Assembly (NCBI GenBank): GCA_028554755.1
Contig: JAPTOF010000010.1
Span: 3,394,001 to 3,458,000, forward strand
Direction of reading: 5' to 3'
Source: Cordia subcordata
Taxonomy: Eukaryota; Streptophyta; Magnoliopsida; Boraginales; Cordiaceae
DNA length: 64,000 nucleotides
The translations under genes were made by a program, and so were the position numbers. Each line of letters opens with the position of its first letter. Position 1 is the first letter of the stretch. Shown here piece by piece: positions 1 through 64,000 of the stretch. The notes below the pieces were generated by a model. The model was not told the origin of the DNA. It searched no databases and worked only from the letters and a program-made list of their open reading frames with translations.

Positions 1-2460
1 TCAAACGTTCACGGTTATTATTTCCCTATTTTAGTATCGAAAGCTTGTCCATGCCATTTTAGAAATCTCTTAAAGAAATAACTCTCGAGCTTCTTTTGAT
101 AAAAAGATGAGCAAAGTTAGATCTGGCTCACTTGATTCTTCTTCTGTTGACGGAAGCTTCAAAGATGCATGCACCACTGAATTGAATGGAATCACAAAAG
201 ATATATTTAGTCATGTTTCCCAGGTTGCACGTGTTGCATGAACAAAGCATATAATATTGTCTCCTTTTGGCTTGTCCAGAACATGGATTAGCTAAGGTGT
301 CACGATTATTTGGCCAGACATCTCATTTGGGGCATTTCTTTCTTGCCATAAGTAGAAAGTGCAGTGCCTTCCTGTGGGTTTCACGAGCATCCATAGATCT
401 GGGGTTGGAACTTGGAACTTGAAACCTTGAGTAAAAAGTGAGAATTATAAATTTTGTCTTCCTGTGGCCATAAGGCAGTTTGGTTTTTCGTTTTGGAGAG
501 TCAAATTGACTTTTGCAGCATAAAAATCTGTTTGGTGAAAAAAGAAATGTTTGGTTTTCCATCCCAAAATTGAGTTTGAGCCCAAAGTCAACTGAGTTTT
601 AACCTTAAATGGAAAATTTAAAATTTTTTACTTCTCTGTTAGCAGTTTGCAAGAAGAAGTTTTAAAAATAGTTTTGACAAAAAAATCCTCATTATTTTTG
701 TCGTTAATAATTCTTGAGTTATGATTATAATTAAAAATATAATAATTTAAAAAAAATAAACTTAATAATTTTGACTTCAATAAAAATAAAATAACAAAAA
801 TTAATAAAATATAATAATAAATAACCGAGTTAATTTAATTAACTAAAAAATGAACAAAAAGATAATGACTTAAAGAAAATAATAAGTCAATTAAAAATAA
901 TAATCTAAATGTTTAATAATTTAATAATATCTTTTAATTTTTAATTTAACAATAATTTATTTATTCTTAATATAATTTAATGAGTTTTCATTTATATATT
1001 GTAGAGAAAATAATAGTTTATTATTAAAAGTTTGGAAATGCCCTTTAGTAATTTAGACAACTAACTATTATTTTTAATATAAAACCAAACATCATTTCAT
1101 TTAATGAAAGTCTGTTTTATATAAAATAACCAAACATATTTGTTTTTTTTACCAAAAGTTCTTTTAACCAAAAGTCCGTTTCTAAACGACCTTTTCACAA
1201 AATAGTATTTTCAAACTGAAAGCTAAACTAGCTCTAAGTATACAAATATGAAGTGATATTTAGGTGATAAAAATAGGGTAGCATCAAAGTTAAATCTTTG
1301 GTAAGTAGAAGGCCCACCCCTCGTGAACAACGGGCTATGAGAAAATTAGCTGCTTGCATTATAAAGTTTTGATCATCATCACTAGAAATTCTAAGTGGCT
1401 AGTTAATTAGTATGCTCAAAGAATAAGTCTTTTCACTTCTTCAATTCTTCTCATTGTCTTATTTCCTCGAAGAATAACTAATGGCAAGTATATATATCTC
1501 CTCCCACTTGATTTTCTTTTTGAAATCCATCATTTTTTATTATCTAAGTTTTTTTAGTTTAGCTTGAAAACTACTTGTGATAAGCTGTAAATTAAAGATA
1601 TCAACAACAATTAATCATCAATTTGTTGTAATTAATTTCCAAAACACAAGATGCTGGATTATATAAGTTTTTATCTTTAACATTTAACTGCAGAAAATTA
1701 AGGACAACTTAATATTATTCATCAGCAATAGAAAGAATAAAGAACAAAATTGTTTATATTTTCTTTATTGATTGGATAGATAAGCAAAAATCCGAATATG
1801 TTTGATCTCGATCGAGTAGGGGAAAATTGAAAGATTGGAATTAACACAATCAAGACCAAATCTAATCCCTCTTTAGTTTACATATTAATTATTCGGATAA
1901 AACAAACTAAAAATGTATTGTTTAAAATTTTGTCCGATCCATATTCTCCCAAAATTTTGAGTTTTCTTACAATTATCCATTTATTTTATGGCTACCAAAA
2001 TTTCAAAGTACTAGTGACCAGTGAGACAACTATATGTGCTTGTTGAGTAAGAGAGAAAACAATGTGCCAAAAATGGGAGAACTAAACCCCCAAAAATTCA
2101 AGTAAAATTGGACGTTCATATGTGAAACCTTGAAGCTCAAGATATATTTTCATTACATGTTTACTTGACATCTTTAGCTTCTTCATTATTGTTTTTTATT
2201 TTGTTGGCAAAGACAATTATTTGATTATCCTTCTAGAAAATATTTTACCCTTTTTATTTTTCATAATTTCCATCAAGGAACTGAATACATTCCTAAAATA
2301 GTGTTGCCATTTCTATTAATCTCTACAAAATCATTAGCTAGTGGAAACATTTCTTTCTATTTCTTGAAAAAAACCATGCACCAGGTAGGTAGACATTCTT
2401 GTTAGTCTGGGTGCAGAATACATGATAAGCAAATATAAACTTGGTAGTGTATAAGGAAAT
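1..2460. other. AT-rich intergenic region, no supported gene
   Basis: No long open frame, splice pattern or recognised protein is seen. A 44-codon frame at 107-241 (+) has coding-like composition rich in Ser and Asp, but it has upstream stops and no recognisable family. It could be the tail of a gene lying mostly outside the window. From about 600 to 1140 the sequence is almost pure A/T homopolymer-rich DNA. Confidence 0.5.
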
Positions 2461-2464
2461 ATAA

Positions 2465-2837
2465 TTGCATTATTATATAAGATTTAAAGTCTTTACGTTG
2501 ATGCGACATAATCTTATTTAAAACGAGTTGTTGTTTGTCAAGACGAGAAAATAAATAAATAAATAAATATATATATATATATATATATATATCTGATTGG
2601 AGATTGTTTTGTGTGTTTTACAACCATCCGGAAGCTAGCTAGCTCCATTAAGCTAAAGTCTGATATATCATTGCATTATTATAAGATTTAAAGTCATAAC
2701 GTTGATGCGACAAAATCTTAATTAAAACGAGCTTTTGTTTGTCAAGACGAGGAAAAAAAAAAATCTGATTGGAGAGTGTTTTGTGTGTTCTACAACCATC
2801 CGGAAGCTAGCCAGCTCGAATAAGCTAAAGTCTGATT
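2465..2837. repeat. tandem duplication of a ~170-200 bp unit
   Basis: Copy 1 (about 2465-2663) and copy 2 (about 2671-2837) share long near-identical blocks, including the motifs GATTTAAAGTC, ACGTTGATGCGACA, TTTGTCAAGACGAG, CAACCATCCGGAAGCTAGC and AAGCTAAAGTCTGAT. Copy 1 is longer because it carries a (TA)n microsatellite at about 2567-2592. A weaker resemblance (CTACAACCCTCCAGAAGCC) recurs near 8840. Confidence 0.85.
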
Positions 2838-2839
2838 AG

Positions 2840-4660
2840 TTTTTTTATTTAAAGGCCTATCTTTGCAGCTTTTTTGGTTTCTTTGTTAATCTCTAGTGAC
2901 TCCGCGATCTCGGTTAAGTAAAGTGGAATAAGATACATTGAATCTGCCCCAATGCATGTGTGCCACTTGCATTAAAATAGTAATCCTCGATATCATTGAT
3001 ATACTATGTTTAGAAATAGACTTTTAACTTATTCATTCTGACCACGACCAGAAGCATTTACTTTTCAATTGATTTTAACCTTTTCGGAAAGCATTAATTT
3101 TCAACTTTTCTCTCTTTTGATACGCCTAACCCAAAGAAATCGAGTTATACAATACTTAACATATTGTATTTTAATTGTTGTTCGGTGAAATGAAATAATT
3201 ACTTATTGATCAAAACATATTGTATTTTAGTTTACGGAAAAAATAATAATATATTACATAAATAATCAGATATGCTCTAATGTGGTTTTTAGTTTTGATC
3301 ATCAAAACGAATTTGTATAAATTTATTCAGATGCTCTTGTTGTGAATTTGAACTAGAGATCTCAAAAGGTACCAAATTAGATCCACAGGATAGTATAATT
3401 AAGAGTGGCCAGCGTTGCTCTTTTCTTTATCTTCTAATTTTTCAGTTTGCCAGCCCCATTCTTTTTGAATCGTAGATTCTGAAGTCTATGGTATGATATT
3501 AATTTTATGGTCTAAAAAAAATTAAATAAATAGAATTTTATATTCGCGAAATATGCTATAATTAATACCAAGCCCAAAATACGACAAAGATATCTTTTGC
3601 GTGAGATCCTTCCGGGATAATACTTCACATTTTAATCCTAACAACCGAATGAGACCAGCAACCACGTGCAATAATCAAGAGTTTCACTTTCTATAATTCA
3701 AGAATATTTTAGAACCTAGTAGGCTCCATGGTTCTCGTTTTTTGCCAGAGGAACAACTAATACTTCAAAAGATTTTCGTGGATATTAAAGATAGAATTAG
3801 TCTTCAAAGTAGATATAGAAACCCTGTTGAAATCGTCTCAGTTGTATAAAATGGAAGATTGATATGGTGTAAGTTCTGGAGCTGATTATTTGATGATTGT
3901 TCCTATATATATTTTTTTGTGATGGAATAAAATGCTTATTTTCCCGTAACAAAACAGTACCCTAGATTCATATCATATTTAAGCTCAAGGATCGAGGTAA
4001 CAAAGATTCATTTCCAATGCAATATGATCCAGCCTAGGTCCCATGGAGAAGAAAAAGGAAAAGAAAATTGACAAGGATTGGGCTACGTCCTTTTCTAACC
4101 CGAACCGATTTTACTGAATTACCCAAAATACGATCGCTTATGAAATTGTCCTGATCCCTCGGAGCGTCGCTTCCCAATCTCTGGGGGTTTCGCATCCTAA
4201 TCATCCTGAAGCATTGCATCCCCACCATGAGATGCCATCCTGATCATTATCAGGCTATCCCGACCAAAAAGATATGGTAATAACTTTAAGAAGGCCACAC
4301 ATCCAATGGGCACCCTATAAATAACTCCAAACACACAAACGAAAAAGTGCAAGTCATGCCATCCACAAAAGAGGCAAGAAAAAAGTTATAAGCTTTCTTC
4401 TCTCTCTTCCCTCTTCTTCTTTAATATATACGATCAGTTAATACATACTAATTTGATCGTTGGAGGGGCTAATGCTGGGGTCCCACTGGTGTGAAGCCTT
4501 GCCTTGCAGGTCCCTCGTCACTGAATCAGAAGATCGTTATTACTTTATCTGATTCTTGGCAGGATTAAAAATAATTGACAAAGACTGTGTAAAGTACAAC
4601 ATATTTGTCAGTCTAAAATTAAATTAATAACTCTCCCTTTATTGCGTTTGTAATCTTATT
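2840..4660. other. intergenic DNA upstream of the heat stress factor
   Basis: No gene is recognised on either strand. The segment is AT-rich with only short frames. It forms the distal upstream region of the heat stress factor gene. Confidence 0.5.
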
Positions 4661-4664
4661 ATTG

Positions 4665-4696
4665 TTCTCGAATTCTCAGTCAAGAAATTTCTGGAA
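4665..4696 (+). promoter_or_regulatory. heat shock element cluster
   Basis: A perfect three-unit heat shock element GAAnnTTCnnGAA lies at 4684-4696. A further TTCnnGAA lies at 4665-4672, followed by an imperfect unit at 4675-4677. These alternating nGAAn blocks are the binding sites of trimeric HSF proteins. The cluster ends about 29 bp before a TATA-like run, the arrangement usual in plant heat-inducible promoters. It suggests auto- or cross-regulation of the downstream HSF gene by HSFs. Confidence 0.6.
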
Positions 4697-4724
4697 TTTA
4701 TTTTTTCATATCCTTTAATGGAGT

Positions 4725-4740
4725 TTATATATATATATAT
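4725..4740 (+). promoter_or_regulatory. TATA-like run downstream of the heat shock elements
   Basis: The run TTTATATATATATATAT follows the heat shock elements. If used, it places transcription start near 4760-4770 and leaves a 5' leader of about 730 nt before the HSF start codon, possibly with a leader intron. A simple TA microsatellite is the alternative explanation. Confidence 0.35.
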
Positions 4741-5499
4741 AGCTTACTAATTTAAAGGGTTGGGAATCACATTCCACAGAAAATATCTAAGACAAGTGTT
4801 GGGGTTTGGCAACAGTGAAAGTATCTTAAGCACTTTTCCATATCTCAAGATCAGATGATTCCTATTTTCTAAGCTCTAACACCAACCACACCAACCAAGC
4901 ATCCATGATGCCCTAATTTCTCCCTCTTTGCAACATGAACCCTGACAACCTTCAAATCTCCAGTAGCATTTAAAAGAAAAAGAAGTATAATCTAATGCAT
5001 TTAGATGGTAATGTAATCAGATATATTATGTTGTTTAGCACTTCTGATTAGTGTAATTGCACCATATCTTGAAAAACTACTTTTTTTTTTTTATCTCCTT
5101 TAAACCTTCATTACAATCTTTCTGATCCATCTCTTCATTCACCATGTTCAGCTAGCAATCTCATCGAAAAGTAACGTAGAAAACTGACTTTAATTCTTTT
5201 TTTTTTTTCCATTGTTATCATGATGTTAGTACATAAATCTCAATCTAGTGATGCCAGTTAATTATGTAATAATTAATTGTAATCTTCTTTTTGCCTGATA
5301 CCCTAATAGGAGAAGCACTAAAATGACAGCCCTCCTAACAAAAACAATTTTTTTACTTCATTAATGAAGTGTTCTTAATAGCCATAGCCAATCATTACAG
5401 ACCTCGAGATCTACAAAACCTATACTGCAGAAAGAAAAATTATGATAACCCTCAGGAGATTATCTCTCGTTTAATCAAGAAATTAGAGTCCAAGTATAT

Positions 5500-7291
5500 A
5501 TGGATCCTTTTAACCATGTTATCAAGCAGGAGTTCTCAGAGTCAAGTTTATTGGATTTCAATGAGTCTTCATCATCCATGGCAGCTCCTCAGCCAATGGA
5601 GGGGCTTCACGAGGCAGGCCCTCCGCCTTTCCTCACAAAAACATATGATCTTGTCGATGATCCGACAACCGATGATGTTGTTTCTTGGAGCAAATCTGAC
5701 AACAGTTTTGTTGTTTGGGATCCTCAGATATTTGCCCTAAATATTCTCCCTATGTACTTCAAGCACAACAACTTCGCAAGCTTTGTCAGGCAGCTCAACA
5801 GTTATGTAAGTTTCTTTAATTTTTTTTTATTTTTTTATTTATTTTTTCTTTTGCAAAGTGATATATATGTGTATATAGATATATATCTATATATCTTCGT
5901 TTCCTATTTTTTAATCAGCGTGTAGTACTTGAGGAAAAGATAATTTCATGTAGTTAATGTGCAAGTTGCCAAAATGGGTACCCTACATGTGTTGTGTTCT
6001 CCTTCAATATGTTCATGAGTGTCCTACATTGCTTAATCTATATTTTTCTTTAGTACTTGTTTCAGTTGCAAATTGCAATAGAGAAGATGTAATTTTTCTT
6101 TTCCCACTCTCTCTTTGTTAATTTTTTGGCAATACAATCTTTGCTTTTCCAAATCAGTTCAAAAGGAAGTGGAGATGACATTAAGCTATTAGTATCTATT
6201 GATCCCTTTCATGTTAGAGTTACTTGAAAATTGCAAAGCAGTTGAAATAATTTGTCACATTTAATTCTCCGCATAAACATGCTTTCAATTACACTCATTT
6301 GTCGCGAACTACTGAATTTTTTGCAATGATAGCTCTTTTAGCTGATGTTATCTAGTGGAATAATGCTGTGCTTGTTATATGCGTTTCAGATTTAAGATTT
6401 CAGATAAACATATAACAAACGCAATATAAGTCTTACTTCAGTTTCTATATCAATTTAGCTCTTGAGAACAATTATTTGGCATCCTCATGATCCATTTTTT
6501 TGTGAGTAATGTAACTTTTTCAGGGCTTTAGGAAGGTAGATTCAGAAAAATGGGAGTTTGCTAATGAAGGGTTTTTGAGGGGACAAAAGCACCTCTTGAA
6601 ATCTATTAGGAGGAGGACCACGACTCATTATCATAATCTCCAGGGTTCAAGCCAAGGTTTAACATCTTGCATTGAAGTAGGCCATTTTCAACTGCACGAA
6701 GAAATCGAACGGTTGAAGCGTGACAAGCAGGTCTTAATGGTGGAATTGATGAAACTGAGACAGCAACAGCAAAACACTAACGCTTACGCGAAAGCAATGG
6801 GACAGCGGATAGAAAAGACAGAAATCAGACAGCGCCATATGATGAGTTTCTTGGCTAGAGCAATAGAAAATCCAGGTGATTTTGTGCAGCAAATAGCTCG
6901 ATTTAACCGAAGAAAAGAGCTCCAGGAATCGATAACTGACAAGAGAATGAAGCAAATTGATCAAGGGCTTAGCAAGCAATTAGGCCATGGTGGATTTGAT
7001 GATTCAGGCCTGGAAACATTTGCATTGAGCACCCAAACAAGAAGTGAAGCTTCATTCAATTTCGTTGAAAATTATGGAGAAAAAGATGATGCAGACAAGC
7101 AATTAGGTACTTGGGATAACAGATCACTTGATCAAGGGATGCGGGAGAACTTCTTACATGAGAGAATTGATGATGAAATAGGTTTATTTGCTGCTGATTA
7201 TAAAGGAGATGATGAAGAATATCTGCAGAATTTATATAAGCAGCTGGATTTTTCGGGTCCTAGCCAACCGTATGGGTCTAGCAGATTCTAG
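5500..7291 (+). CDS. heat stress transcription factor, class A (HsfA6b/A7/A2-like), 2 exons
   Basis: Two exons, 5500-5805 and 6524-7291, joined across a phase-0 GT-AG intron, encode about 357 residues. Residues 41-134 are the winged-helix DNA-binding domain, with the recognition segment [11 protein letters not shown] split by the intron at the position conserved across plant HSFs. Residues about 160-220 form the HR-A/B coiled coil ([16 protein letters not shown], then [12 protein letters not shown]) with the extended class A spacing. A basic stretch at 231-244 could be a nuclear localisation signal. The N terminus ([12 protein letters not shown]) resembles HsfA6b. The protein should bind heat shock elements as a trimer in the nucleus. 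I see no clear aromatic AHA activation motif (FWxxLL type) in the acidic C terminus, so activator strength is uncertain. Subclass assignment is by recognition, not phylogeny. Confidence 0.92.
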
Positions 7292-7418
7292 CGCTGAATT
7301 ATATGAAGACTATTCAGATGGATTTATTAGCCTGGTGCTGATAGTAGTAATCTGCAGAATCTTCTTAGAGCAAGATTACAAATTTTTTTTGGGTGAATCA
7401 AATCGTTGCTTGTTTAAT

Positions 7419-7890
7419 TTTACGCTCTTTAACTATAAGAATTGAGAATTGAATAATGTTTTATGTAATGTCTTCACTTTTTTACAAATTTCTCGTATAT
7501 AATATTATCAGTGTTTGGTTAAAAGATATCTAATTTGAAGTTAGTAGGTCTTCATGAACTTTGCCTATTGATCTGAAAAACATCGACCTCTAACTTTTGT
7601 ATGTGGAAATGTGTCATTTCCATGAAGTCTAGAAAAGATTTATTTACGAGGAAATGTTACTTATCCAATGTGTCATTTTCATGTAGTCTAGAAAGATTGA
7701 TTTTCGAAAGATGTTACTTATGATCTTATGCTCTTTTGACTATGGAATTAAAATTAGGCAATGATTTACGTGACATCTTCACCCTTAAATTTTAATAATC
7801 TCTCGTATATAATATTGCCAAGATCTAAATTGAATTCGGTAGGTCTTCGTGCATGAACTTCGCCTATTAATCTGAAAAATATTTAATTCT
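7419..7890. repeat. direct duplication of the HSF 3' flank
   Basis: About 170 bp just after the HSF stop codon (7419-7590) recur at about 7728-7890. Shared blocks include TCTCGTATATAATATT, GTAGGTCTTC, TGAACTT and GCCTATT, each followed by ATCTGAAAAA. The copies are diverged. The probable HSF 3' untranslated region lies in the first copy. Confidence 0.75.
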
Positions 7891-8128
7891 GTTCCCTTTT
7901 TGCTAGATAAATAAGTATTTTAACTGATCATAACAAAACTTATATGAATATCACAAAAATAAATTTTCATTTCAATATACAAAATAAGTGTCTTTCCAAT
8001 GCCTAGTCTAGTTTAATTTTCAGGCGGCAATAGAAGTGCCAAAAAAGACTGGAGAATAAAAAGAAGGGCAGTTGTACAGGCATACTTGTTAAACACATAT
8101 ATCATAAGTTTTCAACTTGACATATATA

Positions 8129-8358
8129 GGGCCTGTTTGGATTGATTTTCTTTTTAAAAAAAAAAGTTTTTTAAAGTATTTTTTTTTAATAATAACTAAT
8201 TCACTGGACTTCTAAAAAAGATGAAACTCTGAATAGAAAAAAGTTACCTCAAATACAACTTTTCTTTTAAAAGTCAGAATTTTTAACTTCTAAAAAAATT
8301 TTTTTTTTTAACAATTCTTAAAAAAGTGCATTTGAAAAGAGTTGATCCAAATGAACCC
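8129..8358. mobile_element. MITE, GGGCCTGTTTGGATTG family
   Basis: The ends are imperfect inverted repeats: GGGCCTGTTTGGATTGAT on the left and GTTGATCCAAATGAACCC on the right. The inside is A/T-homopolymer-rich. At least five more members of this family occur in the window. There is no coding capacity, as expected for a non-autonomous element. Confidence 0.7.
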
Positions 8359-8359
8359 A

Positions 8360-9437
8360 TACTATAATTAGAAACTAAATAAAATAACATGTGTCAAATA
8401 AACCAAGAGAAGACATAAAGCCAAAATAAGAGGAACAAATTATTTATAAGTATAATATTATATATATGAAGAAGTGTGTATCTACAAAGTGTATATGGGT
8501 AGTTTATATAGGCAATATATTTACTTGGTGCCCAAATTTGCTTACTTCGTGCCAAGTTATAACATACAAAAAAACAAAAAATATGCTAACACCCCCCCCC
8601 CTCTAAAACTGAAGGTAGAGTAAAAGACACCAGCTTGATTTTGGACGTGAGCTCTTAAAGTCAACTGGGAGGATGAGCGTTTGTAAAAAGATCTGCAAAC
8701 TGAATAGTGGAAGGTGTAAACTGAAGCTTTGTAGTACCCTTAAACGTATGTTGATGAATAAAGTGACAATTACATATAATATGAAAAAAGAAAAAAATTG
8801 GGATTCTCATTGGAAAATGGAGATTGCTTTGTCTTTGAGGTGTCTACAACCCTCCAGAAGCCTATTAAATTATTATGCCCATTTGACAATTCTTCTTCTT
8901 GATCAAGTTGCATATCAACTTGCTTAATTTATCGCCCAGATAGGCCACGGTCCTTTCTATAAAAAGAAAGCAACAATATTTAAAAAAAAATAAAATATCT
9001 CCCTTTGATGACCATCTGGAAAATTCTCATACACCAACTCATACATACAATTCATGCATCTCTCCCTATTTCAATGTGCCAACATGAATATGGTATATAA
9101 ATATTCTTTTGCATGTTGTCATAATATATTCATAAAAATCAACACAACCACCATTTTAACAAGCTTTATAAATAACCTTTAGGTCTCTCCATATACATGA
9201 TCTCCTTTCTCCCAAACTTTTTTATCCATATACTCTTCATTCATTTTTTTCTTCTTATTATCTCCATTGATGCTTGAAAGCTTCAATTGTGCCAAACTCA
9301 TGAAGGCTTCTTACTAGTAGGGACCAACTTGCTACCGGGTTCGGGTTAAAATCTCCATTGACCCTACAAAATACGTGAAACGACTCATTTACTGAAACAA
9401 TTTCTACTCGTATTTGACCCGTAATATTTTCTTGTTA
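8360..9437. other. intergenic segment between the two HSF-type loci
   Basis: A C10 homopolymer occurs at about 8591-8600, and the remainder is AT-rich. I searched for a first HSF exon (the start of the DNA-binding domain) matching the relic downstream and did not find one. Confidence 0.45.
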
Positions 9438-9858
9438 GGCCTTAGAACTGTATCCAGGTATGAATTCTTTAGGCCAAGCTTCAAATCAAGGTCTAGAGTC
9501 TTGTGATGAAATGGATGGGTTTGAATCAGAAGGAGAAATCTATATGCTGAGGCTTGAGAAGCAGATTTTGATGGCCAAGATAGAGAAGCTTAAAGAGGAG
9601 GAAGAAAACACTAGAGCTTATCTTAAAGCTTTGGAAGAAAGACTCCAAGGGAGTGAACTTAGAGAAAAGCAGATGATGAGCTTTTTGGCAAAAGCAATTC
9701 AAGATCCTGCTTTGTTGATGCAATTAATCGAATATGAATCAGAGGAGAAACTTGTAGAAACAGCTTTGGAGAAGATGCCACCAACTGATCATCAAGTTGA
9801 AGAAGTCATACTAGACCATGGTGGTGACCGAGAATGTCAAGCGAAAGATGATATGTAA
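9438..9858 (+). pseudogene. HSF relic lacking the DNA-binding domain (HR-A/B-only frame)
   Basis: An open frame from ATG 9460 to 9858 encodes 132 residues that align with exon 2 of the upstream HSF. NQGLESC matches SQGLTSC, EIYMLRLEKQILMAKIEKL matches the HR-A coiled coil, and KQMMSFLAKAIQDP matches HR-B. Just upstream, AG at 9437-9438 followed by GCCTTAGAACTGTATCCAG resembles the intact gene's intron acceptor and the first bases of its exon 2. The intervening DNA-binding-domain tail has been deleted and exon 1 is missing. The frame stops at the TAA ending at 9858, before any activation domain. It is either a decaying tandem duplicate or a small protein that could trimerise with full HSFs. 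The coiled coil is free of stops and frameshifts. Confidence 0.75.
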
Positions 9859-9983
9859 CAATATTCGAAAAACATGTCTTGGATGAGAAACTTCTTCTCT
9901 TTTGCGCCTCATTTGTTTATTGTCTAATATACAATCCATTTAGATATTAAATCATCTTTTTGTTTTTGTTAACCCTAGTGATT

Positions 9984-10010
9984 GGGGGTGGGGGGTGGGG
10001 GGGGGTGGGG
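9984..10010 (+). other. G-quadruplex-prone G-run
   Basis: Four G-tracts of 5, 6, 9 and 4 bases are separated by single T residues. This is an ideal short-loop quadruplex pattern on the + strand, about 125 bp past the stop codon of the HSF relic. Confidence 0.7.
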
Positions 10011-10924
10011 AAACATTGGCTTAACACCCCAAGATCCATATTGATCAAGTTGCCCCAAAGAGTATTATTTTCAGGCCCCTTCTACCTGGGGGTGTTGGCT
10101 GTGGGAAATTAATTCTGCAAAGTTTTCCTTTTCCTCACATGTATGAGAATTGGCGTGCTTTAAATGTATGTGTGATACACGAATTTGTTGCAGCACATGA
10201 GAAGTAATTTTTCACACGAAAAGTAATATTTTCCTCATCCATAGACACCAAAAAAAAACTTCCATTTACAAGCATCATAATGCTAAGAGAAACATAATTC
10301 TACCCTAATAATTCACGTAATTCAATTTTACTATCTAAGCATATATACACCCTATTTTCTTTGTATATATGCAAATCGACGTGAAAAAAGAACATTTTAA
10401 TTTTAGCCTCAAATGTTCTTGCGTCTTGGAGCCTCTGATTGTCGATTCACTTTACATATCGGTCCAATAAATTCTATTTTATTAGTGACTCTTCAATAAC
10501 ATAATAGATACCTTTTGTTAATATTGGTGGGACGGAAATCAAGTCAAGAGACTTTGCCTTTCTAGCGTCTTCCATTTAATTTCTTTGAAACTTGAAAAAT
10601 TTTTACTTTACAAAAGCAGCATTTCTCTCCTTACTTTTACTAATCCTTATTTCCCATCTGATACTTATGAACACCGATATTAATTATTTTAAACTCTTTA
10701 TTTAAAACTCTATTCGATGCAATTAGTTATTTAGATAACTAATGGGGGTTAACAAATAGCTAAAGTGTGCACAGCACGAAAAGATTCGAGGTTTGGCACC
10801 AAAACAAGTCTCGTTGCGCTGAGGACCTCCAAAGTCAAAGAGGGATGAAATCCGCGGCGCAAGTTAGCTTTGTAGGGTCGTAAAGTTACGTAAAACTTCT
10901 TATGTTTGGCGAAAAAATATAGAG

Positions 10925-11141
10925 TTAGTTTGAATTGACTTTTTTAAAAGTATTTTTTTTAATAATTTTTAAAAAATAATTTTTTTTAGATTATAAAAAT
11001 TCTGACTCTTAAAAAATTATATTTCAGTTTTTTTTCAAAATTTTAAATTTTTTTAAAAATTAAATCAAATAATTATTATTCATTTAATGTAATTTAAAAA
11101 AAAATATTTATTTCTTGAAAAGATCAATCAAATCAGGCCAT
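10925..11141. mobile_element. MITE, same TTTGAATTGACTTTTT family
   Basis: Left end GTTAGTTTGAATTGACTTTT and right end AAAAGATCAATCAAATCAGG form imperfect inverted repeats around an A/T-rich centre. It belongs to the same family as the element at 8129-8358. Confidence 0.6.
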
Positions 11142-11465
11142 AGAGACCACAGTCCACAAGCCTTTTCAGGCGCGTGTAGAAACACCCACGAGTATTGGTC
11201 TTCGATCAAAATTTTAATTAAGAAAGGTGCCTTGTCGCATTACACGTCACACTCTTGCGTTTCGGATAGCGAGTGATGTAACCCTTCCGCGAGCGAGTGG
11301 AGTTTCCGCTCTTGTTGACGGGGATGACCAGGGCTTGGAGGATTGCCACGCAGGCACTTTACCGACGGACATTTTAAAAGCCAGCTTGCTGATGATAAAC
11401 ATGGAACTGCAATTTTACAATGAAATTCCACCTACTTAGTCAAAGACAAAATTACCCTTCCTTCC
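11142..11465. other. GC-richer island, unidentified
   Basis: The base composition is markedly richer in G and C than its surroundings. Short open frames exist on both strands at about 11227-11439, but neither resembles a known family and no splice structure is convincing. Confidence 0.35.
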
Positions 11466-11469
11466 TCGT

Positions 11470-12425
11470 AAGATCAGGTGGGGTTTGGCAAATTTTTTAT
11501 TTTTTTGACCCAATTTTTAATATTCTTTGCATAAATAACCTATTTTTGGATGTATTTTAAAAAATGATCCAATCTCATTCTGAGAATGCGTCCGAACGTG
11601 GCTAGTGTTTTTTCAATTTTATTATTTTTTTTGTTTTGAACATATCTTATTTTTTCATTATGTATTTATGGGACGGTATTACACTTTTCCCTTATGCAGT
11701 TATTTATGATCCGTGAATGCTTTTATTTTTGCATTATAGACAATATTTCAAGCTGAAGGCCGATGCATTAGAAATAAAATGGATCGCTAAAACCAAGGTG
11801 GACGACGAAGGTGTACAACATAAAGTCAACAAGGCCACACTGCTCCAACTTGCTCCAATAATCAAAATGCGTAGCATGTAGTTGTAATTTTGTAATGTTG
11901 TTATGTAATGTGTATTAGTTGTAATATTGAATGTTGTTATGTAATATATATTAATTGTAATCTAAGTAATCTTATTTAGTTGTAATCTTATTTTGTTTAC
12001 TTAATTATAATTTTGTAATGTTTTGTTCACAATTACAATATAATGTTCACTTAAATAAAAAGAATTAAGTATATAATATCCAATTGATAATGTAGTGTCC
12101 ATAATGCTGAAACAAAAGCATCAACGGATCATAAATACATACACAAGGAAAAAACATAACACCGTCCTATAATTTATAATGAAAAAATAAGGTCCATCCA
12201 AAATAATAATAATAATAATAAAGTAACTAAAGGTTGATAAAAACACCAGCTGCGTTCTAGGAACGTGGCCGCATTCTGGGAACGCGGCTTTCGTTTTGGG
12301 AACACACCTGACGCGTTCCCAGAATAAGAATGGATTATTTTTGAAAATCCATCCAAAAACAGGTCATTTTCGCAAAGAATATTAGATATTGGGTCAAAAA
12401 AAATAAAAAATTCAGGGTTTGGCCC
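11470..12425. mobile_element. non-autonomous element with long terminal inverted repeats, copy 1
   Basis: The left arm (TTTTTTTGACCCAAT, TAATATTCTTTGC, CCTATTTTTGGATG) is mirrored by the right arm at 12340-12400 (CATCCAAAAACAGG, GCAAAGAATATTAG, ATTGGGTCAAAAAA). Inner arms also pair: TTATGATCCGTGAATGC with CATCAACGGATCATAA. The core (11760-11870) carries CTAAAACCAAGGTGGACGAC and CCAACTTGCTCCAATAATC. A reverse-complement relative lies at 47.9-48.6 kb. A GC-rich stretch at 12250-12320 contains repeated GGAACGYGG motifs. No transposase is visible. Arm length suggests a Mutator-like or foldback element. Confidence 0.7.
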
Positions 12426-12433
12426 GGCGACAC

Positions 12434-12623
12434 TAAGTGTTCATTTGAATTGATTTTTTCTAAAAATACTTTAATAACAGTTTTTTTAAAAAAGTGTTAT
12501 TTTATAAGTTAAAATCTTTTTTAGAATTTCAATTTTTTTGAAAGCATAAATAAATAGTTATTACAAAAAAAATACTTTTTTTATAATTTTTTTTTTGAAA
12601 AATTTCATCTAAATGGACTCTTA
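12434..12623. mobile_element. MITE adjoining the long-TIR element
   Basis: Left end AGTGTTCATTTGAATTGATT and right end TTTCATCTAAATGGACTCTT form imperfect inverted repeats with an A/T-rich inside. It is the same family as the MITE at 10925. Confidence 0.55.
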
Positions 12624-14165
12624 TTTTGAGTGTTTATAAGTATTTTTCATTAAGAAAGGATTTATAAGAGTTACTTTTAAGTACAATCAAAGAGACTGCT
12701 ACCGACTCTAAATTCTCGAGTTAAGTTGTGAGTTAAAATGTAAGTTTGAGATTAACCATAAAAATTGAAGAGAATGATGACGAAAAAAATCTAATAAATG
12801 ATGCTTTGAGCTTTAAAAATTTTTAAGATATTTTTATTTGAAGAGAGTTTTAAGTCTTGCGATTACTTGTTTTAGCTAATGGTTTTTTCTTGATTGTAAA
12901 AAGTCAACATTTTATATACAATGTGTTTTGTAAATAATTCTACGCGTTTGATAATATTTAAGTTTATTATCCATCATGGAAACTTGTAAACAAAACAAGT
13001 TAGCACGCAGATTTGTATGGTACAAAAGAAATGTTTCTTAGAGACTAGTTGAGTAATATGAACCCATGCCTTAATTCAACCTTTTGATTTGTATGTTTCT
13101 GTTTCTAGTTGACCATATGAATTTAACCCGACCTTTAGTAGACTATTTTAATTTTGCTTTTCACTTTTTTAATTGAAAGTCTTGAAAAGAATTTACATGC
13201 AAGATGAGTATTAAATTGTTTTGGCATTATTTGTTGATGTCTATACTATAATTTAGACTCTCTTTGCGAAGGTGGCATGTTTAACATTAATACTAACTTA
13301 TAATTTGACAATTTCCTCGAATCTCCTTCATTAAAGAATGATTTTGTCCAAATTACAAAACTAGAAAAGGGAAAAAAATAATGAAATTTTATACATATCT
13401 AGTAATTGTTACCAAAAAAAAGTTACAATAAACATTTTTCCAAGAAAGTAACTTTTTACAATATTTTTATTTTTTCCCTTAAAAAAATTTCATAATTTGG
13501 TTAAAAGAAAATTCATTACACAATTTAGACACACTCAAATCGTATTTGGAAGTTCAAACAAGGACGTCCAAAACAATCTATATCCATTTTTCTTTATTTT
13601 CAGAAATCTCACTTTTCTAAAACTACACATATTAAAAGAACATCTCTTATGATCGGTCTCTGAATTGAGTGTTTTGACTAAATTAGTGTATGCACAGGAA
13701 TGCAATGTCATACCAAAATTTACGACATAATAAGTGAATTCTCTTGTTAAAAAAAGGTGTTAGGTAATAGTGTAAATCCAATTAAAACACGAACTAGAAA
13801 GAGGACAAGGGTGTTTTGGGCAATGCAAAGACTAGTTCAAGACCCCTTGTATTCCTCTAATACGACATTTCAATTTGCCGTTAACATCATAGTCATCATC
13901 ATCCTAATTAAAAGCTAAAAAATAAAATAAATAAATAAAAAAGGAAAAAAAAAAGAAAAAGAAAAACACAACTTCTAATTTCTCCTCTTTAAAACCTTCA
14001 CCTCTAAGCTCTCGCTTTCTGGCTCTCAGATCCAATAAAGCGCTTCAGTAACATTTTCCCTCGACATATTTACAACATTGCCATCCCAGGACCTATATAC
14101 ATACACACACGAACATATATTTTCACGTAGTTAGTTTGTGTTTTTTCGTGTGATTGCCGTGAGGA
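12624..14165 (+). other. intergenic DNA and dymeclin promoter region
   Basis: No gene is recognised. The last 150 bp are pyrimidine-rich (CTCTCGCTTTCTGGCTCTCAG near 14008) and then pass into a short leader before the dymeclin ATG, consistent with a housekeeping-type promoter and 5' untranslated region. Confidence 0.4.
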
Positions 14166-17100
14166 ATGGGGGCAGTGCCATCGACGCCGCGGAGCGCGCG
14201 GCCGCAGGACGCGGCGGAGTACCTAATCGGAGCGTTCATCGGCGAGAAATCGTATCCGCTCGGCTCTGATTACTGGCAGAAGCTTCTGGAGCTTCCGCTC
14301 AACCTCCATTGGCCTCCTCATCGTGTTCGTCACGCTTGCGAGGTCTTCGGTCAGTTCATCTTTCTCATTTTCTATTTCTTTTATAAAATTAATTTGACTC
14401 TAAAAGTATTGCTAAAGGATATGCATAAAACATGTGGAATTGATTTAATTTTGTTCTAAGTTTTTTAAAAATTGTAATTCGATGCTAATTTTATTTTATT
14501 TTTATTATAGCGTATAATTTTACATTTTAGTTTCAACATTATGAGTTGAGTATTTTTTGGTCAAATTTAAGTATCATCTCTTTTTTCCGTGAGTTTAGTA
14601 GATAAATTACTTGATTATTTGTGATACTGATCTAAAATGGAAAAAGGAAAACAAAAAATTACGACGCATTGATAGGGTTTAATGGACTTGTAAACTCATT
14701 TTATCATTTTAATCAGGGAAAATTCTTCGCATTGTTTCAAAAAGCCATGGAGTATTCAGCTAGTACGATAAAAGCACCAAGCAAGGGTTTAGTTTAAGTT
14801 TAAGTTGCAACATTGTGATCTGAAGGGCTACGTTGTCAATTTGATGCAAATATTAAAAGTGTTATGCTTTTGTCAAAAGATGATCATTATTTTACTTCCA
14901 GTCTCATTATGTATGGAGCACATTATGATCATTATTTTACTTCCGGTCTCATGTATGGAGCACATTTGTTACCTGAAATCTTGTACATTGCTTCATTTGT
15001 TAGGATCCGTTTTGATCAGAAACATAGCATTGGTTTATGCTTCTCGTGTGCACTTTGTCAAGCATATTGCTTTCTTGAAAGTTAGGATTTATGTTCAGTG
15101 CTTGATATGGTAATTATGAGGGCATGTAGAGAATAGTGGTGAGTTTCCTGAATTCTTTGCTTCATTTGTTTTGGTCTGTATTGAGTTCATCACTTCATTC
15201 GTTGTGTTCTATGTTCTTCAGTCATGTAATAGTTTTCCTTCAGAAAGTTCAATAAATTGTGTCATTGACGGGACAAGTTTTGCCGCTTTAGTAACATAGT
15301 ATTGGTTCACACTTGTCATGCTCACTTTACGAATGAAGATTATTATTTACCTGAAAGCTATAGTTTATGTTTACTGTAGCAAATGGTAATTATGAATACA
15401 TGTGGACGGTAGAGGTGGAGTCTCGTGAGTTCATCACTCAGTTTTGTCACGATCCATGCTCTTAGATACATAATTAGTTTACTTGCAGAAAATTTAATAG
15501 ATTGCATCACTCACAAGACAAGTTTTGCTGCTTTAGTAGCATAGGATTTATTCATGCTTGTCGTGCTGGCTGCATTATATGTTTGTCGTGATGCAGACTT
15601 TTGGGCCACCATCTTTTATGATGGTTGTAAGCAAAACAAACATTTTGACGAAAGGCTTAAATTCAGTAACTTTAATTTTTGGAAACTGTCATTCTGTGGG
15701 CCTAAACTAGGCAAGGGCAATCTTATATCTACTTTATATATTCCTAATTCGATGAGATTAAGTCTTCGAGAATGTAATCTATCATATTCAGCCATAAGAA
15801 GTTATTTTAAAGTTTTTTCTTCTTGCACTGAAATTTGGAATTTGCAATTGAAGACCTAATTGTACTTTGCAATAATTATTATTAAACTGGAAAATTGTAT
15901 AGTAGTTATGTGTTATCAACTTATCAGGGGACTCTGAAGTACTTTTCCCCCATATTAGGAGTCTTTTCCCGTAATGTGCATACCTATGTACATTCATCCT
16001 AGTATGAGACTTATGTCCAAATTTGTCCTATAGCTTCTCATTTCATTGAGGCAAGAGAAGGAACTTACTTAGCAGGGATAACAAGATGATATCACCAAGT
16101 CTAGTCAAGTAAAGTCAAGAAAGGAGCTAGTCAATTGTCGTTCTTGCACAACTTTGGTGATGGACTTTATGTTTGGTTGCTTAGTTATTTTAGCCGATCT
16201 CTAATTAGTCCTGATCAACATGATTATTAGACAACCTGTCAAATATGTTGGTGTTAAGAGCTGCCTATGATCTGTCTCATCTAAGGAAGAAAATCTCTGA
16301 ATTTTGAAAGACTGGCTGGCTGTTATTCGGTGACTCTATGCTTCTGTATCTCTTAACTTTCCATGCTGCATCAAATATTTAATGTGTCATGATTACTAGG
16401 CAACCTGTCAAATATATTGGTGCTAAAAGCTGCCTACAATCTGTCTCGTCTAAGGAAGAAAATCTGTGAATTTTGGAAGAGTGGCTGTTTGTTATTGGGT
16501 GACTCTGTACTTCTTCATGCTGCATCAAATAGTTATTGTGTCATGTAGTTTAGCTCTCTTATTGTTACCATGGTCAAAATTTAGACAAAATACCTTGCTG
16601 GATAATCCTCTCCTCTCTTTTGCTTCTGTCTGCATAACTTGATAAATTATAGCTTCCTGCAACCTGCAGAGCAGAACAACCGTTACACAAGGCACCTTGC
16701 CAAGATTTTAGTTAACCTGGGATGGTGTTTGCAAGAGTGTACTTCAAGTTCTGGAGTGTCACCGACAGCTTTTGCGAGGGCTCTTAATGCATTGTACATT
16801 TCATCTGTTTTCCTGAAGTACTTTATTGAATATGCCAAGAATGAGAACTTTGAAGAATTATATCTATGGCTAGATGAAAAGGAGGAAGTACCACATGATT
16901 TTTCTGCAGGTGATTTCTTGCACTGTATTATGTCTTTCTTTTTGGTTTGATTTACTTGCACAGTATTATGTCTTTCTTTTTGGTTTGATATACAAATTTA
17001 TTAATGAGTTTTAAATCTTAAATCTTTTGTTCTGTTTACTTGAAACTTTCTTGTTATACACGGGAAGCAGATAGAGTGGAGCTAGATGATTTCCATACAT

Positions 17101-19628
17101 AGAGAACATTTTGCTAGGAGCAGAGATCTGCAAATTTTGATTATTCTCTGTTCTTAGAACATCTATAATTACAATTATTACTGCTGCATGCCCAGCTGTT
17201 ATTCCATTTAATGGATGCTACCATAGCTTGCAGGATAAGTATTTAAGATTGTTATCCTTGTTCATTAAAAGCTTACCTTGTGCATCCTTTGATCTCCTGC
17301 GGCCAGAACCTGCAAGCATTTTCAAACATTTATGCCCACTTTACCTTATTATGCTCCTTCAACGGGAATGTAAATGGTAGATTTGGAGGTGAAATATACC
17401 TTAACGCATCTTTGATAGCTGGCTTTAATAAGATATGACATAGAAAATGTTGAAGTCTTGAGCTTGATTAACTCATCATTACAACAATCAAAGAGGCAAG
17501 GAAACCTAAGGAAATTCAGTTTGCTTGGTAAAGGGCAAAGCAGACTTTTTAACATATCCTCCCTCCTGAAATCCTTGAGATAATCATTCTAGATGTGAAG
17601 TGTCCTGGGCTGCCATAATCAGGCAAAGTATACTCCTTATTATATCCTCTTTCCTGATGTTCTTGAGAAATGTTCTGGAATCCTATGCAGGCAAAAGTAA
17701 CTCTGGAGCCTAGTATTGCTTGCCACTTTACAAAAGCTTGCCCTAAATGGCTCTTTCTATATGATTCTTCAGACATTTCTAAATCTTAGTTTAGCAGATC
17801 AGTCCTGTAATATTAGGATGTACCAATTTTTCTTTCTAACGATTTGGTTTCCCCTTTCCTTTCCCTTTCCTGAAGCAGATCAAGATATTCAACATTTCCT
17901 TATGCATAGTGTGCTTTCCTTTATTGGCAAAGTAGATGTAAGGTATGTTATGGACATTTTGATGTATATTTCAATCTTAATCCTTAAACCATGGTCTTTT
18001 ATGATATGCTGTTTGTTCTGCCAGTCCAAGCACGTATCTTCTCCATTATGAACTGCTCAACTTCATGCTTATCACCATGTCGACGCAGCTACGTTCTGGG
18101 CCATCACCAGGGCCAAGTGATTTTCACCCTTTCACTGATGCAGCAATGGCTCAGGTGAGAAAGGAATTTCCATTTGTGATTTGTCATTATTAACAAATCT
18201 GCCATCTACATCATTGCTTTACTATTTCAATCAATTGCAGGAAAGTCCCATCGTTGCTTCTGTTGTTCGCAAGCTTCTCCTTAGTTACATCAGTCGACCC
18301 CATTTTCCTGTGAATAGTTTATCTTATACGATATTTGCTGAAGAAAATCAGCCTGGTGTTCTACAAAGAGTTGGCTCTGTAGCTGGTATATGATGTTCTG
18401 ATCTGTTTGTGTGTATTATTATGCTTTTGTGGCTTATCTATTGTGTTTACTTATTCTCTACATGTTATTTCCCTCTCCCTGGACATTCCTTTGAAGTTTT
18501 TATTTGTTTGATTTTTGTGACAAGCCTCAAGAATATATCTGTTTCATTTGAAGCTTATACTATTGCTTTGTTGTTTGATTTTTGTGACAAGCCTCAAGAA
18601 TATAACTATCTGTTTCATTTGAAGCTTATACTATTGCTTTACTTGCAGCGAATTTTGTTTTGTTGCCGTTTAGTTTCCTTGTTGGCTCAAGTGGTGAAGC
18701 TTCAAGAAGTCCTTTAGCGGACATCAGCCTTAATATTTTACTTGTTCTTATCCATTACCGGAAATGTGTTATCGCGGACTATGTGAAGGATAAAAGCGGT
18801 TATATCATATCAGATTCTATCCCCAAGGAAGAAACATATTTTTCAGAAAACCCTTTCTACAAGGCTTTAGAAAATGCTCGCGATATTGAACGTGAGTTTT
18901 TGCATTTTCTATATGTAACCTTTTCGATTATGAGGTGTGTTTGTTTTAAATTAATTATTTGAGTCCTCTGTCAGCAGTTGATCGAGTGGATATTGAGGGG
19001 AATGCACACACTGGGCCGGTTGTTAGATTACCGTTTGCTTCTTTGTTTGATACTCTTGGCACGTAAGTATCTGTTTTGCCTTCTGCTCTCAGCAGAAAGA
19101 TTGCATTTCAGTACTAGTCCGTCTTGCTGTACGGTTCCTTGATTGTCTCTTTGGTATCCTTGACTCTCACTTATGAATTCCCTCAATTTACATTAAGAAA
19201 ATTGTTCTTGCTCAGAATGTGTACAATCTCTTCAGCGGAGCTCTCTCATTTTTGCTTACTTTATTCAAAATTTTGGAGTTTGATTCATGACCTATACCAG
19301 TACTGATTATCAGTAGTGCTTCTGCTGCGACAATGCCATCTGTTTTAGTGAACAAATCTGGCAGATTCATATGCCTTTAAAGCGTGTTTTGCACCCCATG
19401 TTATTCTTCTTTGGAAGTAGATCATTAGTCTGTCGTGGTCGATGAGGAGCTTCATAGGTTTGTTTGACACTGTTGTTCAAATAAAGAGCTGCATTTTGGA
19501 AAGCTATATGACTGCTACAGAATATTTTCTTCAATGAGAATTAGTTTTAAACTCTTTGCTCTTTCTGCTGGAATAGTCTGTTCTATAAGCTTTGGCCACA
19601 AGTAAAAATCTTAAACAGTGCAAAATGG

Positions 19629-19662
<34 letters not shown>

Positions 19663-22600
19663 CTCTCACTCTCTTTCTCTCTCTCTCACACACACACTCT
19701 CTGGCTGATTGAGGCTGGCATGAACTTTTGCAATACTTAGTGCCAAGATCCTGACAGTATATTGTTCTGGCCTGCAATACTGCTTGACATTTTTATCTGA
19801 TTTCATGGGGTTTTGTGCTGTCAGGAACTTGTCCGATGAAACTTCCGTCCTGTTGCTTTACTCACTGGTGCATGGGAACTCGGGCTTTTTGGAGTATGTA
19901 TTGGTTCGAACAGATATAGACACACTGGTAAGACAGAAATTTATTGCCACTCACATTTTCCTTTTAACCCTTAAAGGAATGAGGAAGAGCAGAGACTTAA
20001 AAAAATTGAGGAATAAACAAGAAAAGTCAACTTAATTTCCTTGTTGGTTGCTCAATTTTTTCTTGCATCAACTGCTATGACACTGAAAATATTCTGATCC
20101 AAATGAAAGATACCCTTTGTTTGTGCCTCTCTTTTCCTTTGTTGGGTAGACAAGGGGAAATGCATGCATTTCTTCTTGGATGAAAAGTTGATCACCTCTA
20201 TTGGTAGAAGGGATTTCATGTGTTACCATCTTAAGCATCTAGAGAAGCAATGGTCAGACTTGGTGCATTAGGTATTACTGCTGCAAAACTTGAGATGTAA
20301 TATAGTTTGTAATGAATCAACAGCTGATGCCCCTGCTGGAAACATTGTACAATGCCTCAAGTAGGACTTCAAACCATATCTATATGGTGCTGATTATCCT
20401 TCTAATCCTTAGTCAAGATTCGTCTTTCAATGCCAGCATTCACAAACTGGTAAGAGTTGTCTTTGTAGGCTCATTGTAAACTTTATAATTACATTATATG
20501 TATATTAATCTATTTAAGTTGACAGATGCTGCCCGGTGTTCCATGGTACGAGGAACGTCTCCTTCATCAAACATCTCTTGGTTCTCTCATGGTTATAGTT
20601 CTCATTAGGACTGTAAAGTACAACCTATCCAAATTGCGGGTATGACTTACTGCTTTAATGTATTCTTCCTCTGTATTTAATTCTTGTCTTTTCAGTTGTT
20701 TCTTTAGATATCCTTATAAAGAAATTTTTCTCAGAGATTGTGTCAGTGCCAAATCTTTTCTATGTAGTCACTCGCAACTGAAAGAGTGCATCAGACCGTC
20801 TCCTTTCAAATTCTTCAAATGCAGTGTGCTAAATGATTCTCAAATCTGCTGAAGTTGATGCTTATTACTTTTAGGCTCTAGAAGGTGATATAATTGTATT
20901 TTTGAAAATGAGAACACCATGACAAATGCCATAAGCTTCATGATGTAAAATCGATGCCTTGCATTTGGAATATGTATGTTCGTAAAGCACCTCAAATTTT
21001 ACCTGTTACTTGAATATAACAATCAGTCCCCAACAATCTGCCTTTTCGCCAGAGCTTCTCTAGTTGCTCACATGATGATCTGGCTATATATATCCTTCTC
21101 ATCGAGTAATAAAATTATTTGTTCTTTTATTCATGCATGTGTAAATTAATATCTGAAACAGTTAACTTCTTTTTATATAATTAATTGGAACAGGATGTTT
21201 ATCTCCACACAAATTGTCTTGCAACTTTGGCAAACATGGCACCTCATGTTCATCGCCTTAGTGCATATGCATCACAACGTTTGGTTAGCCTATTTGACAT
21301 GCTTTCACGCAAGTATGTCTCTTTTCCTTCGTTTTGCTGTCTACTATATCTTTGTACTAGCATTTAGTATATAGTTTCTATATAATTCTGAATTCAGGTA
21401 CAATAAATTAGCGGAGATAAAAAATGATAAGATGCAGATGACTGACGGGGAATCAAGAGAAGGAGACAGCACTGCAGAAGATGCGGTAATGGACTTTCTG
21501 TTTCTGTCGTTATCTTTTATATTGTTAGGTCACACCTTGTGTCTTATCCATGAAAATAACTTGTTTAGGTACTAATATGTTTCTTGCAGTCAACAGAATT
21601 GCATATTTATACCGACTTCCTGAGGATAGTTTTGGAAATATTGAATGCGATCCTAACTTATGCACTACCGCGGAATCCCGAGGTATTTCTTCTCATTCAA
21701 AGTAGTGCTTTGTCTAAACTTTTGGAGAATTACATATGCATGCATCTCTATTACTCTGTCCAGTGCAATTTTTAACTCCCTTCTTAGGAATCTAAATGCT
21801 CAAAGAAGTTCAGTGTTTTCCCTTTGGTACAATTTGAAGAGTGGGCCATTTGCTGAGAGGCAGAATAGATTTGGTAGGATGGAGGGACTGGTAGAGGTAT
21901 TAAGGGCAGTGAGACTCCAAGGTCATGGTGCAAGGCTCAAGGCAGAGCACTCTGTAAGCCGGGGGAGTGGCAATTTCTGTTTAGATGGGGAATCTTCATA
22001 TCTTCATCTTGGTTGTTGCTCTTAATTTTTCTCACAGAAAAGTTTTACATCTTCTAATTGAATTAATTTCAAATTGTGCATCAATGACTATCTGTGAAAA
22101 AGAAGCAAGGCAGAAAAATTTGGTTTCACACAGTGGATGAATTGTGAAAGAATGAGGATTCATCCCATGAGCTCCAGTCTTACTCATGTATGACATACTT
22201 CTTCATATGGTGTCTTACACAATAAACTTTCTATATACCCACATCAACACAAGATCATTGAGAGATGAGTCCTGTGTGACCTCAGGCTTGAGTGCACATG
22301 ATCGTCCAAGGTGTTTTGTGAGCCTTGAGTGATCTTCCTGATGCTAGGGCAGTCATGATATGATGATAGTTGCACCTTTCTGTGTTTGTCAAATAGGCTT
22401 CTAGATATTTTGCAATCTCGTCTTGTGTCTTCATTGCTATCTTTGCCTGGCAGGTTGTTTATGCCATAATGCACAGGCAGGAGGTTTTCCAGCCTTTCAA
22501 GAACCATCCACGCTTTAATGAACTGCTCGAGAACATATTTACTGTATGTATCCGGCCCTTTCATTTCAATTGTCTTGTATATGCATATGCACATGCATTA

Positions 22601-23746
22601 TATATTAATTTTGTAGGATCATTTAGATGTGTGTTTGTACATGTATTGTTAAGAATATATCTCTGTTGACTACATCTATCAAATTCAAGAGGTTTTGTTA
22701 TTATTATTAGATAGCCTTCAGGCTTCATTAATCTCAGAGCAGCTACTATTGAGTGCATGCATCATATTGATAATGGCCTCCCAATTGCACAGGTCTTAGA
22801 TTTCTTTAACAGCCGTATTGATGCCCAGAAAATGGATGGTGAATGGTCTGTGGAGAAAGTACTCCAGGTCATAATAAATAATTGCCGATCCTGGAGAGGT
22901 GAAGGCATGAAGGTAGAGAAAATGCTTTTGTTCTGGATGAATGTGAAATTTTCTCATTGTCTTACGATTTTATCGGACATTAATTTCTTACCACAGAGTT
23001 TCTTCCTTTTCCGGTAGATGTTTACACAATTGCGTTTCACCTATGAACAAGAAAGTCATCCTGAGGAGTTCTTCATTCCATATGTGTGGCAGCTAGTTGT
23101 GTCTCACAGGTGCGTTTTGTGAAAATTGATCTCCCTCACGTGTTGAATTTCCTTCTGATTAGACTCCATATCCACTAACTAGCTCATGGTTGATTATTTA
23201 GAGTGGTGGCGGTTTGCCCAATAATATACCAGATGTATTCTTTCATTGACATAAAGAATGTAACTGTGGAATAGACCAATCATTTCCAAAATATTTAATT
23301 CTTCATTTTATATTGCTGATATGTTGTCCGTCTGCAGTGGTCTCAGTTTCAACCCCAGCAACATAAACTTGTTCGCAGTAGATGTGCCTGTTGATGTTAG
23401 TACCATGGTATACTACTACACTGAATGATCATATATTTTTTGCGTGTTTTTGTCTTTTCCTTGTTCAACCATTAAACTCTTGAGTACTTAACCTAATAAG
23501 TTTTATAGGCTGCCTATTTACACACATGCACAAACAGTTATGTTCCGTTTGCCATTTATCGTAAATATAGCATTCAATAATAGAAGTATAAAAGTCAGTT
23601 AATTTCTGTAGCTTCTATGACTGCCTATTGGTCGTCTATAATCCTTTTTCTGCTGGAAACAGGATAGTTATGGTGGAGAAGAGGTCGATAAGCTTCAGAA
23701 TGGTGAGCTAAATGCGCATAGACACGGGGTGGATACATTGGTGTGA
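14166..23746 (+). CDS. dymeclin (Dyggve-Melchior-Clausen protein homologue), 18 exons
   Basis: Exons read as 14166-14349, 16670-16909, 17879-17942, 18025-18154, 18241-18385, 18649-18891, 18978-19062, 19825-19927, 20324-20449, 20526-20639, 21194-21312, 21398-21485, 21590-21682, 22454-22543, 22793-22912, 23018-23109, 23338-23407 and 23663-23746. They total 2190 nt and 729 residues with consistent phases and GT-AG borders. The N terminus MGAVPS leaves Gly2 for possible myristoylation, as in animal dymeclin. Diagnostic stretches are [66 protein letters not shown] and [16 protein letters not shown]. Dymeclins are cytosolic alpha-helical proteins that associate with the Golgi and affect trafficking. 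Several introns carry local tandem duplications and intron 1 is 2.3 kb. Length matches plant homologues. The least certain junction is exon 17/18 near the variable C terminus. Confidence 0.93.
14882..14967. repeat. short tandem repeat in dymeclin intron 1
   Basis: GATCATTATTTTACTTCC followed by GGTCTCATGTATGGAGCACA (copy 2 form) occurs twice back to back, with a unit of about 45 bp. Confidence 0.85.
15195..15572. repeat. ~255 bp diverged direct repeat in dymeclin intron 1
   Basis: Blocks at 15210-15320 (for example GACAAGTTTTGCCGCTTTAG then TAACATAGTATTGGTTCA) recur at 15460-15572 (GACAAGTTTTGCTGCTTTAG then TAGCATAGGATTTATTCA). Related fragments also occur near 15015-15110 and 15355-15400. 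Confidence 0.7.
16228..16545. repeat. ~155 bp tandem duplication in dymeclin intron 1
   Basis: Two adjacent copies share CAACCTGTCAAATAT, AGCTGCCTA, CTAAGGAAGAAAATCT and CATGCTGCATCAAAT. They lie just before exon 2. Confidence 0.85.
18504..18640. repeat. ~70 bp tandem duplication next to the exon 6 acceptor of dymeclin
   Basis: TGATTTTTGTGACAAGCCTC then AAGAATATA and TCATTTGAAGCTTATACTAT occur twice in tandem. The second copy runs to within about 10 bp of the acceptor before exon 6, so it also supplies the polypyrimidine tract. Confidence 0.85.
19629..19710. repeat. (CT)n microsatellite in dymeclin intron 7
   Basis: A long, slightly interrupted CT run ends in a short CA stretch. It is likely length-polymorphic. 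Confidence 0.9.
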
Positions 23747-24031
23747 CAGACTACTGCAGAAGATGATCGCCTTTTCTGTATATATATACCCGCAAAAAGA
23801 AAATAGTAGAAAAATTATATTCTTCTCATTCGTTTCGTGTTTATATGTCTGAGGGTCCCCTGGTGAAATTTTCGAAAAGTATGTTGATCGATGTAATGAA
23901 TAAATCAGTTGATCAGTCTATATATAGCTCCTCAATAAGGCGATCTTTTGCTGGGTAACTCTCTCTCAGCTACCATTTGTATAGCAATTAAGAGTAAAAA
24001 AGTTGCAGGTTTTGATGTCCCCTGGAGTAAG

Positions 24032-24133
24032 AGCTTGTTTGGCCTTGCTTTTTTTGTAGCTTATAAGCTCCTAGAAAGAAGCATTTTTTTTTAAGCAGCT
24101 TATAAGCCCCAAATAAGCTTGGCCAAACAAGCT
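24032..24133. mobile_element. 102-bp MITE downstream of dymeclin
   Basis: The inverted ends are AGCTTGTTTGGCCTTGCTT and TAAGCTTGGCCAAACAAGCT. The inside contains mirrored blocks GCTTATAAGC and CTTATAAGCCCC, so the whole unit can fold into a hairpin. Confidence 0.7.
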
Positions 24134-24845
24134 GTAAAGCAACTTTAGTGTTATAAAGCTGACGAGCAATGCCTATATGCATACTATATTGATGATAGGT
24201 TCATAGTTTTGCCTCAAGTCACCAAGCAAAATATTTGAGCTTTAAAACTATCTTTCTTTCCCCATTTCTTCCTTGGGGGGAAGGGGTGATTTGTGGGTGG
24301 CACATAAATATTTGGATCTTTTTATAACATAATAATGACTTCGTTGAGAAAGATTGATGGAGGTGAAATAACAGTATTCTACCCCCTTAAATGTGTAAAT
24401 AAGAAATTACGTCATCATTCTATTAACTTTAACATAAATGCCGTACAACATTCGATAATTTTATTTCTTAAGAACTGAATTCATGTTCTACAAGGGAATG
24501 CTCTTGAACTTAATTGATATTAGATCCTAAGTAGGTCGTTAGAAATATCCCACAATGGACTTCTTTACACACATTATTTGGACTTTTGATTCTTATTACA
24601 GTCATAGACATATTACTTCACCTCTTCATCCTTTCTTGTGAAACAAAATTTATACTATGTATGACAAATTTAACACGAAGGGAGAGATGACGCATACAAA
24701 AGAAAAAATGGTAATAGAGTTTTATTGCTGGGATTGCTTTTATCATGTCATTTGATATCCTCTTACCAAAAGGAAAACGTCATATTTTATATTCCAATAA
24801 TTGAAAAGAAGTCCAAATTAGAAGATTTAATGGGGGGTTGAGCAG
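24134..24845. other. intergenic, nothing recognised
   Basis: AT-rich DNA with no supported coding region on either strand. It follows the dymeclin 3' end. Confidence 0.4.
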
Positions 24846-24849
24846 ACAG

Positions 24850-25012
24850 TTTAGACCATTCGTTGAGGATTGCAGATGAATTCTTAGAAAAATGCTTAAG
24901 TTTTATAGTATATGTATTTTCATAATAGCTAACTTTTGTACAAATTGGTTGACGAACCTAGACCTTTCTCAACCATTGGAATTTCATAAACTTGAGGTGT
25001 TGCCAAGAAGTA
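24850..25012 (+). pseudogene. relic of a LINE-type RNase H domain
   Basis: Read in one frame, about 50 codons give IEDC, then a stop, ILRKM, and then ANFCTNWLTNLDLSQPLEFH. This resembles the end of the plant RNase H (RVT_3) domain found in non-LTR retroelements, where an EANxxADWLA motif is conserved. The stop and substitutions show it is dead. No reverse transcriptase lies nearby, so this is an isolated fragment or an exapted RNase H-like piece. Confidence 0.4.
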
Positions 25013-25447
25013 CTTTTGTCCGTCAAAAAGGCCAAGAAAGGGGAATCTTTCCCTCGGGTCATGATCGTGTAATTGCTGTCTCATCGGCTTAGCCTCCCTT
25101 GAACCAAAAGGAAAAAGGGCAAAAAAGGATCCAATCAGAAGATTTAAAAAAGGAGTTCCCTAATGACATTCTTTTGCAAACTGGAGAAGGAAACTAGAAA
25201 AGTATGCCTATAACTTCTCTTAGTTCTTCATCAGTTTGATCAATACGACCATTAGAATTCCCCACCTTGAAAACACAAATACAGCGCAAAACGAAAGCTT
25301 TCATTTTCCAGATTTTTTGCTCCCGTATACAAACATACGATGAATTTACACTTACGATGTCTCTCTCGTATGCCCACTGCGTGTTCAGATTCTATAATTT
25401 ACATCCAGTATAACATACATAAAAAGAATATAAACAAGATGAGATTC

Positions 25448-27550
25448 TTACTTCAGACTGTTAAACATGATTCGATTAATTTGGTCGATGCCAATATCAG
25501 ATATAGGCTCAATGGGCTGCTCATCACCATCAGTGGAGAGTGGATTGCTCAGAGGTTCTCTACTGAATTCATCTGCAGAAGAGACAACAAAACTCAAACA
25601 ATTTGACTAACATTGGATAAAGTGACATGTCACAACAAAGTTTCATAACCTACAGTTGTCTGCATAGCATACCATGTAAATGAATTCACTAAAGCCAGGG
25701 TAAAATCTACGAGGAAAGATAACTTACCAAACATTGTATCGAAAGAAGTTGGAGGAGGAGTAGACATGAAGTTGAGGCCAATATAGAATCCAATTGCCAA
25801 TATTACTGTCACCATCAGATACGCTGGCACAGCCAAAGCCCAGTACCTGAAATGGTAAATGATGACTGATTTAAGGCACAGGATTAACGATTCAACTTGT
25901 CGATCACCCACTTTCAAGACAGTAGCGAGTATTAGTTCATAGATCCTCAAGTTTCTCTCAGAAACATTTGATGGTTGTAATCCACCTTGTTTTTTCTAGA
26001 CAGCTAGAAATGCATGCAATAGCATATCACCAGAAAGTGGTTCCCAATTGCTTAGATCTTGCTCCATCAGCAACTTCTCCAGATGTTACTTCCATTTTTG
26101 TTCTCTTAAATAATATTTGGTGAATCTTAAAGATTTTGATTTCTTTAGGTATAAAAGACCTATTTGGATTGACTTTTTTTCAGGAAAAAGCACTTTTTTT
26201 CCTGAAAAAGTTACATTAAATTTGCAATAACTATCTGATTTGACTTTCAAAAAAGCTAAAACTCTTAAAAAAGCTCAAATACAGCTTTTTTTAGAAGCTG
26301 GAATTTTCAATTTCTCAAAAAAAACTGTTTTGCAAAAGCTGTTCAAAAAAGCGCTATTACAAAAAGCCAATCCAAACGGGCCCAAAGTCATTTGAAGCTA
26401 TGGAAACAGAGGTGCATATTACATGTCCTACTGGTCACAAGAAATCTACTTAATATTTCATAGATATATGAATTTCTGATCTTCTTCTACTAGCGAGTGT
26501 TTGAATTTCCTCATTAATTCAAGTCAATAAAGTGGACAGGTATGAGATAAACAGAGCTTGACACCAAGGAAACAAGAAGATACTGTCCTGACCTGCTTGG
26601 ATAATAATATATTCCAATTGAGCGCAACCAATGCTCCGGAACATATGCCCATATCATGAAAATAACTGCTCAAGCATAAGATACCAAGACTTATAAATTA
26701 AAAAATCTATACGCAACACTTCAAAGATCTAACTTCACTATATACACAGAAGAAACGATATTTATCGTCACAAACTATATAAAAAAAATTGATATACCTC
26801 CCATTGTTTCCACCATTACTTCTTTCCACCGCCCCCTTACACCCTTACCCCCATCCCCCATACACACAGACACTAAAATGTACCCTCTCTTTGCAACTAG
26901 TATGTCTTCCTCAAAACTTTGAACGGCTTATACAAGCCAATGAGCTTGACTCAGAAAAAAATTGAAAAATTTTCAATTCCAACTTTTAAAGATACAGATG
27001 ATGCTTGAATGCTTAAAGAAAATGATGATGGTTGACATTCTGGACGAGTAACTGACGGCACAGCTACTCCTACATCATAGATTGGCTCTGTATTGCAACA
27101 GGCACCAAAAACAAGATATAAGCCTTGAATCTCAGACAAAAATCATTTTGTCTGTGCATATGTAACATATATACTAGGAGTAATTCTCGAACCTCTTTTA
27201 ACTCTGCCCCAACGTCTGAAGAGCGTTCTCAACTGAAAATAAAATGCTCTTGTGACTAAACATACTTCTACCTTAACCAGCCCCAGAACTAAACAAGTTA
27301 AAAATTATACAGCCTTATGCAGCCATAATAAATGAAGTAAGAAGCAGCCTTGAAGAATCAGACCTGTAGCAACAACTGTAGTAATGGACCCAACGAAACC
27401 ATAAACTTCTGAAGGCTTGGGACCATGCTCGCCAGAAACACCAAATTCAGAAGGCTTGTCATCTGGATCTGGAACAGACACTGTTGCCCTCCTGTTCCTG
27501 GAAAAACTGAGAATCCTTCTTGGACTGTTGAGAGAAAAACGGTCCTCCAT
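25448..27550 (-). CDS. PIG-P, subunit P of the GPI-GlcNAc transferase, 4 coding exons
   Basis: Coding exons on the minus strand are 27550-27364, 26665-26593, 25846-25728 and 25572-25448, 504 nt and 167 residues. Phases agree and borders are GT-AG. Residues 49-113 form the PIG-P domain: two membrane segments (about 50-72, VYGFVGSITTVVAT then VIFMIWAYVP; and 88-113, YWALAVPAYLMVTVILAIGF) around the short loop with GIYYYPSRYW. The family works in the ER membrane complex that adds N-acetylglucosamine to phosphatidylinositol, the first step of GPI-anchor synthesis. The N-terminal 48 residues are basic and Ser-rich. Start choice: ATG at 27550; a GTG immediately upstream in frame is not a start. Intron 2 holds a MITE. 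A noncoding first exon probably lies near 29.1 kb. Confidence 0.9.
26156..26383. mobile_element. MITE inside PIG-P intron 2
   Basis: The ends are GACCTATTTGGATTGACTTT and AAAAGCCAATCCAAACGGGC. It is the same family as the elements at 8.1, 28.4 and 59.4 kb. It lies well inside the intron and does not touch the splice sites. Confidence 0.75.
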
Positions 27551-28401
27551 CACTTTATGATACAGAATTCCTGATGCAACCGCAGTTTATATGGAAAATT
27601 GAACAACAGATCCAGCAGGTCCTAGCTGCACCACTGCACAGTGCAAGAGATGAATGCACATTTATATATCTGCCACTGCAATTACATTGCTAATAAGACT
27701 AGGATCAATAGAGAACAATTTCAATAATAATTATCCTCCTGAGCAGTGTCTATTACCATATCATGCATAAATTAATTATACCTATATGGTGAAAAGTCTA
27801 ACAAATAATAGTTCACAACAATCAAAGGTTTGAATGAAATTCATTTAGCTTAACTGTGGGCTAGACATTCAAGTTGACACAAAAAACAGAAATCAACGGT
27901 GAACCACTAACAAGAAAAAAACATTTTCATTCAAGAACATAATAAATGTAAATGATAATTAAATCAAAGAAACAAAAGAAGCAATTACCAATATCTAGGT
28001 GCAAGTTATTCAATTGCAAACCAAGTCCTGAGTACACTTACGCTTAGCATGCAAATTAAAATAACCCTGGATTGCACACGGTTTTCTTTTCGTTCCACTT
28101 ATTCCTGTATCCCTTCATACTTGCTAAATTTTCCACTTTAAAATCTTCAGAAAAAATCACCGAGAGCAGAACCTATGTCAAATGAAGACTTTGGAACACT
28201 TTCACAACCCTCCAAAGCCCCACAATTTCCACTGCTCTCACTGCCAATCTTGAAGTTATCAAGAACACTGAACAAGTTGGGGAAGCTATTTCACCGCCAA
28301 AGGACTCTTTACATCTCTCTCAGGTCGCGGCTAGCTTTGCAACACACGATAGCTCAAGTCTAACAAGGATCAATGCACATACTTATCATGTACAGCACCA
28401 A

Positions 28402-28633
28402 GGGCCAGTTTGAATTGGATTTTTTCATGAAAAAGCACATTTTTTTCCTGAAAAATGCTCATCTTTTTGCAATAAGCAATTGGATTGATTTCAAAAGGGG
28501 GGAAAAAAAAAGAGAAAAGAAACCTGAATTCAGCTTTTTTCGGAAAGTAGAAATTTCAGCTTTTTAAAGAAGCACCTTTCGTAAAAATTACAAGAAAAAA
28601 TGATTTCGAGAAAAGCCAATCCAAATGAGGCCC
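28402..28633. mobile_element. MITE in the PIG-P leader intron
   Basis: The ends are GGGCCAGTTTGAATTGGATT and AAAGCCAATCCAAATGAGGC, with an A/T-rich centre. It is a family member of the MITE in PIG-P intron 2, so the same gene has taken two copies. Confidence 0.72.
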
Positions 28634-29069
28634 AAGAAATGAAAATTAAATTACGCGAAAAACCACTTTCTCTTGCTGCATAAAATTGAAGCAAAACAGG
28701 TCCAATCCTTTCTCAAATCCTGATCATAGCGGAGTTTAATGCACACATCAAAACAGCAACTTTGGTAAGACAAAATATAAACATGAATTACACCAACATT
28801 TTGAATCTTGTTCATAATAATGCCAAATAAAATTAAGTGATCACTCAATGAAAACAACCATAAGATTCCCAAAAAAAGATGAAAATAAAATAAACTGAAA
28901 AAGAGCATTAGTGGGTCAAAACAAATTTACAAGATTTAGTAGTTCTAATTTGAATTTCATTTTTCTTTTAATTAACAAATTGCATAAGATGATGATATGA
29001 TATCTTGAAAACTCAGAAAAATAAACGAACACAGAAAATAGAAAAGAAAAAGGTTATTTTGATGCTTAC

Positions 29070-29165
29070 CTTTGTGGGTTCGGTAAGAGTAAGCGCGACC
29101 TTGCTAGTGCTTTCGCTATTGGAGAGTTGGGTGTGTTGTGTTGTGTTTGTGTTTTTAGAGAAAAT
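29070..29165 (-). other. probable noncoding first exon of PIG-P
   Basis: On the minus strand a sequence ending ACCCACAAAG is followed by a good donor GTAAGC at 29069-29064. A matching acceptor (TTGCATCAG) lies about 30 nt before the PIG-P ATG. This would give a 5' untranslated-region intron of about 1.5 kb. The evidence is splice-site shape only; an RNA read would settle it. Confidence 0.4.
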
Positions 29166-29169
29166 GAGA

Positions 29170-30366
29170 ATAGGTTTCAATATTTTTTAATTTTTTCCCC
29201 CATTTCTCTATTTTCTTTCTCCAGGATTTGTCATGCAAAAGATATAGGAAAAAGGCAAACTTGTTTATTTAATTTTTCTGTTTATTTAATCTGAGTATTA
29301 ATCTTAAATAGAGGTAATCAACAATTAAAGTGGATCCAATTCACTAGACAAAAGTGATGGTAATTTTTTTTTTTTTTTGGGTTTACCGCGTTAAGTGGTG
29401 GCGGACGCTTTTAAATAGGTCCAAGCGACACAAAATTTTACTTCTATTTAAACCATACGATTACGAAACACACACTTTTCAAAGTCCTTATATTGAATTT
29501 CTTAGAATTACCATCTCATTTAAAAGTTTTAAGCTTTTAAAAAAGATATTAATCTCTTATAGTTAACAATATTAGCTTTGTTCTATGGCTTTGCAAGTAA
29601 ATTCATTAAAGGAGAGACATTTTGTGTCAGAACTATGGTGTCTTGAACTTATTTTTGCTTCAAAATAAGTCCAGGCTGTGTAATTGGACTGTTTTTTGTG
29701 GGTGACGGTTCGAGAGAATTGAAAGTTGACGTTAAAAAATGAGACAGTATCCCAATAATAAAGACCCTCTCCTCTACACGGCTCTCTCCCCAATGAAATA
29801 TTGGTGAGAAACCTAACACCTGCAATTGAGAAGAAGAATTGTTTGACTCAAAAACGTTGTGATTTGCCAACTAATCAGCACAGCCAATTCACTTCAGCAT
29901 TCAGAATGGCGTAATGTCTTTCATTTTATCCAACTTCTCCTGCAACCCAAACTGATTTTTATGTTTTATGGTCTATCGTTTACTAGGGGACCTCTGCCTA
30001 TGGTGAGCAACTGCCCATTGAGCCTTTCTCTGATAAACTAACAGCATTATGTTTAACAGTCTGAAATAAGAAAACAACTCTTGCTTATTTCTTTTGCTGC
30101 TTGTCATACTGGAGATACATTAGGACATGCTTTGGGGTGTGAGGTAGAGAAAGAGAGTAATCCCAACTAAAAATTCACGATGAACATGCAATTTTAATTT
30201 CAAATCCATACATCGGAAGTTCCATATTCCGAATTACTACTTTAACAAACAAATCACATTTTACAGTCCATAAGACTACAGAAGAGTACTACAAATCTGA
30301 AACTTTCAGCATGCCACTTAGTCTAGCTGTGTACAATTGCATTACATATAAAATCATTTCAGGCCT
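29170..30366. other. intergenic region between PIG-P and ELIP
   Basis: No gene is recognised. Short frames on the minus strand near 29.6-29.9 kb do not resemble known proteins. The last 250 bp probably include the ELIP 3' untranslated region. Confidence 0.4.
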
Positions 30367-31518
30367 CTATACCAAGGCACCCCCTTTGAGATACTCAGTG
30401 AAAGCCAATGCAATCAAACCCAACATGGCGAATCTGCCATTCCAAATCTCAGCATCAGATGTCATCAACCCATCTGATTTTGATTCAGGGCTCACACCTT
30501 TGAAGAGTGGAACCAAAGATGCCAATGATAGCACCACACTTGTCCCCAAGAACCATGGGATCCCACCGTTGGATAACTGGGCAAATAGATCCTGCCCGTT
30601 GGCTAGCTCTACACCAATGGCTGTGACGAAACCTATCATTGCAAGCCTGCCGTTGATCCTCTCGGGTCCGGGCCCACTGAAGGCAAAGATGTCTGTAAAG
30701 CCTGTCTTAGCCTTTGGCGCCTGCATGGAGTATAACTGTGTTAGATACATTAATTATTATTATTATTATTCAGAAGGTAAAGTCTTAGACTTTACACAAT
30801 CTTGTGATTAACTAATTACAATCTCATAGAAGTACTTTGCAAACATTTTTTCTTTTTTCTTTTTCGTTCAGTTTTGGGGCCCCTAAGTCATAAGTAGAGA
30901 TTGATCCTAGTATTGGGCCAGGATACAAAAAGAAAAATCTTTCCAACAAATGCACTTTTCAAAAATCAAATGTGTTTCCTTCTCCCAATGGAGATAAGAA
31001 TGCTACAATCTCAATCAATATCTTATTGGTACTTTGTTATACATTTTGTTATGAAACGAGCTCAAATATTCTCAGAATCTGAAGTTTAATTTTTCCCTGT
31101 CTGCTTTCTTTAGGGTAACTAGATATGATCAAGAAAGATTTTCAAACCTTTGGCTTAGGGGGAGGGCTTGGGTTGATGGGTTGAGTAGTAGTAGCCTTGG
31201 GTGCATCAGCATCAGTGCCTGATTTCTCCTTCTCTTGATCCTGCAAAGTACTTCATAAACTCAGCTACAAAACCTTTACCATAACATAGTAACATGCACC
31301 TGATATTCACTCTACAAATAAACACAAACTAAAACATAATGTTATAATATTACGAGAGATCAAGATCTGAATGAACTAACCTCAGCCATGCTCCTCACCC
31401 TGAAGCTAACCCTCTTCGCCGAACATGGTACATAATAAACTGAAGGTGTAAACTTGTTGAGGCTTGCCCTGTTAAACGGACTTGCCAACAGTGCTTGCAT
31501 GGTAGCTGAAGCAGCCAT
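30367..31518 (-). CDS. early light-induced protein (ELIP), chloroplast, 3 exons
   Basis: Exons on the minus strand are 31518-31381, 31240-31148 and 30720-30367, all phase 0, giving 194 residues. Residues 1 to about 43 are a Ser/Arg-rich chloroplast transit peptide (MAASATMQALLASPFNRASL). A Pro/Thr-rich linker follows. Three thylakoid membrane helices come next: 97-115 with the chlorophyll-binding signature ERINGRLAMIG, 132-150, and 168-187 with the matching EIWNGRFAMLG. ELIPs are members of the LHC superfamily that accumulate transiently under high light or greening and are thought to bind free chlorophyll and protect against photooxidation. Length and exon layout are typical for plants. The promoter just upstream has ACGT-core elements, consistent with light or ABA control. 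Confidence 0.95.
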
Positions 31519-31669
31519 GATTATATATAACTATATCCTATTCTATGCTATTAAACACTAAGGAAAAATATACTAAAGATTTTGCAGATACCAAGATCAG
31601 TGGAGAGCTTGCAAATGCTATTACAAAGTCACTTGACTGCATACAGCAATTAAGGTTCTGAGTATTGGT

Positions 31670-31676
31670 TTTTATA
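31670..31676 (-). promoter_or_regulatory. TATA box of ELIP
   Basis: TATAAAA on the minus strand lies 152 bp before the ELIP ATG, implying a leader of roughly 120 nt. Confidence 0.6.
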
Positions 31677-31713
31677 GAGGTTGGTGGTGAACAAAGGTGG
31701 TGGATATTTTGAG

Positions 31714-31762
31714 GTCCACGTATGTTGCAATACTACTTTTGGTGATACATAGTAACGTGGAC
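31714..31762 (-). promoter_or_regulatory. inverted pair of ACGT (G-box/ABRE-like) elements upstream of ELIP
   Basis: GTCCACGT at 31714-31721 and its exact reverse complement ACGTGGAC at 31755-31762 lie 38-92 bp upstream of the TATA box. ACGT cores are bound by bZIP factors such as HY5 and ABFs, which are known regulators of ELIP genes. The symmetric pairing is seen directly; the factor is inferred. Confidence 0.6.
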
Positions 31763-31908
31763 TCATGTGGCCACACAAATGAATGAAGTGGGTGAAAATC
31801 AACCAGACATCAAAGTGAAGTGTGAGGCCAAGATAGTTCTAGGTGGTTGGAGAAGCCGTAAGTACAACGTTGTGAGGCAACAATTTTATTATGAAAAAGT
31901 ATTTCTTT

Positions 31909-32961
31909 CACTACTAGAAATAAGATCAGTTACTATAAGTTAAGTTTCGTGGTCGATTGAAAAATAACGGTCGCAAAATATATGGTCAATAAATTAATAG
32001 TTGAGGCAAAAACCTTGAATCGATAGTTGATTGTTAATTTACTTAGGACTTATTCAGTAAATTTAGCTATTAGAGTAGTTAATTATTGTTTGAGTAGATA
32101 ATAGCTGTTTGAGTAGCGAATAGTTATTGTATTTTAGCTGTTAGCAGATAACTGTTTAACTAGCTGATTAAACAAAATGTGTTCGGTAAAATTAGCTGTT
32201 AGATTAGCTGATAAATGTTAAATGATGTAAAAGAATATTGATATCATGTTATTATTATTATTATTGTTATTATGATAATTGTAATTACTATTACTATTAT
32301 AGGAATAAGATAACGTATTTTATAATTAGGTATTTATTTTCGTAATCATATTTTAATATTAAAATATAACTAATTTTTTGATAAAATATTTGTAACAATA
32401 TTACAAAAATTAATTTTAATAGATTTAAAACTATTTCGTAAAAAAAAAGTATAAATAAAACTTATGCTTTTAGTAATGTTGATTATATAGAAATTGAAAT
32501 TTATTTTTATATTATTTCTTATTTATATTTGTAAAAGAAAAGGTAAAAATATAGAGTGAGATTGGAGAAAAAAATAGGAAAATCAAAAAATACAAAAAGA
32601 GTAGAATTGCCCCCAAAAAAAAAAAAGCTAAAAGCTACCTGAAACGTTAAAATTTTTAGCTTTTGAGAAATGCTAGTTGAAACGCTAAAAGATACTTAAA
32701 AAATTACTTGAAACGCTAGTTTACCGAACAGCAATAATTTAGCAAAATAGTGTTTTGACCAGTCAAAACGCTAAACGCTACTTAAAAAATTATTGCCGAA
32801 CACGCACTAAAAAACAATCACTAAAAGTAAAACCAAACAAATTTAAGTTGAGAATAAGAAATCGGCCACTAAATATAATAATTTGTGACAGTATTTAGCA
32901 GCTAGTTTTCCAATTCAGAGGCCAATTCAGACGATAGCTAAAAACATGTTTTCTAGCAGTG
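31909..32961. mobile_element. non-autonomous CACTA-type element with TTT target duplication
   Basis: The element starts CACTACTAGAAA and ends TTTCTAGCAGTG, the terminal inverted repeats of plant CACTA (En/Spm) elements. The 3-bp flanks TTT at 31906-31908 and TTT at 32962-32964 match the 3-bp target duplication expected for this superfamily. Subterminal blocks (GTGGTCGATTG, GGTCGCAAAATA) are typical of such elements. No transposase is present. It sits about 230 bp upstream of the ELIP TATA box. Confidence 0.8.
32041..32812. mobile_element. second TIR element nested within the CACTA element
   Basis: The ends GGACTTATTCAGTAAATTTA and AATTATTGCCGAACACGCAC are imperfect inverted repeats. Internal repeats of TTAGCTGTTAGATTAGCTG and of ACGCTAAAAGMTACTT show further inverted structure. 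The unit lies wholly inside the CACTA element. Boundaries are approximate. Confidence 0.55.
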
Positions 32962-32964
32962 TTT

Positions 32965-33983
32965 CTAAAATAAGCGCTTCTTCTTCATAGTAAATATTTA
33001 ATTTAACTCTTAAAAAATTAAAATTCTTATGAACTCTCAAATTTAACTCTTTCAAAAAAAATAAAAAATTTTAACTTTTTAAAAAAATACCTAAATTATA
33101 AAAAAATTACTTTTAAAAAAAAACCAATTTAAATGATCCTTGAGTGGTCACTATCTCCATAAAACGCCAAGATTTCGTATTCAGAATTTGGTGGAGAACT
33201 TTACTTTTGCTCACGTGCCCCTTTCATTTATTGGGATGGCAAGTTGGAATCCGCCATTTATTTGGATTTAATGTAAGGATCCGGAAGTTTCATGGTAATG
33301 AAATTGGTATATATTAAGTTGCGGGTATTATATGGAAATAATGTGAACGGAGGATGAATAATAATTTAACAGTTAGAAAGTTAATGCGTGTATTATTTTG
33401 ACTGCCCAACATATTATGAGATTTGTCAATTTTTGGAATTTTTTGCGATTAATGATGTCCCAAGTCCATTTGCAACTTTTTTCGAAAAAAATTATCGTTT
33501 AATTGGTCTAAACTTTTCTTGGGGAAACAATTAAATGAATAAAAATAAGGATCGTGATAGTAAGCATAAATAATGCTTAATGGGGTGTCGTACTTCTTGA
33601 TAACCGCGTATGCAGTATGAAGTTAGTGGAGTTTGCAATTCAATTCTATTGATTTTTACTCATCCTTAACTAAAAATAAGCACATATCCCTTGCAGTTAT
33701 ACAAGTTGACTCATGAATTTAATATTATGTCCGATGCTTATGGTACTGAAACTAGCTAACTGGTTTTGCTTTTCAAAGCTCTCTTCATTTTGCATTCAAT
33801 GCAGCAATTGCTTGTCCTTGCACTGCTCCATTGCCAAGAGCTTGATTACCATTAGTGAGATTGAAAGAGAGTACATCAACAATCAAACATTCAGAAACAT
33901 TCACATGAATACTTGTTTAATGAAAGAACAAACAATGGCATATTATAGCCAATCTTGAAGTGTCACCTTCAAATTTTACATAA
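32965..33983. other. intergenic, degraded MITE-like DNA then unassigned sequence
   Basis: The first 150 bp resemble a worn MITE ending in CCAATTTAAATGATCCTTGAG. The rest shows no supported gene. The final part is the 3' flank of the aldo-keto reductase pseudogene. Confidence 0.4.
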
Positions 33984-36373
33984 TCAATGGGTTCCTGATT
34001 TTGGAGGGGTGTTTGCATATTTCCAGGAGTACTTGGAAAAGTTATCTCCTTCTCTATCACCAGCCACTTCATCTGAGGGAACGGCTTCAGAAATTGCTTC
34101 CAAATCCTTTTCGGTCAGCTTCACAGTCACAGATCTGATGTTGTTGTCGAGGTTCCTTAGCTTGGTTGCTCCTGTAAAGTTTCAGAGTGAAGACAAGACT
34201 ATTTAGCTGGTGGAAAGTTCTAATCGTGTTACTATTGAGGTTAATAGTCAGAGTAGAAACAATTTCTCTACCTACAAAGCTTAATTACAGTGTACTTATA
34301 AGTCACTAGTCATTCAGCATGTTGAAATGAAACCTCAGAAACTGGAAAGTATCTGCTACAGTTTTTGAGCTTACCAGGAATTGGGACAACATCATCGCGC
34401 TGATGAAGAAGCCAAGCCAAAGCTAGTTGAGAAGCCGTGCAGGCGTGCTTGTCAGCGAGTTCTGCTATACGATTGCAAAGAATTTTATTCTTTTCTAGAT
34501 TTTCCCCAACATAACGCGGAATCAGGTTCTGCGATTATTGACTCTCTGGAGACACTTTCTCTACAACTGCTTTCCCACCGAAGAAACCGTGACCAAGAGG
34601 ACTGTATGCCACAATTCCAATACCAAGGTCTCTGCAGGAATATAGCAAGCTCGGTAAGTACTAGAAGACCATGAATACGGGAACTATCGATCTGTAATTA
34701 CTCCGAGAGAAATGAACTATTTTGCTCAATGTTACAGACCTGCAAAGGGGAATAATGTCCTGTTCCATCTCCCGAGTCCACAAAGAGTACTCCATTTGCA
34801 CGGCAGTAATCGGGTGAACAAAATGCGCTCTTCTTATTGTGTCTGCATTAGCTTCCGAGAGCCCTATATATTTCACCTTCCCTTCCTCCACTAGCTTCTT
34901 GAGTTCTCCCACCTACCTTGGTTTAGAACCCAAATCAGCAACGAAGAATCCAAAGTTTTCATGCTGTCAGAAGCAAATTTATGGCTGATTCATCAGAAAA
35001 TGTCAAAAAAATGGAAGCATGGTTCTTACAGTGTCCTCTATTGGTACTGAAGTATCCACGCGGTGCTGATAATACAGATCAATATAATCGACATCAAGCC
35101 TCTTAAGGCTACCCTCACAGCATGCTCTCACATACTCTGGTTTACCATTGACGCCAAATTTACCTTCTCCTAACACGGTCACTCCAAACTTTGTCGCCAG
35201 CTGAACTTTTTCTCTGGGAAGGTTCTTTAGAGCCTGACGAAAAACAAAGATTGCAGTGCATATTGATGTAAAGAACATGACTTTTCCCAGTAGATACTCA
35301 TATATGCAATCAAAAGTTCAGTTCTGAAACTATATACTTGCCTTTCCAACCATGATCTCATTGTCATGGTATCCGTATAAATCGGATGTGTCGAAGAAAG
35401 TGATGCCCCTCTCAAAAGCTGCTTTGATCATGGCACATCCTTCTTCATGTGAAAGGGGGTGTTATATATCCCAGAAAGTCCGGCACATCCGAAGCCCAAT
35501 CTTGATACCTGCAGACCAGAAAGGAAAATGTACCGAGAAATATATACATATTACACCAGATCAACTTTTGCTTTGGCATCAACATGCTCAGAATATGTTC
35601 TCATTCGATTATAGACATAAGCTCCTTAGCTGTCATGCCAAACTATCATTTAGTCATAAATGAAGTCTGAGGAGGATCTTCCTTGTATGTTCTAGTGCGA
35701 CTAAAAACTCACAATTTAACACTTTCGGGTCCCTCATTACTAATGGAATTCAAATGATATCTAGATTGATCAGAAGGTCATTTTAGTTTGCTAGAATCCG
35801 TTATTTGAATGAAACTAGATCTTGTTGAATCATATTGAATATTTGATGTATACGAATAACTCTTTTAGCGGGGGCTAAGATGATTGAGGTATAAGATGAT
35901 TGGGTTATATAACCCTACACCCTAACGAATCCATCCGCCCTTGAATACAGTAGCAATCTGATGAAGTAAAGAAAATTAATGCCGATTTTGTTGTTTCAAA
36001 CATTTCATTATGCTACATTAAAGAGTGATGATGCAACTAAAACTGCATAACCCCAAATCCAACTTTGCTAATGTTTTCCAGCAATCAAATACCACATGAG
36101 ACCCTTAAAACAACTTCTCTTTGATACAAAAACTTGCTAACTATGAATCTATAAGCAAACTGAAAGTAAGATTAACTTAAATTTAACTTCATAACATGCA
36201 CAATTAACTCAACCATAGAATAATTAACAAGAAAACTTCATTTTTTTCCCCTCTTTTTGCTAAGAAGGTAAATTTCATGAGGTGTAATTCAAGAAAATGC
36301 TAGTTTCAGTTACCTCCAGTCCCTGCGAACCGAGTCTGACTCTTGGCATTTGGATTTCTTCAATTGCTTCCAT
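33984..36373 (-). pseudogene. aldo-keto reductase (AKR13/perakine reductase-like), broken, 6 exons
   Basis: Six exons on the minus strand match the plant family: 36373-36314 (MEAIEEIQMPRVRLGSQGLE), 35508-35342, 35233-35030 ([24 protein letters not shown]), 34912-34740 ([16 protein letters not shown]), 34631-34375 (GIGIVAYSPLGHGFFGG) and 34171-33984 (ending YANTPPKSGTH). Exon 2 is 167 nt between two phase-0 borders, one base short; the loss falls in a C-run near 35455 and shifts the frame. Exon 5 has an in-frame TAA at 34537-34535, just after GKAVVEKVSPESQ. Otherwise the Asp, Tyr, Lys and His catalytic positions are present in their expected contexts. Intron 2 uses a GC donor (AAG|GCAAGT). Two independent lesions argue for a recent pseudogene rather than one sequencing error. 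Confidence 0.85.
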
Positions 36374-37728
36374 TTTTTTTTTCCAGACAGCACAGAACGG
36401 AGCTTGGTTGTTCAAGATGAGATGTAAAGAAAGCTGAAATAGAACCACAAATGAGTGGAACAAAACAACCACTTTGATTCCTTTATAGTTACTTTAAAAT
36501 GATTTGTGGTTTGAAAATTTTAATTAGTCAGACATCTTTATATGATGAAAGGTATCATGCTTAATTGATTAACATGTCCTGATCAATAATTGAACCTCTA
36601 ATGTATTTCCATTTGCCCTTTCGGGTGAGTGTCAAGACTTTGACATCAGATTCCTCTCCCACCTCTTCTTTTTCTTTTCCTCTTTCCGTTAAGGAGAAAT
36701 AGCCCGTAAAACGCCAATAAACTACTCAGAAGCCATTCTAAATTTGGTATTTTTCGTTCTTAATATGAGAGACGAATCATTAAGTTTGTGGTATCCTATT
36801 TCATTTTCACTCTTCATTGGAAAGTCGTTCTAAACTTGACATTTCTCTAATTAAATCTTTTTTTTTTTCTGTTTTTTCTCATTATCATCTTCCTTTCTTT
36901 TTCCTAATGCAGTTTAAAAACATAGTCTAGAAGATGAATAGAAAATGCAACTACTGTGGTATAAAATCTGGCTTTTCAACTTATAAATCAACATGATTAT
37001 TTTCTAATGCTATAAATAAATCAATCTCATATCATCTTGACCATTGTTTCTATCTAACCCATCGGAGGTGGAAACAAACTAGTTGCCTTAGCTTCTTGGA
37101 CCTATGTAACAAGAAAAGACGACTAAGACAAAGAAATCTTGGGGAAGAACAAATAAGAAAAAAAATGATATGCATAAGCATTCACCGTAAAGCATAACAA
37201 AACTTAAATCCACGAATAAATTAAATTTATTAATAACATATGATGCATCTCAAGTCTCGATTTATCTCATTACTAAACCTAACTAGTTCTATTATTGAAT
37301 CGAAAGATTTAATCAATAAGTAAATCTAACTTGTAATTTAATACGTGTCAAATTATAGAGATGTATTTAATTAAGTGTTTTCAGCATAAAATGTCTCTAA
37401 ACAACTTCCTTTTTTCTTAGAAAGGGAGAAAAGAAATAAAGAAATTTGCCTAACAATATAGTGTATGACACATCAGTATTAAATTTTCATGTTGACGTGT
37501 GGCATCGCTATTTTGTTGACGTGAACTAATCCCTACATTAAACGACACCGTACGAGCTTAATTATAAAAATACACAACAGAGAACAACGTGTCAGGCGAC
37601 TCATTCTTCTGAAGCAATCGCATTTCTCTCAAACGAATCGAAAAACAAAATCGGAAGAATTATCAAAACTGAAAATTAAATTTAAAAAAAAAAGAAAAAG
37701 AAAAAAAAAAAAAGAATTGGAGAGGAGG
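36374..37728. other. divergent intergenic region between the AKR pseudogene and p24-beta
   Basis: No coding region is seen. The last 60 bases before the p24 start form an A-rich leader with long A-runs. Promoters for both flanking genes should lie here. Confidence 0.4.
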
Positions 37729-40400
37729 ATGAGGTGCGGCAGGGTGCATGCTTGGTGTATGGTGGCGTTGCTGCTGCTTAGCAGCTTTAAGGCCGTGACG
37801 CCGCTGGCTCTGACGGTGAACCAAGAGGAGTGCGTCTACGAGTATGTTTTGTACGAAGGCGACACGGTTTCCGGTAACTTCGTGGTCGTCGATCACGACA
37901 TCTTCTGGAGCTCCGATCACCCCGGCATCGACTTCACTGTACACCCTCTCTCTCTCTATATATAGACACACACACACACACACGCACACACACACACACA
38001 AATATATGTTCACATGTAAACATATATTTGTCTTTTTTTTTTTTTATCATGAATATGTGTATATTTATATATTTATTGTCATTTTCTTTGTTTTGATTAT
38101 GAAGAATTTATGGGAAAATGGAAAATTTTGGTGGGCGCATGGTTAAAATATAGAAAAGAAGGGTTTTAGGGTGCAATTTTCATGCTTGACTTAAAAATAC
38201 ATCTAATATTGTGATACTGGTGTTTAAATAGATTCCATATTTATGAGTTTTTTTTTTTTCCTCAATTTGTTTTTGATTTCTACGGTGAAGAGTTTACAGG
38301 AAATCGAAAAATGAAATTGATATACAAAAGATGGGTATGTTGAATGCAGTTTTGTTGCTTTGCTTTAATAAATGTGTGTTGGTTATAATTGTAAAGTACT
38401 AATAGATATGTATATATGCACATAGCTTAACAGGCTTCATTTGTATAGAGACTTGTGAATAGAAAGGTGAAAAAGGGGAAACATGATTTCAATCTCGAAT
38501 TAGTTTAGTAAATAAAATCTTGCTTCTGTAATCTATGCTTACAGTAATACAGTTTTGTTGAACTTTTAATTGAATTTATAATTGGCAAAAAAGAAAAATT
38601 CCGTTCACTGTCCTATGTCTTAGTGATTTATTATATACAGCAGATTTTTGTTGCTTGAACATAAAAAAGTTTGAGCTTCGAACTTGTTTATGGTTTTGAA
38701 GAAAACCTTTGTGCCTCCAGAACCTATATGGAGGTTGGTGGAGATTATGTTTTGTGGTTTTGGTACTGTTTTCGTGGACAAAGATAATCGGGGGCGATTC
38801 CTTGCTTTCTAGTGACATGACAAGTCTTGTCAAGTGGGTTTGAATCCCATATCTTGAATTTCTGGTAACTTAAAAGTTCTTCCATCAAACCCTGAGCAAA
38901 TCCTTCATATTTTAATGGATGATAAATAGCTTCCTTAATTTCGAAAAGAAAAAGATATACAGCTGCAATATTTATTTTTTGGAGATAAATAATATTGATT
39001 TGTTTGATCTCATATATGGTTATATAGGCAACGTCTCCTGCGGGTAATGTGGTGCACACTGTGAAGGGAACATCAGGAGATAAATTTGAATTTAAGGCCC
39101 CAAGAAGTGGCATGTACAAATTCTGCTTCCACAATCCTTATTCAACTCCAGAAACAGTCTCCTTCTACATACACGTTGGCCACATACCCAGTGAACATGA
39201 CCTCGCCAAAGATGGTTGGTTTCATTCTTCTGAAATGTTTTCTTATCTCCAGTTATTGATACACATGTAATAGTCTTCCAATTGATCTAGTCATAGACAT
39301 TTCCATATAGATTCTAGTGGCATCCAATATCTGATATCAATTATAGTGTCTGCAACAATTATTTCTTTTCTTGTGGCTCCTTCAATTATAAGCTTACCTT
39401 TACCAAATGTTTCTTACAGAACATTTGGACCCTGTAAATGTTAAAATTGCTGAACTGAGGGAGGCTTTGGAATCTGTTACGGCAGAGCAGAAGTACTTGA
39501 AGGCACGTGATGCTCGTCATCGGCGTAGTAAGGCCACTTATCCTTTTCCTTTTAATTGTGCTGCACTCTCCAGAATGTGGATCTCTCTTTGACAATTTGT
39601 CTTGCATCATCTGACCTAGTTGAGGCAGTGTTCAAAAACCATTTTCTGATAACTGAGTTAGTTTTGTAAAGTTTTAAGTAGTTTCTTCTGTTCCCGTTTT
39701 CCAGTTCAGCGAAGAACACTTGGGATACTAAATGCCAGAGTTTATGATATATTTGTGTTTTGAAGAGAACTTGATTTTGAGAAAACTTATAAAAATCTGT
39801 ACCCTTGAGGTATTTGAGTGATTTCAACGTACAAGACGCTATAGTTTGTTATTATGAACAGGAATGCCCCAATGACTGTTACTTTTGGCCATTTATGAAG
39901 GTTCCTTTTAGTGACTCGTGCTTATACTTTAATGGATGCTAGTCATGCTTGGCTAACTCCCCTTTCCCTTGGAAAAGATGATAATAAGGGAAAAGAGACA
40001 TCCTAGTTGGATTGCTTTGTCGGCTCGGGCTTAAGGAACAAATCATCTTTGATGGATGGTTACCCCCGCCCCCCTACCCCCCCCTCCCAGTCAGTAATAT
40101 CTTTGATGGTTGCTGAAATGCAGCATAATGGGTGTTGTATTCTATTATATTACATTTGAATGGAATAAATGATCTTTGTTGACTTCAATTTTTCCACTTT
40201 TAGACTGCGCTTAGTTGTACCATAATACAAAATGAAACATTTACTTCTCAATTTTGTCTTCTGCAGCAAACGAGAGCACAAGAAAGCGAGTCATATTCTA
40301 CACGGTTGGAGAGTATCTCATGCTTGCCCTCGTAAGCGGACTCCAAGTCGTGTATATCCGACGCTTGTTTGACAAGACAGTTGCTTACAATAGAGTATGA
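37729..40400 (+). CDS. p24 family protein, beta type (p24beta2/3-like cargo receptor), 4 exons
   Basis: Exons 37729-37938, 39028-39214, 39420-39527 and 40267-40400 give 639 nt and 212 residues with GT-AG borders and consistent phases. Residues 1 to about 27 are a signal peptide. The GOLD domain follows (ECVYEYVLYEGDTVSGNF, VDHDIFWSSDHPGIDFT, GMYKFCFHNPYSTPETVSFY) with its paired cysteines. Next come a coiled coil (IAELREALESVTAEQKYLKA), a membrane segment (GEYLMLALVSGLQVVYI) and a short cytosolic tail (RRLFDKTVAYNRV). p24 proteins cycle between ER and Golgi in COPI and COPII vesicles and act in cargo selection, including GPI-anchored proteins. The ATG at 37729 is chosen because the only upstream in-frame near-start is TTG. 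Fragments of the last exon are duplicated downstream. Confidence 0.95.
37966..38001. repeat. (AC)n microsatellite in p24 intron 1
   Basis: About 17 CA/AC repeats with a single CG interruption lie about 30 bp after the exon 1 donor. Confidence 0.9.
40062..40088 (-). other. C-rich tract in p24 intron 3 (G-quadruplex/i-motif prone)
   Basis: C-runs of 5, 6, 8 and 3 bases are separated by G, TA and T. The minus strand could form a quadruplex about 180 bp before the exon 4 acceptor. Confidence 0.55.
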
Positions 40401-40609
40401 AGATCTCCAAAAGGTGGGTGGGCAACAATCTTCCCCTTTCCTTTGAAGGAGTGGGAGGCACTGTTGACAGGGCGTTGATTCATGTGGAACAACTGAGCAG
40501 AATGCAGTTGTTCATAGCTTTTGTTCCTTTCTTAACTTTTTGACGATAATAGATCATGTTTGCCTTGATGAGTGGAAGAAAATTCATAACTGTATTCATG
40601 TAGAATCGA

Positions 40610-40975
40610 GAATGAGCAAACTAATGACAATAGACTTTGGTTCAAGAATACCATGTGTTCGACAGGGTTCTTTGAAAAAAATCTTAGCATTATGAACACA
40701 AACTGAAAGCATTCTATAATGCAAGGAAATTACAAAATAGATGCTCACTAAAAAGATCATTCGAAAGGTACATAACGGAGCAAGATTATAGAATATTCTG
40801 TACGGGTGTATGAAATCTTAAGTTCGTTGTCAACTAAAATCCTTTTTGGCGATATCAATGTGCTGAAGTAAATTTAATATTTCGCACCCTTAAATAAATT
40901 AAAATCGTCCAAAGGATTTCATTTCCCATATTTCATATCATAAGCAATGCAATCAAGTGGAGGAAAATATCCTCG
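40610..40975 (-). pseudogene. F-box gene 3' remnant A
   Basis: Minus-strand blocks match the 3' end of the F-box pseudogene at 41.7-42.9 kb. The codons for CIAYDMK occur at about 40938-40958, and the downstream untranslated blocks (GAAAGCATTCTATAATGCAA, TCAACTAAAATCCTTTTTGG on +) follow in the same order. The 5' part of the gene is absent. It directly follows the p24 gene. Confidence 0.65.
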
Positions 40976-41164
40976 CTGCTGCAAAGTCCTATGGCGCACA
41001 GTGGAATAGACTCGATTGACGATCAGTTACTAGTCGGATGGAGAGTTTGTTACTATCCGAGGGCAAAGTGTTATGCCAAGCAAGTGGTAGGAACTACCTT
41101 TCGAACTCATAAGAGTCACATCTAGAATTTTGTAGAGTTTGTGATTGATGATTGGTTTATTTCA

Positions 41165-41395
41165 CCTGTCCTCGCAAGTGAATTCGGTGGTGTGTATATC
41201 TGATGCCTATCCAACCAGATAGTTGCATACAATTGAGTACCTGTTCTGTTTGGCCCTACTTATTTTGGGACTTATAAGCCTCAACAGTAAAAAAAACTCC
41301 TCTCACTTGCTTTTTATTGTCGAAATCCCCAAAAGAAGCACAGCCAAACAGGCGTGAGTATGAATTGCTTATGATAGAGTATGAAGACTCCCATG
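41165..41395 (+). pseudogene. decayed duplicate of the last p24 exon, interrupted by a MITE
   Basis: CCTCGCAAGTGAATTC, GTGTATATCTGATGCCTATC and AGTTGCATACAATTGAGTA parallel the p24 exon 4 sequence from CCCTCGTAAGCGGACTC through GTTGCTTACAATAGAGTATG. After the inserted MITE, TTGCTTATGATAGAGTATGA followed by AGACTCC repeats the end of that exon and its 3' flank. The frame is destroyed. Confidence 0.65.
41240..41355. mobile_element. MITE inserted in the p24 exon duplicate
   Basis: The ends CCTGTTCTGTTTGGC and GCCAAACAGGCGT are inverted. The flanks TGAGTA at 41234-41239 and TGAGTA at 41355-41360 suggest a 6-bp target duplication, though the overlap with the duplicated exon makes this tentative. 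Confidence 0.55.
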
Positions 41396-41704
41396 CCTTT
41401 CTTGATCGGACCAACCCACTCATGTTCGAAAGCAGGATGGATTGGCGGCAACAAAAACTTGTTTCATGTGTAACAAAACAGAAACTTTGAGAATTTTATT
41501 CGTGTAAAATAATTCAAAGTCAATCGATTACAACAACAATTACAAATTCTGATGAGCCATCAAGGAAGGGCCACAGGTTAAAAACACAAAATGAAAGCAT
41601 TCAATAATGCAAGGACTTTACAGCCAGACGCTCGTCAAAGAGGTCATTCAAAAAGAATACAAAATAATCTCCAAGGATGCACAAAGTTTCAAATTCACAT
41701 CAAC

Positions 41705-42857
41705 TAAAATCCTTTTGGGGAAACCAATGTGTTGAAGTGACTATGATATCCCTCGTTCAAAAATAACGAACTTAACTCATAAAACGGCTTTATTTTCCCA
41801 GATTTCATATCATAAGCAATGCAGCCGGGTAGAGGAAAGGATCCTTGCTGTCGATTGATTCAACAAAAACAGAACATCAAGAGCTCCCCGTTCTTCAACC
41901 AGCCAACAGGATAACAACCAAAGGAGCGGACTGAGCCCTCAGTCAGATATGTCCAGTATTGCAGATCAATGTTGGCTAACTTTGTCCACCCTGCAGCCAC
42001 TCCTTTTTCTGTCAAGACCCAAACTTCCCAGACGAAATTTTCACAAGTCATGAAAGAAAATGAATTACCCATCACCAGAACCATTTTCCTCTCTTGTCAC
42101 AAGATTCAGGAAGAGGATGCAACTGAAAGACTTCAAAATCGACATCCAAGGTTAGAACAGATGACATCTGTTGTGAGGTCCAATGCACAAACCTTCCAGC
42201 TGAATAGGGATGACCAGAGTGTAAGAGTTGCCAAGCGACAGGACTTAAATGGTTGGTTTCAACTTGTCTCCATGCTTTATCAACACCCACAGTTATTATT
42301 GAGCAGCTAACAGAGGAACAATATCTATCATAGTAACCGAGAACCACCTTTAATACCCTTGAAGAAGCAGCATATGCCATGCTAGTGTTATCAACTCTAA
42401 CAAATGATGACAATAAAGGGAGGGCCAATTCTTGGCTTGTACTCGGATTTCCAACAAATAAATACCGATTCTTCGAGTACAAAAGTAACCCATTGCAAGT
42501 AGCCGGTATCTTGGAATCAAACTGAAGTTTTAAGTAGGAAGCTGACATGAAACCTGATTTCCCAATTTCCACAAACTTAGCAATATTTCCTATTCTAGAC
42601 TGACCATTATTAAACCTCTTGTACAAGATGCCATAATTTGATTGCAGGAGGTGTTCGTTAATGAAAATGGGGTCTTGGATTATGTGGTACCACTCTCGGC
42701 ATACAAACCTCATAACCTTGTAAAGAATGTCTCCAGGAAGCAAAAGGAGGATCTTCAATATGATCTCCTTAGGAAGAGAAGGGATGCACCTCTTGATCTT
42801 CTTTCCATTTGAAACAATGTCACATTTCACATGTCCTTGCAAAGGTGGAAGAGTCAT
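41705..42857 (-). pseudogene. F-box protein gene, frameshifted and with a premature stop
   Basis: A minus-strand frame of 261 codons starts at ATG 42857. Residues about 25-70 are the F-box (IPSLPKEIILKILLLLPGDI, then FVCREWYHIIQDPIF). An F-box-associated region follows (PATCNGLLLYSKNRYLFVGN, ALPLLSSFVRV). Near 42085, in an A-run, the frame shifts; the family-like sequence continues in another frame (MVLVMGNSFSFMTCENFVWE, LKNGELLMFCFC) until an in-frame TGA at 41862-41860. Beyond it, still in frame, lie PLPGCIAYDMKSGKIKPFYE and an end at 41705. An unbroken gene would be about 384 residues, normal for F-box proteins, which choose substrates for SCF ubiquitin ligases. The N-terminal 261-residue product could still be made. 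No introns are seen. Confidence 0.8.
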
Positions 42858-43032
42858 TCAAGAGATGGAATAAAATATAAGCTTACTATCACATTAGTAG
42901 CATAATCTATTCATAATGGTCCTAAATAACAGAACCAATGTTTTCAAATCTAAGCCATACATGGTACCAATTTGGTAAGGGGAAAATTATTCAAAGGTCA
43001 AATGTTGATCCTAAAGTGCTAATTAAACTAAA

Positions 43033-43592
43033 AATAGAATGCATTTTATCCCGTCTGTGCTTTGTGGGATATACATAAAACTCTCCATGGTTTCAAAACT
43101 CACTATTTCCCCTTGTGGTTTCAAAACGTTGCACATTAGCCTCTACCGTTAGTTTTTCTGTTTGTGGAAATAGCCCCCTCTAGTTCTGAAAATGACGCAA
43201 ATTCCCCCCTTGATTTGGAATAATGTGTAAAGACACAATTAGTAGGGTGAAAATAATTAATATATATATTATATATACACACACTAAATTATATAAATTT
43301 CTTTGTTTATATGCATTTAATTATTATTGAATATACTTGCATTGTTCAATAAAGAATCATTTAAAGTAAGAAATCCGCATATTTATTTTTGATTTTTTAC
43401 ATATTTATGGGTATATTTGCACTTTATTTCAAATCTGAAGGAAGAACATGTACTATTTTTAACAGCAAAAGAGGGAATTTGCAGCATCTTTTAAACTTAG
43501 GGGGAATTTGTACAATTTTTAAAAGTAGAGCAGGGAATTTTGACTAATTTGCTTGAGTTTTTGCGGTTATTAACAAATAAAATGCATTGTAG
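43033..43592. mobile_element. probable non-autonomous TIR element
   Basis: AATGCATTTTATCCC at the left end and AATAAAATGCATT at the right end are inverted. Inner blocks also pair loosely (GGGGGAATTTG and GCAGGGAATTTT against CAAATTCCCCCC and AATAGCCCCC). No coding capacity is seen. The boundaries are approximate. Confidence 0.45.
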
Positions 43593-44370
43593 GTGTTTTT
43601 TTTACACTCTCTATTAACTTTAACAAAAGAATTAATGGCTGCGGCCAACATGCAACATTTTTTCAACCATAAGGGATATCAGCTGGCTTACTCGACTTTC
43701 ACAAAACAGGCCATGTTGGGGGGGGGGGGGCGAAGGGGAGAGGAAGGGGGTAAAATACATTTTACTCTTAAATTAATGGCACAACTACAATTCTATAATT
43801 TAATCTAATGAAAAACGTAGTAGGTTTTTCACAAAATCTCCAAACTCAAATCTTTCACACAAATACTATGGTGGATTGACTCCAACTAACCTAGGGCTAT
43901 GGAGTAATTCCACAACTAGCTAATTAGTTGAAAATACAATCTTAATGATATAAATACTAAACCCCTAAAGCCTCTTCACATGAAAATTCTCACAATCTAT
44001 CTCTTGTATGTGTACAGAATATTCCTTCACTCTCAGGGGATGTCATCTCTCTCTGGAGTGATCTAGCTCTCTTTGTGGTGCTATTTAGTGATCTACTTTT
44101 CTAATTAGTATTTTATGCTTGAGGCATTGTACAGAATCAAACCTCATGACTGCGTCTTTTTGACTTGATCATATCTAAATATACAATTCTTAGATCCTCC
44201 AGTCCTCGGACCACATAGCAAATGGTACAAGAGTGTCCCTTCCAAATCAGTCTTGTTTTCTCTCTCTCCTTTTTTCTTTTTTTGGTTTAAGAGAGGTAAA
44301 AGCCCAATAACACAATGCATATATATGAAAATTGATATCAAGACTTGCTAAACTTAAGACAAGTAACATA
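43593..44370. other. intergenic, includes a G12 run
   Basis: No gene is supported. A run of about 12-13 G at 43718-43730 is followed by further G-rich sequence to 43750. Confidence 0.4.
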
Positions 44371-44434
44371 TTACTAGACCACAAGGTTTGCTATATATCG
44401 GTTACTAGACCACAAGGTTTGCTATATATCGGTC
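44371..44434. repeat. 31-bp tandem repeat, 2 copies
   Basis: TTACTAGACCACAAGGTTTG then CTATATATCGG occurs twice in direct succession. Confidence 0.9.
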
Positions 44435-44465
44435 GTGCTTTTGCCCACCATGTGATCAACTACCC

Positions 44466-44731
44466 TAGGCTGCAATTCTAGAATTCTTTGCCATCAACAA
44501 CATGCAACTAGCTATACCCTTTATAATACAAATTAAAGTTCTAAAAGAGTAACAATTGCCAAGATTTACTTTAATAATCAACACTTCAAAAATAAGCCTG
44601 CAACTCTAGAATTCTTTGCCATCAACAACATGCAACTAGCTATACCCTTTATAATACAAATTAAAGTTCTAAAAGAGTAACAATTGCCAAGATTTACTTT
44701 AATAATCAACACTTCAAAAATAAAAAATTTG
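44466..44731. repeat. ~132-bp tandem duplication, 2 near-identical copies
   Basis: The unit from CTGCAATTCTAGAATTC to AACACTTCAAAAATAA is present twice with only a few differences, so the duplication is recent. Its last copy abuts the plastid-derived rpl22 fragment and supplies that frame's new 3' end. Confidence 0.9.
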
Positions 44732-44741
44732 GATTTGAGAC

Positions 44742-45115
44742 TATCTCTACATATTCATTATCTAAAGATATGTCTTTCACTACAATAGTCATATGACACG
44801 TAGGTCTTTTTATCGGATAACTACGCCCTTTAGCTCGAGGTTTGAATTTCTTTATGGTGCTGCCCTCATTGACTTCAACTTGACTAATGACTAAATTGGC
44901 TTCGTTGGAACCCATATTGTAACTAGCATTTGCGGCTGCTGAATAAACTAATTTAAAAATGAGATAACATGCTCGATAGGGCATGAGCTCTAGTATCATA
45001 AGGGTTTCCTTGTAGGAACGTCCACAAATTCGATCAATTACTCTTCGTGCTTTGTCAGCAAACATGGATATATGTTGACCAAAAGCATATACCTTTTTTT
45101 TTTCTTCTTTAGCAT
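44742..45115 (-). pseudogene. rpl22: plastid rpl22-derived fragment in the nuclear genome
   Basis: On the minus strand, codons from about 45115 to 44745 match chloroplast ribosomal protein L22: MLKKKKK at the start, then, after a frame break in an A-run near 45095, [53 protein letters not shown] and [18 protein letters not shown]. The match stops after EYVEI. The frame then runs into the neighbouring tandem repeat and ends at 44706. The frame from MFADK onward (120 residues) is unbroken. L22 binds 23S rRNA in the plastid ribosome. Neighbouring plastid genes (rps19, rps3) are not present, so the piece is about 370 bp. It is most simply a nuclear plastid DNA insertion; functional transfer is less likely given the frame break. 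Confidence 0.85.
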
Positions 45116-45221
45116 AGGTTTGCCTACTACTAATGAATCATAAGCATCTATATAGATTTTTTTGAATATTAACTGCTTAACGATGAGATCTATTATTGCT
45201 TTTGGCATATCCTCGAAAATT

Positions 45222-45451
45222 TGAGGTAGGTGCAAATTCTCCCAATTTGTGGCCGCAAACTCAAAAAATTCTGTCGCAAACACCCAATTTGAGATAAATT
45301 TTGAGACGAGAAATTAATGTCTCTTATTGAGACGAAAAATTTTTTATCTCAAATTTCTGTGTCAAATATGTATTAACTTATTATAAAATTTTGCCAAACT
45401 TTTCGATCGCAATTTGAAATTTTCCATATCAAATCCACCAATTTCTAGAAG
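45222..45451. mobile_element. CACTA-like element end / inverted-repeat fragment
   Basis: TTTCTAGAAGTG at 45440-45451 resembles the CACTA right terminus seen at 32961. Between 45290 and 45360, TTTGAGATAAATTTTGAGAC and TTTTTTATCTCAAATTT form inverted blocks, and TTTGTGGCCGCAAAC recalls the subterminal repeats of such elements. The other end is not resolved. Confidence 0.4.
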
Positions 45452-45590
45452 TGCAAATTCAATCACATATGCAAAATCATATATACATAACTCATACATA
45501 TACAAGAACTACAGTATAAAAAAATTTCAAATAGATGAATTGCTAATTAAAGATGATGTTTGGAGACCCAAAAATAAAGAAAACTGTTAC

Positions 45591-45671
45591 CTCTATCTCC
45601 TTCGGCTTTCCGTCTCTACCACCGTCGTCGGTGGCGCTCGAGCCGCCACTGGGACGGCTAACTTGAGCCAT
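45591..45671 (-). other. orphan first exon, unidentified gene
   Basis: A minus-strand ATG at 45671 opens 27 codons (MAQVSRPSGGSSATDDGGRD then GKPKEIE) that are GC-rich and end at a good donor, GAG|GTAACA. Codon composition and the leader look like a real nuclear first exon. Downstream on the same strand come the CACTA-like fragment, an unassigned stretch (DMPKAIIDLIVKQLIF) and the rpl22 fragment. I do not recognise the protein. The rest of the gene may have been lost or lies in this rearranged block. Confidence 0.4.
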
Positions 45672-45749
45672 TTGTTCACCAATCGATCAGCCCCTCTCTG
45701 TATTTTTGTGTGCTGTTCTCAACTGGAGGCGCAAAGTTGATGCTTGCGA

Positions 45750-46238
45750 TATGTGATGACCTTTTGCTTCTCCTCTTTTTTTTGGTCTGTTCGTAATGAC
45801 CTTATACAGTTTACGGCGTCTTTCTTTGACCATCAAATAATGCTTAAAATCTCTTTAATAAAAAAATTAATTACTAATTGATTAATAGTTAAACTAATAT
45901 TTGTTTGTAAATTCCAGACTGTTCATTTCTCATCTATTAGGTCATGGATATGTACTATTAGTTTTAATCTGAAAATTTAATGTCCAGCAATCAATTAATG
46001 CTTAATAATCCTCATGAATTTCAAAAGATGAAACTCGAGTAAGTTTCATGTTTACTATGTAAAAAAGTTAACCCTAAATAAATTAAGATAACTCGTATAG
46101 AACGCATGATATTTATAGCTAAATTCACCGTCTACTGTTAAAAATAAATAGAACTAACTACATTTGATGTTTACTATTAAAATGCAGTGCACGCATTAAA
46201 AAAAAAAAACACTAGTAATCATCTTCAAGCAACTAAGT
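45750..46238. other. intergenic, nothing recognised
   Basis: AT-rich DNA with no supported gene, between the orphan exon and F-box remnant C. Confidence 0.4.
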
Positions 46239-46239
46239 G

Positions 46240-46690
46240 TGTCTTTCACTTGCCCTCATGGGACTTCATGGTGAAGATCTTCCAAAGCAAGATGGTTGGC
46301 AGCAATGAAAAACTTGTTTCATGTGTAAGAAAACAGAAACTTGAGAATTCTATTCATGCAAAATAATTTAAAGTCAATTGATTGAAACAATAATTAGACA
46401 TTCTGATCATGGGCCATCTTCAAGGAGGGCCACAGATTAAAAACACAAAATGGAAGCATTCTATAATGCAAGGAATTTACAGCCAGAGGTTAGAAAATAA
46501 TATGATAGATCAAGATTATAAAACAATCTTCAAGAATGCATGAAGTTTCAAATTCACATCAACTAAAATCCTTTTGGGGAAATCAATGTGTTGAAGTGAC
46601 TATAATATTCTTCGTCCCGAAACAATGAATTAAACTCGTAAAAAGGATTTATATACCAAGATTTCATATCACAAGCAATGCAACTCGCTG
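46240..46690 (-). pseudogene. F-box gene 3' remnant C
   Basis: This segment repeats the 3' flank of the F-box pseudogene (41.4-41.85 kb) almost block for block. Examples on + are AAACTTGTTTCATGTGTAA, AGTTTCAAATTCACATCAAC, TAAAATCCTTTTGGGGAAA, and GATTTCATATCACAAGCAAT, which reads CIACDMK on the minus strand. The coding 5' part is missing. Confidence 0.7.
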
Positions 46691-47019
46691 ATGACTCTGG
46701 TAAACATCAACGAAGCAAGCTTATTGTGGATATTCTACTCGCCTTTGGTATTTGGACAAAATAACGAGTTTTCACATATATATAGTTTGACTTATAATAC
46801 CACGTGTTGCTGTTTCATCTTGAAGTTCTTTGCTGGGAAGACTTTACTGAAAAACTATTTAACAATGACTTGGCGCGTTGCATAGTTTTTTTGTTATGAC
46901 TAGTTATGTACGTTTTATTTAAATATTTTCGGCTACAAGTGGTTGTTGTTAGTTTATACATGTAACTTTGAATCAATCAATTTATTAGCCTTACTTTCAT
47001 ATAAATATTTTCAGTTTAA

Positions 47020-47022
<3 letters not shown>

Positions 47023-47060
<38 letters not shown>
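47023..47060. repeat. (TA)n microsatellite
   Basis: About 19 uninterrupted TA repeats. Confidence 0.95.
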
Positions 47061-47062
<2 letters not shown>

Positions 47063-47194
47063 CTTTAGATTATACAATTAGTCTTACTACAATTTTGAGG
47101 TCCGACACTTGTAATTTACGTTTATGATTCTAATTTTACTTGTCTAGATCTACTGATCATAGAGCTTTTCTAAGTCTTGGTCAACTAATTGCGA

Positions 47195-47610
47195 ATCTAT
47201 GGTAAGTTGGAATTGTAAAAGCTCCAACCAACATGGAATACTACTTGCAAAGTTGCAAGTCTTCGTCTTTAGTCTATCTTTAATGGGATACCTCATGCAT
47301 GTTAAAGTTTTGAATATTATAAGGCCTAGTGATGCATTACTTATTTTTTGTCTATAAAGTCTCGAGATCAATTCTCATCATACATTTTATAAGAGGGCAG
47401 ATGTCCACTCAAATTTGACAAATGTACGTCGGAATTGCAACAGCTCCAACCAACATGGATTTAACTACTTGCAAGTCCTCGTCTTTAGTCTTTAATGGGA
47501 TACATTATGGTGCTTACGTAAAGAAATTTTAAATATGTCAATAGTTTTGTGAATGTTGGTGTGTTACTTATCATTTGTGTATAAAGTTTTGAGATCAATC
47601 CTTGTTGTAC
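47195..47610. repeat. ~230-bp diverged direct repeat
   Basis: Blocks such as AGCTCCAACCAACATGGA, TCGTCTTTAGTCT, AATGGGATAC and GAGATCAAT occur in the same order at about 47215-47380 and 47445-47610. Confidence 0.7.
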
Positions 47611-47894
47611 ATATTATCCAACTATAGAAATTTCCTTTAAATTAAAAAAAAAATCTAGATATTCTTTAAAAGTAGTGATGAACATAGTTCATCTTTAATT
47701 AGTCACAACCCTCTTTCTACCAATAAACATTAATTAGTAGCAGACATTTATAAATAAAATTATTTCTTATAATTCTAAAAGTTGGCGTCACAAAGTAATA
47801 TATTTCATCACAAATTAGACACAAAATTCTTCTATCACTACTTTATAAGACGTATTTTATATATCTAAAAGTTGCAACTTTATTTTATTTATTT

Positions 47895-48614
47895 ATTTTT
47901 TTAACATACCTTATTTTTTCATTATGTATTTATGTGACGGTATTACGCTTTTCCCTTATGCAGTTATTTATGATCCGTGGATACTTTTATTTTAGCATTA
48001 TGGACACTACATTATCAATTGGACATTATATACTTGATTCTTTTTGTTCAAGTGAACATTATGTTGTAATTGTAAACAAAACATTACAAAATTACAACTA
48101 AGTAAAAAAAACAAAATTACAACTAAATAGGATTACTTAGATTACAATTAATATATATTACATAACAACATTTAAGATTACAACTAATACACATTACATA
48201 ACAACATTACAAGATTACAATTACACACTACGCATTTTGATTATTGGGGCAAGTTGGAGCAGTATGGCCTTGTAGACCGAATGATGTACACCTTCGTCGT
48301 CCACCTTGGTTTTAGCAATCCATCTAGTTTCAAATGCACCGGCCTCCAGCTTGAAATAATGTCCATAATGCTAAAATAAAAGCATTCACGAATCATAAAT
48401 AACTGCATAAGGGAAAAACATAATACCGTCCCATAAATACATAATGAAAAAATAAGGTATGTTAAAAAAAAATTGCAAAAACACCAGCCGCATTCCCGGA
48501 ACTCGCCCAACGTGTTCCCAGAATGAGATTGGGTCATTTTTTAAAATCAATCCAAAAGCAAGTCATTTTTACAAAGAATATTAAAAATTGGGTCAAAAAA
48601 AATAAAAAATCCCA
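47895..48614. mobile_element. long-TIR element, copy 2, reverse orientation and truncated
   Basis: This is the reverse complement of the element at 11.47-12.43 kb. The core blocks GATTATTGGGGCAAGTTGGA and GTCGTCCACCTTGGTTTTAG are present at about 48238-48318. The arms TTATGATCCGTGGATAC and TTCACGAATCATAAATA pair with each other. The right outer arm (AAAGAATATTAAAAATTGGG) is kept, but the left outer arm of about 150 bp is missing. Confidence 0.7.
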
Positions 48615-48649
48615 CGCACATCCCCAGTTGCCTTGACTTGTAATCATGG

Positions 48650-49222
48650 GCAGAGCTACATAGGCTCCAGGGGTCTGCCAGGCACCCCCTAACTTTTTCA
48701 TAAAAATTTTACCATTACTTTGTTTTGTTAATTGTTTAATTATGGGAGATTAATTAATATAAAGTATATTCCTTCATAATATAGGAGTGTACCTCCTAAT
48801 GATTGTGATAAAGGTAGTATCAACATTTTTATTTTATTTTTGAATAAAAAAAGTAATTTTAGAACAAAAACAGAAACTAAGCAAAAAGCAAAAAAATAAA
48901 AATAAAAATATACATAAAAGCAATGAGATGAAGAAAGGAAAACAAAAGAAAAATGACTGCTTGTCACTTATATTAAGAAATGTGTTTAAGTTGAATATTT
49001 AACGTTTTTAAAATCTGCAGTCAAGCTAGGACGTTATAAAATATAGTTCTATTTGCAATAATACTAGACATTTATTTATATTTTTAATGTATATTAAGAT
49101 ACCATTATTGTATTAAATATTAGATATTTTTATATTTAATTTTTTAATTTATGTTAAAAAAATTATACATACATAAATATACACATGTTGAACCTTGGGT
49201 CTTGGCTCTGCCACTGCTTGTA
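48650..49222. mobile_element. possible short TIR element
   Basis: GGGCAGAGCTACATAGGCTC on the left and CCTTGGGTCTTGGCTCTGCC on the right are imperfect inverted ends around A/T-rich DNA without coding capacity. The left end lies about 35 bp from the long-TIR copy 2. Confidence 0.45.
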
Positions 49223-51731
49223 ATTCTTATCTGTGCCTACCTATTCACCTAAAAGCATTTCTGGGCAAACTACTCAAGATTCAAGAAATGAGTTAGATTT
49301 TCATAACAATTTCCTCATCACTGTGTGTTTATACCTTTTAAGACTTTTAATTATATGAATGCTCGAAAATTAACAAATTAAAAGTCATCGAAGAAACATA
49401 TATTTGGTACTCAGTAATTGCGATGCAATGTCTGCGAAATCTCCAAACGACAATAATAGTTTAGATTTAAAATATATGAAGGTTTCAGCTTTTGAGCATT
49501 TAGACTGTTGATGGTTAGTGTAACGTTATTCTATCTTTGACAAAAACCCAAAAGAAAAAGAAAAGAAAAGAAAAAGATTCACGAATTTTACTGGAAAGAT
49601 GATTTAGAGACAAGCAAAATCGGGAAGCAATTTATTCTTGCCCCCACTATCCCGTTACACATGATTGGTATGATGAGAATATAGGCCTAATACCAATTGA
49701 AAATATCATTCTTTTAAAAAATAAAGAATGGAAATATGTCTTGATTATATATGGAAAGTGAGGTGAAAAGGGGACAAAAAAAAAGAGGAAAAATAATGTT
49801 AGATGTTATTTTAATTGCTTTTATTATTTATATAAATGTTACATCTTATGTTTATAACAAATAACTATTTATATATTATATAAAGTAATATCATTACTTT
49901 ATTTAGTAATGGCATGTGTTGTGTTGTCATAGCTTTTTTCTCCTAAAACCACTTTTATGAAAATAAAATAATTTATTTTTGAAATCTTCATTTATGAAAC
50001 TATATAGATGGTAAATTAATAATATAAAATTGGATGCTTCCAAACTTATGATAAATTGAATACAGTAAAATCATAATTTTCTCATTAATGATATATCAAT
50101 CAAAAGAGTTGAAAGGAATTTGAAACAAAAAAAGAAAACTGTCCAATTAGAAATCTGTATGCCCAGTCCAATATTTCAATTCTTTTGTTTCTTTATTGGA
50201 AAATAAAAATATTAAAAGAAAAGTTGGCACCAATCGTACCGTTTGAAATTTGTACTGTGTCCTTTTTATTAATGCTATTTCTTCAATCATGGACAAAAAA
50301 GAGTGACATGGAAAGTAAAATGTCCAAATTAATTAACAGGGAATTTATATACCCAATCTAATATTCTTCTTCTATTGCTTTTCTTTTTTCAAATCAGGCC
50401 ATTTTTATTTTATTTTCAGTTATTGCAAATCTATCATTGAAAAAAATAATTAATGTAAAAAATTGTTAAAAGTTTTATTTATATTTTATCTTTGTATTTA
50501 TTTAGTTCATTTGTTATTTTTGTTCCAAGATTATCAGAATTTTCAAAACTAAGAAATTCAATAAAATACGCCATGTACCTTCTACTACTACTATTGTTAT
50601 TATTGTTATTATTATTATTATTATTATTATTGTTATTATTATTATTGTTAGTATTATTATTTTTGTGTACAAGGCCCTTTATTTTATGTTTTTACTTTTC
50701 TTAGTTCAAAATATTCATTTCAATTACTACGCAAATTTCATAAGAAAATGAGATTATTATCGAAAATTTGTTAAAATTAAATTATCAAAAATAAATATTA
50801 AAAATACTCATTTATTCTATGTGTCATACAGGAATCATACAAATTATGTATTGAAAGTAGCAGCATGATCATGAACAAGTGGAAAACATTTTTTGTTGTT
50901 ACAGAAAACACAACAACTAACACGCAACTAAACAACTATTACTAAACAATTATTATGTTTACATGGTCGACCTAATCATGCATTCTCTCTTACCGACATG
51001 CGGAAACTGTTGACCAGAAAAAAGAAAAATAAGGAAATACAAGTGGGATAACTCTTAGCCACTGTAAATGTTTTGTGACGAAGTACATTTATTCCTTGCT
51101 TTGGAAGAAAATACAGAAACGGGTCATAATTAATTCGGACCCCAGCCGCGTTGAGCTAGCTTGTTTCTCAAGTTTTTGAGAAATTAATCGTATTTTTTTT
51201 AAACTTTTGACCACAAACATTTTATAGAGACGTCGTAATTTTAAAATAAAACATCTTACAAAGACACAGTAATTAATGACTTATTTAAGTTTATAATATT
51301 ATAGAAATTTTTATTTTTTATAAATTTTGATTTGAAACATCTTAGAAAGACACGTTAACAATATCGAGAAATATCTCGGAAAGTCATAGTAACTTCTTAC
51401 CTTTTAAAATAGTAGTCTTTCTACAACGAACACGCTAGAAAACACTTTAAATAGTGGAACATAGTTGGTGCACTTCCCGGCAGCTATAAGTTTCTTCTCA
51501 ATTCCATCGATTAATCCAACTGGGCCACAAGTGCTTATTAACATAGTGAGACCAAGGAAGCTTATTTCAACTTCGCATTCAAACAAAGTTTGTCTTCTTT
51601 GCATTCCTTATTGTTCTTTTCATTTTGCTAAAAATTGCTTACCACAATTCTTATTGTGTTTTTAAAGTTATCTTTTTTCTTTCTTTTGGGGTCTTTTAAG
51701 GTACTTATAATCTATTTTAGAGCTTAAAAGC
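49223..51731. other. AT-rich intergenic region upstream of the first Ca2+-ATPase
   Basis: No gene is supported. A (TTA)n/(TTG)n microsatellite lies at about 50579-50665. The last 250 bp act as the presumptive promoter and leader of the Ca2+-ATPase and contain a partial repeat of its own 5' coding sequence. Confidence 0.45.
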
Positions 51732-54700
51732 ATGTCAAAAATGTTCCAAGCAGACTGGCATTGCATGGAATTTATGATCAACCTGCCAGCCATCAACAAA
51801 AAGAGATGGCGTTGGGCTCGTGTAAACTTGTTTTGTCGACAAGCTTTTGTTTCTCTCCTCAAACTTGTCGCGAACAAGAGAAAGCTTATTTCAACTTCGC
51901 GTTCAGAAAAAGTTATTATCATAAACACAAGCAAGTATTCGCCTATCCCACCTGATCACAGAATCCTCAAGATTGATGATGAGAATGTTTCTCATTCTCA
52001 TTATCATAATCTCTCCAGCTTCTCCAATGCTGATCCTAAAAGCTTTTCTAAGATTGTTAAGGAGAAAAGCGTTGAGCAGCTTGACCACCTTGGAGGCATC
52101 GAAGGTATAGCTACTTCCATAAAAAGTGACATCAACCATGGAATCATGGGTGATGTTACAGATGTTTTACATAGAAAAGCAGCTTTCGGGACAAACACTT
52201 ATCATAAGCCACCAACGAAAGGCTTCTTCCACTTTGTGTGGGAGGCATTTAAAGATCCTACTATTCTGATTCTAATGGTGTGTGCTGCATTTTCTCTTGG
52301 ATTTGGCATCAAAGAGCATGGCCCCAAAGAAGGATGGTATGATGGGGGCAGCATATTTGTGGCTGTTTTTCTTGTCATATCTGTTTCTGCTATAAGTAAC
52401 TTCAGGCAAAACAGGCAATTCGATAAGCTTTCCAAAATAAGTAACAACATACAAGTTGAAGTTGTCAGGAGTGGTAGGAGGCAACAGATTTCGATATTCG
52501 AAATCGTTGTTGGAGACGTTGTTTGCTTGAAAATTGGCGATCAGGTGCCCGCTGATGGATTGTTCTTAGAAGGGCATTCATTACAGGTTGATGAATCAAG
52601 CATGACCGGTGAAAGCGAACATGTTGAAGTTAATCGTGATCAAAATCCCTTCTTGTTGTCTGGAACCAAGGTGGCAGATGGATATGCCAAAATGCTTGTC
52701 ACTTCCGTTGGAATGAACACGACCTGGGGCGCGATGATGAGCACGATAAGTCAGGATTCGAGTGAAGAAACGCCTCTCCAATCCAGGCTGAACAAGCTAA
52801 CCTCTGCGATTGGTAAGGTTGGTTTAGCAGTTGCTTTCTTGGTTCTTGTGGTGTTGCTGGTGCGATACTTTACAGGAAACACGAGAGATGAATATGGAAA
52901 TAGAGAATACAATGGCAGCAAGACGAAGGCAGACGATGTGATCAACGCTGTGGTGGGAATCATTGCTGATGCAGTTACCATTGTCGTTGTAGCGATTCCA
53001 GAAGGCCTACCATTGGCGGTCACGCTTACTCTCGCATATTCGATGAAGAGAATGATGGCAGACCAGGCCATGGTGAGAAAGCTCTCGGCTTGTGAGACCA
53101 TGGGCTCTGCCACAACTATATGTACTGATAAAACAGGTACTCTCACACTGAATCAGATGAAGGTAATAAAATTTTGGCATGGTGAAGTGCCTATAGAAGG
53201 AAGAAGTTGTTCTCCAATAGCAGACAATGTTATTGACTTGCTCCACCAGGGGGTTAGTCTCAACACCACAGGTGGAGTATATAAGTCTGATGCGGTATCC
53301 GATTTTGAGTTCTCGGGCAGTCCAACAGAGAAAGCAATCCTTCAATGGGCTGTCCTGGAATTAGAGATGGATATGGAGCAAGTAAAGCAAAAGCATCTTA
53401 TTCTACATGTAGAAGCATTCAACTCAGAGAAAAAGAGAAGTGGCGTTTTGGTGAAGAAAGTAAAAGACAACACAGTCCATGTACACTGGAAGGGGGCTGC
53501 TGAGATGATTTTGGCAATGTGTACACATTACTATGATCAAGCTGGAAACTTGAGAGCTCTTGATGACCAAAAGCGAAATATGTTTGATCAGATAATTCAA
53601 GGTATGGCATCTAGCAGTCTTCGATGCATTGCATTTGCGCATAAGCAAATTCAAGAGTCGGAGCAAGATATTGAAGAAACATACGAGAAGATACCAGGAA
53701 AACATTTGGCCCTCCTGGGGCTTGTAGGCCTGAAGGATCCATGTAGGCCTGGTGTGAAGACAGCCGTGGAAGATTGCCACTACGCGGGTGTAAATATCAA
53801 AATGATCACTGGCGATAACATTTTCACTGCAAGAGCCATAGCCACGGAATGTGGAATACTTCAGCTTCATGAGGAAATAGATGGAGCAGTGGTCGACGGT
53901 GTAGAATTTCGTAACTTCACAGAAGAGGAGCGAATGGAGAAAGTCGATAGAATACGTGTCATGGCAAGATCATCTCCATTCGACAAGCTTTTGATGGTGC
54001 AATGCCTGAAAAAGAAAGGCCATGTCGTCGCAGTGACAGGTGATGGTACAAATGATGCTCCAGCACTGAAGGAAGCTGATATAGGATTGTCTATGGGGAT
54101 CCAAGGTACTGAAGTAGCTAAAGAAAGTTCAGATATTGTCATCTTGGATGATAATTTTGCTTCTGTCGCTACGGTTCTCAAATGGGGAAGATGTGTTTAC
54201 AACAACATTCAGAAATTCATCCAATTCCAGCTCACTGTGAATGTAGCGGCTCTGGTGATCAACTTTGTAGCAGCAGTGTCAGCTGGCGAGGTACCATTAA
54301 CAGCAGTTCAGCTGTTGTGGGTGAACCTTATCATGGACACCTTGGGGGCCTTGGCTCTTGCTACAGAAAAACCAACAAATGAGCTCATGGAGAAGCCACC
54401 TGTGGGCAGAACTGAGCCACTTATCACCAATATTATGTGGAGGAACCTACTAGCTCAAGCCTTATATCAGATAGCAATTCTTTTGACATTACAGTTCAAA
54501 GGTGAGTCAATATTTGGTGTTAGTGAGAAGGTAAATGACACTCTAATTTTCAATACGTTTGTTCTTTGTCAAATATTCAACGAATTCAACGCGCGAAAAC
54601 TGGAGAAGAAGAATGTCTTTGAAGGCATATACAAGAACAAGTTGTTCATGGGTATAATAGCAGTTACTCTCATTCTACAAGTGGTGATGGTGGAGTTCCT

Positions 54701-54863
54701 ACAGAAATTCGCAGATACAGAGAGGTTGAATTGGGGGCAATGGGGAGCATGTGTGGGAATTGCAGCTGCGTCCTGGCCAATCGGCTGGCTCGTCAAATGT
54801 ATACCTGTTCCAGAAAAACCAATATTTAGTTATTTGACATGGAAGAACCTCAAGTTTATGTAA
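51732..54863 (+). CDS. plasma-membrane-type autoinhibited Ca2+-ATPase (ACA12/13-like), intronless
   Basis: A single exon of 1043 codons encodes a P2B-type ATPase that exports Ca2+ from the cytosol at the cost of ATP. The N terminus holds a basic/aromatic calmodulin-binding autoinhibitory stretch (KKRWRWARVNLFCRQAFVSL, about residues 23-42). All catalytic signatures are complete: TGES at 292-295, PEGL with Glu424 in membrane segment 4, DKTGT with phosphorylated Asp466, nucleotide-site Lys587 in KGAAE, MITGDN at 691-696, and TGDGTNDAP at 769-777 with Asp771 and Asp775. Ca2+ ligands are present: Asn837 in segment 5, and Asn865 and Asp869 in segment 6 (LWVNLIMDT). Lack of introns is typical of the ACA12/ACA13 subgroup. 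Nearby in-frame Met12 and Met15 are possible alternative starts. A diverged paralogue lies 5.7 kb downstream in the same orientation. Confidence 0.96.
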   Translation: MSKMFQADWHCMEFMINLPAINKKRWRWARVNLFCRQAFVSLLKLVANKRKLISTSRSEKVIIINTSKYSPIPPDHRILKIDDENVSHSHYHNLSSFSNADPKSFSKIVKEKSVEQLDHLGGIEGIATSIKSDINHGIMGDVTDVLHRKAAFGTNTYHKPPTKGFFHFVWEAFKDPTILILMVCAAFSLGFGIKEHGPKEGWYDGGSIFVAVFLVISVSAISNFRQNRQFDKLSKISNNIQVEVVRSGRRQQISIFEIVVGDVVCLKIGDQVPADGLFLEGHSLQVDESSMTGESEHVEVNRDQNPFLLSGTKVADGYAKMLVTSVGMNTTWGAMMSTISQDSSEETPLQSRLNKLTSAIGKVGLAVAFLVLVVLLVRYFTGNTRDEYGNREYNGSKTKADDVINAVVGIIADAVTIVVVAIPEGLPLAVTLTLAYSMKRMMADQAMVRKLSACETMGSATTICTDKTGTLTLNQMKVIKFWHGEVPIEGRSCSPIADNVIDLLHQGVSLNTTGGVYKSDAVSDFEFSGSPTEKAILQWAVLELEMDMEQVKQKHLILHVEAFNSEKKRSGVLVKKVKDNTVHVHWKGAAEMILAMCTHYYDQAGNLRALDDQKRNMFDQIIQGMASSSLRCIAFAHKQIQESEQDIEETYEKIPGKHLALLGLVGLKDPCRPGVKTAVEDCHYAGVNIKMITGDNIFTARAIATECGILQLHEEIDGAVVDGVEFRNFTEEERMEKVDRIRVMARSSPFDKLLMVQCLKKKGHVVAVTGDGTNDAPALKEADIGLSMGIQGTEVAKESSDIVILDDNFASVATVLKWGRCVYNNIQKFIQFQLTVNVAALVINFVAAVSAGEVPLTAVQLLWVNLIMDTLGALALATEKPTNELMEKPPVGRTEPLITNIMWRNLLAQALYQIAILLTLQFKGESIFGVSEKVNDTLIFNTFVLCQIFNEFNARKLEKKNVFEGIYKNKLFMGIIAVTLILQVVMVEFLQKFADTERLNWGQWGACVGIAAASWPIGWLVKCIPVPEKPIFSYLTWKNLKFM

Positions 54864-56183
54864 TTTGGTAGTAACTATTCACAACATTCAGTTTGTTTCT
54901 CTACTAGTTATCATTACAAATAATTATCTATGCATATATTATTGTATTAATCATGGTTCATATTTGTAATAGTTTCAGATTCTTTTACTTGCGTTCAACT
55001 TCTCCTGAAATATAGGAGCAGATCCTGCATTTTGGCGCATTGGTTTTGTCGGTTGATTAGCTTGCCGACCTGTCAATTTCGGCATTCGTTCATGTGTTCA
55101 ACTTACCAACTAAGCTTTGTGGGATTGCAACTCTTTTCAATGTGAATGATTTGACATATAATTTCCTTTCGGTCAACTATAGATGGCAGTGTTGCAATCA
55201 TAGTTTCTGCTGTGGGACTGCTTTGAAATTAACAGCAGCATGTTTCAAATTCACACTTGGAAAATCCTGTTTTGTTTTCTGCAAGAAATCATTAAGTTTG
55301 ATCTCCTGACATCATGCTTGGAGGAGGATGATGATAGCCAATATGAAAAATAAATGAAGTTAAAAGAGGGCAAGCCTGATCCACAAAAGCTATGGAAGAA
55401 AGGTTATAACACTTTTGAGTCTCTTCCACATAGCAGCATAACTTGTCATCAAATTAATCAAGTAATGATAGCAAGATGTTAGATTGTTTTTCAGGCGGTT
55501 TAAGTGATGTTAACTACTAACCTGAGATGCATCATATTTGCAGATGATGAAAAAGGAAAATGGTAAAAGTCCGAATGAGATATAGTTGCAGATATACATA
55601 CTGTCACCACAGCAGCATAAACAACACTAATGGATTAATCCTGTTTCTTCGACAAATTTAGCACTTGCTTATGAAATTGCAATTTTGGTCATGAGGATTA
55701 AAGGAAATGCAGTGTCATCCATCTATACCAAATCTTAAGATAAGAGTATTTGACAAGTTAATTTATGGTATAAATTAACTTTGAAAGGTTGTTGAAAAGC
55801 TTGTAAACAGAAAACACCGTTTAGGCTCAATACACACGAGGTGCCCCTCTATTGCTTCACTTAGAACGTGTCGAATGAGAGTGTGTCTACCATCAGGAGG
55901 GGGAGAAAAGTCATTTACCATGGGCTGCAGCTCTTGTCGACTGGCAAACTTCCACACAAGCATCTCTATAACAATTGCAAAATCATATTCCATCACAATT
56001 TCTCAAAGCAATCCACACTCAACAGCTTGATCTCCTCCTTAAAGATCCACAGCTCAGCCATCAGACCTGTTGCTCTGCCAATGATGCCATTGTAACCACT
56101 AATATATACAGCCTCATCTCCCTCACCAGCCACGCAAATCCTGCACCATATTTAGCAGCGCCATTAGGGGTAAGCTTGATATT

Positions 56184-56605
56184 GTTAACATAATAAATAG
56201 ATAAAGCAATATCCTCTCTACAAGCTTAAGCTTTTAGATGATGTGGTAACTCTAAGATGGTACGGCACAGATTTGATCCTTACCGCTGTCCATTTAAAAA
56301 AAAATATTAAATTATTCACGTGCAAGTTCTAAACAAATTACACCACACGTGAAAGGACATGTTAACATAATAAATAGATAAAGCAATATCTTCTCTACAA
56401 GCTTAAGCTTTTAGATGAGGTGGAAGCCAAATGGTACAGGTTCGATCCTTACCACCATCCATTGAAAAAATATATATATTAAATTATCCACGTGCAAATT
56501 CTAAACATATTACGCTACACATGAAAAGGCGTGTTAACATAATAAATAGATAAAGTAATATCCTCTCTACAAGCTTAAGCTTTTACATGAGGTGGTAACT
56601 CTAAG
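56184..56605. repeat. three tandem units of ~172-177 bp
   Basis: GTTAACATAATAAATAGATA starts each unit at about 56184, 56361 and 56533. Each continues with TCTCTACAAGCTTAAGCTTT and a segment GATCCTTACCRCYRTCCATT (absent in the partial third unit). They resemble reiterated pieces of a retroelement terminus; the source is not identified. Confidence 0.85.
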
Positions 56606-56737
56606 AGATATAACCTCTAGGGGACTCAAGATCAATTTCAATTCAGTTATCGTTTCTATAGAAAGTTTGGGCTACTTCTGTTGAGTAATGATTAACCCGA
56701 AAGGCTAAACATTTCGTGTGAGATTACTATGTTTTGA

Positions 56738-56832
56738 GTGATTTAGAGTGTTTTCAGAAGTTGTCATGATTCAATCACAACAGGTGATTTAGAGTGTTTT
56801 CCAGAAGTTGTCATGATTCAATCACAACAGGT
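56738..56832. repeat. 48-bp tandem duplication
   Basis: GTGATTTAGAGTGTTTTC then AGAAGTTGTCATGATTCAAT and CACAACAG occurs twice in direct succession with one base of difference in length. Confidence 0.9.
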
Positions 56833-57160
56833 GACTAAGCTCCATTATGCTTCAGTATACCAAATATTCGCAGTTATTATCCCAGTACATGTTTTAAGAA
56901 CTAGATGCATTTCTGTTTCGGCATGGACTCTAATTCTTTGTACTTAAATTGCTTAACACGCCATTCTAATTTCGGTGAACTATTGGTTGCGGCATTACCA
57001 TCAATTTTCTCCTGCTGTCCTAGTGGCTTACAAAATTGACAGCAACATGTCTCAGAATTCACACATGAAAAATCCTGTGTGTTTTCTATAACAAAGCATC
57101 AACTTCTACAATCATCCTTGTCCGATTATGATAGCCGTTGTAAAACGGATGAAACTAAAA

Positions 57161-58398
57161 GGGATAAAGCCATTGTTCCCCATGAGTTTATCATTAAAAT
57201 CCAAACTCCCCCGTGAAGTATCAATATTGCCTACTTTGCTCCATGTAGACTGCCCGTGTTACAGAATTGTCAATTTATGAGGATATTTTTGTCTTTTAAT
57301 TTATTCTCCTTGTAATCTTTCTCTCCCTTTTCCCTGTTTTTTTTTTTTTTTTAATTTTCTTTCTTCTCTATTCTTTCCCAATGGCAAAGCTCTGAACACT
57401 GTATAGTTTGCACACAAAGCAACACTACCCAATAACTAAAAAGACCACCAACTAGCGACAACCACCATAATGCCCAACATCATCATGCACCGTGCACGAC
57501 TTATTTGGTTTGAAAGGCATACACACTGAAAGAAACACTACCAAACAACATGAATGCCACACAATTACACTTATTAAATCATATTCGATTAACACCTCCC
57601 TCTTGAAGTAAATCCAATTCTTAACGTTCCAATCATCCTTTCATTAAGAGTCACGTAGTGCCTACTTAATTGTAAGTGGTTATATAACGTGCAACTGGAT
57701 GAAATCCGATCCTGCAATACTTTGACAAGCTCGTGTTAAAATTGAGTAATATCATAAAAAGTTATTATGTACAGGAAATTATATTCAAATTCTTTCCCAT
57801 AAAAAATTCAAAAAGGAAAATGAATCAACATCGAAATTTATTGTACCCAATCTTAACATTTTAAGTGGTCATGCACTGACTTATTTTGTTAAAGGGAAAA
57901 GGTTTAAACAAGAGGGAACATGAAAGAGTACTGCAAGAATACTCTTTCACATCTGAAAATTTTTCCTTTTCCTTTCTTTTAAAAAGAATATCAATAGTAA
58001 TTTTTCACGTATTCGTTCTTATGATTTAATCTTGAGATTATTCATAAATCTCAAGTAAGAAATGTTACCATCTTTCCTCTTGCAGATGAGACATCACAAC
58101 ATGGGTGTTGGGAGGTAACGTGGCGGTTGGTGTGCAATGGAGATCCACGAGAGGTATGGCGTATGTGATTTATTTTAGGCGTATACGTGCTTAGGAGGTA
58201 AGAGTTGGGGGAAAAAGAAGAGGAATAGAAAAAATGTGTAAGAATAAAATAATATAACGAGAAGACAAAAATGCCCATCCAAACTAACATTTTCACTAAA
58301 AGAGTTAGTATTCATGGTGGAGAATGGGTAATGTTGATATTTCATGGGAGAGTTTGGGTTTGAGTGATAAAAATCATGGGGAAATATGGTTTTATCCC
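57161..58398. mobile_element. Mutator-like TIR element (non-autonomous) with ~9-bp target duplication
   Basis: The left terminus reads GGGATAAAGCCATTGTTCCC then CATGAGTTTATCA and the right terminus ends TCATGGGGAAATATGGTTTT then ATCCC. The arms stay complementary for about 85 bp, for example AATCCAAACTC with GAGTTTGGGTT and GTATCAATATTG with AATGTTGATATT. The flanks AAACTAAAA at 57152-57160 and AAACTAAAA at 58400-58408 are direct repeats of 9 bp, allowing one extra A at the right end. TIR length and target size fit the Mutator superfamily. No transposase frame is present. Confidence 0.75.
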
Positions 58399-59328
58399 AA
58401 AACTAAAAGTTTAGTCTCATGGTATGAGACTCTCACTATATGCAGAGTTTAGCAAAGGGTTGGTCCAATTCGGATCTTTTATCCTTAGCCTTAAATTACA
58501 TTTTTGCAAGACGTTATTTCCGCTATTTGAATGCTTAAAAAACATCATCGAATTAATCAACTAATGATAACAAGATTTGAGATTGTTTCTCAGTCAGTTC
58601 AAGTCATAGCAGGAAGCATTATGGTTAGAAATGAGACATCTGCAGATAGCAAAGAACTTTGTAAATGAGAAAGACTTTAAGATTTGTTTTATTTACTAGC
58701 CAATCCTTTTGTGTGTTCTCATCATCTCAATTGCTTAGTGAAGGAGTTTTCCATAGCAGAAGCTTCAGCGAAGCTCCATAACAGGTGTCTTCCATATTCA
58801 AACGACAGAAAGTTGCACACCTTTTTTGACTTATACACACACACACATATATATAACCCAAATGCCTACGTCTCTTCTTATTTCAATGGTTTGATATTTA
58901 TCTCTTCTCCATGGCATACTTATATTAGATTCTTTACAAGCTCACGCGTAAAAGAAGAATCAAGAAACCACACTCCTTAATGCATACTTTTCTCCATACG
59001 CATAGATATATCTCTTTGCTTTGTTATTAAGTTCTTGAGGTTAAAAAAATAAAAGATCGATGTCACTTTTGGTAGTTCAGACTAAATAGTTTTGACCACT
59101 TGAATTGCTCTTTAAATTTCAGTTAAATTTTTATATTTTTTTCAATTTTTTTTAAAGGAGATTCATGAGTTTAATATCCTTTTCTTCATTTTTTCAAACT
59201 TTGACTTCGCCAAATGTCTAAGAGGCCCATAAAGTGTCATTTCTCGTACAAAATTGGATCAGATACTAATAGGAGCAGAAGCGCATAAACTCATGCTGAA
59301 CAAGAAAAAAAAAAAAAAAAAAGAATTC
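58399..59328. other. intergenic, nothing recognised beyond duplicated flank
   Basis: The first 250 bp continue the duplicated 3' flank of the first Ca2+-ATPase. The rest is AT-rich with no supported gene. Confidence 0.4.
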
Positions 59329-59679
59329 GTATGGCTAGTGCTTACGGAATCACCTCTTTTTACTTTGTCAATATAAAAGGTATGGAATTAAAGCGCGTTT
59401 GAATTGGTTTTTTTTCAAAAGATCTTTGTTTAACAGCTTTTAAAAAATAACTTTTTTTAATAAATTAAAAATTTTGACTTTCAAAAAAAGTTGTATTTGA
59501 ACTTTTTTTCAGAGTTTCAATTTTTTTGAAAATCAAATTAAATAATTATTACAAATTTAATGTAACTTTTTTAAGAAAAAAAATATTTTTTCTTAAAAAA
59601 AAAACCAATCCAAACAGGCTCTTAGTATGGCTAGTGCTTACCGAATCACCTCTTTTTACTTTCTCAATATAAAAGCTAT
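59329..59679. repeat. 55-bp direct repeats bracketing a MITE
   Basis: GTATGGCTAGTGCTTACGGA then ATCACCTCTTTTTACTTTGT, CAATATAAAAGGTAT at 59329-59383 recurs at 59625-59679 with four or so substitutions. The repeats lie on either side of the MITE at 59391-59622 and are far longer than a normal target duplication. Confidence 0.85.
59391..59622. mobile_element. MITE between the 55-bp repeats
   Basis: The ends GCGCGTTTGAATTGGTTTTT and AAAAAACCAATCCAAACAGG are inverted, with an A/T-rich centre. It is the same family as the MITEs in the PIG-P gene. Confidence 0.72.
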
Positions 59680-60569
59680 TTACTCATGCAAATGTAGAAT
59701 CCTAAACCTCTCCCCAAAAACAACTTACCAGAAGCTTTCAGATTTCAAATACTTTTTTGTTTTAGATTTTGGAGATTTGGCAAAGTCAAACGCGTTGACA
59801 ATTAAAATTTGCGGGTACAAAAGAGTTCGTATAATACGTATATATAAGCCAAAAAAACATGAATAGCTTTTGTTTTCCCATAAATTATCAGAGAATAAGC
59901 AGATGTAACATTTGCAATGCTTAAAACAACTAAGAAGCCCATAGAGAGATTCTGTGGCTCTAGAAGTCTCTATTGGTAGCTTTCAAAATCCCATTCTTGT
60001 CTGGTCCCAATGTTGAAAAGTGGCAATTATGAATTATTGTTCAATGATTGCCACAACAGCATGTTGACTGCTTTTTGCCCTTTTGCTGACATGACTATTT
60101 TGATCATACACTAAGATTCATTTTCACTGCAATTTCCATAAACTTTCTTCCCACCAATAAGCACCACCTTTGATTTTTCCATCTCCATATAAAGACAAGA
60201 AGCAAACACATGAAAATTATCCAAAACAAGAGAGAGAGATATAAAGAAATGTTGACATTTTTCATATATTATTCAAAAGGTACGCGTATAAAATAACTCC
60301 GTTTCAAAATGGCAGTTTTTAATGTAACTTCTGCACCAGTTAAATAGTTCACCTAACAGAATCTTGACAATTGAAAATACATTTTCAAGTACCAGATAGA
60401 TGTACTTGCAACCCCACATTTCAGTTAGTGTGTGTGTGTGGGGATGGAGTGGAGGGGTAGGCGTGAGAGAGACTAGTCTATTCCTTCTGAAAGCTATAAA
60501 TTAGCAACAAACCTTGAGCCCACTCAGTCACATTTGAGGGACCATTTCTTTTGGCAAATATCAAATCCC
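59680..60569 (+). other. upstream region of the second Ca2+-ATPase-like gene
   Basis: No gene is seen. A G-rich patch with (TG)n lies at about 60427-60470. The frame is open upstream of the chosen ATG as far as a TTG at 60534, but that is not a plausible plant start. Confidence 0.4.
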
Positions 60570-63500
60570 ATGTGTGAGGTTTTGCAGGTGAGCTTTGACG
60601 GAGTAGAGTTGGCTCCTGTTCCCAGCACAGCACGGAAGAGATGGCGCGTAGCTTATACAACTGTTTATAGCACAAGGGCCTTGCTCTCTCTAGCCACAAG
60701 AGAGATTGCAGCTGATCCCCAAGATGATCTGTTTGAGGATCTTTTGCAGTCTCCATCTTATGCAGTGGTGGATGTCGAACCAGACGGTTTCCCCATCGAC
60801 CCGACTACCTTCAACAAGCTCGTTGAGGAGAAGAACCTTGAATTGCTTCATCAAATTGGAGGGGTTGAAAGGGTGGCCTTAGCTCTCGACACAAATGCAA
60901 AGATGGGGATTCAAGGCCATGCTGCAGATCTTGACAGCCGACGCCAAGTCTATGGTTCAAACATATTCCAAAGGCCACCTCCAAGAACCTGGAAAATCGT
61001 GTTGGAGACCTTGAAAGATCCCATCATCATCGTCCTGCTCATATGTGCAGCACTTTCCCTTGGTTTCGGCATCAAAAAACACGGGACAAAAGGATGGTCG
61101 GATGGGGGAAGCATATTTGTTGCAGTCGTTCTAGTCATCACCATCACTGCTTTAAGCAATATCTGGCCTAGAAGACAATTCTACAAGCTATCAAAAGCTT
61201 TTGACAGTATCCCCATTGAGGTCATAAGAAATGGGCAAAAGCAGCGAATTTCCATATTTGAAGCCGTTGTTGGAGATGTTGTTTGCTTGAAAGTTGGAAA
61301 TCAAGTTCCTGCAGATGGCCTGTATACAACTGGAGAGTCCTTGAAGGTGGACGAATCAAACATTACTGCAGAAAAGGAACCCGTGCAGATCAATCACACC
61401 CAGAATCCATTCTTGCTTTCTGGTACTGTGGTGACTAATGGTTCTGCTCAAATGATTGTCACCGCTGTGGGCATGAACACTAAAAGGGGAAAGATGATAA
61501 GCCCGCAACGCCATGATTCCACTAAGAGGACACATTTACAAGGGAAGCTACATAAGCTGACCTTACAGATTGCTGTGGTTGGTCTTGTGGTGGCTTCTCT
61601 GGCTCTTCTTGTGTTGTTGATACGTTATTTTATAGGAAATATGCATGACGACAATGGATACTCAGAATTTGCTCCTGGCCAGACAGGTATTCATGAAGTG
61701 TTCAATGCCATCATCGGAATTTTAGCTACACCCATTGCAATTGCATCAGCTGCTATTCCAGAGGGTCTTCTGCTGGCTGTCACGATAACTATTGGATATT
61801 CAACCAAGAAGATGGCAAAAGAACGTGCCTTTGTGAGAATTCTTTCAGCCTGTGAAGTTGCTGGTGCTGTGACTGTGATTTGCACAAATAAAAGGGGCAC
61901 CCTGACACTAAACTGCCTAAAGGTAAGCCAATTTTGGCTAGGCCCGAAGTTGATTGGAAAAGATCTAAGTTCCTCCTCTATTTTATCAGATGTTTTTGAA
62001 TTATTCTGCGAAGGAATTGGCTGCAACAAAGCTGGGGTCCCATCAGAAAATGTCTCAGATGTTAGTGAAAATCAAACTGAAGAGGCAATTCATGATTGGT
62101 GTGACCAAGAAATAGGTATGGACATTGAACGAATGAGGAACAATTATACCGTTCTCCATGATGAGAACCCTGCTCTGCATATGGTCAATGGTGGCATAGT
62201 GATCCAAAAAAAGGCTGACAAAACTGTCCATGTCCACAAGAGGGGAACACCAAGGGAGATACTTGCCTTGTGTTCACATTATTATGAGGAAAATGGGACC
62301 ATAAGTTACATCAATACTTGCACAAGGGAAAGACTGGAGTGCATAATACAAGAGATGGAGAACAATTGCATCCAGTGTATTGCTTTCGCACATAAAAAAA
62401 TTTCCGGAGCAAATGATGAAGACAACAGCAGTGTCCATGCCGATCTTCAAGGAAAGTTTCTGAACTTACTAGGATTTGTAGGTCTGAAAAACCCATGTCG
62501 ACCCAAGGTAAAGGAAGCTTTGGCGATTTTTCAACTTGCTGGAGTAGATATCAAGATGGTCACAAAAGACAATGTGCCCACAGCCAGAGCAGTGGCCATA
62601 GAATGCGGTATAATCAAGCCAAATCAAGACATTGCCCTAGGAGAAGTAGTTGAAGGGGAAGAATTTCGAAATTACGAACCCAATGAGATATCGGAGAAGG
62701 CTGATAAAATACGTGTGGTTGCAAGAGCCACTACATTAGACAAACATCTGATCGTAGATTCCTTGAAAAAGAAAGGTCACGTGGTTGCAGTTACTGGAGA
62801 CAGCATGGATGATGCACCCGCACTTAGGGAAGCTAATGTAGGACTTGCTCTTGGGACTGATGTAACGGACATTGCAAAAGAAAATTCAGACATCATCATC
62901 AATGATGATAACTTTGCTGCTGTGGTCAGTGTCGTGAGATGGGGAAGAGGTATGTATAACAACACCCAAATATTTACCCAATTCCAGCTAACTGCTAGCA
63001 TTGCTTCTCTAGTGATCGACTTTGTGACAACAATTTCTGCTAGCAAGCCTCCAACTATCAAGATTGTTACAGCCATTTCAGCAGGTCAAGTTCCTTATGC
63101 GGCACTTCAGGTACTCTGGGCAAAGGTCATAGTAGGTACACTTGCAGCTGTGGCTCTCACTGTAGAAAAGCCCACGGAAGAGCTAATGAAACAACCACCT
63201 GTAGATTGGAATGGACCTTTCATAACCAATATCATGTGGAGAAATATAGTGAGTCAAGCTCTATATCAGATCATAATTTTGTTGACCATACAGTTCAAGG
63301 GTGAAGAAATCTTTAATCTAAGTCCTAGAGAAAAGGACACCATGATCTTTAACATTTTTGTTCTCTGCCAAGTCTTTATCATTCTCAACACGAGAAAGTT
63401 CGAAAAGAACATCTTCAGGGAGCTGCAGAGAAAGAAATTGTTTTGGGGTATAGTTGGTACAATAGTTCTGCTTCAGGTTGTGATTGTTGAATTATTGAAG

Positions 63501-63665
63501 AGGTTTGCAAATACAGAGAGGTTGAACTGGTGGCAATGGGTTGTTTGTATTGTGTTTGGCATTCTGTCTTGGCCAATTGGTTGGCTGCTAAAAAGCATAC
63601 CAATTCCGCAGAAGCCTTTTCTCAGCTATTGCAGCCGCAGGAACTCAAGTTATAGACACATTTGA
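60570..63665 (+). CDS. catalytically degenerate Ca2+-ATPase paralogue (pseudo-ATPase, ACA12/13-like), intronless
   Basis: An unbroken single exon of 1031 codons is collinear with the ACA gene upstream, including a basic N-terminal calmodulin-type site (ARKRWRVAYTTVYSTRALLS), ten or so membrane segments and the cytosolic domains. The catalytic signatures are altered. The phosphorylation motif DKTGT reads NKRGT (Asn440), TGES reads TAEK (266-269), KGAAE is RGTPR with Arg558 for the ATP-site Lys, ITGDN is VTKDN (Lys666), and TGDGTND is TGDSMDD (742-748). In membrane segments 5 and 6 the Ca2+ ligands Asn, Asn and Asp are Ser810, Lys852 and Gly856; only Glu398 of PEGL in segment 4 is kept. About 14 extra residues (SKPPTIKIVTAIS) sit between segments 5 and 6. 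It cannot follow the normal P-type cycle. A regulatory or scaffold role is inferred; recent decay is the alternative. The ATG at 60570 is the first in frame. Confidence 0.9.
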   Translation: MCEVLQVSFDGVELAPVPSTARKRWRVAYTTVYSTRALLSLATREIAADPQDDLFEDLLQSPSYAVVDVEPDGFPIDPTTFNKLVEEKNLELLHQIGGVERVALALDTNAKMGIQGHAADLDSRRQVYGSNIFQRPPPRTWKIVLETLKDPIIIVLLICAALSLGFGIKKHGTKGWSDGGSIFVAVVLVITITALSNIWPRRQFYKLSKAFDSIPIEVIRNGQKQRISIFEAVVGDVVCLKVGNQVPADGLYTTGESLKVDESNITAEKEPVQINHTQNPFLLSGTVVTNGSAQMIVTAVGMNTKRGKMISPQRHDSTKRTHLQGKLHKLTLQIAVVGLVVASLALLVLLIRYFIGNMHDDNGYSEFAPGQTGIHEVFNAIIGILATPIAIASAAIPEGLLLAVTITIGYSTKKMAKERAFVRILSACEVAGAVTVICTNKRGTLTLNCLKVSQFWLGPKLIGKDLSSSSILSDVFELFCEGIGCNKAGVPSENVSDVSENQTEEAIHDWCDQEIGMDIERMRNNYTVLHDENPALHMVNGGIVIQKKADKTVHVHKRGTPREILALCSHYYEENGTISYINTCTRERLECIIQEMENNCIQCIAFAHKKISGANDEDNSSVHADLQGKFLNLLGFVGLKNPCRPKVKEALAIFQLAGVDIKMVTKDNVPTARAVAIECGIIKPNQDIALGEVVEGEEFRNYEPNEISEKADKIRVVARATTLDKHLIVDSLKKKGHVVAVTGDSMDDAPALREANVGLALGTDVTDIAKENSDIIINDDNFAAVVSVVRWGRGMYNNTQIFTQFQLTASIASLVIDFVTTISASKPPTIKIVTAISAGQVPYAALQVLWAKVIVGTLAAVALTVEKPTEELMKQPPVDWNGPFITNIMWRNIVSQALYQIIILLTIQFKGEEIFNLSPREKDTMIFNIFVLCQVFIILNTRKFEKNIFRELQRKKLFWGIVGTIVLLQVVIVELLKRFANTERLNWWQWVVCIVFGILSWPIGWLLKSIPIPQKPFLSYCSRRNSSYRHI

Positions 63666-64000
63666 TCAGCAATCAAATCATAGGCCAGTTCAGTCTTCCT
63701 GAAAAGCTTTTGTACTTGTTATTTCCTTACATAATATTTGGTTTTCCACTTTAACATGTTTACTATCACTGATGAAGTAGCTTATTAAGAATTTAGCGCC
63801 CATCTTACAAGTCTTGCAGTATTTGATATACCAACCCAGAGAACACAAGCAATGGACCTCAATACAGGAAATAAAATCTAAAGGGTTATGCTAATTCTTA
63901 GAAATCATGGCAGAAGTCTATTGCTTAATTTAAAACCAACATATGTAGCCCATCTCTAATCAAGATAGTATCTGTTAACATCTAACATTCAACTTATTGA
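63666..64000. other. 3' flank of the Ca2+-ATPase-like gene
   Basis: Probable 3' untranslated region and intergenic DNA. AATAAAA at about 63870 could serve as a polyadenylation signal. Nothing else is recognised. Confidence 0.4.

What the first reader, a model, noticed from the sequence alone, without database searches (positions are those of the whole stretch)
60570..63665. Full-length pseudo-Ca2+-ATPase: intact 1031-codon frame with a dead phosphorylation site
Seen directly: the invariant DKTGT of P-type ATPases is NKRGT (Asp to Asn at 440), TGES is TAEK, the ATP-site Lys is Arg558, ITGDN is VTKDN and TGDGTND is TGDSMDD, while no stop or frameshift occurs in 3.1 kb. Established: the Asp in DKTGT forms the obligatory phosphoenzyme, and Asp-to-Asn abolishes pumping. 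Inference: a neutral pseudogene should have gained lesions by the time so many conserved motif positions changed. The open frame therefore suggests selection for a non-enzymatic role such as regulator, calmodulin sink or partner of active ACAs. I know of no described plant P2B pseudo-pump.
Basis: partly seen in the sequence, partly recalled or inferred. Interest (0 to 1): 0.92.

Follow-up and report, generated by a model that had tools for sequence, protein, structure and literature searches.

The report
Ancient dead calcium pump, still kept
A plant gene that looks like a cell-membrane calcium pump has lost key residues for taking up phosphate and holding calcium, yet full-length relatives with the same altered calcium site occur across the asterid plants (tomato, coffee, tea, dove tree), so it likely no longer pumps and likely serves a different, still unknown regulatory job in the membrane.

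Summary
The 1031-codon single-exon frame at 60570-63665 is open and carries NKRGT, TAEK, Arg558, VTKDN and TGDSMDD.

It is not a lone relic. Its genome holds a second intact type-A copy and two intron-bearing type-B copies. Of 236 retrieved proteins classified, 54 carry M5 Asp with M6 Lys (Arg in one); the named ones are asterids. Types A and B form one clade, also when trait columns are removed.

Window copy versus paralogue: omega 0.41, rejecting 1. Constraint is strongest in M3-M6 (0.13) and weakest in the phosphorylation/nucleotide region (0.61); canonical pumps show the same order at lower values.

Loss of the catalytic Asp is not the defining lesion: 17 of 52 readable members keep it. 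The rebuilt ion site is.

Best reading: an ancient, retained pseudo-pump, likely a non-transporting membrane regulator beside active ACA pumps. The regulatory step is inferred; expression and function are untested. Ten paper searches found no description.

The parts
60570..63665 (+). type-A pseudo-pump gene (A1, P0001), single exon, 1031 codons plus stop
   Evidence: omega 0.41 to paralogue; P-type fold predicted
60627..60710 (+). predicted N-terminal helix, residues 20-47, with K23 and W25; calmodulin-binding-like by recall, not tested
   Evidence: helix H20-47 (low pLDDT); K23 and W25 in 90% or more of 15 type-A rows
61365..61376 (+). TGES position reads TAEK (266-269)
61761..61772 (+). M4 ion-site Glu398 kept; Pro of PEGLP is Leu401
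   Evidence: Glu kept in 29 of 31, Pro lost in 31 of 31 pseudo rows
61887..61901 (+). DKTGT position reads NKRGT (Asn440)
62241..62243 (+). nucleotide-site Lys (KGA) is Arg558
62565..62570 (+). TGDN position reads TKDN (K666, D667)
62799..62813 (+). DGTND of TGDGTND reads DSMDD (744-748)
   Evidence: Asn of ND lost in 31 of 31 pseudo rows
63018..63020 (+). M5 Asp817, Asn in canonical pumps
   Evidence: Asp in 32 of 32 pseudo rows of the tree set, Asn in 29 of 29 canonical rows
63027..63068 (+). 14-residue insertion (820-833) between M5 and M6
   Evidence: 32 of 32 pseudo rows; 1 of 29 canonical rows, an unrelated stretch in Perilla P0111
63123..63137 (+). M6 Ca2+-site: Asn is Lys852, Asp is Gly856
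   Evidence: Lys852 in 32 of 32, Gly856 in 30 of 32 pseudo rows; Asn and Asp in 29 of 29 canonical rows
51732..54863 (+). neighbouring canonical ACA12/13-type pump gene (P0002), same strand, upstream
   Evidence: 17 of 17 scored residues canonical; groups with canonical ACA12/13 rows

Best explanation
The gene encodes a full-length relative of the plant plasma-membrane Ca2+ pumps ACA12/13 whose phosphorylation motif and M6 Ca2+-site residues are replaced and whose sequence evolves at omega 0.41, so it likely cannot pump and likely works as a non-transporting regulator in the membrane. Shown: the P-type fold is predicted along the whole protein. M6 Asn and Asp (Ca2+ ligands in canonical pumps, by recall) are Lys852 and Gly856, M5 gains Asp817 and 14 residues are added between M5 and M6; these traits are shared by two subclades of one clade, type A seen from Cornales and Ericales to campanulids and lamiids, type B in campanulids and lamiids. 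Constraint is strongest on M3-M6 and weakest on the phosphorylation and nucleotide region. Inferred: Asp817 and Lys852 form a buried charge pair that takes the place of the ion and fixes the transmembrane part in one conformation. The protein, predicted to sit in the same membrane as its canonical kin, then binds ACA pumps or their partners through its membrane core and enlarged outer loop, and so tunes Ca2+ efflux without pumping. I hold the retained pseudo-pump at about 0.9 and the partner-binding mechanism at about 0.4.
For: Dead sites: 8 of 17 scored residues canonical in this copy, 17 of 17 in each of 8 canonical pumps. Clade: A plus B one clade, SH-aLRT 100, and again 100 with the trait columns removed. 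New residues: Asp817 and Lys852 in 32 of 32 pseudo rows, insertion in 32 of 32; no intermediates among 236 proteins: 54 with the signature, 181 canonical, 1 canonical but for Asp to Asn. Selection: omega 0.405 for A1/A2, 2dlnL 86.6; 0.328 for B1/B2, 2dlnL 137.5. Where: M3-M6 0.126, P1 plus N domain 0.608, rest 0.389, 2dlnL 49.7 for 2 df. Within type A, M5-M6 is also the most alike region between species, mean identity 0.70. Linkage to canonical pumps: the window and its inverted twin, and gene numbers or equal contig lengths in Ilex, Paulownia, Escallonia, Cinchona and Nyssa. Fold: top matches ACA8 8qmp and PMCA2.
Against: No transcript, peptide or phenotype was seen. Omega comes from paralogue pairs in one genome, not from orthologues. 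P1 plus N still rejects omega = 1 (0.608, 2dlnL 14.4), so the cytosolic part is not free. The canonical pair shows the same order of constraint (0.033, 0.224, 0.154), so the guarded membrane core is inherited, not new. Of 52 readable members 17 keep the catalytic Asp, and 3 of those (P0005, P0023, P0136) keep the GDG Asp too. Membership of the 54 was decided by the M5 and M6 residues themselves, and the tree rows were picked after seeing motifs, so those counts are partly by construction. The type-B genes of this genome lie on another contig than the canonical pair. The Asp817-Lys852 distance was not measured; the model has mean pLDDT 71.4 and is below 50 at 829-842 in the M5-M6 loop.
Confidence: 0.55

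Rival explanations
1. It is a neutral or nearly neutral pseudogene that happens to keep its frame.
For: Many pump motifs have changed; omega in the phosphorylation and nucleotide part is 0.61.
Against: Omega 0.405 rejects 1; about 23 nonsense hits expected and none seen in each of two copies; full-length relatives with the same new ion-site residues in many asterids. A related copy in this genome, L005, did gain two stops.
Confidence: 0.03
2. It is a calmodulin sink or dominant-negative pump that acts through its N-terminal calmodulin-binding-like helix.
For: K23 and W25 are in 90% or more of 15 type-A rows and a helix is predicted there.
Against: Residues 1-90 have omega 0.60 in the pseudo pair and 0.61 in the canonical pair, neither different from 1. 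Of five type-B starts printed (own B1 and four relatives) none shows such a helix, but two of the four relatives are truncated models and an upstream exon is not excluded. Passages of PMC5920303 say that ACA12 lacks the autoinhibitory domain and are divided on ACA13.
Confidence: 0.12
3. It still moves something: a pump with a changed ion and Lys852 as built-in counter-ion, or a passive conduit left after loss of the cycle.
For: The former ion pathway M3-M6 is the most constrained part; M4 Glu398 is kept in 29 of 31 rows; 17 of 52 readable members keep the catalytic Asp.
Against: In this copy the phosphorylated Asp is Asn and both M6 residues are replaced; the Asn of GDGxND is lost in 31 of 31 rows. 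Of the 17 members with Asp, 13 have lost the GDG Asp, 3 keep it, 1 is not covered.
Confidence: 0.2
4. Sequencing, assembly or haplotype artefact.
For: Raw reads could not be checked.
Against: The second copy is only 73% identical, so no haplotype, and independent genomes carry the same ion-site residues.
Confidence: 0.01

Closest known systems
Plant P2B Ca2+-ATPases ACA12/ACA13 (cluster 3)
   Same: Single-exon gene, about 50% identity and similar length; nearest canonical relatives. ACA12 and ACA13 are encoded by intronless genes (PMC5920303 passage).
   Different: Catalytic and M6 ion-site residues replaced; 14-residue insertion between M5 and M6.
ACA8 (PDB 8qmp), solved plant Ca2+ pump
   Different: ACA8 has the DKTGT, TGES, LLWVN and IMD motifs and no insertion between M5 and M6 (alignment).
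Pseudoenzymes in general (pseudokinases, iRhoms)
   Same: A retained fold without catalytic residues; reviews PMC5106787 and PMC10211241 (start of abstract in search listing only).
   Different: Here an ion pump loses the catalytic motifs and the site of its ion; no such P-type clade was seen described in my ten searches.
KdpB and gastric H,K-ATPase, pumps with an intramembrane Lys (recalled)
   Same: A basic residue sits where an ion or counter-ion would act (recalled).
   Different: Those pumps keep DKTGT and cycle (recalled); here the Lys is in M6 and comes with loss of the catalytic motifs.

Membership tests
P2B (ACA) Ca2+-ATPase, by descent | Sequence homology and P-type domain architecture | tested here: met
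   Pfam PF00689, PF00122, PF00690 and PF00702 above cut-off, the last matching 612-756 only; PF13246, found in the neighbour, is not listed; tree; fold
Functional P-type ATPase | Asp in DKTGT that forms the phosphoenzyme | tested here: not met
   Asn440
Functional P-type ATPase | TGES, TGDN and GDGxND motifs | tested here: not met
   TAEK (Glu kept), VTKDN, GDSMDD
P2B Ca2+ transporter | Ca2+ ligands M4 Glu, M6 Asn and M6 Asp (assignment recalled) | tested here: not met
   M4 Glu398 kept; M6 Lys852 and Gly856
ACA cluster 3 (ACA12/13) | Intronless gene | tested here: met
   one open exon; the two type-B kin in this genome have one GT-AG intron each
Pseudoenzyme | Catalytic residues lost while fold and frame are kept under purifying selection | tested here: met
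Pseudoenzyme | No catalytic activity in assay, and a non-catalytic function | not testable with these tools
   needs bench work
Autoinhibited (calmodulin-regulated) pump | Functional N-terminal calmodulin-binding domain | tested here: inconclusive
   K23 and W25 conserved in type A, but omega 0.60 not different from 1; binding not tested

The most novel reading that the evidence does not exclude
Early in the asterids a copy of a plasma-membrane Ca2+ pump was turned into a new class of membrane protein: the bound ion was replaced by a built-in Asp-Lys pair between M5 and M6, the outer M5-M6 loop was enlarged, and the dead pump became a receptor-like or regulatory subunit that has been kept, often beside its active kin, from dove tree and tea to coffee, olive and tomato.
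Probability: 0.4. Interest if true: 0.92.

Novelty: new variant of a known kind. Interest (0 to 1): 0.86.

Why it matters
P-type pumps are defined by the phosphorylated Asp and an ion site. A clade that lost the M6 ion site and varies at the Asp, yet stayed full-length across many asterids, would show that a pump scaffold can be kept for something other than transport. Many public records name these genes calcium-transporting ATPase 12 or 13. The one family survey I saw in part, in pepper, reports motifs with DKTGTLT and LLWVN and all ten motifs in all eleven ACA/ECA members (PMC11641697, passages and outline), and the passages I saw mention no altered member. Studies that count every ACA12/13-named gene of tomato, coffee, tea or olive as a pump may be misled. 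Tomato and tobacco copies make the question directly testable.

Tried and rejected
Neutral pseudogene: rejected by omega, missing stops and cross-species retention. Decay control: the related copy L005, with two stops, against open L008 gave omega 0.58 over 787 codons, above the 0.41 of A1/A2, but it too rejects 1 (2dlnL 22.3), so it is a soft control. Asp-to-Asn as the founding event: not supported; on the trait-free tree D/not-D at 440 needs 4 changes, residue 817 needs 1, residue 852 needs 2, one of them in L008. Rosid members: none among the listed best 120 of each search, but only listed hits were inspected, so absence is not shown; Vitis P0006 proved to be two fused canonical pumps. Calmodulin sink: weakened, not excluded. 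Bio.codonalign YN00 failed for most pairs and that script stopped with exit status 1 after partial output; replaced by own GY94 fits. Small-window omegas are noisy, hence the pooled test. The canonical pair may be affected by gene conversion (uneven dS). The sweet-potato drought Ca2+-ATPase (PMC5821372, passages) and the olive/Xylella ACA12 (PMC12337395, passages) could be members or canonical pumps; I had no sequence to tell. Rfam: nothing at gathering score in the window.

Rows left out: P0006 from the count; Nelumbo P0214; the tree uses 65 chosen rows (30 canonical, 19 A, 13 B, L008, 2 outgroup), not all 237 proteins. In one search, 31 pseudo rows and 8 canonical rows of alignment A2 were scored. 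Papers: PMC3372433, PMC5106787 and PMC10211241 seen only in search listings; PMC5920303, PMC5821372 and PMC12337395 as passages; PMC11641697 as passages and outline. Domain boundaries, ligand assignments, plant orders other than the four looked up, and the KdpB and H,K-ATPase remarks are recalled.
Full report

NOT ALONE IN ITS GENOME. The window lies in a 472-Mb unnamed plant genome. About 69 kb downstream of the gene lies an inverted second pair: an intact type-A copy (L002, 73% identical; GKSGT, TTET, VTKDD, TGDSVDD) and a canonical pump (L004), so the order is canonical, pseudo, gap, pseudo, canonical. On another contig lie two further copies, type B (L006, L007), each with one intron after the phosphorylation-site exon, with NKTGT, the insertion, and the M6 Lys and Gly; the intron ends are GT-AG in both.

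A CLADE IN THE ASTERIDS. Three protein searches listed 235 proteins; with the two window proteins 237. Of the 236 classified (the fused Vitis model P0006 left out), 54 carry M5 Asp with M6 Lys (Arg in P0009), 181 are canonical, and one pecan protein is canonical but for Asp to Asn. The class was drawn by those two residues, so their presence in all 54 is by construction; what is not by construction is that no mixed forms were seen and that the 14-residue insertion goes with the class (52 of the 53 with Lys have 10 or more of its residues; the exception is the gene model P0160). Named members are from Davidia, Nyssa, Ilex, Escallonia, Camellia, Coffea, Cinchona, Oldenlandia, Nicotiana, Capsicum, Datura, Withania, Lycium, Solanum, Ipomoea, Lithospermum, Paulownia, Perilla, Olea, Fraxinus and Penstemon; Davidia, Ilex, Camellia and Escallonia were looked up and are asterids, the others are so by recall. 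In a 65-row tree A plus B is one clade (SH-aLRT 100), A 98, B 100, and the window copy groups with L002 and then with Lithospermum, whose end branch is long and whose place is therefore unsure. The clade stays (100) when the catalytic, M4 and M5-M6 columns are removed. Type A is seen in Cornales, Ericales, campanulids and lamiids; type B, among the listed hits, in campanulids and lamiids. The place of the clade among eudicot ACA12/13 genes is not settled. Type A in coffee and tomato makes it at least as old as their split, 83-89 million years by PMC3372433 (abstract in the listing); Davidia and Camellia make it older.

WHICH LESION DEFINES IT. At the catalytic position the 54 read Asn 33, Asp 17, Ser 2, not covered 2 (with P0009); the own paralogue L002 reads Gly. 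In the tree set, Asp817 and Lys852 are in 32 of 32 pseudo rows, with Asn and Asn in 29 of 29 canonical rows; Gly856 is in 30 of 32; the insertion is in 32 of 32 against 1 of 29, where it is an unrelated stretch. The Asn of GDGxND is lost in 31 of 31 rows. So the altered ion site goes with the whole clade, while the Asp was lost more than once, or lost and regained (4 changes of D/not-D on the trait-free tree). Of the 17 members with Asp, 13 have lost the GDG Asp, 3 keep it (P0005, P0023, P0136) and 1 is not covered. That M6 Asn and Asp are Ca2+ ligands is recalled; that ACA8 and PMCA2 both have them is in the alignments.

SELECTION. ML codon fits: window copy against L002 dN 0.177, dS 0.437, omega 0.405 (coarse interval 0.37-0.45), 2dlnL 86.6 against omega = 1; B1/B2 0.328 (137.5); canonical pair 0.219 (160.1). 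With a common synonymous clock the window pair has omega 0.126 in M3-M6, 0.608 in P1 plus N and 0.389 in the rest (2dlnL 49.7, 2 df); P1 plus N still rejects 1 (14.4). The canonical pair shows the same order at lower values, 0.033, 0.224 and 0.154. So constraint is relaxed about 2.5- to 4-fold in each of the three parts, the membrane core remains the most guarded, and the short P1 stretch shows the sharpest release (0.72, not different from 1, against 0.00 in the canonical pair, 35 codons). Residues 1-90 are at 0.60 and 0.61 in the two pairs. Between species, mean pairwise identity within type A is highest in M5-M6 (0.70) and in most regions lower than among canonical pumps. Neutral drift since the split would give about 23 nonsense hits in each copy; none is seen.

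NEIGHBOURHOOD. Linkage with canonical pumps recurs. Six Ilex proteins (A: P0004, P0009; B: P0153, P0169, P0170; canonical: P0130) share a contig length of 585,663 and are inferred to lie on one contig. Paulownia Pfo_026296 (A) and 026297 (canonical), Escallonia RJ640_011475 and 011480 (B) and 011482 (canonical), and Cinchona ACH5RR_033177, 033192 and 033194 (A) and 033183 (canonical) have near-consecutive gene numbers. The Nyssa model P0005 fuses the C-terminal half of a canonical pump to a type-A protein, the same order as in the window. Against this, the type-B genes of the window's genome lie on another contig.

HOW IT LIKELY WORKS. Shown: the replaced motifs, the replaced ion site, the clade and the pattern of constraint. 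Inferred: no transport; a buried Asp817-Lys852 pair in place of the ion, which holds the membrane part in one state; partner binding through the membrane core and outer loop, which tunes the ACA pumps. The calmodulin-sink version is less likely because the N-terminal 90 residues are among the fastest-changing parts and type B, where the model start looks whole, lacks the helix. A changed or passive transport function is not excluded.

LITERATURE. Ten searches of the open-access library gave no description of catalytically dead plant P2B pumps. The pepper survey PMC11641697 (passages and outline) reports all ten motifs in all eleven members, with DKTGTLT and LLWVN, although a type-A protein exists in Capsicum baccatum (P0013). 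Most subscription papers are not in that library.

LIMITS.

Noticed in passing
L008 / G000:C2:5571478-5574423 (-); L005 / G000:C2:5734488-5737446 (+): A third odd ACA12/13-like lineage in the same genome: L008 is open and keeps DKTGT but has TSNS, PENLS and an altered M6 (LLWVGIITE); its kin L005 has two stops.
   Followed up: partly
protein P0135 (Carya illinoinensis): A pecan ACA13-type protein with NKTGT but otherwise canonical motifs, possibly a separate young loss or an error.
   Followed up: no
window 42072-42857 (-), repeats 41567-41823 and 46426-46682: Open frame of 261 aa with an F-box domain (PF12937), near a 257-nt stretch repeated 4.9 kb away at 83% identity.
   Followed up: partly
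window 47896-48470: Inverted repeat, arms of 114 nt, 94% complementary, 347 nt apart; looks like a fold-back element.
   Followed up: no
window 56183-56606: Three copies of a 75-nt unit at 172-177 nt spacing between the canonical and the pseudo-pump gene.
   Followed up: no
window 44467-44722: Head-to-tail duplication of 128 nt, 98% identical, likely recent.
   Followed up: no
protein P0005 (Nyssa sinensis): Public gene model that fuses a canonical pump's C-terminal half with a type-A pseudo-pump, probably an annotation error that preserves the gene order.
   Followed up: yes
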